Below, in pieces: positions 1-45,984 of a DNA stretch of 45,984 nucleotides. The notes under the pieces are model-generated. The model saw nothing but the letters and a program-made list of their open reading frames with translations. It had not been told where the DNA came from and ran no database searches. How positions within the stretch are numbered: the first letter of the stretch is position 1; every line of letters begins with the position of its first letter. Location: contig JAABSH010000029.1 in the NCBI GenBank assembly GCA_011390465.1, forward strand, positions 1 to 45,984, read 5' to 3'. Both the position numbers and the translations under genes were made by a program. Source of the DNA: Desulfobacteraceae bacterium. GTDB taxonomy: Bacteria; Desulfobacterota; Desulfobacteria; Desulfobacterales; Desulfosalsimonadaceae.

Positions 1-165
1 GGTGGCTGCCCTGCCCGGCCGCCGGCGGTCCAGCATTTCCTGGATAATCGTTTCATTCATTTCAATACCAGGCGGGCATCCGTCGATTACCACACCGACG
101 GCCGGGCCGTGGGATTCGCCCCAGGTGGTGATGCAGAATAATTTGCCAAATGTATTTCCGGACAT
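1..165 (-). CDS. aroC: Chorismate synthase, N-terminal 55 residues (cut by window edge)
   Basis: Chorismate synthase converts EPSP to chorismate with reduced flavin, the last shared step of aromatic synthesis. Only the first 55 codons are inside the window. The peptide begins [10 protein letters not shown], continues with [12 protein letters not shown] and DGCPPG, and ends with LDRRRPG; these are the characteristic N-terminal signatures of the family. The ATG (165-163 on the minus strand) has a weak AGGGA about 12 bases upstream. The gene points the same way as the aromatic operon at 15376-19846 but is 15 kb from it with unrelated genes between, so it is probably transcribed separately. Identification is firm; the rest of the gene is not visible. 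Confidence 0.93.
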
Positions 166-275
166 ACTTAATTCAATCCCTGTTAAGCTTTAATAATACA
201 AAAAAAATGGCCTTTACGAAATCAATCTGTTCGTTCCCACAGCAGCATGAGAACGAGAAATACCGGGATCTTTCC

Positions 276-343
276 GGGAGGGCATAAAGCCCTCCCCTAC
301 ATAGAAATCCGGTCATTATCCGTAGGGGCGGGGATTATCCCCG
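276..343. repeat. Composite palindromic repeat
   Basis: Two hairpins lie side by side: GGGAGGGC (276-283) with GCCCTCCC (289-296) across a 5-base loop, and CGGGGA (329-334) with TCCCCG (338-343) across 3 bases. An outer pair, CCCCTAC (294-300) and GTAGGGG (322-328), links them. The element adjoins the point where the neighbouring YgiT-like frame loses its family pattern, so insertion of this repeat may have broken that gene. It looks like a small mobile palindrome of the REP/MITE kind. Confidence 0.6.
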
Positions 344-473
344 ACCGTTGAAAACTTCCGGTACATTGATAAACAGGCAGCTCCTTGATGATCAAAATGG
401 TATTTTCATTCATTTTAAATGGAAGACTGGTAATGATGGCCTGCATTTCAGAACCACAAACATGACATTTCAT
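297..473 (-). pseudogene. Truncated YgiT-type zinc-finger (MqsA-like) gene
   Basis: Starting at MKCHVCGSEM, the frame follows the YgiT/MqsA-type zinc-finger pattern: a first CxxC pair, then SLPFKMNENTILIIKELPVYQC. Normally the last Cys is followed two residues later by another Cys to complete the zinc site. Here the codon for that final Cys is at 365-363, and downstream the frame reads into the palindromic element at 276-343 (TGSFQRSGIIPAP) and stops at 297. The second metal-binding pair is therefore incomplete. Family members are often antitoxins or regulators next to a toxin gene, and no intact partner is adjacent. An upstream in-frame start at 527 or 512 is possible but adds residues without family similarity. 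Called a pseudogene by inference; expression is unknown. Confidence 0.6.
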
Positions 474-535
474 AGTGATCGTTTCTTTTTGTTTAGAACT
501 CAAGTCATTCATGTTGCCTTGCCTCAAGGCCGTTT

Positions 536-584
536 GTAGTGTGCCCGTGAGGGCATATAATGTAACGCCTTACGGCGTCACTAC
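536..584. repeat. Nested palindromic repeat
   Basis: Outer arms GTAGTG (536-541) and CACTAC (579-584) enclose two inner hairpins, TGCCC/GGGCA (542-555) and ACGCC/GGCGT (565-578). This nested architecture is typical of small non-autonomous palindromic elements. It lies between two gene fragments. Confidence 0.55.
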
Positions 585-660
585 GAACCAGAGTACCCGG
601 GCTTGAGCGAAGTGGATAATCAGAATTTTTCATTGGAATATCAATAGATAATTCAGGCAT
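585..660 (-). pseudogene. Possible 5' gene fragment upstream of the YgiT remnant
   Basis: An ATG at 660-658 follows a weak AAGAG ribosome site and opens a frame reading MPELSIDIPMKNSDYPL before running into the nested palindrome at 536-584. The frame continues through the palindrome and stops near 507. I do not recognise a family. Its position just upstream of a zinc-finger antitoxin remnant would suit a small toxin or partner gene whose 3' part was lost, but that is only positional inference. Confidence 0.22.
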
Positions 661-779
661 CGTGATGCTCTTTACGTTATTTGAGTATTTTTTAAGATTC
701 TATGATTGCTTCATTGGGAATGAATATTTTCCCGATAGTTTGACAGGATGCCGCCAGCGGATTCTATGCCATGACAACT

Positions 780-1109
780 TTAATTTATAATTTCAATCAC
801 TTTGTTGATTACTTGATTCAACTTGGCTTTTTTGATGCTGCCTGCCCGATATAAAATGATATGCGTGTCTGCTGTGAATAAACGGTTTGGCCTTATATTG
901 CTTGACTGTTTCAGATTTCCAGAATGGAAATCAGCACCATCAAGCGGAACCGCATAGATATCAGATATGTTTTTGCTCGTTATCTGGCACAGGATGGCAT
1001 CATCTCCCTCAAGGGTGGTGAGAACAAGAGCTGGGCGCCGCTTTGCCTGACTCAGATCAGAGAAAGGGAATGGAATCACGACCACATCGCCCTTCATAAA
1101 TTTCGCCAT
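780..1109 (-). CDS. PemK/MazF-family toxin (endoribonuclease-like)
   Basis: This 109-residue protein has the PemK/MazF N-terminal signature: KGDVVVIPFPFSDLSQAKRRPALVL, quoted here in two parts as KGDVVVIPFPFSDL and SQAKRRPALVL. It continues with a Q-I-T-S motif and ends in a helix typical of the fold. Members cleave RNA in the cytoplasm and are held inactive by a partner antitoxin. The gene begins inside the last 16 bases of the upstream antitoxin gene (1094-1288), the usual translational coupling of a type II toxin-antitoxin operon in which the antitoxin is made first. The length is normal and no disruption is seen, so this pair appears intact although the genes on both sides are decayed. 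Target specificity cannot be read from the sequence. Confidence 0.85.
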   Translation of the reverse strand: MAKFMKGDVVVIPFPFSDLSQAKRRPALVLTTLEGDDAILCQITSKNISDIYAVPLDGADFHSGNLKQSSNIRPNRLFTADTHIILYRAGSIKKAKLNQVINKVIEIIN

Positions 1110-1288
1110 GCTTCATCCTCTTCCGGGTTCAGCCAATCCTTTCCTAAAGAGAATTCGCTTATTAATGCGGTATCCAGGTTGGCTCGAATGGTCTTTGCTT
1201 TCAGAAAATATAGAAAATTGAGTACCTCGGAGAGGAGTGGTTCAGGGACTTCCTCAATCTCATTTATAAGTTGTTCTTTTGTGTTCAC
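1094..1288 (-). CDS. Antitoxin of the PemK/MazF-like pair (DUF2281-like)
   Basis: A 64-residue protein with a GTG start at 1288, preceded by GAGG nine bases upstream. The N-terminal helix (QLINEIEEVPEPLLSEVLNF) and the C-terminal acidic tail LNPEEDEAWRNL match the small DUF2281-type proteins encoded ahead of PemK or PIN toxins. It overlaps the toxin gene by 16 bases. By analogy it binds and neutralises the toxin and may repress the operon. The same reading frame continues upstream through the HicB-like remnant at 1289-1405 without a stop until a TAA at 1397-1399, so a gene fusion or deletion created this junction. The antitoxin role is inferred from family and context. Confidence 0.75.
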   Translation of the reverse strand: MNTKEQLINEIEEVPEPLLSEVLNFLYFLKAKTIRANLDTALISEFSLGKDWLNPEEDEAWRNL

Positions 1289-1405
1289 GGGGCTACCCTC
1301 ATTTACAGATTTTATATATGTCTTATCTTGGTCTGGAGAATAGAACTCAAAATAATCGGGCTCCTCCGTCGCTTCGATTATTAATGAATATGGTAATTAA
1401 CTCAT
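1289..1405 (-). pseudogene. HicB-like small protein remnant with stop at codon 3
   Basis: An ATG at 1405-1403 sits nine bases after a good AAGGAG site, but the third codon is TAA (1399-1397). Beyond the stop the frame reads LPYSLIIEATEEPDYFEFYSPD, quoted as LPYSLIIEATEEP and DYFEFYSPD. From memory this matches the start of a family of small HicB-like proteins that begin MSELPYS, so the stop probably replaces a Glu codon. After FYSPD the similarity ends and the frame runs straight into the antitoxin at 1288. A strong ribosome site, a nonsense codon and a lost 3' part make this a clear relic. The family name is from recall and unverified. Confidence 0.5.
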
Positions 1406-1561
1406 CTCTGTTTTCTCCTTGTGGTCACTGGATTTCACTTTTGCACTTCCACATAAACCATAAACAGTGATAAAAGGCGGATTTTTAGCCCGGGTAAATA
1501 TATGCTAACGATCTGTTTAAAGTATTTCAAGAAGCTTTTTTATCAAAAAATTATAATTTCA

Positions 1562-1798
1562 CCAGGGTAAATTTGTTTTATTCAATTTATTTGACGGGCA
1601 CAGTGGCCCGCCCTCCGCAAAATCAAACGCTGTGGCCCCACGGTAAATTTGTTCTGCCTTTTTTAAGGCAGGCACGGTGGCCTGCCCTACGAACCGGTCA
1701 AGGTCTCCACGCGTCGTAGGGGCGGCCACCGTGCCGTCCTGCAATATGACAAAAGACCTATGGTTATAGGCTTTGGGGGTAGAACAAATTTACCCTGG
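1562..1798. repeat. MITE-like composite with 16-bp inverted ends and a GGCACGGTGGCC palindrome
   Basis: A perfect 16-bp inverted pair (CCAGGGTAAATTTGTT at 1562-1577 and its complement at 1783-1798) bounds about 237 bases. Inside is a near-perfect 22-bp inverted repeat (1671-1692 and 1714-1735, two mismatches) whose outer part is GGCACGGTGGCC. A degenerate copy of the same palindrome lies around 1602-1650, and a third GGTAAATTTGTT copy near 1643. No transposase is encoded. Related palindromes occur at 3177-3247 and 14681-14733. The rest of 1406-2066 holds the two elements listed next and otherwise nothing I recognise. Confidence 0.6.
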
Positions 1799-1867
1799 CT
1801 GTGGCCCAATTATAATTTTTCGGCCCCATGGGTTCCCACGGAGATCGTTGAAATGAAAAAATATGGA

Positions 1868-1886
1868 TGCCGGATCAAATCCGACA
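1868..1886. repeat. Short hairpin repeat
   Basis: TGCCGGAT (1868-1875) and ATCCGACA (1879-1886) form a 3-base-loop hairpin with one mismatch, followed by TGACGG. This resembles a short dispersed palindrome common in proteobacterial intergenic DNA. It has no visible function here. Confidence 0.35.
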
Positions 1887-1972
1887 TGACGGAGATTTTA
1901 TTTCAAGTGGCTGCTCCTGAGTTTCCACAGAAACCGTGAGAACGAGTAAAACCAGAACCAAAAAATCCGCGC

Positions 1973-2023
1973 AATCCGTGAAATCCGTGTCCAAATCTTT
2001 TTTTGACGCGGATTTCACGGATT
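1973..2023. repeat. Inverted repeat downstream of panE
   Basis: 19-bp arms (1973-1991 and 2005-2023) pair with one mismatch across a 13-base T-rich loop, built from the word ATCCGTGAAATCCGTG. The arm word is itself a tandem of a shorter unit. It lies 43 bases beyond the panE stop, so it could stabilise or end that transcript, but it lacks a clear U-run and is more likely a dispersed repeat. Confidence 0.5.
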
Positions 2024-2066
2024 TCACGGATCTTATATTTTCAAATACACTGATACTTCATCACAA

Positions 2067-2996
2067 TCATTTTCGGTTTCTCCAGTCCAGAAAATCAAGC
2101 TGGCTGGCCAGGATTCGGGATGCCGGCATGTCATGGCCTTTTGCTTGCACCGCGCGGATGGGGCGCCAGTAAATGCTGTCAATTTCAAGGGGCCTGCATG
2201 CCTCGTAATCCAGCTTCATGCTGGGCCGGTATTCCACCATTTTCTCGGTCGCTGCAAGCATGAGATCCACAAAACCATCATCAATATCATACCCGCATAC
2301 CCTGGCACCGCCAATGACTTCCCGCATAATTTCCGCGACCATGGACCGGGCCGCATCATTTTTCATGATCAAATCCGTTGTCGCGTCCAGTATCACAGTG
2401 GTACCGTTAAACGCCATGTTCCACACCAGTTTTTCCCAGCGCGCTTTGCCAAGAGACGGCTCAAGCTGCACTGGAATTTTGGCTTTTGAAAAAATATCCG
2501 CCATCATTTTCAGTTTATCAGTAACACCGGCCGGTGCGTCATTTGTCTGATACTGGCCCAGGCGAATGCTGCCATAGTCCAGATGGCGGATATGGCCGGG
2601 ACCGATTTTATTGGAGCAGAGAAAACAAAGCCCGCCCATAACAATTGCTTCTGGCACGATATCCGCGATTTCTTTTTCAACACCCAGCCCGTTTTGCAGC
2701 AGCACAACACTGGTGCCGGGCATTGTGACGGCAGGAAGCATCGCGTGCAGCTGGTGGTTGTGAATGGTTTTTAACGCAACAATAAGAATATCGCATTCCG
2801 GCATTTCTTTGGGGCTGAGGTAGCATTTCACATGGTCCAGTTTAAAATCACCGTTTTTGGATTCCACCCGCAGACCGTTTTGCTTTACATGATCAAAATC
2901 GCTTCGCAGCAAAAAATGCACATCAAATCCGTTTTTTGCAAGCAGGGCACCATAATATCCGCCCACCGCACCGGTACCGACAACTCCGATTTTCAC
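2067..2996 (-). CDS. panE: 2-dehydropantoate 2-reductase (ketopantoate reductase)
   Basis: Reduces 2-dehydropantoate to pantoate with NADPH on the route to pantothenate and coenzyme A, in the cytoplasm. The 309-residue protein begins with a Rossmann GxGxxG motif (GVVGTGAVGGYYGALL), has LLQNG in the middle and the catalytic-lysine segment KARWEKLVWNMAFN. The C-terminal substrate segment SMKLDYEACRPLEIDSI corresponds to the SM-D--R-TEID motif of the family. Length is usual. The start is GTG at 2996, preceded by GGAGG at seven bases. No other pantothenate gene is near, and some panE-like proteins act on other 2-oxo acids, so the exact substrate is less certain than the family. Confidence 0.88.
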   Translation of the reverse strand: MKIGVVGTGAVGGYYGALLAKNGFDVHFLLRSDFDHVKQNGLRVESKNGDFKLDHVKCYLSPKEMPECDILIVALKTIHNHQLHAMLPAVTMPGTSVVLLQNGLGVEKEIADIVPEAIVMGGLCFLCSNKIGPGHIRHLDYGSIRLGQYQTNDAPAGVTDKLKMMADIFSKAKIPVQLEPSLGKARWEKLVWNMAFNGTTVILDATTDLIMKNDAARSMVAEIMREVIGGARVCGYDIDDGFVDLMLAATEKMVEYRPSMKLDYEACRPLEIDSIYWRPIRAVQAKGHDMPASRILASQLDFLDWRNRK

Positions 2997-3176
2997 TTAA
3001 AACCTCCTCTAAAAAGTCAGATCTTCGTCAATTCCTTTGCATTAAAAAAAACCTTAAAAGATGACAAGTAAAACTTTTCATACCAGATAGAAAAAAATTC
3101 CTTGGAAAAATTTATAAAACAGTGATAATTATTTGGTTTATAATTTGACAAATTGCCTATTCGTCTATTACCGGCA

Positions 3177-3247
3177 GGCACGGTGGCCTGCCCCGCAAAA
3201 TTTGGTGGCTGCTTTGCCGGCAGGCACTGCAACTTGAAAGACCGTGC
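3177..3247. repeat. Partly decayed copy of the GGCACGGTGGCC palindrome
   Basis: GGCACGGTGGCC at 3177-3188 is followed by GGCAGGC-type repeats and a shortened opposite arm (ACCGTGCC at 3240-3247). It fills much of the 281-base gap between panE and the pilT-like gene and ends about 20 bases before that gene's ribosome site, so it is probably in the 5' untranslated region. Confidence 0.5.
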
Positions 3248-3277
3248 CAACCCACGGTTAAGCCAAGGAGGTCTATC

Positions 3278-4879
3278 ATGCCAAGTGCGGCCAAAAAGAC
3301 AAGAATCAATCCAACGCCCAAAGGCCTTTTGGGCGAAGAACTGATTCACTCCGGGCTGATTACCCGGGAACAGCTGGAAAAAGCGCTTCATCGCCGCTCC
3401 CAGGTGGACATGCCCCTGGGCTCCCTTCTTATTCGAATGGGATTTGTCACCACGGATAATATGCTGAATTTTCTTTCAAAAAAATTCGGCGTGCCTGCGG
3501 TCAATATTTTCAAGGAAACCATCAGCCAGGATGTTATTGACATGGTTCCCCTTGAAAAAATCAAGCAGTATAAAATTTTGCCGGTTGCATCTGCAGGACA
3601 TACCCTGACCCTTGGCATGGTCAGCCCTCAGGATTTTATGACCATCAGTGATCTGGAATTCACCATGGGCGTAAAAATCAAACCCGTGATTGTTCCTTTT
3701 TTTATGATGGAAGCAGCCTTAAGCCTTTTATCCTCCAGTTTTGAAGGCGGCATTGACGGAAAAACCGTTGAAAGTGTTGCCATGGAAGACAAAAGTGAAA
3801 CCCAGACATCACCTAAAATTGAATCCCTGCTGCATTATCTTGTTAAAACCGAAGGCAGTGACATGCTTCTGACCGCGGGCGTGCCGCCATCTGTAAAAAT
3901 AAGCAACCAGGTCAAGCGGCTTGCCACGGTTTCCCTGACCCCGGCGGATTGTGAGCTGTATGCCCGGGAATTGCTGGCCAACAGAGATGAAGACTGGGAA
4001 AAATTTTTGAAAACCAATGATCTGGATATTGCCCTCACCTACCCCAATCTCGGCCGTTTCAGAATTAATTTTTATCGGCAGCGGAATTCCATTTCCATCA
4101 CAATTCGCCGGCTCAACGATCGGCTGCCGTCACTGAAAGATCTCCGTCTGCCGGACTGGATTCGGGACTATGCCTTAAAGCCCCAGGGTTTGATTCTGAT
4201 TTCCGGCCCGGCCGGGCATGGCAAGTCCACCACCCTGTGCGCCATGGTGGATATTATCAACACCACCCGGCGCTGCAATATTGTTACCCTGGAAGATCCC
4301 ATTGAATATTTGCACAAACACAAAAAAAGCAATATCAACCAGCGGGAAATCGGCAGGGATACGCCATCCTTTGAAAAAGGCATGAGTGCGATCTTCCGGC
4401 AGTCTCCGGATGTTATTGTGGTGGGCGAGCTGCGGGACACGGAATCTTTTGAAATCGCACTGCGGGCCGCCAGCACCGGCCATCTGGTGCTCAGCACCAT
4501 GAATGCCGCCAATTCCACGGCAGTCATCCGCACCATTGTCAATATGTTTCAGGAAAATCATCAAAAGCTTATCACCCTGCTGCTGGCAGATTCCCTGCTC
4601 ATGTCCCTTGCCCAGCGCCTGGTGCCCACCAGAGGGAAAGATTCCCTGGTTCTGGCCCTGGAACGGTTTACCAATTCCAACCGCATTGCAAACCTGATCC
4701 GGGAAGGAAAACTGCATCAGATCCGTTCCCAGATGGAAACCGGGTGCGAAGAGTTCACCCCGCTGGATTTTTCCCTGGCAGAGCTTTACAAAGAAGGAAA
4801 AATTGATTTTGAAGACGGCCTGACCTATTCCATCAACAAAAATCTTTATCAGGATATCACCGGCATTAAAGTCGGTTAA
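3278..4879 (+). CDS. PilT/GspE-type secretion ATPase with MshEN-like N-terminal domain
   Basis: A 533-residue protein in two parts. Residues about 15-150 resemble the MshEN/GspE N-terminal domain (LLGEELIHSGLITREQLEKAL, here as LLGEELIHSGLITRE and QLEKAL, followed by PLGSLLIRMGFV). Residues about 175-500 are a PilT-like hexameric ATPase: Walker A GPAGHGKST at 310-318, Asp box TLEDPIEY, Walker B VIVVGELRD at 379-387. In the His box (STGHLVLSTMNAANS) the second usual His is Asn. PilT proteins drive type IV pilus retraction at the inner membrane; MshEN domains in relatives bind cyclic di-GMP, but the leading Arg of that motif is Leu here. The start has AAGGAGG seven bases upstream. No other pilus genes are nearby. 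The exact role (retraction, twitching regulation) is open. Confidence 0.85.
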   Translation: MPSAAKKTRINPTPKGLLGEELIHSGLITREQLEKALHRRSQVDMPLGSLLIRMGFVTTDNMLNFLSKKFGVPAVNIFKETISQDVIDMVPLEKIKQYKILPVASAGHTLTLGMVSPQDFMTISDLEFTMGVKIKPVIVPFFMMEAALSLLSSSFEGGIDGKTVESVAMEDKSETQTSPKIESLLHYLVKTEGSDMLLTAGVPPSVKISNQVKRLATVSLTPADCELYARELLANRDEDWEKFLKTNDLDIALTYPNLGRFRINFYRQRNSISITIRRLNDRLPSLKDLRLPDWIRDYALKPQGLILISGPAGHGKSTTLCAMVDIINTTRRCNIVTLEDPIEYLHKHKKSNINQREIGRDTPSFEKGMSAIFRQSPDVIVVGELRDTESFEIALRAASTGHLVLSTMNAANSTAVIRTIVNMFQENHQKLITLLLADSLLMSLAQRLVPTRGKDSLVLALERFTNSNRIANLIREGKLHQIRSQMETGCEEFTPLDFSLAELYKEGKIDFEDGLTYSINKNLYQDITGIKVG

Positions 4880-4882
4880 CGG

Positions 4883-5608
4883 ATGAAAACCGCGATTCTT
4901 TCGGATATTCACGGCAATGCCACTGCGCTGGATGCGGTATTAAAGGATGTGGACCAGCAGGCCTGCGATCAGATTATCAGCCTGGGAGATAATATCGGAT
5001 ATGGGCCGGAACCGGAAAACGTAATTCATATGCTCCAGGCCCGGAATATTCCGTCTGTCACCGGAAATCATGAGCTTGGCGCTACCCGGCCGGATTTTCT
5101 GCTCCTGTTCAACCCGGTGGCCAGAACATCCATTGAAATGACCATTTCCATGCTTTCAGCGGCCAGCCTTGCCTGGATCCGGCGGTTTCCCAATGTCCTG
5201 ATCAAAGACAATCTGCGGTTTGTTCATGGATTTCCGCCGGAATCCCCCACCAAATATCTGTTTGAAGTTTCAGATGCTGAAATCCGGCAGACAATGATGC
5301 AGATGAAAGAATTCTGCTGCTTTATCGGCCATACCCATGACCTTGAAATGATCGTGCTGGACAATGACCGTCTCATCCGCCGTCCCCTGTTGCAGGGAGT
5401 GTATCTGCTTTCACCGGAGAATAAATATATTATCAATGCCGGCAGTGTGGGCCAGCCCCGGGACGGCAACTGCCAGGCAAAATATGTGGTATGGGATTCC
5501 GAAAAATACGAACTGACCCTCCGGTTTATCACCTATAATATCGCGGATACGGTTAAAAAAATTTACAAAGCCGGCCTGCCGGAGCAGCATGCCCTGCGTA
5601 TTATGTAA
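4883..5608 (+). CDS. Calcineurin-like metallophosphoesterase (YfcE/MJ0936 type)
   Basis: 241 residues with the full two-metal phosphoesterase motif set: DIHGN near the N-terminus, GDNIGYGPEP, GNHE, GHTH, and the family ending NAGSVGQPRDGN. Proteins of this type hydrolyse phosphodiesters or phosphomonoesters in the cytoplasm; natural substrates are mostly unknown. It starts three bases after the pilT-like stop, so the two are almost certainly one transcript, but a shared function is not established. It ends in a bidirectional terminator shared with the LysM gene. Confidence 0.88.
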   Translation: MKTAILSDIHGNATALDAVLKDVDQQACDQIISLGDNIGYGPEPENVIHMLQARNIPSVTGNHELGATRPDFLLLFNPVARTSIEMTISMLSAASLAWIRRFPNVLIKDNLRFVHGFPPESPTKYLFEVSDAEIRQTMMQMKEFCCFIGHTHDLEMIVLDNDRLIRRPLLQGVYLLSPENKYIINAGSVGQPRDGNCQAKYVVWDSEKYELTLRFITYNIADTVKKIYKAGLPEQHALRIM

Positions 5609-5629
5609 AAAACCCGCATCAGGGTTTTT
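5607..5629. terminator. Bidirectional rho-independent terminator
   Basis: AAAAACCC and GGGTTTTT pair across a GCATCA loop, with a T-run on each strand. The plus-strand phosphoesterase stop is just upstream, and the stop codon of the minus-strand LysM gene (5619-5621) is in the loop, so a single hairpin ends both converging transcripts. Confidence 0.75.
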
Positions 5630-6494
5630 CCTTTTTGACAATCAGCTCCTGGCCCACATGAATCAGCAGGTCGTCTTTTTTCATGTCATTGAGTGCCTGC
5701 AATTCCGCTACGGTGATGCCGTAATTTCTTGAAATCCGGTACAGGGTTTCTCCTTTTTCCACCCGATGAAAAATCAGTTTGACAGGTTCGGATTTTATTT
5801 TTTCCGAAACCGTCACGGTTGTCGGGGCGGGCGCTGGCTTCGGCGTGGCTGTCGGCATAACTGCAGATGGTGCGGGTTTTTTCTCAGGCACGGGTTTCCG
5901 GGACGGTTGTGATGCTGTTTCCGGCTTTGCGACCTTTTCCGGCGGTGCCGGCAAAATCGTTTCCTCAATAATGGCGGGTTTTGCTTTTTCAGGTGTCACG
6001 ACGGCCGGTGCCTTTGCGGTAGCCGACGGCGTGGCGGGTACCGGCGCAGTGACAGACGCGGATGCCTGACCCGTGGAACCGGCCGGTTTTTGTTCAAATT
6101 TTCCTTCAATTTTTTTCTCAAGGGCGTCCATGGATTTCATGGTTTCCGTAATCACTTCCGCATTGGATTTAATCCAGTTGACCAGCTGCTGATATTGCAC
6201 CGGATGATCCGCGGGATCATATTCACGCACATCTCCTGCTTCCGGCCCCAGGGTGTTAATTTTTTTTTCCAGCTGATCCAGGCGAGATACGATGTGTTTG
6301 TAATCCTCAAGGGTCACCTGGTTTTTCCGGGGCATGAACAGAACAAAAAGAATAACCATGGCGATCAGGCCGGCCCCCATCAGAATAATGGGAAGTTCCA
6401 GCCGGTCAAAGATTCTGCCGGATTTGCCGCTCTGAAAAGAAGTGTAAGGGGAATCTTCGGTGGTGTTTAAATCTGAATCTGTTTTCCAGTCCAT
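5619..6494 (-). CDS. Single-pass membrane protein with C-terminal LysM domain
   Basis: 291 residues: a polar N-terminus, one transmembrane helix at about 34-53 (LPIILMGAGLIAMVILFVLF), a helical probable coiled coil (about 60-150), a long Pro/Ala/Lys-rich linker (about 150-235), and a LysM domain at about 241-288 (VEKGETLYRISRNYGITVAEL and VGQELIV). LysM binds peptidoglycan glycan strands. With no cleavable signal, the protein probably stays in the inner membrane with the LysM domain reaching the cell wall. The Pro-Ala linker would span periplasm. It lies between the phosphoesterase and the M29 peptidase but in opposite orientation to both. The partner and specific function are unknown. Confidence 0.75.
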   Translation of the reverse strand: MDWKTDSDLNTTEDSPYTSFQSGKSGRIFDRLELPIILMGAGLIAMVILFVLFMPRKNQVTLEDYKHIVSRLDQLEKKINTLGPEAGDVREYDPADHPVQYQQLVNWIKSNAEVITETMKSMDALEKKIEGKFEQKPAGSTGQASASVTAPVPATPSATAKAPAVVTPEKAKPAIIEETILPAPPEKVAKPETASQPSRKPVPEKKPAPSAVMPTATPKPAPAPTTVTVSEKIKSEPVKLIFHRVEKGETLYRISRNYGITVAELQALNDMKKDDLLIHVGQELIVKKEKP

Positions 6495-6538
6495 GCTGCC
6501 TCCATTTTAGTGTATCTTTGACCATTTTCACTGCCGCC

Positions 6539-6567
6539 TTGACCTTGGCAGGTTTTTTCTCTATGCT
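6539..6567 (+). promoter_or_regulatory. Candidate sigma-70 promoter for the M29-manA-que cluster
   Basis: TTGACC at 6539-6544 and TATGCT at 6562-6567 are separated by 17 bases, in the divergent gap between the LysM gene and the M29 peptidase. The -10 match is only four of six. No other plausible start of the long plus-strand cluster was seen. Confidence 0.35.
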
Positions 6568-6654
6568 CGAAAACACAAAATAAACTATCAGTTTGATTCT
6601 GTAAAGCCGAAAAAGCCGAAAAATCCGGAAACAACGTCCAGGAGAAAATCGCCC

Positions 6655-7854
6655 ATGCTAAATGCAAAACAACTGGAGCGGTATGCCGATGTCCTGCTAT
6701 GGGGGCTGAGGACCGCCCGGAAAAAGAAACCCCGTAAAAATGAAATCGTGGTCATCCGGTATGACCTTGCGGCAATCCCGCTGGTGGAAGTGCTTCACAA
6801 AAAATTGATCCAGAAAGGGATTCAGCCGGTGCAGCGGCTCATGCAGACCCCGGAAATGGAAAAAAATTTTTTCACCCAGGCCGGCAAAAAACAGCTCACC
6901 TTTATCCCGCCCGGCGAAACCGAACTCTACCATCATCTAAATGGCGCCATTGCCGTGCTGGCCCCGGAATCCCTGACCCATCTGAGCGGTATTGATTCGG
7001 ATAAAATCGCCCTGTCCCTGAAATGCCGGAAATCCTTACGGGAAATTCTGGATCAGCGGGAGGAAAAAGGATTTTTTTCCTGGACCCTGGGCATGTACCC
7101 CACGGCTGAACTGGCACGCCAGGCGGAAATGGATGTGGACGATTACACCGCGCAGATCGTTAAAGCCTGTTTTTTAAACCGTGCCGATCCCGTGGGCCAG
7201 TGGGAAGCCGTGTATGAAAAAGCCAAAACCCTTAAAAAATGGCTCAACCGGATGAATGTTTCAAAATACCGCGTTGAATCCAAAAATATTGATCTTGAAA
7301 TCACCCCCGGCGACAAACGCCGGTGGATCGGTATTTCCGGGCACAATATCCCCAGTTTTGAACTGTTTTTATCTCCGGACTGGCGCGGCACCCGGGGCAT
7401 CTACTATGCAGATCAGCCTTCTTTCCGAAGCGGCAATTTTGTGAAAGGCATCCGCATTGAATTTAAAAAAGGAAAAGCGGTTCGCGCCACAGCGGAACAG
7501 GGGGAAGCTTTTTTAAACAAGCAGCTCAAAATGGATGCCGGCGCGTCCCGGCTCGGAGAATTTTCCCTGACCGACAGGACGTTTTCAAAAATCAACCGGT
7601 TCATGGCCAATACCCTGTTTGATGAAAATTACGGGGGCCGGTACGGCAATTGCCATGTGGCATTAGGCGCCTCTTATTCCGACACTTACAGCGGCAACCC
7701 CTCTGAACTGACCCGGGAGGTAAAGGACAATCTGGGGTTTAATGATTCCGCCCTGCACTGGGATATTGTAAATACGGAAAAAAAGCAGGTGACGGCCCAC
7801 CTGGTATCCGGCAAAAAAAAGGTGATTTATGAAAACGGAGAATTCACTTACTGA
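6655..7854 (+). CDS. M29-family aminopeptidase (thermophilic aminopeptidase type)
   Basis: A 399-residue cytoplasmic metalloaminopeptidase of the AmpS/AmpT/PepS family, which removes N-terminal residues using two metal ions. Visible family features are the metal-Glu segment NIPSFELFLSPDWRGTRG, a second Glu in LGEFSLTD, the TLFDENYGGRYGNCHVALG block and HWDIV near the C-terminus. Length is normal. Start ATG follows CAGGAG at nine bases. It is the first gene of the plus-strand cluster, and manA begins inside its last 26 bases, showing tight coupling. A link between peptide turnover and mannose phosphate metabolism is not obvious. Confidence 0.85.
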   Translation: MLNAKQLERYADVLLWGLRTARKKKPRKNEIVVIRYDLAAIPLVEVLHKKLIQKGIQPVQRLMQTPEMEKNFFTQAGKKQLTFIPPGETELYHHLNGAIAVLAPESLTHLSGIDSDKIALSLKCRKSLREILDQREEKGFFSWTLGMYPTAELARQAEMDVDDYTAQIVKACFLNRADPVGQWEAVYEKAKTLKKWLNRMNVSKYRVESKNIDLEITPGDKRRWIGISGHNIPSFELFLSPDWRGTRGIYYADQPSFRSGNFVKGIRIEFKKGKAVRATAEQGEAFLNKQLKMDAGASRLGEFSLTDRTFSKINRFMANTLFDENYGGRYGNCHVALGASYSDTYSGNPSELTREVKDNLGFNDSALHWDIVNTEKKQVTAHLVSGKKKVIYENGEFTY

Positions 7855-9139
7855 CCGGGAAGATGGGGGCCTTTCTGCAATCTCCCGCGCCCTTCTTTGC
7901 CAGCCCCTGCCCCTTAAAAATCCAGTGCAGAAATATGCCTGGGGCTCCCATCGGGCCATTCAGGACCTCATGGATGAACCCCGCACCAGCGAACCCTGGG
8001 CCGAACTCTGGATGGGGGCCCATGCCAAAGCCCCGTCCCAGGTGCAAGTGGACGGGCATTATATTTCCCTTCCCGCGCTTCTGGAAAAATTTCCTGAAGA
8101 AATGCTCGGAGCAGGGGTTTGTGAAAAATATAACCGCGGCCTTCCCTATCTGTTCAAGGTACTGGCAGCGGCCCGGCCCCTTTCCATTCAGGCCCATCCG
8201 GACAAGGCCCGGGCCCGGGCAGGCTTTGAACGCGAAACCGCCGCGGGCATCAGGGTAAGTGCGCCCGGCCGGAATTACAAAGATCCGAATCATAAGCCGG
8301 AATGCATTTGTGCGCTCACCCGGTTTTCAGGGCTCAAAGGATTCCGGCGGAATACTGAAATTCTGGCCTTGATGGAGCAGTTCTGCCCAAATGGGCTTCT
8401 TCCGCAAAAAAAATTTTTGCGTCAGAACAATCTGAGAGATTTTTTTAAATCCCTTATGGAAATGCCGGAAACAGAAAAAGCATCCGCCATTTCCGCTGTT
8501 TGCGAAAACGCGGATAAAAACAAAAAAAAGGACAAAGACAAAACAGAAGATACTGCGGCCCCTTTAAACGAAAGCCGGATTAAAGACCAGATTAAACAAT
8601 GGATCAAAAAACTGGCGATTGCCTATCCCGGAGATATCGGGGTGATTTCACCGCTTTTTTTGAATCTTTTCTGCCTGGAGCCCGGCGAGGCCCTGTTTCT
8701 GCCGGCCGGAGAACTGCACGCGTATCTGGAAGGACTGGGCCTTGAAGTGATGGCCAACTCAGACAATGTGCTGCGCGGCGGCCTCACCCCCAAGCATGTG
8801 GATGTGCCGGAACTGATGCAGGTGCTGACATTTACCGCGTCTGAAGTTAAGGTGCTGCGGCCTGAACCCGTAGGCCCGGTTAGCGGCAGGTATCCTGTGC
8901 CGGCGGAAGAATTTGCGTTTTGCGTTCTTCATCTGACAGATTCCGCCCCTTGCAGAATTCCGAACGGGCACAGCGCTGAAATCCTGCTCTGCACCCAGGG
9001 CCACGCCCGTGTTTCAGCAGACGCGTCCCCGGATGACGGGGTTCACCTGAAAAAGGGCCAGTCCGTGCTGATTCCCGCCATGGCCCGGGAGTACCAGATT
9101 TCCGGCAGCGGCGTGTGCTATAAAGTCGGCGTGCCATGA
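7829..9139 (+). CDS. manA: Mannose-6-phosphate isomerase, class I
   Basis: Interconverts fructose 6-phosphate and mannose 6-phosphate, feeding GDP-mannose and mannose-containing polymers. Zinc-site and family motifs are present: KYAWGS, ELWMGAHAKAPS, QAHPDKARA, DPNHKPECICAL and the cupin-like GEALFLPAGELHAYLEG. The 436-residue length is slightly above usual because of a Lys/Asp-rich insert around residues 225-245 (DKNKKKDKDKTED), which looks like low-complexity expansion. The ATG overlaps the upstream peptidase gene by 26 bases, and the stop overlaps the queE start as ATGA. The glycosyltransferase and HAD phosphatase downstream suggest use of mannose phosphate in glycan or solute synthesis; this is inference. 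Confidence 0.93.
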   Translation: MKTENSLTDREDGGLSAISRALLCQPLPLKNPVQKYAWGSHRAIQDLMDEPRTSEPWAELWMGAHAKAPSQVQVDGHYISLPALLEKFPEEMLGAGVCEKYNRGLPYLFKVLAAARPLSIQAHPDKARARAGFERETAAGIRVSAPGRNYKDPNHKPECICALTRFSGLKGFRRNTEILALMEQFCPNGLLPQKKFLRQNNLRDFFKSLMEMPETEKASAISAVCENADKNKKKDKDKTEDTAAPLNESRIKDQIKQWIKKLAIAYPGDIGVISPLFLNLFCLEPGEALFLPAGELHAYLEGLGLEVMANSDNVLRGGLTPKHVDVPELMQVLTFTASEVKVLRPEPVGPVSGRYPVPAEEFAFCVLHLTDSAPCRIPNGHSAEILLCTQGHARVSADASPDDGVHLKKGQSVLIPAMAREYQISGSGVCYKVGVP

Positions 9140-9792
9140 AACCCGAGCACCATCTGACCGTAAATGAAATTTTTTACAGCCTTCAGGGAGAATCCCTGTA
9201 TGCCGGGCTGCCCTGCGTCTTTGTCCGCCTTACCGGCTGCAGCCTGCGATGTTCCTATTGTGATACAACCTATGCTTACAAAGACGGGCGCACGATGTCC
9301 ATTTCAGATGTTCTGGACCAGGTGCGTGCCTGGAATTGCCGGCTGGTGGAAATCACCGGCGGCGAGCCATTAGATCAGCAGCACACCCCGGAACTCATCA
9401 CCCGGTTCCTGGACGTCGGTTATACCGTGCTGATGGAAACCAACGGCACCATAGACATCCGATTGGCAGATTCCCGATGCATTAAAATCATGGATGTCAA
9501 ATGTCCGGGCAGCGGGGAATCCGAAAAAAATGACCTGGAAAACTTAAACCGGCTGGGGCCGAAAGATGAACTCAAATTCGTGATTACCGATCACAGGGAT
9601 TATGAATTTGCAAAAAATCTCCTGGCCGATAAATGGCCCCTTGGATTTCCCGTGCCAGTGCTTTTTTCCGCGGCATGGCCCAGTCTTGCCCCTGCAAAAC
9701 TGGCTGCCTGGATTCTGGCGGACAATCTGCCGGTGCGGCTTCAGGTGCAGCTTCACAAAATTTTATGGCCAAGTGAAGACAGAGGAAGATAA
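9136..9792 (+). CDS. queE: 7-carboxy-7-deazaguanine synthase
   Basis: A radical SAM enzyme that contracts 6-carboxytetrahydropterin to 7-carboxy-7-deazaguanine in preQ0/queuosine synthesis. The 218-residue protein starts with NEIFYSLQGES, a family hallmark, then the cluster motif CSLRCSYC (CxxxCxxC), YAYKDG, and the SAM-binding EITGGEPL. The ATGA overlap with manA indicates coupling, and queC follows with no gap. QueD is not in the window; folE2 at 38050-38835 supplies the pterin precursor. Confidence 0.93.
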   Translation: MKPEHHLTVNEIFYSLQGESLYAGLPCVFVRLTGCSLRCSYCDTTYAYKDGRTMSISDVLDQVRAWNCRLVEITGGEPLDQQHTPELITRFLDVGYTVLMETNGTIDIRLADSRCIKIMDVKCPGSGESEKNDLENLNRLGPKDELKFVITDHRDYEFAKNLLADKWPLGFPVPVLFSAAWPSLAPAKLAAWILADNLPVRLQVQLHKILWPSEDRGR

Positions 9793-10494
9793 ATGACCCA
9801 GACACGGAAACAGGCCATTGTGCTCACCAGCGGCGGGCTGGATTCCACCACCGTGCTTGCCATGGCCCGGGCTGAAAATTTTGAATGCCACACCCTGAGC
9901 TTTGATTACGGCCAGCGCCACCGCCATGAACTGAAAGCCGCGGCCGCGGTTTCCCGCAAGCTCGGGGCGGCCGGACATTATGAGGTAAAAGTGGATTTGG
10001 CCCAAATCGGGGGGTCTGCCTTAACAGACAATATTGCCGTTCCCAAAAACAGAGATCAAAAGACCATGGCCGCCGGCATTCCGGTCACCTATGTGCCGGC
10101 CCGCAACACCATTTTTTTGTCCTATGCCCTTGCCTGGGCCGAAGTGCTGGCGGCCCCGGATATTTTTATCGGTGTCAATGCCATTGATTATTCCGGCTAC
10201 CCGGACTGCCGGCCGGAATATATTGCAGCGTTTGAAAAAATGGCCAACCTGGCCCTCAAATCAGCAGTTGAAGGCAATACCCCGGTCCGCATCCACGCGC
10301 TCCTGCTGCACATGACCAAGGCGGAAATTATTCAGGCCGGCACCCGCCTGCATGTGGATTACGCCATGACCCACAGCTGCTATGATCCGGATTCCAGGGG
10401 CCGGGCCTGCGGGTCCTGCGACAGCTGCCTGCTGCGCAAAAAAGGGTTTCAGGATGCCGGCATCCCGGATCCCACCTGTTACACAATTGCCTGA
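9793..10494 (+). CDS. queC: 7-cyano-7-deazaguanine synthase (preQ0 synthase)
   Basis: Converts 7-carboxy-7-deazaguanine, ammonia and ATP to preQ0, the step after QueE. The ATP PP-loop SGGLDSTT is near the N-terminus, followed by [21 protein letters not shown] and [19 protein letters not shown]-terminal zinc site is visible as CYDP followed by [11 protein letters not shown]. Length (233) is usual. It begins directly after the queE stop, so both are translated from one message. Product serves tRNA queuosine and possibly DNA modification; no tgt or DNA-modification genes are in the window. Confidence 0.95.
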
Positions 10495-10532
10495 TACTGC
10501 GTGACCTCCTGGGATGGAATATAAAGCAAAAC

Positions 10533-12050
10533 ATGAAAATCGCGTTTCTTCATTATCATCTGACGCCCGGCGGGGTGACCACGGTCATCCGTCAGCAGAT
10601 AGAAGCCCTGCCCTCCGGCAGCGAATCCCTGATGATTTCCGGTGAACCCGGGCCGGAAGATTTTCCCGCAAGAACCGTGGTTATTCCGGAAATCGGGTAT
10701 GATTCTCTGGATTCTCAAAAAAAATCTCCTGAAAATTCACTTGATGCCTCGCGCACTGCTGAAAAAATCATCCAGGCCATATCCGCCTGCTGGCCGGATG
10801 GATGCGACATTGTGCATGTGCACAATCCGCTGCTTGCCAAAAACCGGCATTTTTTAAAGGTGTTAGCTGAACTTCAGAAACGCGGCATCCGGCTGCTCCT
10901 GCAAGTGCATGATTTTGCCGAAGACGGCCGGCCCCGGACATATTTCAGAGATGATGCCTATCCCGCGGACGCTCACTATTGCGTGATCAACCAGAGAGAT
11001 TACCATGCCCTGCTTCATTCCGGCCTGAAGCCTGGGGGGCTGCACCTTCTGCCCAATATGGTGACCCCCTGCAACCGCGCCCGATGCCCCTCTATTTTTG
11101 ACCCATTTGTACTGTATCCGGTGCGGGCCATCCGCCGAAAAAATATCGGGGAAGCCATCCTGCATTCCCTGTTTTTTCCGGACCCCTGTTTTCTGGCCAT
11201 TACCCTTCCCCCGAACAGCGATCAGGACCGGTTGATCCATGAAAACTGGCAGAGGTTTGCCCTGGGCCACCAGTTAAAGGTCGTGTTTGCGGCATCTCAA
11301 AAATATTTGTTTCCGGATCTGGTGGCATCTGCCGTGGCCATGATTTCCACCAGTATTTCCGAAGGATTCGGGTTTTCGTTTCTCGAGCCCTGGACAGCGG
11401 GCCAGATGCTCTATGGGCGCCTGCTTCCGGATGTCTGCGCGGATTTTATCCAAAAAGGCCTGCGCCTGGATCACATGTATCAGCGACTGGACATCCCCCT
11501 TTGCTGGATCGACCAGGACACATTTTATCGCCAATGGACCCGCTGCATTAAAGCGTGCGCAACCATCTATGATCTGGTTTTAACAGATGAGGTGATTCAG
11601 CAGGCTTTTAAAACAATCACGCAAAATCAAAAAATTGATTTTGCGCTGCTGGATGAAGCGTTTCAACAGCAGGTGATCGCAACAATTGCCGCCAGTGAAA
11701 ACTTAAAAAATCAGGTTCTGAAAATGAACCCGGCCTTTGCCCTTTGGGAAAGCCTTGTCCGCCAGCATAAAAATCCCCGGCCGGAAAATGGCAACAACAA
11801 TATCATTGCCCACAACAACGCCGTGGTACAGGAATATTTTTCAAAATCCCGGTACCAGGAGCAGGTGGTGAAAATTTATCAGAAAACCCTTAACACCCGC
11901 GTGCATCAGAAAATTGACAAAAAAGCCCTGGCCCGGCAGTTTTTAAGCTTAAGCCAAGGCCCAAGCCCAAGTCCAAGCCAGAACCCGGCCCAAAGCCCGG
12001 CCCGCTTCAGCCTTCTGAAATGGAGCCGGCCGCTGTTTTCCGATACATAA
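10533..12050 (+). CDS. GT4-like glycosyltransferase
   Basis: A 505-residue protein with the first half typical of GT-B transferases (KIAFLHYHLTPGGVTTVIRQQ) and the second half carrying the EX7E-type donor site SISEGFGFSFLEPWTAG. It is expected to transfer a sugar from a nucleotide sugar in the cytoplasm. The C-terminal 120 residues do not resemble the fold and end in a Ser-Pro-Gln low-complexity tail (PSPSPSQNPAQSPAR). It lies 38 bases after queC and 17 before a HAD hydrolase. A glycosyltransferase next to a HAD phosphatase suggests a synthase and phosphatase pair making a disaccharide or solute, with manA nearby as a mannose source; donor and acceptor are unknown. Confidence 0.75.
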   Translation: MKIAFLHYHLTPGGVTTVIRQQIEALPSGSESLMISGEPGPEDFPARTVVIPEIGYDSLDSQKKSPENSLDASRTAEKIIQAISACWPDGCDIVHVHNPLLAKNRHFLKVLAELQKRGIRLLLQVHDFAEDGRPRTYFRDDAYPADAHYCVINQRDYHALLHSGLKPGGLHLLPNMVTPCNRARCPSIFDPFVLYPVRAIRRKNIGEAILHSLFFPDPCFLAITLPPNSDQDRLIHENWQRFALGHQLKVVFAASQKYLFPDLVASAVAMISTSISEGFGFSFLEPWTAGQMLYGRLLPDVCADFIQKGLRLDHMYQRLDIPLCWIDQDTFYRQWTRCIKACATIYDLVLTDEVIQQAFKTITQNQKIDFALLDEAFQQQVIATIAASENLKNQVLKMNPAFALWESLVRQHKNPRPENGNNNIIAHNNAVVQEYFSKSRYQEQVVKIYQKTLNTRVHQKIDKKALARQFLSLSQGPSPSPSQNPAQSPARFSLLKWSRPLFSDT

Positions 12051-12067
12051 GACCGGCAGGATTGATA

Positions 12068-13000
12068 ATGTCTTTTGAATCCTTTCAGGATATCATGGCC
12101 CCCTATGTAAGGCCCCTTGACCCGATTAAAACCGGCGAAAAATACCATATCCGCAATCAAGACCCATGGGATCTGAAGGCTGTGCTGTTTGATATCTACG
12201 GCACCCTGTTTGTCAGCGCCTCCGGTGAACTAAAAACCAGTGAACTAAAAACCGATGAACTAAAAACCAGTATAAAAACAGATACCTCATCAGAAGCTGC
12301 CGGCATGACATCTTCCCAGCCACCTTCACCTCACGATGTTTCCAATCTTTTGAAAAAATATCATGTTTCCGCTTCCCCTGCCCGGCTGCGGTTGAATCTT
12401 GTTCATGCCATTGAAACAGAACATGCCACCCTTCGCCGCCAGGGCATTGATTTTCCTGAGGTCCAAATCGATGCTGTCTGGCAGAAGCTGCTCGGGTTTA
12501 AAGATCGGAAAACCGCGCGCAGGTTTGCGGTGGAATATGAAATGATGCACAATCCGGTGTTTCCCATGCCCCATTTAAGGGAAATTCTGGAATTTTTGTC
12601 CGCGAAAAAGATTATCATGGGAATTATTTCCAATGCCCAGTTTTTCACCCCCCATCTGTTTGATCTGTTTCTGGGAAAATTCCCTGAAAATCTGGGGTTT
12701 GATCCGGATCTGATTTTTTATTCCTGCGACCATGGCCATGCCAAACCCTCTTGTTTTCTGTTTGAAATGGCCCGTGAGCAATTAAATTCAAAGGGGATAC
12801 CAGCGGAAAATGTGCTTTATGCGGGCAATGACATGAAAAACGATATCACCCCGGCCGGCCGGACAGGGTTTAAAACCTGCCTGTTTGCCGGAGACCGCCG
12901 GTCCCTCCGACTGCGAAAAGATGAAAAATACGATTTACACCCACCGGATGTGGTGATTTGCGATTTGATTCAGCTTGCAGATGTGATACGCTCCAAATGA
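12068..13000 (+). CDS. HAD-family hydrolase (phosphatase-like)
   Basis: 310 residues from an ATG 17 bases after the glycosyltransferase stop; an upstream in-frame ATG at 12020 would overlap that gene and add residues with no family likeness. The HAD nucleophile motif is VLFDIYGTLF, motif II is MGIISNAQF, motif III includes the Lys of GHAKPSCFLFE, and motif IV is YAGNDMKNDITPA. Between motif I and the cap lies a tandem 5-residue repeat (ELKTS/ELKTD) made by a 15-bp DNA repeat at 12224-12268. The probable role is dephosphorylation of a sugar phosphate made by the upstream enzyme, inferred only from context. Confidence 0.8.
   Translation: MSFESFQDIMAPYVRPLDPIKTGEKYHIRNQDPWDLKAVLFDIYGTLFVSASGELKTSELKTDELKTSIKTDTSSEAAGMTSSQPPSPHDVSNLLKKYHVSASPARLRLNLVHAIETEHATLRRQGIDFPEVQIDAVWQKLLGFKDRKTARRFAVEYEMMHNPVFPMPHLREILEFLSAKKIIMGIISNAQFFTPHLFDLFLGKFPENLGFDPDLIFYSCDHGHAKPSCFLFEMAREQLNSKGIPAENVLYAGNDMKNDITPAGRTGFKTCLFAGDRRSLRLRKDEKYDLHPPDVVICDLIQLADVIRSK
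12224..12268 (+). repeat. 15-bp tandem repeat inside the HAD hydrolase gene
   Basis: Three near-identical 15-base units (each ending GAACTAAAAACC) keep the reading frame and encode GELKT, SELKT and DELKT, with a decayed fourth unit following. Because the unit is a multiple of three, copy number can change without a frameshift. It lies in a presumed surface loop between HAD motif I and the cap. Confidence 0.8.
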
Positions 13001-13050
13001 CCTGATGGATGGCTGATGAAAAAACCCAAAAAAGCACAGGAGTTCCTTGC

Positions 13051-13497
13051 ATGACCGAAGAAATGACAGAAGAAACAACCGTAAAAAAAGGAAAAACCAT
13101 CACCTTTGAATATACCCTGGCCCTTGACAACGGAGAAATCCTTGATTCCAGCAAGGGCAGGGATCCCATGACCTTTACCCACGGCTCCAGCCAGATTATT
13201 CCCGGGCTGGAAGATCAGATGGGCGGCATGAAACCCGGCGACACAAAAAAAATCACGGTCCAGCCGGAAGACGGCTACGGGTTCCGGCTCGAAGAAGCTG
13301 TAATTGATCTTAAAATCGAACAGGTGCCCGTGGATTCCCGCCGGGTCGGTGCCATCCTGCAGACTCAATCCCCGGAAGGCCAGGTGGTCCGGGGCAGAAT
13401 TACAAAAATTGAACAGGAAAAAGCCACACTGGACCTGAATCACCCCCTGGCCGGAGAAACCCTTTTTTTTGATGTAAAAATCCTTAACATAAAATAG
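13051..13497 (+). CDS. FKBP-type peptidyl-prolyl cis-trans isomerase (SlyD-like)
   Basis: 148 residues. An FKBP core is seen in FEYTLALDNGEILDSS, MTFTHGSSQIIPGLEDQMGGMKPGD and QPEDGYGF, then an insert-in-flap region (about residues 75-120) typical of SlyD-type chaperone isomerases and a final NHPLAGETLFFDVKI motif. The His-rich metal tail of E. coli SlyD is absent. The start at 13051 is chosen because AGGAG lies eight bases upstream; an earlier ATG at 13009 lacks a ribosome site. It probably assists folding of cytoplasmic proteins. It sits between the HAD hydrolase and a YprB-like nuclease with short gaps, so probably one transcript. Confidence 0.88.
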   Translation: MTEEMTEETTVKKGKTITFEYTLALDNGEILDSSKGRDPMTFTHGSSQIIPGLEDQMGGMKPGDTKKITVQPEDGYGFRLEEAVIDLKIEQVPVDSRRVGAILQTQSPEGQVVRGRITKIEQEKATLDLNHPLAGETLFFDVKILNIK

Positions 13498-13513
13498 CCC
13501 TGGAATAACCACC

Positions 13514-14377
13514 ATGCTGCAGCATACCTTTTGCCATCTTCCGAACATCGGTACCAAACGGGAACACGCCCTGTGGCAGGACAATATACGATCCTGGCAG
13601 GATCTTTTAACGCTTATCAGCGGGGATGGTGCATCAGCCGGGCAAGGCCGATCGGTTTTTCGCAAACTCCCCTTTCATGTCAAAGACGATCTGGCCGCAT
13701 CCCTGCATCATTTGGAAGCCAACAATGCGGCCTGGTTCAGCGAAAAACTCAAATCCGCGGACACCTGGCGGATGTTTCCGGAGTTTCGGCATTTAACCGC
13801 TTATCTTGATATTGAAACCACAGGCCTGGACTCCCCGGATATTACCACCATTGCCCTTTATGACGGCAGACAAATCCGGTATTATGTCAACGGTGAGAAT
13901 CTGGATCAGTTTCAGGACGACATCCTGGATTACCGGGTGTTGGTCACGTTCAACGGCAAAACCTTTGATGTGCCGGTGATTGAAAAATTTTTTAACATTA
14001 AACTGCACCAGGCCCATATTGATCTGCGCTATGTTTTAAAAAGCCTGGGATATGCCGGGGGCCTGAAACGGTGTGAAAAAAAGATGGGCATAGCCCGGGG
14101 CGATCTTGACGGAGTGGATGGATTTTTTGCCGTGCGGCTGTGGTCGGAATACTGCCGCACCCGTAATGTCAAAGTCCTGGAAACCCTTTTGGCATACAAT
14201 ATCGAAGATGTGGTCAATCTGGAAAATTTGATGATTCAGGCCTACAACATGAAAATCCAGGCCCTTTTTCCCCTGGCCGTCGCGCCCCTGCCTGAATCCC
14301 TGCCGCCGGTGCTGCCCTTCTCTCCTGACCGGGAAACCATTGACCGGCTGAAATACGCGGGCGGCTCCCCATTTTAG
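13514..14377 (+). CDS. RNase H-fold 3'-5' exonuclease, YprB/MrfB-like
   Basis: 287 residues. The N-terminal 90 residues include LPNIGTKREHALW, seen in YprB-like proteins; residues about 95-240 form a DEDD nuclease: D and E in YLDIETTGL, D in FNGKTFDVPVI, and YNIEDVVNLENL with a YxxxD spacing. The FDVPVIEKFF and HIDLRYVLKSLG segments match the family. Bacillus MrfB, which shares this fold, acts with the helicase MrfA in repair of mitomycin damage. Here the helicase is 13 kb away and already carries its own nuclease domain, so this gene is a second, free-standing copy of the same fold. It ends the plus-strand cluster. Substrate is inferred from homology only. Confidence 0.8.
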   Translation: MLQHTFCHLPNIGTKREHALWQDNIRSWQDLLTLISGDGASAGQGRSVFRKLPFHVKDDLAASLHHLEANNAAWFSEKLKSADTWRMFPEFRHLTAYLDIETTGLDSPDITTIALYDGRQIRYYVNGENLDQFQDDILDYRVLVTFNGKTFDVPVIEKFFNIKLHQAHIDLRYVLKSLGYAGGLKRCEKKMGIARGDLDGVDGFFAVRLWSEYCRTRNVKVLETLLAYNIEDVVNLENLMIQAYNMKIQALFPLAVAPLPESLPPVLPFSPDRETIDRLKYAGGSPF

Positions 14378-14436
14378 TTTCTTATCTCTCATTTTTATGT
14401 TTTTTTGGCAAAATATTTTAAAAACTCAAAAAGTGT

Positions 14437-14580
14437 GAAGTGACTAAAGTGATCTAAAGTGCCTAAAGTTATGGACTGCGCGAAACGCGCGATCATTTTT
14501 AACATAAAAATTGAAAATGCCGAAGGCATTAACCATAACTTTAGCTCACTTTAGCTCACTTTAAACTTTAGTTCACTTTT
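14437..14580. repeat. Palindromic element with word-repeat arms
   Basis: Left arm (14437-14474) is built from three CTAAAGT words, and right arm (14533-14580) from inverted copies (ACTTTAG). The arms pair across a 58-base core that contains two perfect hairpins, GCGCG/CGCGC at 14478-14490 and AATGCC/GGCATT at 14516-14530. Together with 14599-14619 it fills the 255-base gap between the YprB-like gene and the exported-protein gene. No coding frame is seen in it. Confidence 0.7.
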
Positions 14581-14598
14581 AACTTTTTTTATTTCTTC

Positions 14599-14619
14599 CC
14601 TTCAGCCTTCAGTCTTCGA
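14599..14619. repeat. Short 7-bp-period array
   Basis: Three heptamers, CCTTCAG, CCTTCAG and TCTTCGA. The same words occur in reverse complement at 30277-30304, indicating a common repeat family. Confidence 0.45.
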
Positions 14620-14632
14620 CCCATTACAAAAA

Positions 14633-15379
14633 ATGAAAAACCCTGCATTAAAAAATTCCGTCGTCCTGATATGTTCAGCAGGCACGGTGGCCCGCTCTAA
14701 AACGACGGTTGCTGCAGGATCGGCCACCGTGCCGATCGCTGGTCTGGTTTTAGTCAAATTTTTTCGGAACAAATTTATCCTGGCAGCGGTTTTTCTTCTT
14801 ATGCTAAGTGTATTCAGCCTGTGCCATCCCCGATTGTGCCATCCCCAAGAGAATGCGCCAGCCTCCGGCATGTTCCGGATTGCCATGGGGTATTGTTTTT
14901 TGAGCCAAACCGATGACATAAAAGATACCTACAAACATCTTCTGCGGGCAGAAGGCAGGGACGCGGATGTGTTCGGGACTTCACTGGGGGTAAAATGCGA
15001 GCCTTATTATCAGTTTAAAAACGGCATTCGGGCCGGCGCCAGTGCCGGGCCTCTTATTCTGATCGCGGGAGACAGCCATCATTTTCAGGTACCGCTCAAT
15101 CTCAGCATGGGATATTCTTTTTTTCAGGATGCACCGGTATCCGGGTATTTAAAATGCGGCATAAGCTGGCATGCGGCAACCGGCGATTATGTCGCGCACA
15201 GTGCTCCGGGATTTTACGGGGGCGCGGGATGTGAAATTTTAAACCACAAACCCGTTCATATTGGAATTGAAATCATGTATGACGCTGCCACGGTTTCCCT
15301 GGACCGGCCCAGGGGCGCCTCTGGCCATAAAAAAATTCAGACCGGTGAAGTTACCGTTTTTCTGTACGCGGATTTTTAA
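14633..15379 (+). CDS. Putative exported, outer-membrane-like protein; N-terminus overlaps a repeat
   Basis: 248 residues from the ATG at 14633, which lacks a clear ribosome site. Residues about 16-37 are encoded by a GGCACGGTGGCC palindrome, and a hydrophobic segment follows at about 50-64 (KFILAAVFLLMLSVFSL), which could be a signal peptide if the true start is later (GTG at 14688 or 14727, or ATG at 14800). The remainder has alternating Gly/aromatic strands and ends TVFLYADF, consistent with a small beta-barrel protein ending in Phe; this is weak evidence. It converges with aroA, overlapping its stop by four bases. I do not recognise a family. The start is uncertain. Confidence 0.55.
   Translation: MKNPALKNSVVLICSAGTVARSKTTVAAGSATVPIAGLVLVKFFRNKFILAAVFLLMLSVFSLCHPRLCHPQENAPASGMFRIAMGYCFLSQTDDIKDTYKHLLRAEGRDADVFGTSLGVKCEPYYQFKNGIRAGASAGPLILIAGDSHHFQVPLNLSMGYSFFQDAPVSGYLKCGISWHAATGDYVAHSAPGFYGGAGCEILNHKPVHIGIEIMYDAATVSLDRPRGASGHKKIQTGEVTVFLYADF
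14681..14783. repeat. GGCACGGTGGCC palindrome copy inside the 5' end of a gene
   Basis: A perfect 12-bp inverted pair, GGCACGGTGGCC at 14681-14692 and its complement at 14722-14733, is followed at 14768-14783 by AACAAATTTATCCTGG. The latter matches 15 of 16 bases of the terminal repeat at 1783-1798. The order of parts is as in the element at 1562-1798, so this is probably a second copy of the same family that now contributes codons to the gene at 14633-15379. Confidence 0.55.
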
Positions 15380-16638
15380 GCCCGGTACAGCCCTTCCAGC
15401 ACTTCCCAGAATGTGGGAAATGATTTTTCCACGCACATTTCATTGGAAATTACCATCCCGGGAGTTTTTAAACCGGCAATGGCAAAACACATGGCCATGC
15501 GGTGGTCATTGTACGTTTCAACGACAGCGCCCGTTGGGGTGCCGCCGGTAATGATCAGATCGTCATTTTCAGCGCGAGCTGATATTTTCATTTTTGTGAG
15601 TTCTGCTATTACCGCGGACAGCCGGTCGCTTTCCTTGATTTTCAGATGGGCCACGTTTCTGATACGGGTGACCCCTCTGGCAAATGCAGCCACCACCGCA
15701 AGAGTGGGCACAATATCAGGCATGTCCGCCATATCCACATCAATGCCGGACAATTCGCCGCCCGTGACGGTGATGCCGTCGGCGTCAGCATTCACATGGC
15801 ACCCCATGGTCTCAAGCACCCGGCAAAACCGCACATCCCCCTGAACAGAATCCTCTGTAATGCCCCGGACCTTTATGGACCGGGCGGTAATGGCCGCTGC
15901 AGCCCAGAAATAACCGGCCTGGGACGCGTCCGGTTCCACCTGATAACGGCCTGCCTGATACTGCTGGCCGCCGGGCACTTCAAAATAATCATAACCCTTG
16001 CGCAGCAACTGGATGCCGAATCGGGCCATGATGTCTATGGTCATGTCGATGTAAGGCCGGGAAACCATACCATGGGTTACCTGGATGGAAAGCCCTTTTT
16101 TTGTGCACGGCGCGGCCAGCAGCAGGCCGGAAAGAAACTGGCTGCTCTGGCTGCAATTGATATGCACTGCGCCGCCGGCCATAGGACCGCCGGTAATGGA
16201 TACCGGCGGGCAATCATTGCCGTTTAATGAAACCGCCGATATGCCGACCTGGGAAAGGGCTGCCAGGAGATGCCCCATGGGACGTTCATGCATTCGCTTT
16301 GTCCCTTTGAGGATATAGGGTCCATGGCCCAGGGCCGCGTACGAAGCCAGCAGCCGCATGGAAGTGCCGGAATTGCCGAGATAGATCGGCTGATCACAGG
16401 GGCCGGGCCGGCCGCCGCATCCAAGAATCAAAAGTTCGGAATCAGTTTTTTCAATGCCGGCGCCGAAATGCCGCAGCGCGTTTATGGTAAAACAGGTGTC
16501 TTCACTGTCCAGCCAGTTTTGAAGCCGGCATTGACCGGAAGACAGGGCGGATGCAATCAGGGTCCGGTGGGTATAGCTTTTGGATCCGGGTACGGTAACC
16601 GTTGTATCTTTGATTTCAGCGGTTTTTATGCTGCGCAT
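15376..16638 (-). CDS. aroA: 3-phosphoshikimate 1-carboxyvinyltransferase (EPSP synthase)
   Basis: Joins shikimate 3-phosphate and phosphoenolpyruvate to make EPSP, just before chorismate synthase. Family motifs are PGSKSYTHR near residue 17 (usually PGSKSISNR), LGNSGTSMRLL (PEP site), RMHERPMGHL, and the C-terminal LKIKESDRL and TYNDHRMAM. Length 420 is usual. It is the last gene of the aromatic operon, 54 bases after pheA with a heptamer array between. Its stop overlaps the convergent neighbour by four bases. Ser-to-Tyr in the PGSKS segment is within family variation. Confidence 0.95.
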   Translation of the reverse strand: MRSIKTAEIKDTTVTVPGSKSYTHRTLIASALSSGQCRLQNWLDSEDTCFTINALRHFGAGIEKTDSELLILGCGGRPGPCDQPIYLGNSGTSMRLLASYAALGHGPYILKGTKRMHERPMGHLLAALSQVGISAVSLNGNDCPPVSITGGPMAGGAVHINCSQSSQFLSGLLLAAPCTKKGLSIQVTHGMVSRPYIDMTIDIMARFGIQLLRKGYDYFEVPGGQQYQAGRYQVEPDASQAGYFWAAAAITARSIKVRGITEDSVQGDVRFCRVLETMGCHVNADADGITVTGGELSGIDVDMADMPDIVPTLAVVAAFARGVTRIRNVAHLKIKESDRLSAVIAELTKMKISARAENDDLIITGGTPTGAVVETYNDHRMAMCFAIAGLKTPGMVISNEMCVEKSFPTFWEVLEGLYRA

Positions 16639-16654
16639 GATGTTTCCACATCCT

Positions 16655-16682
16655 TAATTCGTAATTCGTAATTCGTAATTCG
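16655..16682. repeat. 7-bp tandem repeat in the pheA-aroA gap
   Basis: Four exact TAATTCG units fill half of the 54-base gap inside the aromatic operon. Period and setting match the other heptamer arrays in the window. No other function is visible. Confidence 0.8.
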
Positions 16683-16692
16683 TAATTTTCAA

Positions 16693-17793
16693 TCATTGTT
16701 CCTGGAACTGCGGATAAGACCCCAGCAATTTGATAAACTGGCAATAGGGCCGCATCTGTTCAATGGTGTGCTGGATTTTTGCATCTGCAATGTGCCCGTC
16801 AAAATCCACAAAAAAGAAATAACTCCAGTTTTCATGTTTTGTGGGCCGGGATTCCAGTTTGGACATATTGATGCCGGCCTCTGAAATGGGCTGCAGGGTT
16901 TTGTAAAGCGCGCCAGGCACATGCGCGATGACAAACATCAGAGACGTTTTGTCGCATCCGGTAGGCGGGGGGGTGTCATTGCCGATAAGCAGAAATCGGG
17001 TAATGTTGTTGGCATAATCCTCAATATGGGATTCCAGAATCTGCAGCCCGTAAATATGCGCCGCCTCGCTGTTGGCAATGGCAGCGGTGTTTTTCTCCCC
17101 GGCGGCTTTTTGCGCGGCATGGGCCGTGCTGCGGGTTTCAGACAACACCGCGTTGGGCAGGTTTTTCCGTATCCAGCCCCGGCACTGGGCCAGGGCCTGG
17201 GGATGAGAATAAATCACTTCAATATCATCAATGGCATCAGCCCGGGACAGGACCGCATGGGAAATATTCAGATAGTGTTCCGCGCAGATTTTGAGATCAG
17301 ATTCAAAAAAAAGATCCAGGGTATGATTAATGGCCCCTTCAATGGAGTTTTCCACCGGCACCACCCCGTAATCGCATTTTTTCCGGCCCACCTCCATAAA
17401 CACATCCCGGATGCTGGTCTGGGGAATAAAGGTGGCGGAATGGCCGAAAAGGGCCATGGCCGCGACATGGGTGAAAGTGGCTTCCGGTCCCAGATAGGAA
17501 ATCCGGGTGGGCGCCTGGATTTCCCGGCACGCGGAAATAATATCCGTAAAAATCTGATGCAGGGTCTGGGTTTTCAGCGGTCCCGGGTTCAGGGCGTTTA
17601 ACCGCTCCATCACCCGGGTTTCCCGGGATTTGTCGAAAATATAGCCGCCCTGCTCTTTTTTGATCCGGCCGATGGTTTCCGCGAGTTTCAGGCGGCCATT
17701 GATAAGTTCCAGGATATGGGCGTCAATCTCATCAATGGCAGCGCGCAGTTGCGGGATTTCAGGTTCTGCCGGATAACTGGTTTTATCATTCAT
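16693..17793 (-). CDS. pheA: Bifunctional chorismate mutase / prephenate dehydratase (P-protein)
   Basis: Makes phenylpyruvate from chorismate through prephenate for phenylalanine. Domains in order over 366 residues: AroQ-type chorismate mutase at about 12-95 (RAAIDEIDAHILELINGRLKL, here as RAAIDEIDAHILELIN and GRLKL), prephenate dehydratase at about 97-275 (SYLGPEATFTHVAA, VPVENSIEGAIN, and NNITRFLLIG with the catalytic TRF), and an ACT domain at about 290-360 with ESRP, the phenylalanine-binding motif for feedback inhibition. It lies 15 bases after the DHQ synthase II gene. Allosteric control here would add to the transcriptional attenuation predicted upstream. Confidence 0.95.
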   Translation of the reverse strand: MNDKTSYPAEPEIPQLRAAIDEIDAHILELINGRLKLAETIGRIKKEQGGYIFDKSRETRVMERLNALNPGPLKTQTLHQIFTDIISACREIQAPTRISYLGPEATFTHVAAMALFGHSATFIPQTSIRDVFMEVGRKKCDYGVVPVENSIEGAINHTLDLFFESDLKICAEHYLNISHAVLSRADAIDDIEVIYSHPQALAQCRGWIRKNLPNAVLSETRSTAHAAQKAAGEKNTAAIANSEAAHIYGLQILESHIEDYANNITRFLLIGNDTPPPTGCDKTSLMFVIAHVPGALYKTLQPISEAGINMSKLESRPTKHENWSYFFFVDFDGHIADAKIQHTIEQMRPYCQFIKLLGSYPQFQEQ

Positions 17794-17808
17794 AGGATGG
17801 ATTCCGAA

Positions 17809-18804
17809 TTACTTTTCAGTAATGGTTTCATTAATTTTCATGCCAAAATGCCGGCCGCTTTCTTCCATGGCCACCAGCACCCGGTCCCCGGGTTTGAGAT
17901 TGACCACGGACACGGGCTCCCCGTCCGGGCTGGTCAGGCGGATGGTTTCAGCATTCTGGAGAATGGTGGTAATTTCCTTTTCCCCGATGGCTGCTTTGAC
18001 CAGCATCAGGGGCCGTTTTTCGATTTTCAGGCGGCCCACAATGGCGGTAACGGAATTTCCCTTAAAATCCGTAATCAGCACCGGGTCTCCGGCAGCCAGT
18101 TCCGACAGATACCGGGTTCTGCCACCCGGCACCCGGGTATAGGCATGCACGGCCCCGGCGTTCACCCGGAACGGCCGGGCCGCTACATAGGGGTTGTCAA
18201 TGCTTTCCGCGTGCACCAGAAAAAGGGCGGAACTGGCGTTCCCCACCAGCATTCCCTGCCCGGGCGTCATTTCCGTACACGTATCCACGCACACCCGGTC
18301 CCCCATGCCCACCGGCTTGATGGCGGTAATTTCCGCAACATCCAGGGCCGTGAGATCGGCTTTTGAACGCAGAACAGTTAAGGCATTTTTCAGGGCAGCA
18401 ACATCATCTGTACAAAAAAGAATATGATCCACGCCTTTTTCCAGAATGCCGAACGCGGTCTGGGCTTCTTCAAGGCTGTTCACCCGGGCGATTATGCTGC
18501 CCGCCCCTTTTGCAATGAGGTTTTCCAGGGGGATGACCGACCAGTCCGTGCACTCCAGAATCACCTTTTTATCCCGGGTCAGGGCCACGATTTCATCTTC
18601 ATCCGCGCCGCTTTCTATTTTAAATGCCACCACATCTTCGCCCGGGCGGATATCACCGTCTTCGGCAATGGTGTCAATCCGGCCCAGGGCTTTTACCTTG
18701 TCCGCGTACCCGGCAGGCACCATAACGCCGTCCGCCCCGCCTTCAATGGCCGTGGTCACCAGATCTTTGTTCCAGGGATCAATATTTACCCAGATTTTTC
18801 GCAT
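17809..18804 (-). CDS. 3-dehydroquinate synthase II (archaeal type)
   Basis: A 331-residue protein of the family that oxidatively deaminates ADTH (2-amino-3,7-dideoxy-D-threo-hept-6-ulosonate) with NAD to 3-dehydroquinate, bypassing classical AroB. Recognisable features are the start KIWVNIDPWNKDLVTTAIEGG, here as KIWVNIDPWNK and DLVTTAIEGG, and the C-terminal segments VGDRVCVDTCTEM-like (GMGDRVCVDTCTEMTPGQGM), RPFRVNAGAVHAY and GGRTRYLSEL. Length is at the lower end for the family. It starts 19 bases after the ADTH synthase stop, its functional partner. The family is known from archaea and some deltaproteobacteria; there is no sign of recent transfer, as codon use matches neighbours. Confidence 0.93.
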   Translation of the reverse strand: MRKIWVNIDPWNKDLVTTAIEGGADGVMVPAGYADKVKALGRIDTIAEDGDIRPGEDVVAFKIESGADEDEIVALTRDKKVILECTDWSVIPLENLIAKGAGSIIARVNSLEEAQTAFGILEKGVDHILFCTDDVAALKNALTVLRSKADLTALDVAEITAIKPVGMGDRVCVDTCTEMTPGQGMLVGNASSALFLVHAESIDNPYVAARPFRVNAGAVHAYTRVPGGRTRYLSELAAGDPVLITDFKGNSVTAIVGRLKIEKRPLMLVKAAIGEKEITTILQNAETIRLTSPDGEPVSVVNLKPGDRVLVAMEESGRHFGMKINETITEK

Positions 18805-18823
18805 GGTTTTATCCTTTGTTGAT

Positions 18824-19621
18824 TTATGTCAAAATTTTCAAGGCATCTTCCACTGACGCATTGTCAAACAGGATGGCGGCCATGGCTTTGACCATGAGCG
18901 TGGGATTGTCGTGCTGAAACACATTGCGGCCGATAGAAACCCCGGCCCCCCCGGCTTCTATGGAACCTTTAACCATTTCAAGGATATCCCGGTCAGAATC
19001 CATTTTTGCGCCCCCGGCAATGACCACCGGCACGGTGCAGCCTTCCACCACTTTGGCAAAGGATTCCGGAGAACCGGTATAAGACACCTTCACAATGTCC
19101 GCGCCCATCTCACATCCGACCCGGGCCGCGTGCTTGACCACTTCCACATCATATTCGTCTTTGATTTTTTCGCCCCGGGGATACATCATCACAAGCAGGG
19201 GAATGCCCCAGTTTCGGGATTCATAGGACACCCGGCCAAAATCGTTGAGCATTTCCTTTTCCTGGCCATTGCCGATGTTCACGTGAATGGACACGGCATC
19301 CGCGCCGAGCTTGAGGGCTTCTTCCACCGAACAGACCAGGGTTTTGGAATGGGGGTAGACTGATAAGGAAGTGGACGCGGACAAATGCACAATCAGCCCG
19401 ATATCCGAGCCGCCCCGGCGGTGCCCGGCCCCGACCAGACCTTTATGCTCCACAATGGCGTTGGCCCCGCCTTCGGCAATCTGGGCCACGGTTTTTTTGA
19501 TGTCTGTGATGCCGTGAATGGGGCCGACAGACACCCCGTGATCCAAGGGGACAATCAGGGTGCGGCCGGTCTTCCGGTCCATAATACGTTCCATGCGAAT
19601 GTGTTTGCCGATGATGGTCAT
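18824..19621 (-). CDS. ADTH synthase (DhnA-type class I aldolase)
   Basis: 265 residues from an ATG at 19621 with AAAGGAG nine bases upstream. A longer frame opening at a GTG at 19690 is rejected because its first 23 codons are encoded by terminator T2 and its T-run. The enzyme condenses aspartate semialdehyde with 6-deoxy-5-ketofructose 1-phosphate to ADTH. Motifs are [34 protein letters not shown] with the Schiff-base Lys, and VVIAGGAKM with [10 protein letters not shown] as the phosphate loop. First gene of the operon, immediately after the leader and tandem terminators, so its expression is probably set by attenuation. Some homologues are fructose-bisphosphate aldolases, but the neighbouring DHQ synthase II settles the role. 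Confidence 0.93.
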
Positions 19622-19659
19622 TTTCCTTTTCTCCTTTAAAAAAAGTGGGTGAATGAAAC

Positions 19660-19693
19660 AAAAAAAAGCCGTGAAGACCTTCTTCTCCACGGC
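19660..19693 (-). terminator. Second hairpin terminator (T2) of the aromatic leader
   Basis: GCCGUGGAGA and UCUUCACGGC pair (10 bp, one G-U) across AGAAGG and are followed by eight U. It lies between T1 and the ADTH synthase ribosome site. A T6 run on the other strand makes it potentially bidirectional. It may back up T1 or be an independent control point. Confidence 0.75.
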
Positions 19694-19702
19694 TTTTTTC
19701 GC

Positions 19703-19737
19703 AAAAAAAAACCGCGGGCCTTGGTCTGCCCGCGGTT
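19703..19737 (-). terminator. First hairpin terminator (T1), attenuator of the aromatic operon
   Basis: On the transcribed strand AACCGCGGGC pairs with GCCCGCGGUU (10 bp, GC-rich, 8-base loop) and is followed by a run of U. It begins 22 bases after the leader-peptide stop. Its 5' arm can instead pair with leader-peptide codons (see the antiterminator entry), so it is conditional. Confidence 0.88.
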
Positions 19738-19780
19738 TATATTTTTCTATTCAGCTTTGTTAGGAACCCACAGGCAGACC
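19723..19780 (-). promoter_or_regulatory. Predicted antiterminator helix of the aromatic attenuator
   Basis: RNA segment GGUCUGCCUGUGG (complement of 19768-19780, within leader codons 23-27) can form 13 consecutive pairs with CCGCGGGCAGACC (complement of 19723-19735), two of them G-U. The second segment contains nearly all of the 5' arm of terminator T1, so the two structures exclude each other. A ribosome held on the upstream Phe/Tyr/Trp codons leaves the first segment free and lets the operon be read; a ribosome reaching the stop covers it and lets T1 form. Pairing is read directly from the sequence; the behaviour is inferred from classical amino acid attenuators. Confidence 0.8.
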
Positions 19781-19846
19781 CTTGGTATAAAAATAAAAAT
19801 AGTTAAAATACCAAAAATAAAAAAATCTGCCGGTGATGTTTTTCAT
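19760..19846 (-). CDS. Aromatic-residue-rich leader peptide (28 residues)
   Basis: An ATG at 19846 opens a 28-codon frame that begins MKNITGR, then reads FFYFWYFNYFYFY (codons 8-20: six Phe, five Tyr, one Trp, one Asn), and ends TKGLPVGS before TAA at 19762-19760. Twelve of thirteen codons for the three end products of the pathway, upstream of a terminator and the aromatic operon, make this a leader peptide whose translation senses charged tRNAs. Ribosome site is weak (AAGAAG). Unlike pheA, trp or pheST leaders it mixes all three amino acids. The peptide itself probably has no function. It is too short to be found by usual gene callers. Confidence 0.88.
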   Translation of the reverse strand: MKNITGRFFYFWYFNYFYFYTKGLPVGS

Positions 19847-19922
19847 TATTTTTTTTTCTTCTTTGGAAAAATTTAAGTCGGTTAAATTTGTTAGAATCGT
19901 CGGAATGTCGTTTTTTTGTCAA

Positions 19923-19949
19923 ATTCTATGATTTTAAAATCTTTGTCAA
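19923..19949 (-). promoter_or_regulatory. Candidate promoter of the aromatic operon leader
   Basis: TTGACA (complement of 19944-19949) and TAGAAT (complement of 19923-19928) are separated by 15 bases, shorter than ideal. A second TTGACA lies at 19917-19922 without a good -10. The transcript would start about 70 bases before the leader peptide. The surrounding 19847-20032 is AT-rich and otherwise empty. Confidence 0.4.
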
Positions 19950-20032
19950 GCAAAAAAAATTATTTCTGATTATTTTTTTGTGCCTTTTATATCCGGACAA
20001 AAGGATTGGATGCTCAAAATATGCCGAAATCA

Positions 20033-20683
20033 TCAGCGTCCGGCTCCCGCGATCAAACCATTGGCATTGTCCTGCATCAGGGAAAAATAATCTTCCGTGA
20101 GTCCTGCGCCGCGGATCACTTTTTTTGCCTGGTCCGCGGTGATCAGATCCCCGGGGGCGTGGGAATCCGTGTTAATGACCATTTTGGCGCTGTTTTTTTC
20201 GCAAAGTCTTGCCACATGGCCGTTCGTGAGACTGTGCCCCTTGCGGGCCGTAATTTCCAGCATTACATTTCGGTTTTTTGCCGCCTTGACGTCGGTTTCG
20301 GTAATCAGTCCCGGATGGGCCAGAATATCCGCGCCCCCCTCAATGGCAGCCCGGTTGGTGCCTGGAGCCACGGGTTCTGCAATGGTTTCGCCGTGAACTA
20401 CCACCAGCTGCGCCCCCAGTTCCCGGGAGCGCTGAATAATGTCCGGGATCAGGGCCGGCGGCACATGGGTGATTTCAATGCCGGGAATGATTTTTATTTT
20501 TAATACCTGATTCAATTCAGCAGCGACGGTGACGAGCCGGGGTATAATAAAATCAATGTTGGACATGTCCCCGTGATCCGTGATACCGATAACCCGGTAG
20601 CCCTTGTGTTCAGCCCGCCGGACCAGTTCTGCCGGAATCAGCACCCCGTCACTAAAAATCGAATGCGTATGCAGATCAATCAT
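20033..20683 (-). CDS. PHP-domain metal-dependent hydrolase (phosphoesterase)
   Basis: 216 residues with the PHP metal-site pattern: LHTHSIFSDG at the N-terminus, GITDHGD, PGIEITH, VVVHGE, LAHPG, and TDSHAPGD at the C-terminus. Family members are histidinol-phosphate phosphatases, polymerase-associated phosphatases or small-molecule phosphoesterases. The protein is closer to short stand-alone PHP phosphatases by length. The stop at 20033 is 187 bases upstream of the aromatic leader start, and the two are unlikely to share a transcript because of the leader promoter. Substrate not assignable. Confidence 0.85.
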   Translation of the reverse strand: MIDLHTHSIFSDGVLIPAELVRRAEHKGYRVIGITDHGDMSNIDFIIPRLVTVAAELNQVLKIKIIPGIEITHVPPALIPDIIQRSRELGAQLVVVHGETIAEPVAPGTNRAAIEGGADILAHPGLITETDVKAAKNRNVMLEITARKGHSLTNGHVARLCEKNSAKMVINTDSHAPGDLITADQAKKVIRGAGLTEDYFSLMQDNANGLIAGAGR

Positions 20684-20704
20684 TTCCCCACCCCTGATGT
20701 TCCA

Positions 20705-20802
20705 CCTTCCATCTTATACCTTCCACCTTATACCTTCCACCTTATACCTTCTACCTTATACCTTCTACCTTATACCTTATACCTTATACCTTATACCTTG
20801 TA
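20705..20802. repeat. Array of 14 heptamers (CCTTATA/CCTTCTA words)
   Basis: Fourteen consecutive 7-base words, all variants of CCTTNNA (CCTTATA, CCTTCCA, CCTTCTA), occupy 98 bases between the PHP gene and the bifunctional nuclease gene and provide the last codons and the stop of the latter. There are no spacers, so it is not a CRISPR. Confidence 0.9.
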
Positions 20803-21288
20803 TTTCCCAAAATCCTCAGGCGACAGCTCCTTTAAATACTTTTCCCACTTCTTCCCCTGGTCGCTGTCATCTTCAATTTCATATTCGCCGTCTTTTCCCC
20901 GCAGCCGGTCCACCACAACATCGTCAACATAAATTTCCGCCTTGAATCGCAGGGCCATGGCAATGGCATCGCTGGGCCGGGCGTCCAGAATAAATTCCCG
21001 CTCCCCGGTAACGCAGTAAATTTTCGCATAAAATGTATTGTCCCGGAGATCGCATACTTCAATGCGGGTCACCCGGGTGTGCAGGGTTTCAATAAAGGTT
21101 TTGAAAAGATCATGGGTCATGGGCCGGTCAAAGGACACCTTTTGAAGCACGGATGCAATGGCCGCGGCTTCCAGCAGTCCGATCCAGATGGGAATGGAAA
21201 AATCCTTGTCCTCGGCATTGAGTATCAGAATGGGGGCATTGGAAGACGGGTCCATGGCCAGTCCGCCAACGCTCATTTTATGCAGCAT
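20791..21288 (-). CDS. Bifunctional nuclease family protein (DUF151)
   Basis: 165 residues from an ATG at 21288 with AAGGAGG eight bases upstream; a longer frame to 21372 lies inside miaB and is rejected. Segments LILNAEDKDFSIPIWIGLLEA, here as LILNAEDKDF and SIPIWIGLLEA, together with ARPSDAIAMALRFKAEIYV, match the DUF151 fold, described in plants and bacteria as having RNase and DNase activity. The last four codons and the stop come from the heptamer array, so the true C-terminus may have been altered. It follows miaB by 22 bases and is probably cotranscribed. Confidence 0.88.
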   Translation of the reverse strand: MLHKMSVGGLAMDPSSNAPILILNAEDKDFSIPIWIGLLEAAAIASVLQKVSFDRPMTHDLFKTFIETLHTRVTRIEVCDLRDNTFYAKIYCVTGEREFILDARPSDAIAMALRFKAEIYVDDVVVDRLRGKDGEYEIEDDSDQGKKWEKYLKELSPEDFGKYKV

Positions 21289-21310
21289 AAGAATGCCCTC
21301 CTTTTGATAT

Positions 21311-22711
21311 TTAGCGCATCTCCGGGCGGTCGGCCACAACCCCCCAGAAAGAATTTGAATACGCCGCTTCAATTTTCACACCCTTAGTTTCCCCTTTTCG
21401 GCGGTCAATGTCAATGCCCCAGTCAGCGGGGGCTTTAAAATTTACAATCCGGTTTTCAGAAGTGCGGCCGGTCAATTCCACGGCATCTGCATCAGCCGTG
21501 TGTTTGATCTGATTTTTACTGGCCCCTTCGATTAAAACGGAAAATCGCCGGCCCACCAGTGCTTCATGAAGGCGGCGGGTAATTTCCTTTTGCCGTTTAA
21601 AAAGCGCCTGCAGCCGTTCATGCTTGATCTCAGGTGAAATTTTATCCTTGAACCGGGATGCCGGTGCTTCGGGCCGGTCTGAATATTCAAATGCAAACAC
21701 GCTGTCAAATCCGACCCGGTCAATAAGATCCATGGTTTCTTGAAAATCCTGATCCGTTTCCCCGGGAAACCCCACAATAAAATCTGAGGTTATGGCAATA
21801 TCCGGCGACACCGCCCGCAGTTTTTCAATTTTTTCAAGATAGGATTCCCGGGTGTATTTGCGGTTCATTTTTTTTAAAATCCGGCTGGACCCGGACTGCA
21901 CCGGAAGATGAATATGGTTGCACAGCTTGTCCAGGGTGCCGAAAGCTTCTATCAGGGCATCTGAAAGATCTTTGGGATGGGAGGTCACAAAACGGATTCT
22001 TTCCAGCCCTGTTACTGCATTGACCATGGCCAGCAGATCGGGAAAAGAGGTGAGGTTTTCCTTGATGCCGTAGCTGTTTACATTCTGGCCCAGCAGGGTG
22101 ATTTCCCGGATACCTGCCTGGACAAGACTTTCAATTTCCGCAATAATGGCTTGTGGCTGGCGGCTGATTTCCCGGCCCCGCACATAGGGAACCACGCAAT
22201 AGGTGCAAAAATTATCACACCCGCGCATAATGGTGACAAAATCGCTGATGATGCCGTCGCGGCTGGCGGACAGGCCGGCACAGGAAAAATCAGCAGGCCC
22301 GGGTTCGTCAATAAAGTCCGTCATTTCCGTGGCAATAATCTGACGCGGGTGTTTTTCCAGCTCCTGGATCAGGTCCGGCAGCTGCTGCACCGCATGGGTG
22401 CCCAGAACAATGTCCACCTGGGGGAAGCGGCTGGCAATGGCCCTTCCCTGCTGCTGGGCCACGCACCCGGCCACCACCAGGCGAAGGCCGGGGTTTTTCT
22501 GTTTCAGTTTTTTGATCCGGCCGAGAAAACTGTACACCTTTTGCACGGCTTTTTCGCGGATGGCGCAGGTATTGACGATCACGAGATCCGCGTCGGAAAC
22601 CGCATCCGTTAACTGATAATTGGCCCGGTAGAGCATATCCGCCATTTTGCCGGAATCATACACGTTCATCTGGCAGCCAATGGTGTTGATATAGAGTTTT
22701 TTGCCTCTCAT
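21311..22711 (-). CDS. miaB: tRNA-2-methylthio-N6-dimethylallyladenosine synthase
   Basis: A radical SAM methylthiotransferase that modifies A37 of tRNAs reading U-starting codons, including Phe, Tyr and Trp codons. Three domains: UPF0004 N-terminal (YINTIGCQMNVYDSGKMA with Cys ligands and VNTCAIREKA), radical SAM (GCDNFCTYCVVPYVRGRE, CxxxCxxC), and a C-terminal TRAM region. Length 466 is normal. It overlaps the DUF4911 gene by ATGA. Because MiaB modifies the tRNAs counted by the aromatic leader, hypomodification could affect attenuation; this is inference. Confidence 0.96.
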   Translation of the reverse strand: MRGKKLYINTIGCQMNVYDSGKMADMLYRANYQLTDAVSDADLVIVNTCAIREKAVQKVYSFLGRIKKLKQKNPGLRLVVAGCVAQQQGRAIASRFPQVDIVLGTHAVQQLPDLIQELEKHPRQIIATEMTDFIDEPGPADFSCAGLSASRDGIISDFVTIMRGCDNFCTYCVVPYVRGREISRQPQAIIAEIESLVQAGIREITLLGQNVNSYGIKENLTSFPDLLAMVNAVTGLERIRFVTSHPKDLSDALIEAFGTLDKLCNHIHLPVQSGSSRILKKMNRKYTRESYLEKIEKLRAVSPDIAITSDFIVGFPGETDQDFQETMDLIDRVGFDSVFAFEYSDRPEAPASRFKDKISPEIKHERLQALFKRQKEITRRLHEALVGRRFSVLIEGASKNQIKHTADADAVELTGRTSENRIVNFKAPADWGIDIDRRKGETKGVKIEAAYSNSFWGVVADRPEMR

Positions 22712-22965
22712 GAGTCGATCTGCTTTTGACTTGTATCTGCTGCCACTGCTTCCGGCGGCGCAGCGATGATTAAAATATCCTGCTGCAGGGCCCGGACAAG
22801 ATCCGCCACATCGGTTTCACATCCCGGCGCCACATGCAGTTTGATAAGAGATGTCGGTCTGTCAATGGTTTCCACCACGGCAATGCCGTCATAGGCTTCA
22901 AAAATAAATTTTACAAAGCCCACGGATTTTTTTTCAATATAATAATATACCGCAGTGGTATTCAA
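22708..22965 (-). CDS. DUF4911 domain protein
   Basis: About 85 residues, start taken as TTG at 22965 with CGGAG six bases upstream; the longer frame begins at a TTG at 23010 with no ribosome site. The segment VKFIFEAYDGIAVVETID followed by IKLHVAPGCETDVADL matches DUF4911, a small family often found beside miaB in deltaproteobacteria. The function is unknown; coupling to miaB (ATGA overlap) hints at a role in tRNA modification or its control. Confidence 0.75.
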   Translation of the reverse strand: MNTTAVYYYIEKKSVGFVKFIFEAYDGIAVVETIDRPTSLIKLHVAPGCETDVADLVRALQQDILIIAAPPEAVAADTSQKQIDS

Positions 22966-23088
22966 AAATATCTCCGTGTTGTGTATGGTTCTTGTGGCGG
23001 CGTTTGTCAAGAATCAGTGGCGATTCCAATCCCGATTCAGGGTAAAATATGATTGTTTCATATACCGGTATAGGCTATATGCCCTTTT

Positions 23089-24819
23089 ATGAAAAAACAA
23101 TTGGAAATTCTTCAGCCGGATGCGGCCCGGGTCCGGGATATTCAACGCCATTTCAAATGCCATCCGGTTACTGCGCGGATTCTGGCAAACCGCGGCCTGT
23201 TCACCCAATCGGAAATAGAGGCGTTTTTAAACCCATCCGTCAGCCGCCTGCGGGCCTTTGCCACACTCAAAGATATGGATACGGCTGTGGCCCGGATCGT
23301 GCGGGCGATTTTTGACCAGGAAAAAATCCTGATTTTTGGCGATTATGATGTGGACGGCATCACTTCCACCACGCTTTTGTATGAATTTCTCACCCAGGCC
23401 GGCGCTTGTGCGGATTATTACATCCCCGACCGGGTTGAAGAAGGATATGGGCTGAACTGCTGTCAGATCCAAGACAAGGCGATCAAGGAAACCTACAGCC
23501 TGGTGATAACCCTTGACTGCGGCTCATCCAGCCATGAGGCGGTAAATCTTGCGGCCCAAAACAAGGTGGATGTGATTGTAACCGACCATCATGCCATCAG
23601 TGAGGATATGCCCCGGGCCGTGGCAGTGGTGAATCCCCGGCGCAAGGATTGTGATTCCGGCGCTGCCTATCTGGCAGGGGTGGGGGTGGCGTTTTGCCTG
23701 GTGGTGAGCCTGCGCCGCCGCCTTCGGGAACTGAATTTCTGGGTTGGTAAAAAAGAGCCCAACCTGAAAACGTTTTGTGATCTGGTGGCCCTGGGTACGA
23801 TTGCGGATGTGGTGCCCCTTATCCGGGAAAACCGGATCATGACCAGCGCCGGACTGAATCTTATCGCAACCCGGCCCCGGCCCGGGATTGCGGCCCTTAT
23901 CCAGGCAAGCGGTGCCAACGGCGCAGCCCTTGACGCAGATGATATCGCCTTTAAGTTATGCCCCCGGATCAACGCGGCCGGCCGTCTGGAACATGCCCGG
24001 ATGGGCGTGGCCCTGCTCACCGCGACAGACCCGGATCAGGCCCTGCGCATTGCCGGAGAACTTAATAAACTGAATAGCAGGCGCCAGGAAATCGAGCAGA
24101 AAATTTTCCGCGAAATTCTCCTGTTTTTAAATGATACCCCGGAAACACTGAAAAACACGGCAACGCTGGTCATGGGAAAAAACAACTGGCATGAGGGGGT
24201 CCTGGGCATTGCCGCGTCGCGGCTGGCGGAAAAATTTTTCCGGCCCGTGATTCTGGTTTCCTTTTCAGGGGATACGGGCAAAGGCTCCGGCCGCAGCATT
24301 CCCGGCATCAACCTGCATGACGCCCTGATTCAGTGCGCGCATCTGCTGGAAGGATTTGGCGGCCACCCCATGGCAGCCGGGCTGCGGATCAAAAAATCCA
24401 ATTTTGCCGCTTTTAAAACTCAGTTTGAAAAAACCGTGGCGGCAATGATGCCGGATCATCCGGTTTTTCCGGAATTAAAAATCGACAGCCGGGTGGATTT
24501 TGATATGATTTCTCCGGTACTGATGGATGAAATTACCACCCTTGCCCCTTTCGGCCCTGAAAATCCCGAGCCCCTGTTTCAGGCCTGTAAGGTAAATGTG
24601 AAATTCTCCCGGATCATCGGGAAAAACCACCGGCGCATGACCCTTTGCCAGGGCCGCGCCAATTCTGAAAGCACCCTGAATGCCATCTGGTTCAATGCAG
24701 ACGCGGATGGAGCGCATAATCTGGACCGCACGTTTTTTGAATCCCTGATATTTAAATTGAAATGGAATCAGTGGAACGGAAAAAAGACCATTCAGGCAAT
24801 TATTTCATATGTTGAGTAA
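23089..24819 (+). CDS. recJ: Single-stranded-DNA-specific exonuclease RecJ
   Basis: Degrades single-stranded DNA 5' to 3' in recombination and repair. The 576-residue protein has DHH-family metal motifs: IFGDYDVDGITSTTLL, LDCGSSSHEA, VTDHHAISED, and the DHHA1 segment GKGSGRSIPGINLHDAL with FGGHPMAAGL. The C-terminal OB-like domain carries FGPENPEPLF. Length is normal. It is divergent from the miaB group and followed 174 bases later by an unknown gene. Confidence 0.95.
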   Translation: MKKQLEILQPDAARVRDIQRHFKCHPVTARILANRGLFTQSEIEAFLNPSVSRLRAFATLKDMDTAVARIVRAIFDQEKILIFGDYDVDGITSTTLLYEFLTQAGACADYYIPDRVEEGYGLNCCQIQDKAIKETYSLVITLDCGSSSHEAVNLAAQNKVDVIVTDHHAISEDMPRAVAVVNPRRKDCDSGAAYLAGVGVAFCLVVSLRRRLRELNFWVGKKEPNLKTFCDLVALGTIADVVPLIRENRIMTSAGLNLIATRPRPGIAALIQASGANGAALDADDIAFKLCPRINAAGRLEHARMGVALLTATDPDQALRIAGELNKLNSRRQEIEQKIFREILLFLNDTPETLKNTATLVMGKNNWHEGVLGIAASRLAEKFFRPVILVSFSGDTGKGSGRSIPGINLHDALIQCAHLLEGFGGHPMAAGLRIKKSNFAAFKTQFEKTVAAMMPDHPVFPELKIDSRVDFDMISPVLMDEITTLAPFGPENPEPLFQACKVNVKFSRIIGKNHRRMTLCQGRANSESTLNAIWFNADADGAHNLDRTFFESLIFKLKWNQWNGKKTIQAIISYVE

Positions 24820-24993
24820 GAAACCGTCTTTTTACTTGAAATCAAAAACGGTTGAGACTATTATTTTGCCGGTTAAACAAAATGCCGCTTACGCCGGGAA
24901 AAGCACTGTTTTCGCGGTAAAAAAATCTGAAGCCCAACAGCTTTGCGCTTCAGAGATATTGCCAACCAATGTAATTTAAAAGGGAAACACCCC

Positions 24994-25419
24994 ATGTCAA
25001 AAAGATTTCGGCCCAGCAACCTGGGTGAATCCAAAATTATTTCAAAAATTGCCTCATCCAAAGAATTTGAACGGCGAAAAACCATCAATGCAGTGGCGGA
25101 AAACCCTGAACAGGTCAGCAATCATATTGCCATGAAACTGGTGGAAAGCGGACTGGTGGAAACCACAAACAAAAATTCCGTTGAGGAACAAATCGGCCGG
25201 TGTATTGAAAAACTCATTCACGCGGATGATTTTGACGTAGACTTTCAGATCGCCCCGTTTCGCAACATTGTGGACAATCCCAATATTGTCAGCCTTTACA
25301 TTACCGCTTTTGTCATTGAAAAATTGATCAACCACAAAGACATTGTGGATGTGTACGGTTCGGACGAGGAAATTTACACCTGTATCAACCGGCAGGTGCA
25401 AAAAGTGCCCGCAGCCTGA
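24994..25419 (+). CDS. Conserved hypothetical protein, small, charged
   Basis: 141 residues, start ATG at 24994 with AAGGG nine bases upstream; an earlier in-frame ATG at 24943 has no site. The sequence is rich in Lys, Glu and Ile, begins SKRFRPSNLGESKIIS, has no Cys-based motif and a single Cys near the end, and no membrane segment. I do not recognise a family. A hairpin (TCTGAAGC/GCTTCAGA at 24926-24954) is in the gap upstream, which otherwise holds only AT-rich sequence. The RNase Z-like gene begins six bases after its stop, so the two are cotranscribed. Function unknown. Confidence 0.7.
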   Translation: MSKRFRPSNLGESKIISKIASSKEFERRKTINAVAENPEQVSNHIAMKLVESGLVETTNKNSVEEQIGRCIEKLIHADDFDVDFQIAPFRNIVDNPNIVSLYITAFVIEKLINHKDIVDVYGSDEEIYTCINRQVQKVPAA

Positions 25420-25425
25420 TGCCTG

Positions 25426-26493
25426 ATGCCGCAAACCTTTAACCCCTGCCTGATCAACGATCCTTCAGACGATCCCGGGGTTTTTGTTGCGTTTTCATTT
25501 CAGAACCGGGCCATTGCCTTTGATCTGGGAGATATCCATGCCCTGTCTTCCAGAGATATCCTGAAAATCAGCCATGTTTTCATTTCCCACACGCACATGG
25601 ATCATTTTGCCGGGTTTGACCGGCTGCTGCGGTTGTGTCTTGGCCGGGAAAAGACCCTTCATTTGTTCGGCCCGGCCGGTTTCCTGAAAAACATTGAAGG
25701 CAAACTGGGTGCCTACACCTGGAATCTGGTCAAAAATTATACCAGCCAGCTAATTCTCAACGCCACGGAGATCCATCCGGATGTGCTTTATCAGCAGACA
25801 TATGCCTGCAAAAACGGCTTCAGGCCGGATGGCCCGCCATTAGAAACGTCCCGGCCAACCCCATTCCGCGCTGCTCAACCGGTTTACAAAGAATCCGGAC
25901 TGGCGGTAAGCACTGAAATTCTGGATCACGGTATTCCCTGTCTCGGGTTTTGTCTGAAGGAAGCCTTTAGAATTAATATCCGCAAAGATGCCCTTGACCG
26001 CATGGGCCTTTCCCCCGGACCCTGGCTGCACCGGTTCAAGCAGGCCATCTATACCGGCCGAACCAGCGCTCCATTAGCTGAAGTGTTACTTGATGAAAAT
26101 ATTACAACAGCTTTAAAAAATTATAGATTTGATGATTTGAAGTCCAGATTGGCCATTATAACAGCAGGTCAGAAAATCGGATATATTGCGGATGTGGCCG
26201 GCACCCAAGAGAACATTGAAAAAATCGTCCCCTTAATCCAGGATGCCGACCACCTGTTTATTGAAGCGGCGTTTCTGGATCAGGACAAGCTCCATGCCGC
26301 TGCAAAACATCACTTGACCGCACGCCAGGCAGGCAGAATTGCCGGAAGGGCCGGGGTAAAGCGGTTTACCCTGTTTCACTTTTCCCCCCGGTACAATGAT
26401 GATGAAAAAACCCGTTTTTATCAGGAAGCCCAGGGGGCTTATGATCATGTAATTATGCCCGTTCCAGAGCTTCGAGAGATCCCTGACGCATAA
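25426..26493 (+). CDS. MBL-fold metal-dependent hydrolase (RNase Z-like)
   Basis: 355 residues with the metallo-beta-lactamase metal motif SHTHMDHFAGFDRLL, an Asp in IGYIADVAG, and a terminal His in LFHFSPRY, the pattern of RNase Z-like proteins. The region KNGFRPDGPPLETSRPTPF is a loop insertion. RNase Z itself trims tRNA 3' ends, but the exosite arm usual for RNase Z is not recognised, so it may act on a different RNA or small molecule. It follows the hypothetical gene by six bases and overlaps the converging tetR gene by 41 bases. Confidence 0.75.
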   Translation: MPQTFNPCLINDPSDDPGVFVAFSFQNRAIAFDLGDIHALSSRDILKISHVFISHTHMDHFAGFDRLLRLCLGREKTLHLFGPAGFLKNIEGKLGAYTWNLVKNYTSQLILNATEIHPDVLYQQTYACKNGFRPDGPPLETSRPTPFRAAQPVYKESGLAVSTEILDHGIPCLGFCLKEAFRINIRKDALDRMGLSPGPWLHRFKQAIYTGRTSAPLAEVLLDENITTALKNYRFDDLKSRLAIITAGQKIGYIADVAGTQENIEKIVPLIQDADHLFIEAAFLDQDKLHAAAKHHLTARQAGRIAGRAGVKRFTLFHFSPRYNDDEKTRFYQEAQGAYDHVIMPVPELREIPDA

Positions 26494-27067
26494 TAATCAG
26501 TGCCAGTTTGTGGATGGCTTTTCTTTTTTCTTCGGATGTCCGGCCCGGGTAATTGCGAAAGGTCAGCACCACACCGGCCAGAGAGGCAAAAAAAGCCTGG
26601 GTGTTCAGCCGCAGATTGCCGGCATCCTCTGTCTGCTTGACCACATTGTCAAACATGTTCAGAAAATACCGCTGCACGCCGTTAAATTTTTTCAGGGCCT
26701 GGGGATTCAGTTCCCCCCGTATCATAAAATGACACATCATCTGAAATGTGGCTTCATTGTCCACCATGTAATCCACCACCGCCAGGGTAATGGTTTCCAT
26801 GTTATCCCCGTCTTTCAGCCGCTGATACAGAAGTTTTTCAATGGTGTTGATATCCTGAATCAGGGCTTCCACAAACAGATCATCCCGGCTGGGAAAATAT
26901 CTGTAAATGGAGGCCGCGGAAACCCCGGCTTTAACGGCGATATCCCGCATGCCGATCTCATGAAAGGACTTTTCTTCGAAAAGTTCCATGGCAGCCCTGA
27001 TAATGAGCTGTTTTCGGACTTCCCGTTCATCTTCCCTTAATTGCTTGAATGTGGATTTTTCCTGCAC
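26453..27067 (-). CDS. TetR/AcrR-family transcriptional regulator
   Basis: 204 residues from a GTG at 27067 with GGAGG eight bases upstream; an earlier ATG at 27133 lacks a site. The N-terminal helix-turn-helix is clear (IRAAMELFEEKSFHEIGMRDIA, here as IRAAMELFEEKSFHE and IGMRDIA, then AGVSAASIYRYFPSRDDL). The C-terminal ligand domain has LRLNTQAFFASLAGVVLTF. Effector and targets are unknown. No efflux or lipid gene is adjacent; the downstream region converges with the MBL gene. The 183-base gap upstream (27068-27250) is AT-rich and probably holds its promoter. Confidence 0.88.
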   Translation of the reverse strand: MQEKSTFKQLREDEREVRKQLIIRAAMELFEEKSFHEIGMRDIAVKAGVSAASIYRYFPSRDDLFVEALIQDINTIEKLLYQRLKDGDNMETITLAVVDYMVDNEATFQMMCHFMIRGELNPQALKKFNGVQRYFLNMFDNVVKQTEDAGNLRLNTQAFFASLAGVVLTFRNYPGRTSEEKRKAIHKLALIIMRQGSLEALERA

Positions 27068-27250
27068 GCTTTCATCCTCCAGATCCGTTACGAAATAATA
27101 ATATATTGATATAAATAATTTTTTAGGGTACAAAAAATAAATTAAGTTAAATTATCACAGTTTAGATATTTAAACAATGTTTTTTTGCCTTTTTCTTCCG
27201 GATTCTTTCCTTTCAGGGAAATCACAATACAATTATCCTTTTTTCCGCGA

Positions 27251-30208
27251 TTACCAGGCAACCGGCACCCTCACCCGCTGTCCGGCTTTGTTTTTAAAAA
27301 GCAGAAATCCTTTTTCCCGGCCCATCTGATAAATGGCATGGGTGATTTCAACGTCTTTTCTGCAGTATTCGGCAATTTTTCCGAGTTCTCCCTGTTTCCA
27401 CCAGCGCAGGGCCTGAAGGCCGTCCGCGGATTTTTCCGCGCCAAGACTGGCCTGGGCCAGGTTGTTCAGTGACAGCCGGTACCCCAGATGCTGGTGCACG
27501 GATTCCAGCAAATCCAGTGTGGGAAGGGATAAAAAATCAAAATCCGAATACCCGGCCAGCACTTTATAATCAAAGCGCTTGATATTAAACCCGATCACCC
27601 GTTCCAGTCGCTGAAGATGGGCAATGAGCTCAGGGACGTCTTGTTCAAAATATTCAAAATACCGGTCCAGGGCAGCATCATAGACCACGGCGCAGCTGAT
27701 CTTCATGCGCCGGGCCAGGTGCCAGCCGCCCACTTCCTGGGCGGATTTCTGGGTTTCAATGTCAAACACGCCGTAATGGCAATCCGGTTGAAGCGGTTGC
27801 AACGCCTGAACCAATGGCTTATTCGCTGGCAAAGGATTTGGTATTTTCGGGGTTTCCGGTTTTTCCCCGGCCTGGGTGTCAGCTAACATCGCGCCAGGAT
27901 TTTTTCGGGGCACAGGGGCATCTGAAGCCATGATCTTCTGAAGCATAAAAATTGCCGCCGCTTTATCAATGGGACGATTGCCAGACCCGCACTTGGGAGA
28001 GTGAACGCAGGACGGGCATCCATTGCTGCATGGACAATCTGTTACGGTTTCAAGGGTCTTGCGCAGCATCTCATCGGCCAGGTGATAGGCCTGCCGGCTA
28101 AGCCCGATACCGCCGGGAAACGCGTCATACACAAATACCGCCGGCAGCTGCACCTGCGGATGAAATGGCGTTGAAATGCCGCCGAAATCGTTGCGATCGG
28201 TTAAAATCAGCAGCGGGCAGATACCGATCATGGCATGTTCCAGGGCGTGAATGCCCCCCATGAAATGCAGAAATTCATTTTCCACATCCGCCTGGACGGC
28301 TGAGGGAATTTCAATCCAGATCCCCTGGGTTTCAAAAACCTGGGGCGGCAGGGAAAGGGGCATGATATTGATCCGTTTTTTTCCGTAAATATGGATTTTT
28401 TCATACCCAATCACCTGGTCTGTCACTTTGAGCCGGCCAAAGCAGATGCGCGTGGAAAACACCTGTTTTTCAAGGTCAACGGCCATAATTTCCGTTTGTT
28501 TGTCCGCCCTCACCCGGGTGTAATACACCGGGTTTGCGGGCCGCACCGTCACCATCTGCGCCCCGGGATCAAAGGTTTCCACGCGAAAGGTTTTTCCCAT
28601 GTGCAGGTATACGGCGCCGGGATGGGTTTCCCGGAAGGCGCGGAATCCGTCCACTTCCCCCCGGTGGTCTCCTGTATCATGATCCACAATGGTAAACCGG
28701 CTGCCGGTTCCCCGTAAATCCACATTCCGGTGGGGCTGTTTCCGGGCCGCGTACAGGGTGGTGCCGTCCTCACTCCGGAGCAGATCTCCGGCCGCTTCAA
28801 GACGGCCGATGGCGGATGCCACAGACGGAACCTGCACAAAGGCCTCCCCCGTGTCCAGGGGCAGTTCCGCCGCCGCGCATGTGAGGTGTTTTTTCAGAAT
28901 ATCCGGATTATCCGGATTGATCACGGCAGCTTCCGGGCCTTTGGTGAAAAAAGCCTCGGGATGGCGCATAAAATACTGATCCAGGGCGTCTTCGCCGGCA
29001 ATGAGCACCATAGCGGAATCATGCCCCCTGCGCCCTACCCGGCCCCCCCGCTGCCAGGTGGACATCACCGTGCCGGGATATCCCACCAGCAGGCACAGAT
29101 CCAGATCTCCGATATCAATGCCCAGTTCCAGGGCGCTGGTGGAAATCACGGCCAAAAGCTCGCCGGACATTAATTTTTTTTCAATCTCCCGGCGTTCTTC
29201 CGCCAGAAATCCGGATCGGTAGGCGCTGATTTTATCCGCATATTTTCCACTGTCCCGGGTCGCCCACACGGCAATGAGTTCGGTGAGTTTCCGGGACTGG
29301 GTATAAACAATGGTGCGCAGTCCCCGGTGCAGGGCGGCTTTTAACAGCAGAATGGCGGTGTGAGAGGGACTGTTTTCCGGATTGATAAAAACAACTTCCT
29401 GACGGCCGCCGGGAGCGCCGGACCGGGTCTCAACCGATACGGGCCGGCTGATCAGCGTTTTGCACAATTCCCCGGGATTGGCAATGGTGGCGGAGCTGAA
29501 AATAAATTTCGGGCGCGCGCCGTAACCTTCGCAGACCCGCTGAAACCGCCGGAAAATCTGGGCCATGTGCGATCCCAGAACCCCCCGGTAAGTGTGCACT
29601 TCATCCACCACCACCAGCTGAAGATTTTCAAACACCTGCCGCCATGACCCATGAAACGGCAAAAACGAAAGATGCAGCATTTCCGGGTTGGTTAAGATGG
29701 CTGCCGGGGGCCGGCACCGGATTTTTTTCCGAAACCAGGCAGTGGTATCCCCGTCATAAACCGCGGCGTCCAGGGTCGCATTCGGCGTCGGATGCGGCAG
29801 GGACGCGGCCATGGCCTTAAATGTCCGGAGTTGATCCTGGGCCAGGGCTTTTAAGGGAAACAGGTAAAGGGCCCTGGCCTGGGGATTTTTCAGAAACAGT
29901 TCAAAAAAAGGAATGGTGTAGATCAGGGTTTTACCCGAGGCCGTGGGGGTGGCAGTCACCACATGGCGCCCGTCCCGGACCGCCTGAATGGCGCTGTGCT
30001 GGTGGGAATAAAGACTTGAAATGCCGGCATCTGCCAACATTTTTTCAACAGGAGACGAAACAAACCCGCTTACCGGGCGCAACTCAGGGGGCCGGGGCGG
30101 CATCTGGTGATGAAAAACGACCTGGGAACCCAGTTGTTTCGATGCCAGAAGGCTTTGAATATATTCATTGATATTTCTTGTAAAATCGCGGCCCGCAGGA
30201 TCAGGCAT
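27251..30208 (-). CDS. mrfA: MrfA-like SF2 helicase fused to a DEDD exonuclease domain
   Basis: 985 residues. The N-terminal 750 are an YprA/MrfA-type DEAD/H helicase: Walker A ATPTASGKT at 86-94, DEVH at 202-205, SAT motif (FSSAT), QRGGRVGRRGHD (motif VI), and the C-terminal four-cysteine zinc site (CPCSNGCPSC and PKCGSGN) at about 724-743. After a linker (about 750-808) a DEDDy-type exonuclease domain covers about 810-975, with D816 and E818 in VFDIET, D880 in FNIKRFDYKVL and Y948/D952 in YCRKDVEIT. In Bacillus MrfA and MrfB are separate proteins that excise mitomycin C damage. Here both activities are in one chain. The start ATG at 30208 is chosen from the Met preceding PDPAGRDF; an independent gene upstream is holA. 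Confidence 0.85.
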   Translation of the reverse strand: MPDPAGRDFTRNINEYIQSLLASKQLGSQVVFHHQMPPRPPELRPVSGFVSSPVEKMLADAGISSLYSHQHSAIQAVRDGRHVVTATPTASGKTLIYTIPFFELFLKNPQARALYLFPLKALAQDQLRTFKAMAASLPHPTPNATLDAAVYDGDTTAWFRKKIRCRPPAAILTNPEMLHLSFLPFHGSWRQVFENLQLVVVDEVHTYRGVLGSHMAQIFRRFQRVCEGYGARPKFIFSSATIANPGELCKTLISRPVSVETRSGAPGGRQEVVFINPENSPSHTAILLLKAALHRGLRTIVYTQSRKLTELIAVWATRDSGKYADKISAYRSGFLAEERREIEKKLMSGELLAVISTSALELGIDIGDLDLCLLVGYPGTVMSTWQRGGRVGRRGHDSAMVLIAGEDALDQYFMRHPEAFFTKGPEAAVINPDNPDILKKHLTCAAAELPLDTGEAFVQVPSVASAIGRLEAAGDLLRSEDGTTLYAARKQPHRNVDLRGTGSRFTIVDHDTGDHRGEVDGFRAFRETHPGAVYLHMGKTFRVETFDPGAQMVTVRPANPVYYTRVRADKQTEIMAVDLEKQVFSTRICFGRLKVTDQVIGYEKIHIYGKKRINIMPLSLPPQVFETQGIWIEIPSAVQADVENEFLHFMGGIHALEHAMIGICPLLILTDRNDFGGISTPFHPQVQLPAVFVYDAFPGGIGLSRQAYHLADEMLRKTLETVTDCPCSNGCPSCVHSPKCGSGNRPIDKAAAIFMLQKIMASDAPVPRKNPGAMLADTQAGEKPETPKIPNPLPANKPLVQALQPLQPDCHYGVFDIETQKSAQEVGGWHLARRMKISCAVVYDAALDRYFEYFEQDVPELIAHLQRLERVIGFNIKRFDYKVLAGYSDFDFLSLPTLDLLESVHQHLGYRLSLNNLAQASLGAEKSADGLQALRWWKQGELGKIAEYCRKDVEITHAIYQMGREKGFLLFKNKAGQRVRVPVAW

Positions 30209-30276
30209 GGAATTGCTCCTGAGCGGAGGGTTGTATAGAAACCGGGAAAATATTAAAATACCGCCGGTTGTTAATA

Positions 30277-30304
30277 GACTGAAGGCTGAAGACTGAAGGC
30301 GGAG
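30277..30304. repeat. Short 7-bp-period array
   Basis: Heptamers GACTGAA, GGCTGAA, GACTGAA and GGCGGAG between holA and the helicase. Same words as 14599-14619 in reverse complement. Confidence 0.5.
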
Positions 30305-30325
30305 ACAGTCAACTGGCGGATCAAG

Positions 30326-31912
30326 TTATTTCGATATCCTGACTTCTGACTCCTGACTCCTGCCTTCTATTTTCTGTATTCTGACTCCTGACTTCTGTCT
30401 CCTGACTTCTATATTCTGTCTTCTGACTCCTGCCGGCGGCCGGCAAATGGCGAAAATGACGGCTTCCAGCACCCCTGCCGGGTCCCGGCCGGATCGTTTT
30501 AACTGAAGATCTGCCGCCGCCAGCTGCTCAACCGCGGCCATGAGCGCATTTCGGGAAAATTTTCCCGCCTGCCGGAATTGAAGAAAAACCGGATACGGAT
30601 TTTTCGGGTTTTTGGCAATGACCAGATCCGTGGCCGCTGGTTTTTTCCCTTTTTTTCCCGATGCATCCCCTTCCCCTTGTCCTTTCAGGGCCATTTCATG
30701 CCGGCGAAAGGATTCCCCGATGGCCTGATCATGGGCCACAATCAGCGGAATAAGGGTCTGGCGAAACTGATCATAGGGAAGTCCGGGGCTCCAGGCCAGG
30801 CCCGAAGGACTTTGCTGGAAATCCCGGATCAGCAGCAGTTTCCGGATCTGATTGACCATGGCCGTCAGAATCTGAAGATAATGAAACCCATTGTCCAGCA
30901 GGGACCGCATGTATTCCAGCGTTTTTACGGCATTTCGGTCCGCCAGGGCCCCGGTCAGTTCATATATCGGATCAATCCGGGTTTTTACAAGCACTGCCTG
31001 GACATCTTCCAGGCAAATCCGGTCCCGGTCCCGGGCGTAATCCACCAGCTTTTCAATGTTTGCGCAAAACGCGCGCACATCAAACCCGGTGAGCTGAAAC
31101 ACCCGGTCAAAGGCAGCCATATCCATCTGCTTGCCATGGGGATGCAGCAGCCGTTGCAGAAGCTGCTGCAGAAACGCCCGCTGGGCATCCACATCTGCTT
31201 TCCGGGTGCCTCTGGGAATGGCACAGTCAATAACAGTGCCGTGTTTTTTAATGGTTTTGTAAAGGGCTTTTCGTTTATCCGCCGTGTCCGTGGTGATAAC
31301 CAGGATATTATTTTTGGGAAACCCCTTTTCAATGGCGTTTTTTAATAAATCCGCGTCATCTGCAGCCGCCGGCACGGTCATCTGCCGGTCACGGCAATGG
31401 GCAATAATTTTTTTCAGGGTTGTTATCGCGGCAGTGTCTTCGCCTTCTGCTTCGGTGAGTTGCAGGTTCCGGGCCAATTCAGAGGGGGAAAGGGTCTCCG
31501 GCAAATCCGATAAATCCACCTGGAGCCGGGAAAGAAGGTGGAGAAATTTTTTGGCTGCTTTTTCAAAATCATTGTTTTCATATAATTGAAGGACTTTGGC
31601 CATTAACTGGCCGTGATTGTGAGCAGTCACAAACACCGTGGCATCCCGCAGCTCCATGATTTTTTTGCCGGAAAAAAAAGAATAGGTGCTCATCCGCTCA
31701 ATCACGTCAGACAGGGAACCCTCTTCCTGCTGGCTGATGACTTCCCAGCCGTGCTTTTGTCTGGAAGCATCCGGAATCACCGCATTGACCAGGGTCCGGG
31801 TCACCTGTTCATAAAGATAGGGTTCCCCGAAAATCAAATACACCGGGTCAAATGACCCGCCCCGGCGTTCCTGGATATGGCTTTTGACGGACTGGTAATT
31901 AATCTCCGGCAT
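30326..31912 (-). CDS. holA: DNA polymerase III subunit delta, enlarged
   Basis: The clamp-loader subunit that opens the sliding clamp. Start is ATG at 31912 (PEINYQSVKSH), overlapping lgt by 14 bases; an earlier ATG at 31948 overlaps lgt by 50. Family features: VYLIFGEPYLYEQV, ILVITTD, and the ending QILTAMVNQIRKLLLI and RNALMAAVEQLAAADLQLKRSG. At 528 residues it is about 180 longer than usual, from a helical insert around residues 110-200 and a Lys/Gly insert near residues 430-450. The last 33 residues (VRRQNIE, VRRQKSG, VRIQKIE heptads) are encoded by the 7-bp repeat array at 30339-30436, not by homologous sequence. Confidence 0.85.
   Translation of the reverse strand: MPEINYQSVKSHIQERRGGSFDPVYLIFGEPYLYEQVTRTLVNAVIPDASRQKHGWEVISQQEEGSLSDVIERMSTYSFFSGKKIMELRDATVFVTAHNHGQLMAKVLQLYENNDFEKAAKKFLHLLSRLQVDLSDLPETLSPSELARNLQLTEAEGEDTAAITTLKKIIAHCRDRQMTVPAAADDADLLKNAIEKGFPKNNILVITTDTADKRKALYKTIKKHGTVIDCAIPRGTRKADVDAQRAFLQQLLQRLLHPHGKQMDMAAFDRVFQLTGFDVRAFCANIEKLVDYARDRDRICLEDVQAVLVKTRIDPIYELTGALADRNAVKTLEYMRSLLDNGFHYLQILTAMVNQIRKLLLIRDFQQSPSGLAWSPGLPYDQFRQTLIPLIVAHDQAIGESFRRHEMALKGQGEGDASGKKGKKPAATDLVIAKNPKNPYPVFLQFRQAGKFSRNALMAAVEQLAAADLQLKRSGRDPAGVLEAVIFAICRPPAGVRRQNIEVRRQKSGVRIQKIEGRSQESEVRISK
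30339..30436. repeat. Array of 14 heptamers (CTGACTC/CTGACTT words) inside the holA 3' end
   Basis: Words such as CTGACTT, CTGACTC, CTGTCTT and CTATATT repeat with strict 7-base period for 98 bases, the same unit count as 20705-20802. Three words make 21 bases, so translation gives 7-residue repeats (VRRQNIE, VRRQKSG, VRIQKIE) at the C-terminus of HolA. Confidence 0.9.
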
Positions 31913-32690
31913 TGTTACCCGATAATCTGTGTTTCCGGCCCAGAACAATGAGCATCAGCAGTGCAGCACCAGCGGAACCGATGCCGATGACCTGGGCAAT
32001 GGACAGGGTGTCAAACAGCATGGTGCCGCGATCATCTCCCCGGAAAATTTCAATAATGGAACGGTTGATGCCATAGATAAGAACATAAATCCAGAACAGC
32101 TGACCCTGAAACTGCTTGTGGCGGCGCAGGGAAAAAACGACCAGAAAAATGAAAAAATTGGACAGGGATGAATAAAGCTGGGTGGGATGAATCTGCACAT
32201 ACAGCGGTGCCAGGGAATCCGGATGCCGGAAGGTCACCCCCCAGGGGATGTCGCCTCCGCAGGTTTTGCCGTAGCAGCATCCCGCAAAAAAACACCCGAT
32301 CCGGCCGATGGCATGGCCCAGCGGCAGGGCCAGACCGGCAATATCCGCCATTTTCCCCAGCGGGAGCCGGTAGATGCGCAGGTAAATCATCACCACCAGG
32401 GCTGCGCCGATAAATCCGCCGTAAAAGACCAGTCCGCCGTTCCAGATTTTTACCATTTCCAGGGGCGCGGCCATGAAAAAATCAAGATTGGTCAGGATAT
32501 AAAACAGGCGGGAGCCCACAATGGCCGCCACCACCACGTAAAAAAACACATCCACCACTTTATCCGGGTCAATGTCCAGACGCCGGGCCTCAAACCGGGA
32601 CACCACCATGCCCGCCAGAACGGCCATGGCAATAAAAAAACCATAGGTGTGGATTTTAAAAACACCGAGATCAATCAAAACAGGATGCAT
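31899..32690 (-). CDS. lgt: Prolipoprotein diacylglyceryl transferase
   Basis: An inner-membrane enzyme that adds diacylglycerol to the Cys of lipoprotein signal peptides, the step before LspA. The 263-residue protein has about seven transmembrane helices, starts HPVLIDLGVFKIHTYG, and has the signature GHAIGRIGCFFAGCCYG and HPTQLYSSL. It lies 89 bases after lspA and overlaps holA by 14. The presence of lgt and lspA next to ileS is common. Confidence 0.95.
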   Translation of the reverse strand: MHPVLIDLGVFKIHTYGFFIAMAVLAGMVVSRFEARRLDIDPDKVVDVFFYVVVAAIVGSRLFYILTNLDFFMAAPLEMVKIWNGGLVFYGGFIGAALVVMIYLRIYRLPLGKMADIAGLALPLGHAIGRIGCFFAGCCYGKTCGGDIPWGVTFRHPDSLAPLYVQIHPTQLYSSLSNFFIFLVVFSLRRHKQFQGQLFWIYVLIYGINRSIIEIFRGDDRGTMLFDTLSIAQVIGIGSAGAALLMLIVLGRKHRLSGNNAGD

Positions 32691-32779
32691 AGGGTCGCCT
32701 GACGCAGGTAATGCAGGTTGTCAAATTATGATGTTAACTGCCCGGGATCGAAAAATTGCCGTGACTGCCGTTACAGCCG

Positions 32780-33271
32780 TTACATCGGAACTTTTCGAAA
32801 CAGAATATAATAGCCAAAAATCACCATGCCCATGGAAATGGCACTGTCCGCCACATTAAACGCGGGCCAGTGCCAGTGGCCGATGTAGAAATCCAGAAAG
32901 TCAATAACCTCTCCGAGCCTCAGCCGGTCAATGAGATTTCCCGCGGCGCCGCCGAAAATCAGGGCAAAACCGGCGGAAAGCACGGGATATTCCGGAGCCG
33001 TCTGCCGGTAAAGATAGACAATCAGTCCCATGGCCGCAAACGCTATCAAAATAAACAGCCAGGTGCTGATCCCGCTGTTGTTTTCCGCGAAAACGCCAAA
33101 CGCACCGCCCGGATTATGAATGTAAATAAGATTGAAAAATTTCGGAATCACCGGCACCTGTTCATAAACAGACAGGTTCACCGTGATCAGCCATTTGGTG
33201 ATCTGGTCCGCGGCCACGGTCAGAGCGGCCACACCTGCCAGCATCCGGTATTTTTCAAAAAATTCTCTCAT
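32780..33271 (-). CDS. lspA: Lipoprotein signal peptidase II
   Basis: Cleaves signal peptides of diacylated lipoproteins in the inner membrane. Start at ATG 33271, overlapping the ileS stop as TAATG, gives 163 residues and four membrane helices. Catalytic aspartates are visible in GNLIDRLRLGEVIDFLDF and FNVADSAISMG; NPGGAFGVFAENN is also a family segment. A longer reading frame to 33298 lies inside ileS and is rejected. TAATG coupling with ileS is typical. Confidence 0.95.
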   Translation of the reverse strand: MREFFEKYRMLAGVAALTVAADQITKWLITVNLSVYEQVPVIPKFFNLIYIHNPGGAFGVFAENNSGISTWLFILIAFAAMGLIVYLYRQTAPEYPVLSAGFALIFGGAAGNLIDRLRLGEVIDFLDFYIGHWHWPAFNVADSAISMGMVIFGYYILFRKVPM

Positions 33272-36177
33272 TACAGGGTGTCCAGCACTGCCTGGCACCG
33301 GGTGCAGATGCCCGCCTGTTCGGAATGGGCGTCTACACTGGGATCATGCACCCAGCAGCGCTGGCATTTCTGCCCGGCAGCCGCCGTCACCCGGACAAAC
33401 AGGCCCTCCATGTCCGTTGCGACAAAATCCGAGGCAATAAAATCCGAGGCAACAACGCCTTCCTTTTCAGATGCTGCTGTCTGTCCTTCCGCTGAGGCAG
33501 CTTCCTCCGGCGTAAGCCTTTCCAGGGTAAATGCCGATACAATAAAAATCGCCCGAAGATCCTTTTCATAGGGGGCCAGAAGCGCATACAGGGCACCTGT
33601 CGCCCGCAGGGTGACGGCCGCATCCAGGGAATGGCCGATCACCTTATTGACCCTGGCATTTTCCAGCACTTTGGTCACTTCCCCCCGGATGTCAAGGATT
33701 TGCTCCCATCGCGCGGCAAGGGCCGCATTCTGAACAGATGCCGCTTGTTCCGGAAAGGGTTCCAGATGAATGCTTTCTGAGCGCCCGGATGCGTCCGGCA
33801 TGTGCCGCCAGATTTCATCGGCGGTAAACGGCAGAATGGGCGCCATCAGCCGGGCAAGGCTGTCCACAATGCGGTGCATGACGGTCTGGGCGCTTCTGCG
33901 GGCGGTTGATTCCGGGTTTGAGGTATACAGCCGGTCTTTTAAAATATCCAGATAAAACGCGGACAGGCCCACAGTACAATAATTGTACAACGTGTGATAA
34001 ATCACATGAAAATCAAAACGCTCATAGGCCCGGGTGCACCGGCCGATAATATCGTGCAGCGCATGCAGGGCAAATTTGTCCAGATCCGTCATTTCTTCGT
34101 AATCAACACAATGCTGGTCCGGGTCAAAATCAAACAGATTGCCCAGCATAAACCGGCAGGTGTTGCGGATGCGGCGGTAGGCATCGCTCAGCTGTTTGAG
34201 AATATTTTCCGATATGCGGATATCATCTTTGTAATCCGAGGCCGCCACCCAGAGCCGCAGGGTTTCCGCGCCGTAGCGGTCAATCACTTTTTTGGGCGCA
34301 ATCACATTGCCGATGGATTTGGACATTTTTTTGCCGTTGCCGTCCACCACAAATCCGTGGGTGAGCACACTTTTATAAGGGGCTTTGCCGCGGGTGGCCA
34401 CTGCCGTGAGCAGGGAGCTGTGAAACCAGCCCCGGTGCTGGTCGCTGCCTTCAAGATACAGATCCGCGGGCCATCCCAGGGTGGGCCGTTTTTCAAGCAC
34501 TGCCGCGTGGGACACCCCGGAATCAAACCACACATCCAGAATATCGGTTTCCTTTACAAATTCACTGCTGCCGCAGGATTTGCAGACCGTGCCGTCCGGC
34601 ATAAAATACGATGCTTCTTTTTCAAACCAGATATCGGCCCCGTGTTCACGGAAGGCGTCAAAAATCCGGTCCGCCATGTCCCGGGTAATCATGAGTTCAT
34701 TGCAGTGTTTGCAATAAAACACGGTAATGGGAACCCCCCAGGACCGCTGCCGGGAAACGCACCAGTCCGGCCGGTTTTCAATCATGGAATAAATCCGGTC
34801 CCGGCCCCAGGACGGAATCCAGGACACCGTATCAATGGCTTCCAGGGCTTTTTTGCGGATCCCGGTTTTGCCATCCATGGCAATAAACCACTGGGGGGTT
34901 GCCCGGAAAATCACGGGTTTTTTGCACCGCCAGCAATGGGGATAGGAATGGGTCAGGGTAGCAGCCGCCAGCAGGGCATTTTTTGCTTTCAGTTTTTCAA
35001 TGATTTGCGCATCCGCCTTGAACACAAATTCACCGGCAACCCCCTCCACTTCCGGAGTGAAGCAGCCGTTATCATTGACCGGCGAATAGGCATCCAGACC
35101 ATACCGGTTGCCCACTTCAAAGTCCTCCCGGCCATGGCCCGGCGCAGTGTGCACACAGCCGGTGCCCGCCTCCAGGGTCACATGATCCCCCAGCACAATC
35201 AGGCTCTGGCGGTCAATAAACGGGTGCCGGCAATTTTTTTTCTCCAAATCCCCGGGATCAACACTTGCCAGAATCGTATAATCCGCAATGCCGAACTGTT
35301 TCATGCAGGTTTCCACCAGATCAGCGGCCAGAATATAGACATCATTATTGTGGGCATCTTCGGTATGCACCTGAACCGCGTCGTAGCGGAATTCCGGATG
35401 CAGGGCCACGGCCAGGTTGGCCGGCAGGGTCCAGGGGGTGGTGGTCCAGATCACCAGAAACACTTTTTTCGCGGCAAGCGCCGGAACCCTGTCCGAAATA
35501 TCGTCTTCCAGAAGAAATTTAACAAAAATCGAGGGCGAGGCTTCGTCTCCGTATTCAATTTCCGCTTCGGCCAGGGCGGTTTTGCAGCTGCAGCACCAGT
35601 AAATAGGCTTTTTGCTGTGAATCAGACTGCCGTCCAGGGCAAAATCCAGGCATTTCCGGGCCGTGATGGCTTCATATTGATACGCCATGGTCAGATACGG
35701 ATCATCCCATTTTCCCATGCCGCCGAGGCGTTTGAATTCCTCCCGCTGGATATCCACGAATTTTTCCGCGTAGGTCCGGCATTTCTGGCGGATTTCATTG
35801 GTGGTCATGTCTTTTTTTTTCGGGCCAAGCTGTTTATCCACATTATGCTCTATGGGAAGACCGTGGCAGTCCCAGCCCGGAATATAGTCCGCGTCAAAAC
35901 CGCTCATCTGGCGGGATCGGATAATAATGTCCTTGAGGATCTTGTTTAAGGCCGTGCCGATATGGATGTTGCCGTTGGCATAAGGGGGGCCGTCGTGCAG
36001 CACAAAACGTTTCCGGCCGGCGGACGCGGATCGTACTTTGTCGTAAAGCCCTGCTTCTTCCCATTTTTTCAATTGTTCCGGTTCACGATTGGCCAGGTTG
36101 GCCTTCATGGGAAATTGGGTTGACGGCAGGTTAAGGGTCTTTTTATAATCTTTTTTATTTTCCTGAAGCGTGGCCAT
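33271..36177 (-). CDS. ileS: Isoleucyl-tRNA synthetase
   Basis: 968 residues. Class I signatures are [15 protein letters not shown] (HIGH box, at about 64-78) and KMSKSIGN (KMSKS box). The editing domain contains [14 protein letters not shown]. The C-terminal zinc site is CQRCWVHD with CTRC. A short repeat near residues 900-920 ([12 protein letters not shown]) comes from a local duplication. It heads the ileS-lspA-lgt-holA operon. Upstream gap to dtd (36178-36340) is divergent and holds promoters for both strands, though no motif was clear. Confidence 0.97.
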
Positions 36178-36340
36178 TGATCAGTTCCTCCGGGACGGCG
36201 GTATCTTTGGGTTTCATTTGGGTAAAAAATAATGTATTTATCTGAATCTGAAGATCGTGTATAAATTTTTTAAACTAAGTCACAAAACCTTGATGTGTCA
36301 AGGAAATAACCCGGGCATTCACGGTAAATTGAGAGGTCGA

Positions 36341-36787
36341 ATGAAAGCAGTCATTCAACGAGTGGGGTCCGCTTCGGTATCGGTGGACGGAACGGAAATC
36401 AGCCGCATCAGGGCAGGCCTTCTGGTCTTTCTGGGGGTATCGGTTTCAGACGGCCCGTCAGATGTGGATTTTCTGGCGGATAAAATTGTCAACCTCCGGA
36501 TATTTGAAGACGACAACGGTAAAATGAACCGTTCTGTTGTGGACACCAGCGGCGAAATCCTGATCGTATCCCAGTTTACCCTGTACGGGGACTGTCGCAA
36601 AGGCCGGCGGCCGTCTTTTGTAAAAGCGGCCCCGCCGGAAAAAGCCGAAGCCCTTTATAATGCCTTTATTGAGCGCATCCGGGAGAAAAAAATTTCAGTG
36701 CAGGGCGGACAGTTTCAGGCCATGATGGATGTTTCCCTGGTCAACAACGGCCCGGTCACCCTGATTGTGGAAAGCCCCGGCATCTGA
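36341..36787 (+). CDS. dtd: D-aminoacyl-tRNA deacylase
   Basis: Hydrolyses D-Tyr and other D-aminoacyl-tRNAs, and Gly-tRNA-Ala. Start at ATG 36341 ([16 protein letters not shown]) with GAGAGG upstream gives 148 residues, the usual length; an earlier start at 36257 adds an unrelated extension. Active-site segments are [17 protein letters not shown] and [11 protein letters not shown]. Its stop shares a base with the dacB start (TGATG), so the two are coupled. Confidence 0.95.
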
Positions 36788-38028
36788 TGATCGGTCTGGT
36801 TAACCATACCCGAATAAAACAATTTTCCGAAACAGCAGCCATGGTGGTTTTGGGATTTTGGTTGTTTTTTGTCCCTGTTGCCCTGGCATCAGATGATGGT
36901 GGAGGCGTTTGCGCCCTGCTCTCTTCCGCGGACGGGGCCATGCTGGCATCTCCGGACGGGAACCCGGTTTTCCGCTGGCGCGGGCAGCAAAAACAGATTC
37001 CCGCGTCCACCTTAAAAATTCTCACATCCCTGGTGGCCATCCATTATCTGGGAGAAGATTACCGCTTTAAAACAGATTTTTTTGTGGACGGAGAAAATAC
37101 GCTCTATATCAAAGGCTATGGCGATCCGTTATTGATTTCCGAAGAGATAGCCGCCATGGCACGGGCGGTTTCCCTTAAAACCGGACAGATAAAAGATCTG
37201 GTGCTGGATGATACGTTTTTTGAAAAACCCATTGTGCTGCCCGGCGCGGCGGAACATTCTCTTCAGCCCTATGATGCCCCCAATGGGGCGCTGTGCGCCA
37301 ATTTCAACACGGTTAATTTCACAACAAAAGGAACTGCCATTATCAGCGCGGAACCCCAGACGCCCCTGGTTCCCCTGGGCCGGGAAAAAATCAGGGCGGC
37401 CAAAACAAATGCCGGCCGTATCCTGCTCACCCATGACAGCAATGATATCACCCTTTATGCGGGCCAGCTGTTTCAGCATTTTTTAAAGGCCTGCGGCATC
37501 ACCATCACCGGCCGTATCCGGATCGGCGGCGTTGACACAAAAAATCCGTCCATTCACCGCATCTACCGGCACGAATCCCCGTATCCCCTTACTGAAGTGA
37601 TCCGTCGCCTGCTGAAATATTCCAACAATTTTATGGCCAACCAGCTGCTGCTGGCCGCCGGCGCTGCTGCTTTTGGTCCGCCGGCGACCCTGGACAAAGC
37701 TGTGGATGCGGCAAACCAGTATATCAGCGGCCGGTTTGACCGCAAAGCCATATCCATTGTGGAAGGCTCCGGGCTTTCCCGGAACAATCAGGTAACACCA
37801 GCGGTATTTATTGACATTCTCATGGCCTTCCGGCCCTGGCACCGGCTGATGACCCACAAGGCGCATCTGTACTATAAAACCGGCACCCTGAACGGCATTT
37901 CCACCCGGGCCGGATATGTGGCAGACGGGTCAGGCGGCCTGTATCCTTTTGTGGTATTGGTCAATACGCCGGGAAAAACCGCTGATCCGGTGGCAGCAGC
38001 GTTTCAGCAAATGGTAGAGGCGCGATAA
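36787..38028 (+). CDS. dacB: D-alanyl-D-alanine carboxypeptidase, PBP4 (DacB) type
   Basis: A periplasmic penicillin-binding protein that trims peptidoglycan cross-links. Signal peptide at about 15-35 (AAMVVLGFWLFFVPVALA). Active-site triad: S74-T-L-K77, SNN at 279-281, and KTG at 364-366. Length 413 is short for the family because the large insertion between motifs is reduced. Coupled to dtd by one base overlap. Converges with folE2. Confidence 0.88.
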   Translation: MIGLVNHTRIKQFSETAAMVVLGFWLFFVPVALASDDGGGVCALLSSADGAMLASPDGNPVFRWRGQQKQIPASTLKILTSLVAIHYLGEDYRFKTDFFVDGENTLYIKGYGDPLLISEEIAAMARAVSLKTGQIKDLVLDDTFFEKPIVLPGAAEHSLQPYDAPNGALCANFNTVNFTTKGTAIISAEPQTPLVPLGREKIRAAKTNAGRILLTHDSNDITLYAGQLFQHFLKACGITITGRIRIGGVDTKNPSIHRIYRHESPYPLTEVIRRLLKYSNNFMANQLLLAAGAAAFGPPATLDKAVDAANQYISGRFDRKAISIVEGSGLSRNNQVTPAVFIDILMAFRPWHRLMTHKAHLYYKTGTLNGISTRAGYVADGSGGLYPFVVLVNTPGKTADPVAAAFQQMVEAR

Positions 38029-38049
38029 CCGTAAACGATGAAACTCCGC

Positions 38050-38835
38050 CTACAATCGGGGACGTTCACCGCTGGAGATAAAGGCATACGCATTGTGATT
38101 GTGAATGGATTCAAAATTTTCCACGGCCACTGAAAACCAGGTAATATTTTTATCCGCATTCAGATCCACCGCGATATCCCGCACAATATCTTCCACAAAT
38201 TTCGGATTTTCATAGCCTTTTTCCGTTATAAATTTCTCATCGGAACGCTTTAAAACGGAATAAACTTCACATGACGCGGCCCGTTCCACCAGCTCAATCA
38301 TATCCTCGATCCAGATAAATTTTTTAAACCGGGTCCGTAAATGTACCATTCCCCGCTGATTGTGGGCCCCGTGCCGGCTGATTTCCTTGGAACACGGACA
38401 CACCGACGTTATGGGCACAATCACTTCGGAAATCAGATCCACCCGGCTGACAGAATTGATGGAACCCACCAGGCGGCAGGTATAATCCATCAATCCCGGG
38501 CAATGGGTCACCGGGGCCTGTTTTTCAATAAAATACGGAAATGAAACTTCGATATGCGCGGATTCCGCATTCAGATGTTCTTTCATCTGGGTCAGAATAT
38601 CGGAAAAGGTTTTAAGGGCGATGTTGGGCCTGAAGAGATGCAGCATTTCCACGAAACGGCTCATATGGGTGCCTTTGCATTCGTGGGGAAGGTCCACATA
38701 CATGTTAATGGAAGCGACGGTATGCTGTTTGCCCCGGTTCCGGTCCAGCACGGTTACGGGGTATCGTAAATCCTTGATACCGACTTTGTTGATCGCAATG
38801 TTTCGATAGTCAGGTTCGCTTTGGATATCTTTCAT
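38050..38835 (-). CDS. folE2: GTP cyclohydrolase FolE2 (type IB)
   Basis: Makes 7,8-dihydroneopterin triphosphate from GTP for folate and for the queuosine precursor pathway. Family features over 261 residues: VASINMYVDLPHECKGTHMSRF, here as VASINMYVDLPHE and CKGTHMSRF; IVPITSVCPCSKEISRHGAHNQRG with the catalytic Cys; and a C-terminal HNHNAYAFI. Type IB enzymes can work with other metals than zinc. It supplies queD (not in the window) upstream of queE and queC at 9136-10494. It is separate from the next cluster by 97 bases. Confidence 0.95.
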   Translation of the reverse strand: MKDIQSEPDYRNIAINKVGIKDLRYPVTVLDRNRGKQHTVASINMYVDLPHECKGTHMSRFVEMLHLFRPNIALKTFSDILTQMKEHLNAESAHIEVSFPYFIEKQAPVTHCPGLMDYTCRLVGSINSVSRVDLISEVIVPITSVCPCSKEISRHGAHNQRGMVHLRTRFKKFIWIEDMIELVERAASCEVYSVLKRSDEKFITEKGYENPKFVEDIVRDIAVDLNADKNITWFSVAVENFESIHNHNAYAFISSGERPRL

Positions 38836-38932
38836 GATGGTATTTTTCCTGCACCTGCTTTTAGGGCGCAGAGGCTGTTTAATTCATACGTCCAGTCATT
38901 AAAGGTTATGGTTAAGGTAATTCAGGTTAAAA

Positions 38933-39655
38933 TTACAATAAATAATCGGGGTTAACGTTTTTAAGGGCACTGAAGACGTTCCCCTTTACCTTTTTGTTGG
39001 ACCGGTAGAGCTGATCCAGCATGTCTTTTATTTCTTTTCGTTTGGAAATCTTTGCCCGGGGGCAGGGATTACAAAAATCAGGAAATGCCTGGGCGGCCGC
39101 CAGCCGCCGGATCCGGTCTTCGTCCACATAGGCCAGGGGACGAATCACCGTGATTTTGCCGTTGAAAAAGGACTGAATCGGCCGCATGGTGGAAATGTTT
39201 CCGGAATAAAAAAGATTTAAAAAAAAGGTTTCAATAATATCGTCTTTATGATGTCCAAAGGCGATTTTATTACACCCGGCCTCATCGGCAATTTCAAAAA
39301 GCCGTTTCCGCCGCAGCCGTGCGCACAAAAAACAGGGATTTTCCCGATTTTTGTCACTGTGGGCCACAAGGCCGTAATCCGTCTTTTCAATGCAGAGGGA
39401 AAATCCCATGCCATCAAGATATTGCTGCAACGCACGGGAAAACCCGCCGGAAAATCCCGGATCAATATAGACCGGCACAAGCGCATAGGTGATGGGAATC
39501 CGGGCCAGACGGGCCTGGAGCAGCGTCAAGAGCGCCAGGCTGTCTTTGCCGCCGGACACCCCCACCAGAATCCGGTCACCATGGTCTATCATTTTATAAT
39601 GATGAAGCGCTTTTCCCAGATCACGATTCACGGACTGATTCAGGGACCGGGACAT
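38933..39655 (-). CDS. TtcA-family tRNA thiolation protein
   Basis: 240 residues with a PP-loop (GVSGGKDSLALLTLL), a CxxC iron-sulfur/zinc pair in NPCFLCARLRRK, and FGHHKDDIIETFFLN, typical of TtcA (2-thiocytidine in tRNA). A third Cys region is FCNPCPRAKISKRKEI. It starts three bases after rpoZ, so is cotranscribed with rpoZ. TtcA proper or a close relative such as a TilS-like enzyme are possible; the CxxC supports TtcA. Start is ATG 39655. Confidence 0.85.
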   Translation of the reverse strand: MSRSLNQSVNRDLGKALHHYKMIDHGDRILVGVSGGKDSLALLTLLQARLARIPITYALVPVYIDPGFSGGFSRALQQYLDGMGFSLCIEKTDYGLVAHSDKNRENPCFLCARLRRKRLFEIADEAGCNKIAFGHHKDDIIETFFLNLFYSGNISTMRPIQSFFNGKITVIRPLAYVDEDRIRRLAAAQAFPDFCNPCPRAKISKRKEIKDMLDQLYRSNKKVKGNVFSALKNVNPDYLL

Positions 39656-39658
39656 GAT

Positions 39659-39862
39659 TTATTCCGTGTTTTCTTTCTCCTCTTTCAGAAAAACCTTGCC
39701 TGCTGATATTTCCCGGAGTGCGGTCACCACATTTTCATTGTTGGATTTCACCAGCCGGGGACTGCCCTCCAGCAGCTGGCGCACCCGTTTTGTTGTCACA
39801 TGTACCAGCATAAACCGGGTCGGTATACGCTTTAAACAATCTTCCACCGTTACTCTGGCCAT
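39659..39862 (-). CDS. rpoZ: RNA polymerase omega subunit
   Basis: 67 residues, beginning ARVTVEDCLKRIPTRFMLVH, which matches the omega family start, then KRVRQLLEG and NNENVVTALREISAGKV. Small and typically found near greA in this order in some deltaproteobacteria. Stabilises the polymerase and takes part in ppGpp binding. Confidence 0.93.
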   Translation of the reverse strand: MARVTVEDCLKRIPTRFMLVHVTTKRVRQLLEGSPRLVKSNNENVVTALREISAGKVFLKEEKENTE

Positions 39863-39922
39863 ACTTTCCTCCAGAAGAAACCTGCTGCCGGCAGCATCTC
39901 TGCGCCGGCGGCTATTTCCATT

Positions 39923-40390
39923 TTAAATTATTTCAATCAATTCATAATTGCGTTTGCCGCCCGGGGCCACAATGGTAATCTCGCTTCCGACTTCTTTTCC
40001 AATAATGGCCTGCCCCAGGGGTGATGCCACGGAAATGCGGCCCTGTTTTATATCGGATTCGTCCGGCCCCACCAGCTGGTACTTCACTTCATCACCGGTG
40101 TCAATGTTTTCCAGCAACACGATGCAACCGAAACGGGCGCTATCCTTGCTGAGTTTTTCCGGGTCAATCACATCCGCGTTGCCCAGCTTGTATTCCAAAT
40201 CCTGAATCCGGCCTTCGATAAATGCCTGCCGTTCCTTGGCCGCATCAAATTCCGCGTTTTCAGACAGGTCGCCGTGGGCACGGGCTTCCTCAATGGCCCG
40301 GATGTTCTGAGGCCGTTCAACGGTTTTAAGATTTTTCAGTTCTGCTTTCAGGCGTTCATAGCCTTGTCGGGTAATGGGTACCTGGTTCAC
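39923..40390 (-). CDS. greA: Transcription elongation factor GreA
   Basis: Rescues backtracked RNA polymerase by stimulating transcript cleavage. 155 residues with the N-terminal coiled coil (ITRQGYERLKAELKNLK), catalytic acidic tip ARAHGDLSENAEFDAAKE, and the C-terminal domain SPLGQAIIGKEVGSEITI. Start is GTG 40390 with GGAG seven bases upstream inside the end of leuB. Usual length. Confidence 0.96.
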   Translation of the reverse strand: MNQVPITRQGYERLKAELKNLKTVERPQNIRAIEEARAHGDLSENAEFDAAKERQAFIEGRIQDLEYKLGNADVIDPEKLSKDSARFGCIVLLENIDTGDEVKYQLVGPDESDIKQGRISVASPLGQAIIGKEVGSEITIVAPGGKRNYELIEII

Positions 40391-40392
40391 GC

Positions 40393-41469
40393 CTACGCTC
40401 CTGTACCGTTTTTAACGTAACCGGCCACAAGATCACCGACTTCGCTGGTGGAAAATCCCATTTTCCCTGCACCCACATCTTTTATATCATCCCGCAGGGT
40501 CTTTTTGACGGCAGCTTCTATGGCGGCGGCGGCGCTGTCTTCGCCAAGGGTCTCCAGCATCAGCTGGGCAGATGAAATGGCGGCAAGGGGGTTGATGATC
40601 CCTTTTCCCGTATATTTGGGCGCAGATCCGCCAATGGGCTCAAACATGGAAACCCCTTCCGGATTGATGTTGCCGCCGGCGGCAATGCCCATGCCGCCCT
40701 GGATCATGGCCCCCAGATCGGTAATAATGTCCCCGAACATATTGTCGGTTACAATCACGTCAAACCATTCCGGATTTTTAACCATCCACATGCAGATGGC
40801 ATCCACATGGGCGTAATCCGTTTCAATATCCGGATACTCTTTGGCAACTTCATTAAACGTGCGCTCCCAGAGATCAAAGGCAAAGGTGAGCACATTGGTT
40901 TTTCCGCACAGGGTCAGTTTTTTTCTTTTGTTGCGTTTTCTGCAGTATTCAAACGCATAACGGATGCACCGCTCCACCCCTTTTCGGGTGTTGATGGATT
41001 CCTGAATGGCGACTTCATCCGGGGTTCCTTTTTTCAGGGTGCCGCCCGCCCCGGCATAAAGGCCTTCACTGTTTTCCCGGACCACCACAAAATCAATATC
41101 ATCCGGGGTTTTATCTTTCAGCGGCGTGGATACGCCTTCATACAGCTTGACCGGCCGCAGGTTGATGTACTGATCCAGGGAAAAGCGGAGCGCCAGCAGA
41201 ATTCCTTTTTCCAGAATCCCCGGTTTTACGTCCGGATGCCCGATGGCCCCCAGAAAAATGGCGTCTCTGGCGGACAACTCCGCCACAATGGTTTCCGGAA
41301 GCACTTCACCGGTTTTAAGATAATGTTCTCCGCCGATGTTAAAAGTGGTAAAATCCAGCTGAAAATCAAATTTCTGCGCTGCTGCCTCAAGCACTTTCAA
41401 TCCTTCATCAACAACTTCCGGACCGGTTCCGTCCCCGGGGAGGACGGCAATGTCATACCTTTTCGTCAT
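40393..41469 (-). CDS. leuB: 3-isopropylmalate dehydrogenase
   Basis: Oxidises and decarboxylates 3-isopropylmalate in leucine synthesis with NAD. 358 residues. Family features: AVLPGDGTGPEVV, RENSEGLYAGAGG, DAICMWMVKNPEWFDVIV, DNMFGDIITDLGA, and FEPIGGSAPKYTGKGIINP. Homologous isocitrate and tartrate dehydrogenases differ mainly at the substrate helix; assignment to leuB is by overall similarity. It stands between psd and greA, with leuA/C/D not in the window, so leucine genes are not clustered here. Confidence 0.88.
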   Translation of the reverse strand: MTKRYDIAVLPGDGTGPEVVDEGLKVLEAAAQKFDFQLDFTTFNIGGEHYLKTGEVLPETIVAELSARDAIFLGAIGHPDVKPGILEKGILLALRFSLDQYINLRPVKLYEGVSTPLKDKTPDDIDFVVVRENSEGLYAGAGGTLKKGTPDEVAIQESINTRKGVERCIRYAFEYCRKRNKRKKLTLCGKTNVLTFAFDLWERTFNEVAKEYPDIETDYAHVDAICMWMVKNPEWFDVIVTDNMFGDIITDLGAMIQGGMGIAAGGNINPEGVSMFEPIGGSAPKYTGKGIINPLAAISSAQLMLETLGEDSAAAAIEAAVKKTLRDDIKDVGAGKMGFSTSEVGDLVAGYVKNGTGA

Positions 41470-41483
41470 TTTTCAAACTCCTT

Positions 41484-41518
41484 AAAAAAATTTTGCCGCA
41501 TGAAACCCATCATGCCGC
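41484..41518 (-). terminator. Possible terminator between psd and leuB
   Basis: GCGGCATGA and TCATGCGGC pair apart from one mismatch, followed by AAAA and seven U, 18 bases before the leuB start. It could end the psd transcript or attenuate leuB. The mismatch makes it a weak call. Confidence 0.38.
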
Positions 41519-41522
41519 CAAG

Positions 41523-42209
41523 TCAGCGCAAATATCCCAAAATGGTCGTTCCTGCCGTGACCTTGTCTCCTTTTGCCGTTGTCAGGGTGCTGTCCGGCGG
41601 AAGATACACATCCACCCGGGAGCCGAAACAGATGATGCCGAAACGCTGCCCCGGAATCACCGTGTCTTTTTCCCGCACATAACAGATGATGCGGCGGGCA
41701 ATCATGCCGGCAATCTGCACAAACCCGATTTCCCGGCCGTCTTCCGTCTCCAGGATCAGGGCGTTGTGTTCATTGTCCGTGGAGGCTTTTTCCTTGTCCG
41801 CGGAATAAAATTTGCCCGGATAATAGGCGATTTTTTTAATGGTACCGGAAAACGGTATCCGGTTGACATGGACATTGAAAATATTCATAAAAATGCCGAT
41901 TTTCAGCGCCGGCCCGCTGGTAAAGGGATTGCTGTCCACCACACCGGTAGACACCACCCGGCCGTCCGCCGGAGAGATTACCGCATTTTCGTCCGCCGGT
42001 GTCACCCGATCCGGATCACGGAAAAAATTACAGATAAAAAGCGTTGCCACCAGGGCTGCAAGGGCCGCAAAGGTGAGCTCCGCCAGGGCCAGAATAAGGG
42101 TTACAAAAGCGGCTGCCGCAATAAACGGCCACCCGGCCCGGGCCACGGGAAATCCGGACATGCTTTGGGCATCTGCCCTGAAAAATTGATTTTCAGAAGG
42201 TTCTGTCAA
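41523..42209 (-). CDS. psd: Phosphatidylserine decarboxylase proenzyme
   Basis: Makes phosphatidylethanolamine in the membrane; it cleaves itself to form a pyruvoyl cofactor. 228 residues of the short (PSD-A) type: two membrane helices near residues 25-60, FFRDPDRVTP, SPADGRVVS, FNVHVNRIPFSG, and the self-cleavage site in FGSRVDVYLP near the C-terminus. No pssA is adjacent. Starts ATG 42209; the gap upstream to tsaB holds repeats. Confidence 0.92.
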   Translation of the reverse strand: MTEPSENQFFRADAQSMSGFPVARAGWPFIAAAAFVTLILALAELTFAALAALVATLFICNFFRDPDRVTPADENAVISPADGRVVSTGVVDSNPFTSGPALKIGIFMNIFNVHVNRIPFSGTIKKIAYYPGKFYSADKEKASTDNEHNALILETEDGREIGFVQIAGMIARRIICYVREKDTVIPGQRFGIICFGSRVDVYLPPDSTLTTAKGDKVTAGTTILGYLR

Positions 42210-42346
42210 TGTCTTTCTCCGGTTAATTTATCTTTAAATTAAACAATCAAAATAGAATATACAAAAACATCCGTTTTGTCAATCAAACAACGCATTGTTT
42301 CAGGGTGAAATTGTTCTCGCATTTGGATATACGCAAAAAAACCCTT

Positions 42347-42552
42347 GAACGTCGAACATCCAACGTCCAACATTGAACGTCGAATAAGGAATGTCGCTGG
42401 CGCTCCACAGTTTATAGTCCCGGAGGCTTACAATACCCATTTCGGGTCACAGTCAATGGTAAGGCGCCGGCAGATCTGAGCATAAAAATGATCGCCGCAG
42501 GCGTTCCGCATTCGACGTTGGATGTTCAATGTTCGATGTTCGACGTTCAAAT
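42347..42552. repeat. Palindromic element with mirrored heptamer arms
   Basis: Left arm 42347-42395 has seven heptamers (GAACGTC, GAACATC, CAACGTC and variants). Right arm 42504-42552 has seven in reverse complement (TTCGACG, TTCAATG, TTCGATG). Each arm is 49 bases and the words mirror each other in order with a few differences. The 108-base core contains small hairpins such as ACCC/GGGT around 42438-42450. It fills the 449-base gap 42210-42658 between psd and tsaB, which otherwise shows no gene. Confidence 0.75.
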
Positions 42553-42658
42553 CCAAAAAAGGGAAATCAGTATTGCATTCAACTTCCTGCATGAGGCTGT
42601 CACAACAAGACAAATTAACTCCGCTACCGATTTCAGGGGCTAAGTTAAACCGGCATTT

Positions 42659-43363
42659 CTACGAAGCTGTCAAATTTTTTTCCGCGTCCGATTTTCGCAG
42701 ATACAGCGGCTGCAGTTGATCCGCCGGCACCGCGGCCCCTTTGGAAAACCGGGAAACCGCAATCCGGCCCACAATTGCAGCCCGGATATACTGAAACGTG
42801 CTGTCCGTAAAGACCGCATGTTTGCCAAGCAATGACCTGATCCGTTCCTGATAGGCGACAGCCCCGTCGCCGGTAAAAACACAAGGCCCTGAGATTGCTT
42901 CCACTGCGGCAGCAGGGGGCAGCGCGGCCGGCAGGGATTTACAGATCAAGGCATTTTCCGACCACTGGTATTGAGCGGCATAAACTTCCCTGCGCCGGGC
43001 ATCCATCATGGGACAGATCAGCGCGGCCGAGCCGGTTTGGCTGTCTGCCGGCCAAACCGCCCGGGCCAGGGCTTCCAGGGAGCTGACGCCGACAGCGGGT
43101 TTATCCGCTGCCATGGCCAGGCCCTTGACCGTGCTCAGCCCGATGCGCAGCCCGGTAAAGCTGCCCGGGCCGATGGTCACGGCAAATCCGTCCAGCTCAG
43201 GGATGGTGAGCCGGGAAACCGTCAGGGCCGTGTGAATCATGTCCATGACAAACCGGGAATGGGTATCTTTGTGATTTACCGTATATTCGCAGATCACATT
43301 GTCCCCGTCCATCAGCGCCACGCTGCAAGTTTTGGAAGCTGTATCGACTGCCAGTATTTTCAT
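42659..43363 (-). CDS. tsaB: tRNA threonylcarbamoyladenosine biosynthesis protein TsaB
   Basis: A partner of TsaD in making t6A37 in tRNAs reading ANN codons. 234 residues with KILAVDTASKTCSVALMDG at the start and the family hallmark TIGPGSFTGLRIGLSTVKGLA, here as TIGPGSFTGLRIGL and STVKGLA. The second half is the usual degenerate ASKHA lobe. It follows lon by 22 bases and is probably cotranscribed. Confidence 0.93.
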   Translation of the reverse strand: MKILAVDTASKTCSVALMDGDNVICEYTVNHKDTHSRFVMDMIHTALTVSRLTIPELDGFAVTIGPGSFTGLRIGLSTVKGLAMAADKPAVGVSSLEALARAVWPADSQTGSAALICPMMDARRREVYAAQYQWSENALICKSLPAALPPAAAVEAISGPCVFTGDGAVAYQERIRSLLGKHAVFTDSTFQYIRAAIVGRIAVSRFSKGAAVPADQLQPLYLRKSDAEKNLTAS

Positions 43364-43385
43364 TTCTTTTTTGGGTGCGGGAAAA

Positions 43386-45800
43386 TTATTTCCGTTTTCT
43401 GGATTTGGACGGAGCCGGAGCCTTCAGGTTTTCACCAATGGCAATGGCAAGCACCTCATTGATATGGGATACCGGGAAAAATTTAATCTTGCGCTTTACA
43501 TTTTTGGGAATTTCAGACAAGTCACTGCGGTTTTTTTCCGGAATGATAATTTTTTTAATGCCGGAGCGCAGCGCGCCCAGGGATTTTTCCCGCAGTCCGC
43601 CAATGGGCAGCACCCGGCCCCGCAGGGTAATTTCACCGGTCATGGCCACTTCCGTGTCCACGGGTCGCTGGGTAATGGCGGAAATCAGGGCCGTGGCCAT
43701 GGCAATGCCCGCGGACGGCCCGTCTTTGGGAATGGCGCCGGCCGGTACATGGATATGAATATCCAGGTTTTCAAAAAAATCCTTTTTAATGCCGAATTCT
43801 TCGCGATGGGCCCGGGCATAGGACACCACGGCCCGGGCAGATTCCTGCATCACATCCCCGATCTGGCCGGTGATGATCAGGTCCCCTTTTCCTTCGAGCA
43901 GGGTGGCTTCAATATACAGCACCTCTCCTCCCACGGAGGTCCATGCCAGTCCGCTGGCCAGTCCCACCTGGCTTTCTTCCTGATCCATTTCCGGAATGAA
44001 TTTGGGGGGGCCCAGCAGGGAATGGAGATTGGTACGGGTAATCCGGAACGGCCCTTTTTCATTTTCAGCAATTTTCCGGGCGATTTTCCGGCAGATGGCC
44101 CCCAGTTCCCGTTCCAGGTTCCGCAGGCCGGATTCAAACGTATACTGCTCGATAATCTGCTGCATGGCGCCGTCACTGATGGCGAGATTTTTCTTTTTCA
44201 GCCCGTTGTCCCTGATTTGCCGGGGCAGCAGAAAAGATTCCGCAATGGCCATTTTTTCTTCCAGGGTGTAGCCGGACAAATGGATCACTTCCATCCGGTC
44301 CAGAAGGGCCGAAGGGATGGTGTCAATGACATTGGCGGTAAGGATAAACAGAACATGGGACAGATCATAGGAAAGATTCAGGTAATGATCGCTGAAGCTG
44401 TCGTTCTGTTCCGGATCCAATGCCTCCAGCAGGGCGGACGACGGGTCCCCGCGGAAATCAGATCCGATTTTGTCAATTTCATCCATCATGAAGACGGGAT
44501 TACTGGAACCGCACTGTTTGAGCCCCTGGAGAATCCGGCCGGGCATGGCCCCGATATAAGTCCGGCGATGCCCCCGGATTTCGGCTTCATCCCGGATACC
44601 GCCCAGGGACACCCGGAAGAATTTCCGGTTCATGGCTTTGGCAATGGCCTGGCCAAGGGAGGTTTTCCCCACCCCGGGAGGACCGGCAAAACAGAGGATC
44701 TGGCCTTTTTTCTGGGGATTGAGTTTGCGCACGCTCAAATATTCCAAAATCCGGTCCTTAATTTTTTCAAGACCGTAATGGTGCTTGTCCAGGGCTTTTT
44801 TGGCTGCCGGAATATCAATTTTATCCCGGGTCATTTTGCCCCAGGGCAAATCCAGAATCCAGTCCAGATAGGTCCGGATCACGGAGGCTTCCGAAGAATC
44901 CGGATGCATCATCTCCAGCCGGCGCAGCTGCTTGTCCGCTTCCCGGGCCGCTTCGTTCGGAAGCTTGGCCTTTTTAATCTGCTTCTGGTATTCGGTTATT
45001 TCCTCGCCCCGGTCATCAAATTCCCCCAGCTCTTTATTGATGGCCCGCACCTGTTCCCGCAGAAAATAATCCCGCTGGTTTTTGGAAATTTCATCTCTGA
45101 CTTCGGACTGGATTTTGGCCTGCATCATGGACAAATCCACTTCCCGGGAAAGATAATCATTGACCTTCTGCAGCCGTTCAATGGGATCGGAAATTTCCAG
45201 CAGGCCCTGGGCTTCGTCGATTTTCAATTTTAAATTGGACGACACCAGATCCGCCAGTTTGCCCGGATCTTCGATATCATCCAGCAGAATACCGATTTCA
45301 GTGGAATATTCGCCCCGGATGGTGAGAATTTTTTCACAATTTTCCCGGATGTTGCGCATCAGGGCCTGATGCTCCAGCTGCAGTTCCGGCACCGGGGAAT
45401 CCGTGATGACTTCCACTTTGACATTGTAAAATTCTTTTTTCTTCAAAAACCGTTTGATGCGGCCTTTTTCCAGCCCCTGCACCAGCACTTTGAAATGGCC
45501 GTCCGGCAGTTTCAGAATTCTCAGGATACGGCAGATCGTGCCCACCCGATAAATATCGTCTGGCTTGGGATCCTCAACGGACGGATCTTTCTGAGTGGAA
45601 AGCAGCAGCAGCCGGTTTTCCCCCATTGACCGGTCCACGGCCCTGACAGAGCGCTCCCGGCCGATGAACAGGGGCAGCACCATGTCAATAAATACCACCA
45701 CATCCCGGACCGGCAGCAGGGGCATGGTTTCCGGAATTTCAATATTGCCGTCATCGTCTTCAAGAAGGCTAACAAGATCGTCTTTGTCTGTTTCAGCCAT
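43386..45800 (-). CDS. lon: ATP-dependent protease Lon
   Basis: Cytoplasmic AAA+ protease that degrades misfolded and regulatory proteins. 804 residues: N-terminal substrate domain at about 25-220 (LPLLPVRDVVVFIDMVLPLF-like), coiled coil, Walker A GPPGVGKTSLG, Walker B VFMMDEIDKIG, and the protease domain with the catalytic Ser in KDGPSAGIAMATAL (about 695) and Lys in REKSLGAL (about 738). Full length and intact. The upstream 184 bases hold a repeat fragment. No CIRCE-type operator was seen. Confidence 0.97.
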   Translation of the reverse strand: MAETDKDDLVSLLEDDDGNIEIPETMPLLPVRDVVVFIDMVLPLFIGRERSVRAVDRSMGENRLLLLSTQKDPSVEDPKPDDIYRVGTICRILRILKLPDGHFKVLVQGLEKGRIKRFLKKKEFYNVKVEVITDSPVPELQLEHQALMRNIRENCEKILTIRGEYSTEIGILLDDIEDPGKLADLVSSNLKLKIDEAQGLLEISDPIERLQKVNDYLSREVDLSMMQAKIQSEVRDEISKNQRDYFLREQVRAINKELGEFDDRGEEITEYQKQIKKAKLPNEAAREADKQLRRLEMMHPDSSEASVIRTYLDWILDLPWGKMTRDKIDIPAAKKALDKHHYGLEKIKDRILEYLSVRKLNPQKKGQILCFAGPPGVGKTSLGQAIAKAMNRKFFRVSLGGIRDEAEIRGHRRTYIGAMPGRILQGLKQCGSSNPVFMMDEIDKIGSDFRGDPSSALLEALDPEQNDSFSDHYLNLSYDLSHVLFILTANVIDTIPSALLDRMEVIHLSGYTLEEKMAIAESFLLPRQIRDNGLKKKNLAISDGAMQQIIEQYTFESGLRNLERELGAICRKIARKIAENEKGPFRITRTNLHSLLGPPKFIPEMDQEESQVGLASGLAWTSVGGEVLYIEATLLEGKGDLIITGQIGDVMQESARAVVSYARAHREEFGIKKDFFENLDIHIHVPAGAIPKDGPSAGIAMATALISAITQRPVDTEVAMTGEITLRGRVLPIGGLREKSLGALRSGIKKIIIPEKNRSDLSEIPKNVKRKIKFFPVSHINEVLAIAIGENLKAPAPSKSRKRK

Positions 45801-45894
45801 GCATGATCACCTGTGATATGTTATATATGTTATAAAAGTTGAATTTAATCTGTGTGAATCATGTAATAAAAACGCAATTGAAAATTGACGGCTT

Positions 45895-45984
45895 CGTAAA
45901 AAGTCCAAATTCTTTGTTGCGCTGCATCCCTCGCTGCTTCAGCGTACGCCAAGTACGCATCATTGCTCGGGATTTGCGCGCCTC
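45895..45984. repeat. Part of a dispersed palindromic element at the window edge
   Basis: A block starting GACGGCTTCGTAAAAAGTC contains a hairpin GCGTAC/GTACGC around 45939-45956 and runs off the edge. From memory similar blocks recur in desulfobacterial genomes as small mobile palindromes. It lies 95 bases upstream of lon. Its other half is not in the window, so the extent is unknown. Confidence 0.4.

Follow-up and report, generated by a model that had tools for sequence, protein, structure and literature searches.

A probable leader-peptide attenuator with a mixed Phe/Tyr/Trp leader and two chained terminators upstream of an ADTH synthase operon

The attenuators of the enteric trp, pheA, pheST and his operons are composed of a leader peptide, of the alternative pairings 1:2, 2:3 and 3:4, and of an intrinsic terminator placed before the first gene. 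Known leader-peptide attenuators count one amino acid or one biosynthetic group, and these enteric ones use one terminator. The element described here is located upstream of an ADTH synthase operon in a 45,984-nt stretch of Desulfobacteraceae bacterium DNA (contig JAABSH010000029.1; the window is this whole stretch). It is like the enteric attenuators in its run of regulatory codons, its 1:2, 2:3 and 3:4 pairings and its terminator before the first gene, and unlike them in its mixed Phe/Tyr/Trp block, its two terminators and an extra pairing, 4:5.

According to the accessible part of its description, the erm(K) attenuator of Bacillus also combines a leader peptide with two adjacent Rho-independent terminators (PMC4335068). 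Our element shares this tandem arrangement; it differs from erm(K), a Gram-positive resistance gene that answers macrolides, by its amino-acid codon runs and by the biosynthetic operons that it precedes. Because the downstream genes are biosynthetic, macrolide induction is not expected here. The rimP leader of several Gammaproteobacteria likewise has a second terminator in tandem, with antiterminator potential, but it precedes another gene and the passage devoted to it is without a codon-run leader peptide (PMC2965389). The uORFC-13-1 motif, represented 5' of Acholeplasma aroF by 24 unique sequences from Acholeplasma and environmental samples, is a predicted uORF with at least one Phe codon plus a terminator, the accessible section mentioning one terminator (PMC8632094). 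This motif resembles our loci in having a Phe-codon frame plus terminator before DAHP synthase, and differs from them, as far as that section goes, in having no mixed aromatic block and in not being located at ADTH synthase. An early hypothesis for E. coli aroF is mentioned in the same section (PMC8632094), and, in the accessible part of another paper, no conserved RNA structures are reported for the Phe or Tyr operons of Actinobacteria (PMC1262725). A text search of the available parts of PMC11857589 and PMC5418344 returned no mention of tandem terminators. Among the titles and abstract openings of papers retrieved from the open PMC literature, which leaves most subscription papers outside, we found neither a leader-peptide attenuator of Desulfobacterota nor a leader counting all three aromatics at ADTH or DAHP synthase. 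No Rfam family, T-box included, reaches its gathering score in the window or in 20 related loci, the scores being, for instance, 19.4 against 55 bits for Phe_leader (RF01859) and 28.6 against 49 bits for His_leader (RF00514). Ribosome-mediated attenuation is classical; a mixed aromatic leader placed where the pathway begins, combined with chained terminators, would seem to be a new variation on it.

Leader frame, operon and hairpins of the window

A leader peptide frame of 28 codons, MKNITGRFFYFWYFNYFYFYTKGLPVGS followed by a stop, lies on the reverse strand at 19846-19760, within the region of the preliminary description. The regulatory codons of its block FFYFWYFNYFYFY (codons 8-20, 19787-19825) specify Phe, Tyr or Trp at 12 of 13 positions, and the leader is thus a short frame with a run of end-product codons, as found in attenuators. 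The surrounding DNA is AT-rich and all Phe and Tyr codons of this frame are UUU and UAU, as would be expected if a low-complexity frame happened to lie beside the terminator of the upstream gene. Such a chance frame, to which we attribute a negligible probability, is rejected by two lines of evidence. An equally aromatic-rich frame appears in none of 50 dinucleotide shuffles of the 400 nt located 5' of the ADTH gene, the observed frame score being reached in 0/50 shuffles for 71 of the 84 loci that give any frame, and the frame is conserved, with covarying arms, in 78/80 loci (see below).

The leader precedes, on the same strand, the operon announced by the preliminary description, whose first gene encodes ADTH synthase (2-amino-3,7-dideoxy-D-threo-hept-6-ulosonate synthase; 18824-19621, TIGR01949 above cut-off). 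This gene is followed by those encoding 3-dehydroquinate synthase II (17809-18804, NF002627 above cut-off), chorismate mutase/prephenate dehydratase (pheA; 16693-17793, NF008865 above cut-off, chorismate mutase domain models below cut-off) and EPSP synthase (aroA; 15376-16638, TIGR01356 above cut-off). A candidate promoter (19923-19949, reverse strand), composed of TTGACA (19949-19944), a 15-nt spacer and TAGAAT (19928-19923), matches the consensus at 11 of 12 positions. Promoter scores of at least 10 are found within 160 nt 5' of the leader for 21/77 leaders, compared to 18/385 shuffles; the fixed scan, using spacers of 16-18, did not list the TTGACA-15-TAGAAT candidate of the window.

Two U-tailed hairpins, both on the reverse strand, are arranged in tandem between the leader and ADTH synthase. 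The first one, T1 (pairing 3:4; 19709-19738, with a run of nine U at 19711-19703), has a folding energy of -21.6 kcal/mol, equalled by 2/200 shuffles, and starts 21 bases after the stop codon of the leader; it is the strong terminator already noticed just past the peptide stop and, as judged from its sequence and structure, an intrinsic terminator between the leader frame and the first gene. Eight bases separate its stem from the second hairpin, T2 (pairing 5:6; 19661-19700, GC core 19693-19668, U run 19667-19660), which is of equal strength (-23.1 kcal/mol; 0/200 shuffles as stable) and shares with T1 the core GCCGTG/CACGGC. The window, like erm(K), therefore has two adjacent intrinsic terminators behind a leader frame. 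The start of ADTH synthase is located 39 bases past the T2 stem.

As about 23 nt separate the end of the T2 stem from a Shine-Dalgarno-like sequence, the leader might be translated and yet serve a translational or Rho-dependent regulation, or the hairpins might act in mRNA stability or processing. This explanation is very improbable: neither stem of the window covers the ribosome binding site, both hairpins have the U runs and GC-rich stems that are typical of intrinsic terminators, and at the loci where the gene starts 277-300 nt after the leader (L034, L003, L037, L039, L008 and L020), T1 and T2 still follow the leader directly.

Six arms can be recognized on the reverse strand of this region. 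Arm 1 (19824-19836, codons for ..TGR) and arm 2 (19768-19780, codons for GLPVG) form a 1:2 hairpin inside the leader frame in the window folding, and duplex energies make arm 2 the expected partner of arm 1 when no ribosome blocks it; this hairpin has the pairing potential to free the terminator upon readthrough or when the leader is not translated. Arm 2 is also the 5' side of an antiterminator, since GGTCTGCCTGTGG (19780-19768) can form 13 pairs, including two G-U, with CCGCGGGCAGACC (19735-19723), as had been stated for the codons following the aromatic block and the 5' arm of the terminator. The latter sequence is arm 3 (19723-19735), at the same time the T1 5' arm and the 3' side of the antiterminator. 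Arm 4 (19705-19717), which comprises the T1 3' arm plus part of the U run, is complementary to arm 5 (19687-19699), the T2 5' arm, its partner in the ON state proposed below. The whole leader region folds with a z-score of -7.27, none of 200 shuffles being as stable. By their complementarity, the six arms could switch as a chain, 1:2/3:4/5:6 being the off state and 2:3/4:5 the on state.

Conservation and covariation of the leader and its pairings

The regions 5' of ADTH synthase were compared among relatives, as the preliminary description had proposed. ADTH synthase relatives were present in 25/36 genomes of the family sample (E <=1e-100) and in 103/146 genomes of the order sample (E <=0.001, distant aldolases included), and 80 of 203 loci were retained from named genome contigs, with titles mostly of Desulfobacterales or Desulfobacteraceae. 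The resulting 132 loci correspond to 86 distinct upstream regions, or 80 after removal of six that were cut by a contig end (<200 nt). With a criterion of at least five Phe/Tyr/Trp per ten codons within 700 nt upstream, a Phe/Tyr(/Trp)-rich frame is found in 78 of these 80 loci, 75 of them having it within 400 nt; it lies beyond 400 nt in L023, L064 and L080, the last of which looks atypical, and no aromatic-rich frame is found within 700 nt in L070 and L098. One culturable relative that has the element is Desulfonema magnum (L053/L008). The record of L080 is titled Candidatus Falkowbacteria, its ADTH synthase is 75% identical to that of the window, and it is perhaps mislabelled or derived from a mixed MAG.

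Phe and Tyr codons are present in 78/78 leaders and Trp codons in 55, so that a leader counting all three aromatic amino acids, as first described, holds for the window and for these 55 and has to be restricted for the other 23, which contain Phe and Tyr only. The UUU:UUC ratio is 264:22 in the 78 leaders compared to 174:114 in the ADTH genes, and the UAU:UAC ratio 311:69 compared to 256:109. Two peptide motifs, identified by eye, recur: ..[ST]G[RN].. close to the N-terminus and ..TGLPG(V)R at the C-terminus, which correspond to RNA arms 1 and 2. The 1:2 duplex has an energy of -19.85 kcal/mol within loci versus -16.32 kcal/mol across loci (0/1000 permutations, which ignore relatedness) and of -10.9 kcal/mol when arm 1 is shuffled. 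Two hairpins are found behind the leader in 42/78 loci by a strict criterion and in 65/78 by a looser one.

Covariation was analysed in two alignments: A1, made of 60 of the 65 loci having both T1 and T2 (L017, L022, L074, L102 and L103 were excluded, their arm 2 being poorly anchored), and A3, in which these 60 loci are completed by 26 new ones to a total of 86 (60 further loci had been fetched, 12 of them duplicates and 22 not adjoining ADTH synthase). As plain permutation tests ignore relatedness, tree-aware tests were added, in which columns were simulated along the ADTH gene tree. T1 and T2 are paired in 94.0% and 95.8% of A1 cells, respectively, with many compensatory changes, and they covary above the tree-aware null with 60 loci as well as with 86 (in the latter, 0/1500 for both summed G and paired fraction). 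The strong covariation of T1 thus bears out the comparison that had been proposed. The antiterminator 2:3, which lies directly 3' of the regulatory codons and excludes the terminator, is paired in 94.1% of A1 cells (60 loci; 0/500 shuffles). Its tree-aware support as a whole helix is weak (p = 0.13), single pairs going down to p = 0.002 (60 loci).

The pairing 4:5 is conserved to a higher extent than the terminators themselves, being paired in 97.3% of A1 cells (0/500 shuffles), with a covariation score of 0.256 versus 0.223 (0/500 shuffles; 60 loci), two of the five measures staying within the shuffle range (both-side pair changes, 65/500; further pair types, 121/500). The tree-aware test gives a helix p of 0.035 with 60 loci, columns 92 and 131 covarying with p = 0.002; with 86 loci, 97.7% of cells are paired versus 94.8% in the null (p = 0.008), and the summed G is 75.5 versus 17.5 (0/1500 simulations). 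Moreover, UCA in arm 4 and UGA in arm 5 together replace CCA and UGG in L056, L061, L068, L023, L078 and L104, loci that occupy five separate places of the ADTH gene tree.

These results have to be weighed against a simpler, classical attenuator in which T1 would be the sole regulated terminator and 4:5 would have no role, T2 being either a back-up that is weak or not regulated, or a copy of T1 resembling it through descent. The common core of T1 and T2 makes the 4:5 complementarity partly free. When the T2 of each locus is compared to 28 other terminators for its pairing with the T1 3' arm, its median rank is 0.32 and it beats 95% of them in 6/65 loci; these 28 are what is left of 189 terminators found once those of leader regions are removed, and some of them may be leader hairpins of truncated loci. 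A back-up role would also fit the 13/78 loci that, by the looser criterion, have one hairpin alone. Because T1 and T2 share their core, the mirror pairing 3:6 provides a natural control, and descent alone predicts that 3:6 is kept like 4:5. With 60 loci, however, 3:6 is paired in 81.1% of cells, without excess over shuffles (139/500), and every pair has a tree-aware p of at least 0.13; with 86 loci, it is paired in 81.8%, compared to the 97.7% of 4:5, with helix p values of 0.27 and 0.33 and one of ten pairs at p = 0.02. Sliding 4:5 by +1 gives p = 0.02 on summed G, with just 52.6% paired (86 loci). By these mirror and slid controls, a T1/T2 likeness merely due to descent is disfavoured. A strong unregulated T2 would, furthermore, be expected to cancel antitermination at T1. 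We thus regard T1 as sole regulated terminator as an unlikely reading, though a far more serious one than the translational or Rho-dependent one.

Folding order and proposed mechanism

The reading that we favour, and that we consider quite probable from the sequence comparisons, is that of a ribosome-mediated transcription attenuator that would read charged tRNA-Phe, tRNA-Tyr and tRNA-Trp together and control the entry of aromatic synthesis through the chained terminators T1 and T2. It supposes that a promoter upstream of the leader is used, that the frame is translated, that both hairpins terminate transcription in the cell, that the ribosome stalls on uncharged tRNA and that the arms fold in the order in which they emerge. 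With an ample supply of aromatic amino acids, the ribosome would run through the leader and arm 2 would be held by arm 1 or by the ribosome itself, so that T1 would form and transcription stop; a polymerase slipping past T1 would then meet T2, which can form in the off state because T1 already occupies arm 4. Upon a stall in the aromatic block, arm 2 would be free before arm 4 is made and would pair with arm 3, leaving arm 4 single; arm 4 would in turn capture the emerging arm 5, and arm 6 would come too late for T2. Since arm 4 is freed and captures arm 5, a single stall would open both terminators. Two serial terminators would in this way keep leakage low, as the leakage should be the product of both while one stall opens both.

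Nascent-RNA folding is consistent with this chain. With 2:3 imposed, 4:5 exceeds 5:6 in 60/60 loci up to a transcript that is two bases short of a complete T2 3' arm, a point that corresponds roughly to the RNA outside the polymerase at the T2 U run, given the length of the exit channel; when 3:4 is imposed instead, 4:5 drops to zero and T2 forms. Once the transcript extends four bases beyond the T2 3' arm, 5:6 exceeds 4:5 in 41/60 loci even with 2:3 imposed, and this outweighing of 4:5 by the finished T2 is also what a back-up T2 would give. The window energies of 2:3 plus 4:5 and of 2:3 plus 5:6 are nearly equal (-42.1 vs -42.2 kcal/mol). In equilibrium folding of the window, 3:4 beats 2:3 at every masked ribosome position tried, so that the switch is not reproduced, and the finished T2 beats 4:5 when no order is imposed; the switch is reproduced by ordered folding with imposed helices only. 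As equilibrium favours 3:4 and the finished T2, the chained scheme needs kinetic, co-transcriptional folding, as in classical attenuators.

The preliminary description gave the anatomy of the element correctly, and its mechanism, leader-peptide attenuation in which the position of the ribosome decides between terminator and antiterminator, is very probably the right one and finds good support in the comparison of relatives; it was incomplete, as T2 and 4:5 had been missed.

Wider occurrence of the element

A covariance model, R1, that covers T1 and T2 without 4:5 has matches in 352/389 genomes of the order (E <=0.001) and in 257/395 genomes of the phylum (E <=0.01), both tallies including terminator pairs that match by chance. 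We discount matches that score less than about 50 bits, as true elements copied on the reverse strand already score up to 47 bits. In the genome of the window, the best further match (G000:C24:40495-40623, or L189:1501-1629) has two U-tailed hairpins and the leader MTTRKKINTHNWWWWQAHIRKLAHG, in which four consecutive codons specify Trp. The protein of the gene behind it, truncated by the end of the locus, has anthranilate synthase component I as its best NCBIfam match (484.9/517.7 bits).

The script by which a further 123 loci were read selects one frame and one residue class among several, keeping the best, and single peptide-class assignments may therefore be wrong. Eight downstream proteins were checked against profiles (L168, L175, L189, L200, L211, L276, L244 and L248), the other gene names being given by eye. 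Mixed aromatic leaders precede DAHP synthases of both types (L168 and L175, above cut-off), Trp runs precede trpE-like genes (L189) and, in L200 (above cut-off), the gene of a TrpB-like enzyme, and Val runs with tandem hairpins precede acetolactate synthase (L211:1501-1634, above cut-off; L202, L216, L217 and L257, by eye). The codon run therefore suits the downstream gene, with Trp before trpE, Val before acetolactate synthase and Phe/Tyr/Trp before DAHP synthase. Phe-rich frames with tandem hairpins precede phenylacetate-CoA ligase-like genes (L276:501-647, L299:501-625, L289, L301, L215 and L218); the L276 protein, cut at the locus end, has TIGR02155 as best match, below cut-off (580/646 bits), and the five others are named by eye. 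This arrangement suggests that the phenylacetate-CoA ligase-like enzyme is linked to aromatic amino acid synthesis or salvage.

R1 matches, several of them with Phe-rich frames, are also observed before genes resembling, by eye, those of branched-chain-type ABC transporter binding proteins (L221, L244, L204, L205, L209 and L253). These binding proteins may carry aromatic amino acids; the L244 protein has no NCBIfam match at E 1e-40.

The 22 loci of the order that do not adjoin ADTH synthase comprise 14 DAHP-synthase-like cases, 7 pheA-like ones (N-terminus, by eye) and 1 at a contig edge. All seven pheA-like leaders (L310, L326, L336, L337, L338, L360 and L361), which may belong to close relatives, contain Phe and Tyr without Trp, as if the composition of the leader followed the branch that it controls. 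A position at the entrance of the ADTH route, as initially proposed, is thus correct for the element before ADTH synthase and too narrow for one that also precedes DAHP synthase and pheA-like genes.

For alignment A2, 98 matches were obtained from 100 of the 123 loci given, and one reverse match of L298 was removed. In the 97 mixed-operon elements, 4:5 is paired in 89.0% of cells versus 85.8% after permutation (0/300); as 3:6 exceeds permutation there too (83.3% versus 80.9%, 0/300), this set is weaker evidence for 4:5.

The boldest reading, which we hold with slightly more confidence than doubt, is that the six-arm chained attenuator is a standard device of amino acid biosynthesis across the phylum (aro, phe, trp and ilv), whose mixed-aromatic form would add up the charging states of the three tRNAs where the shikimate pathway begins, at ADTH and DAHP synthase alike. 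If this is true, the phylum would have a common RNA device that a covariance model can recognize, and the sequence alone would tell which amino acid is sensed, which would help to annotate the enzymes and transporters encoded behind the element. Chaining two terminators would then be nature's simple solution to leaky termination, and one that makes clear predictions for mutants.
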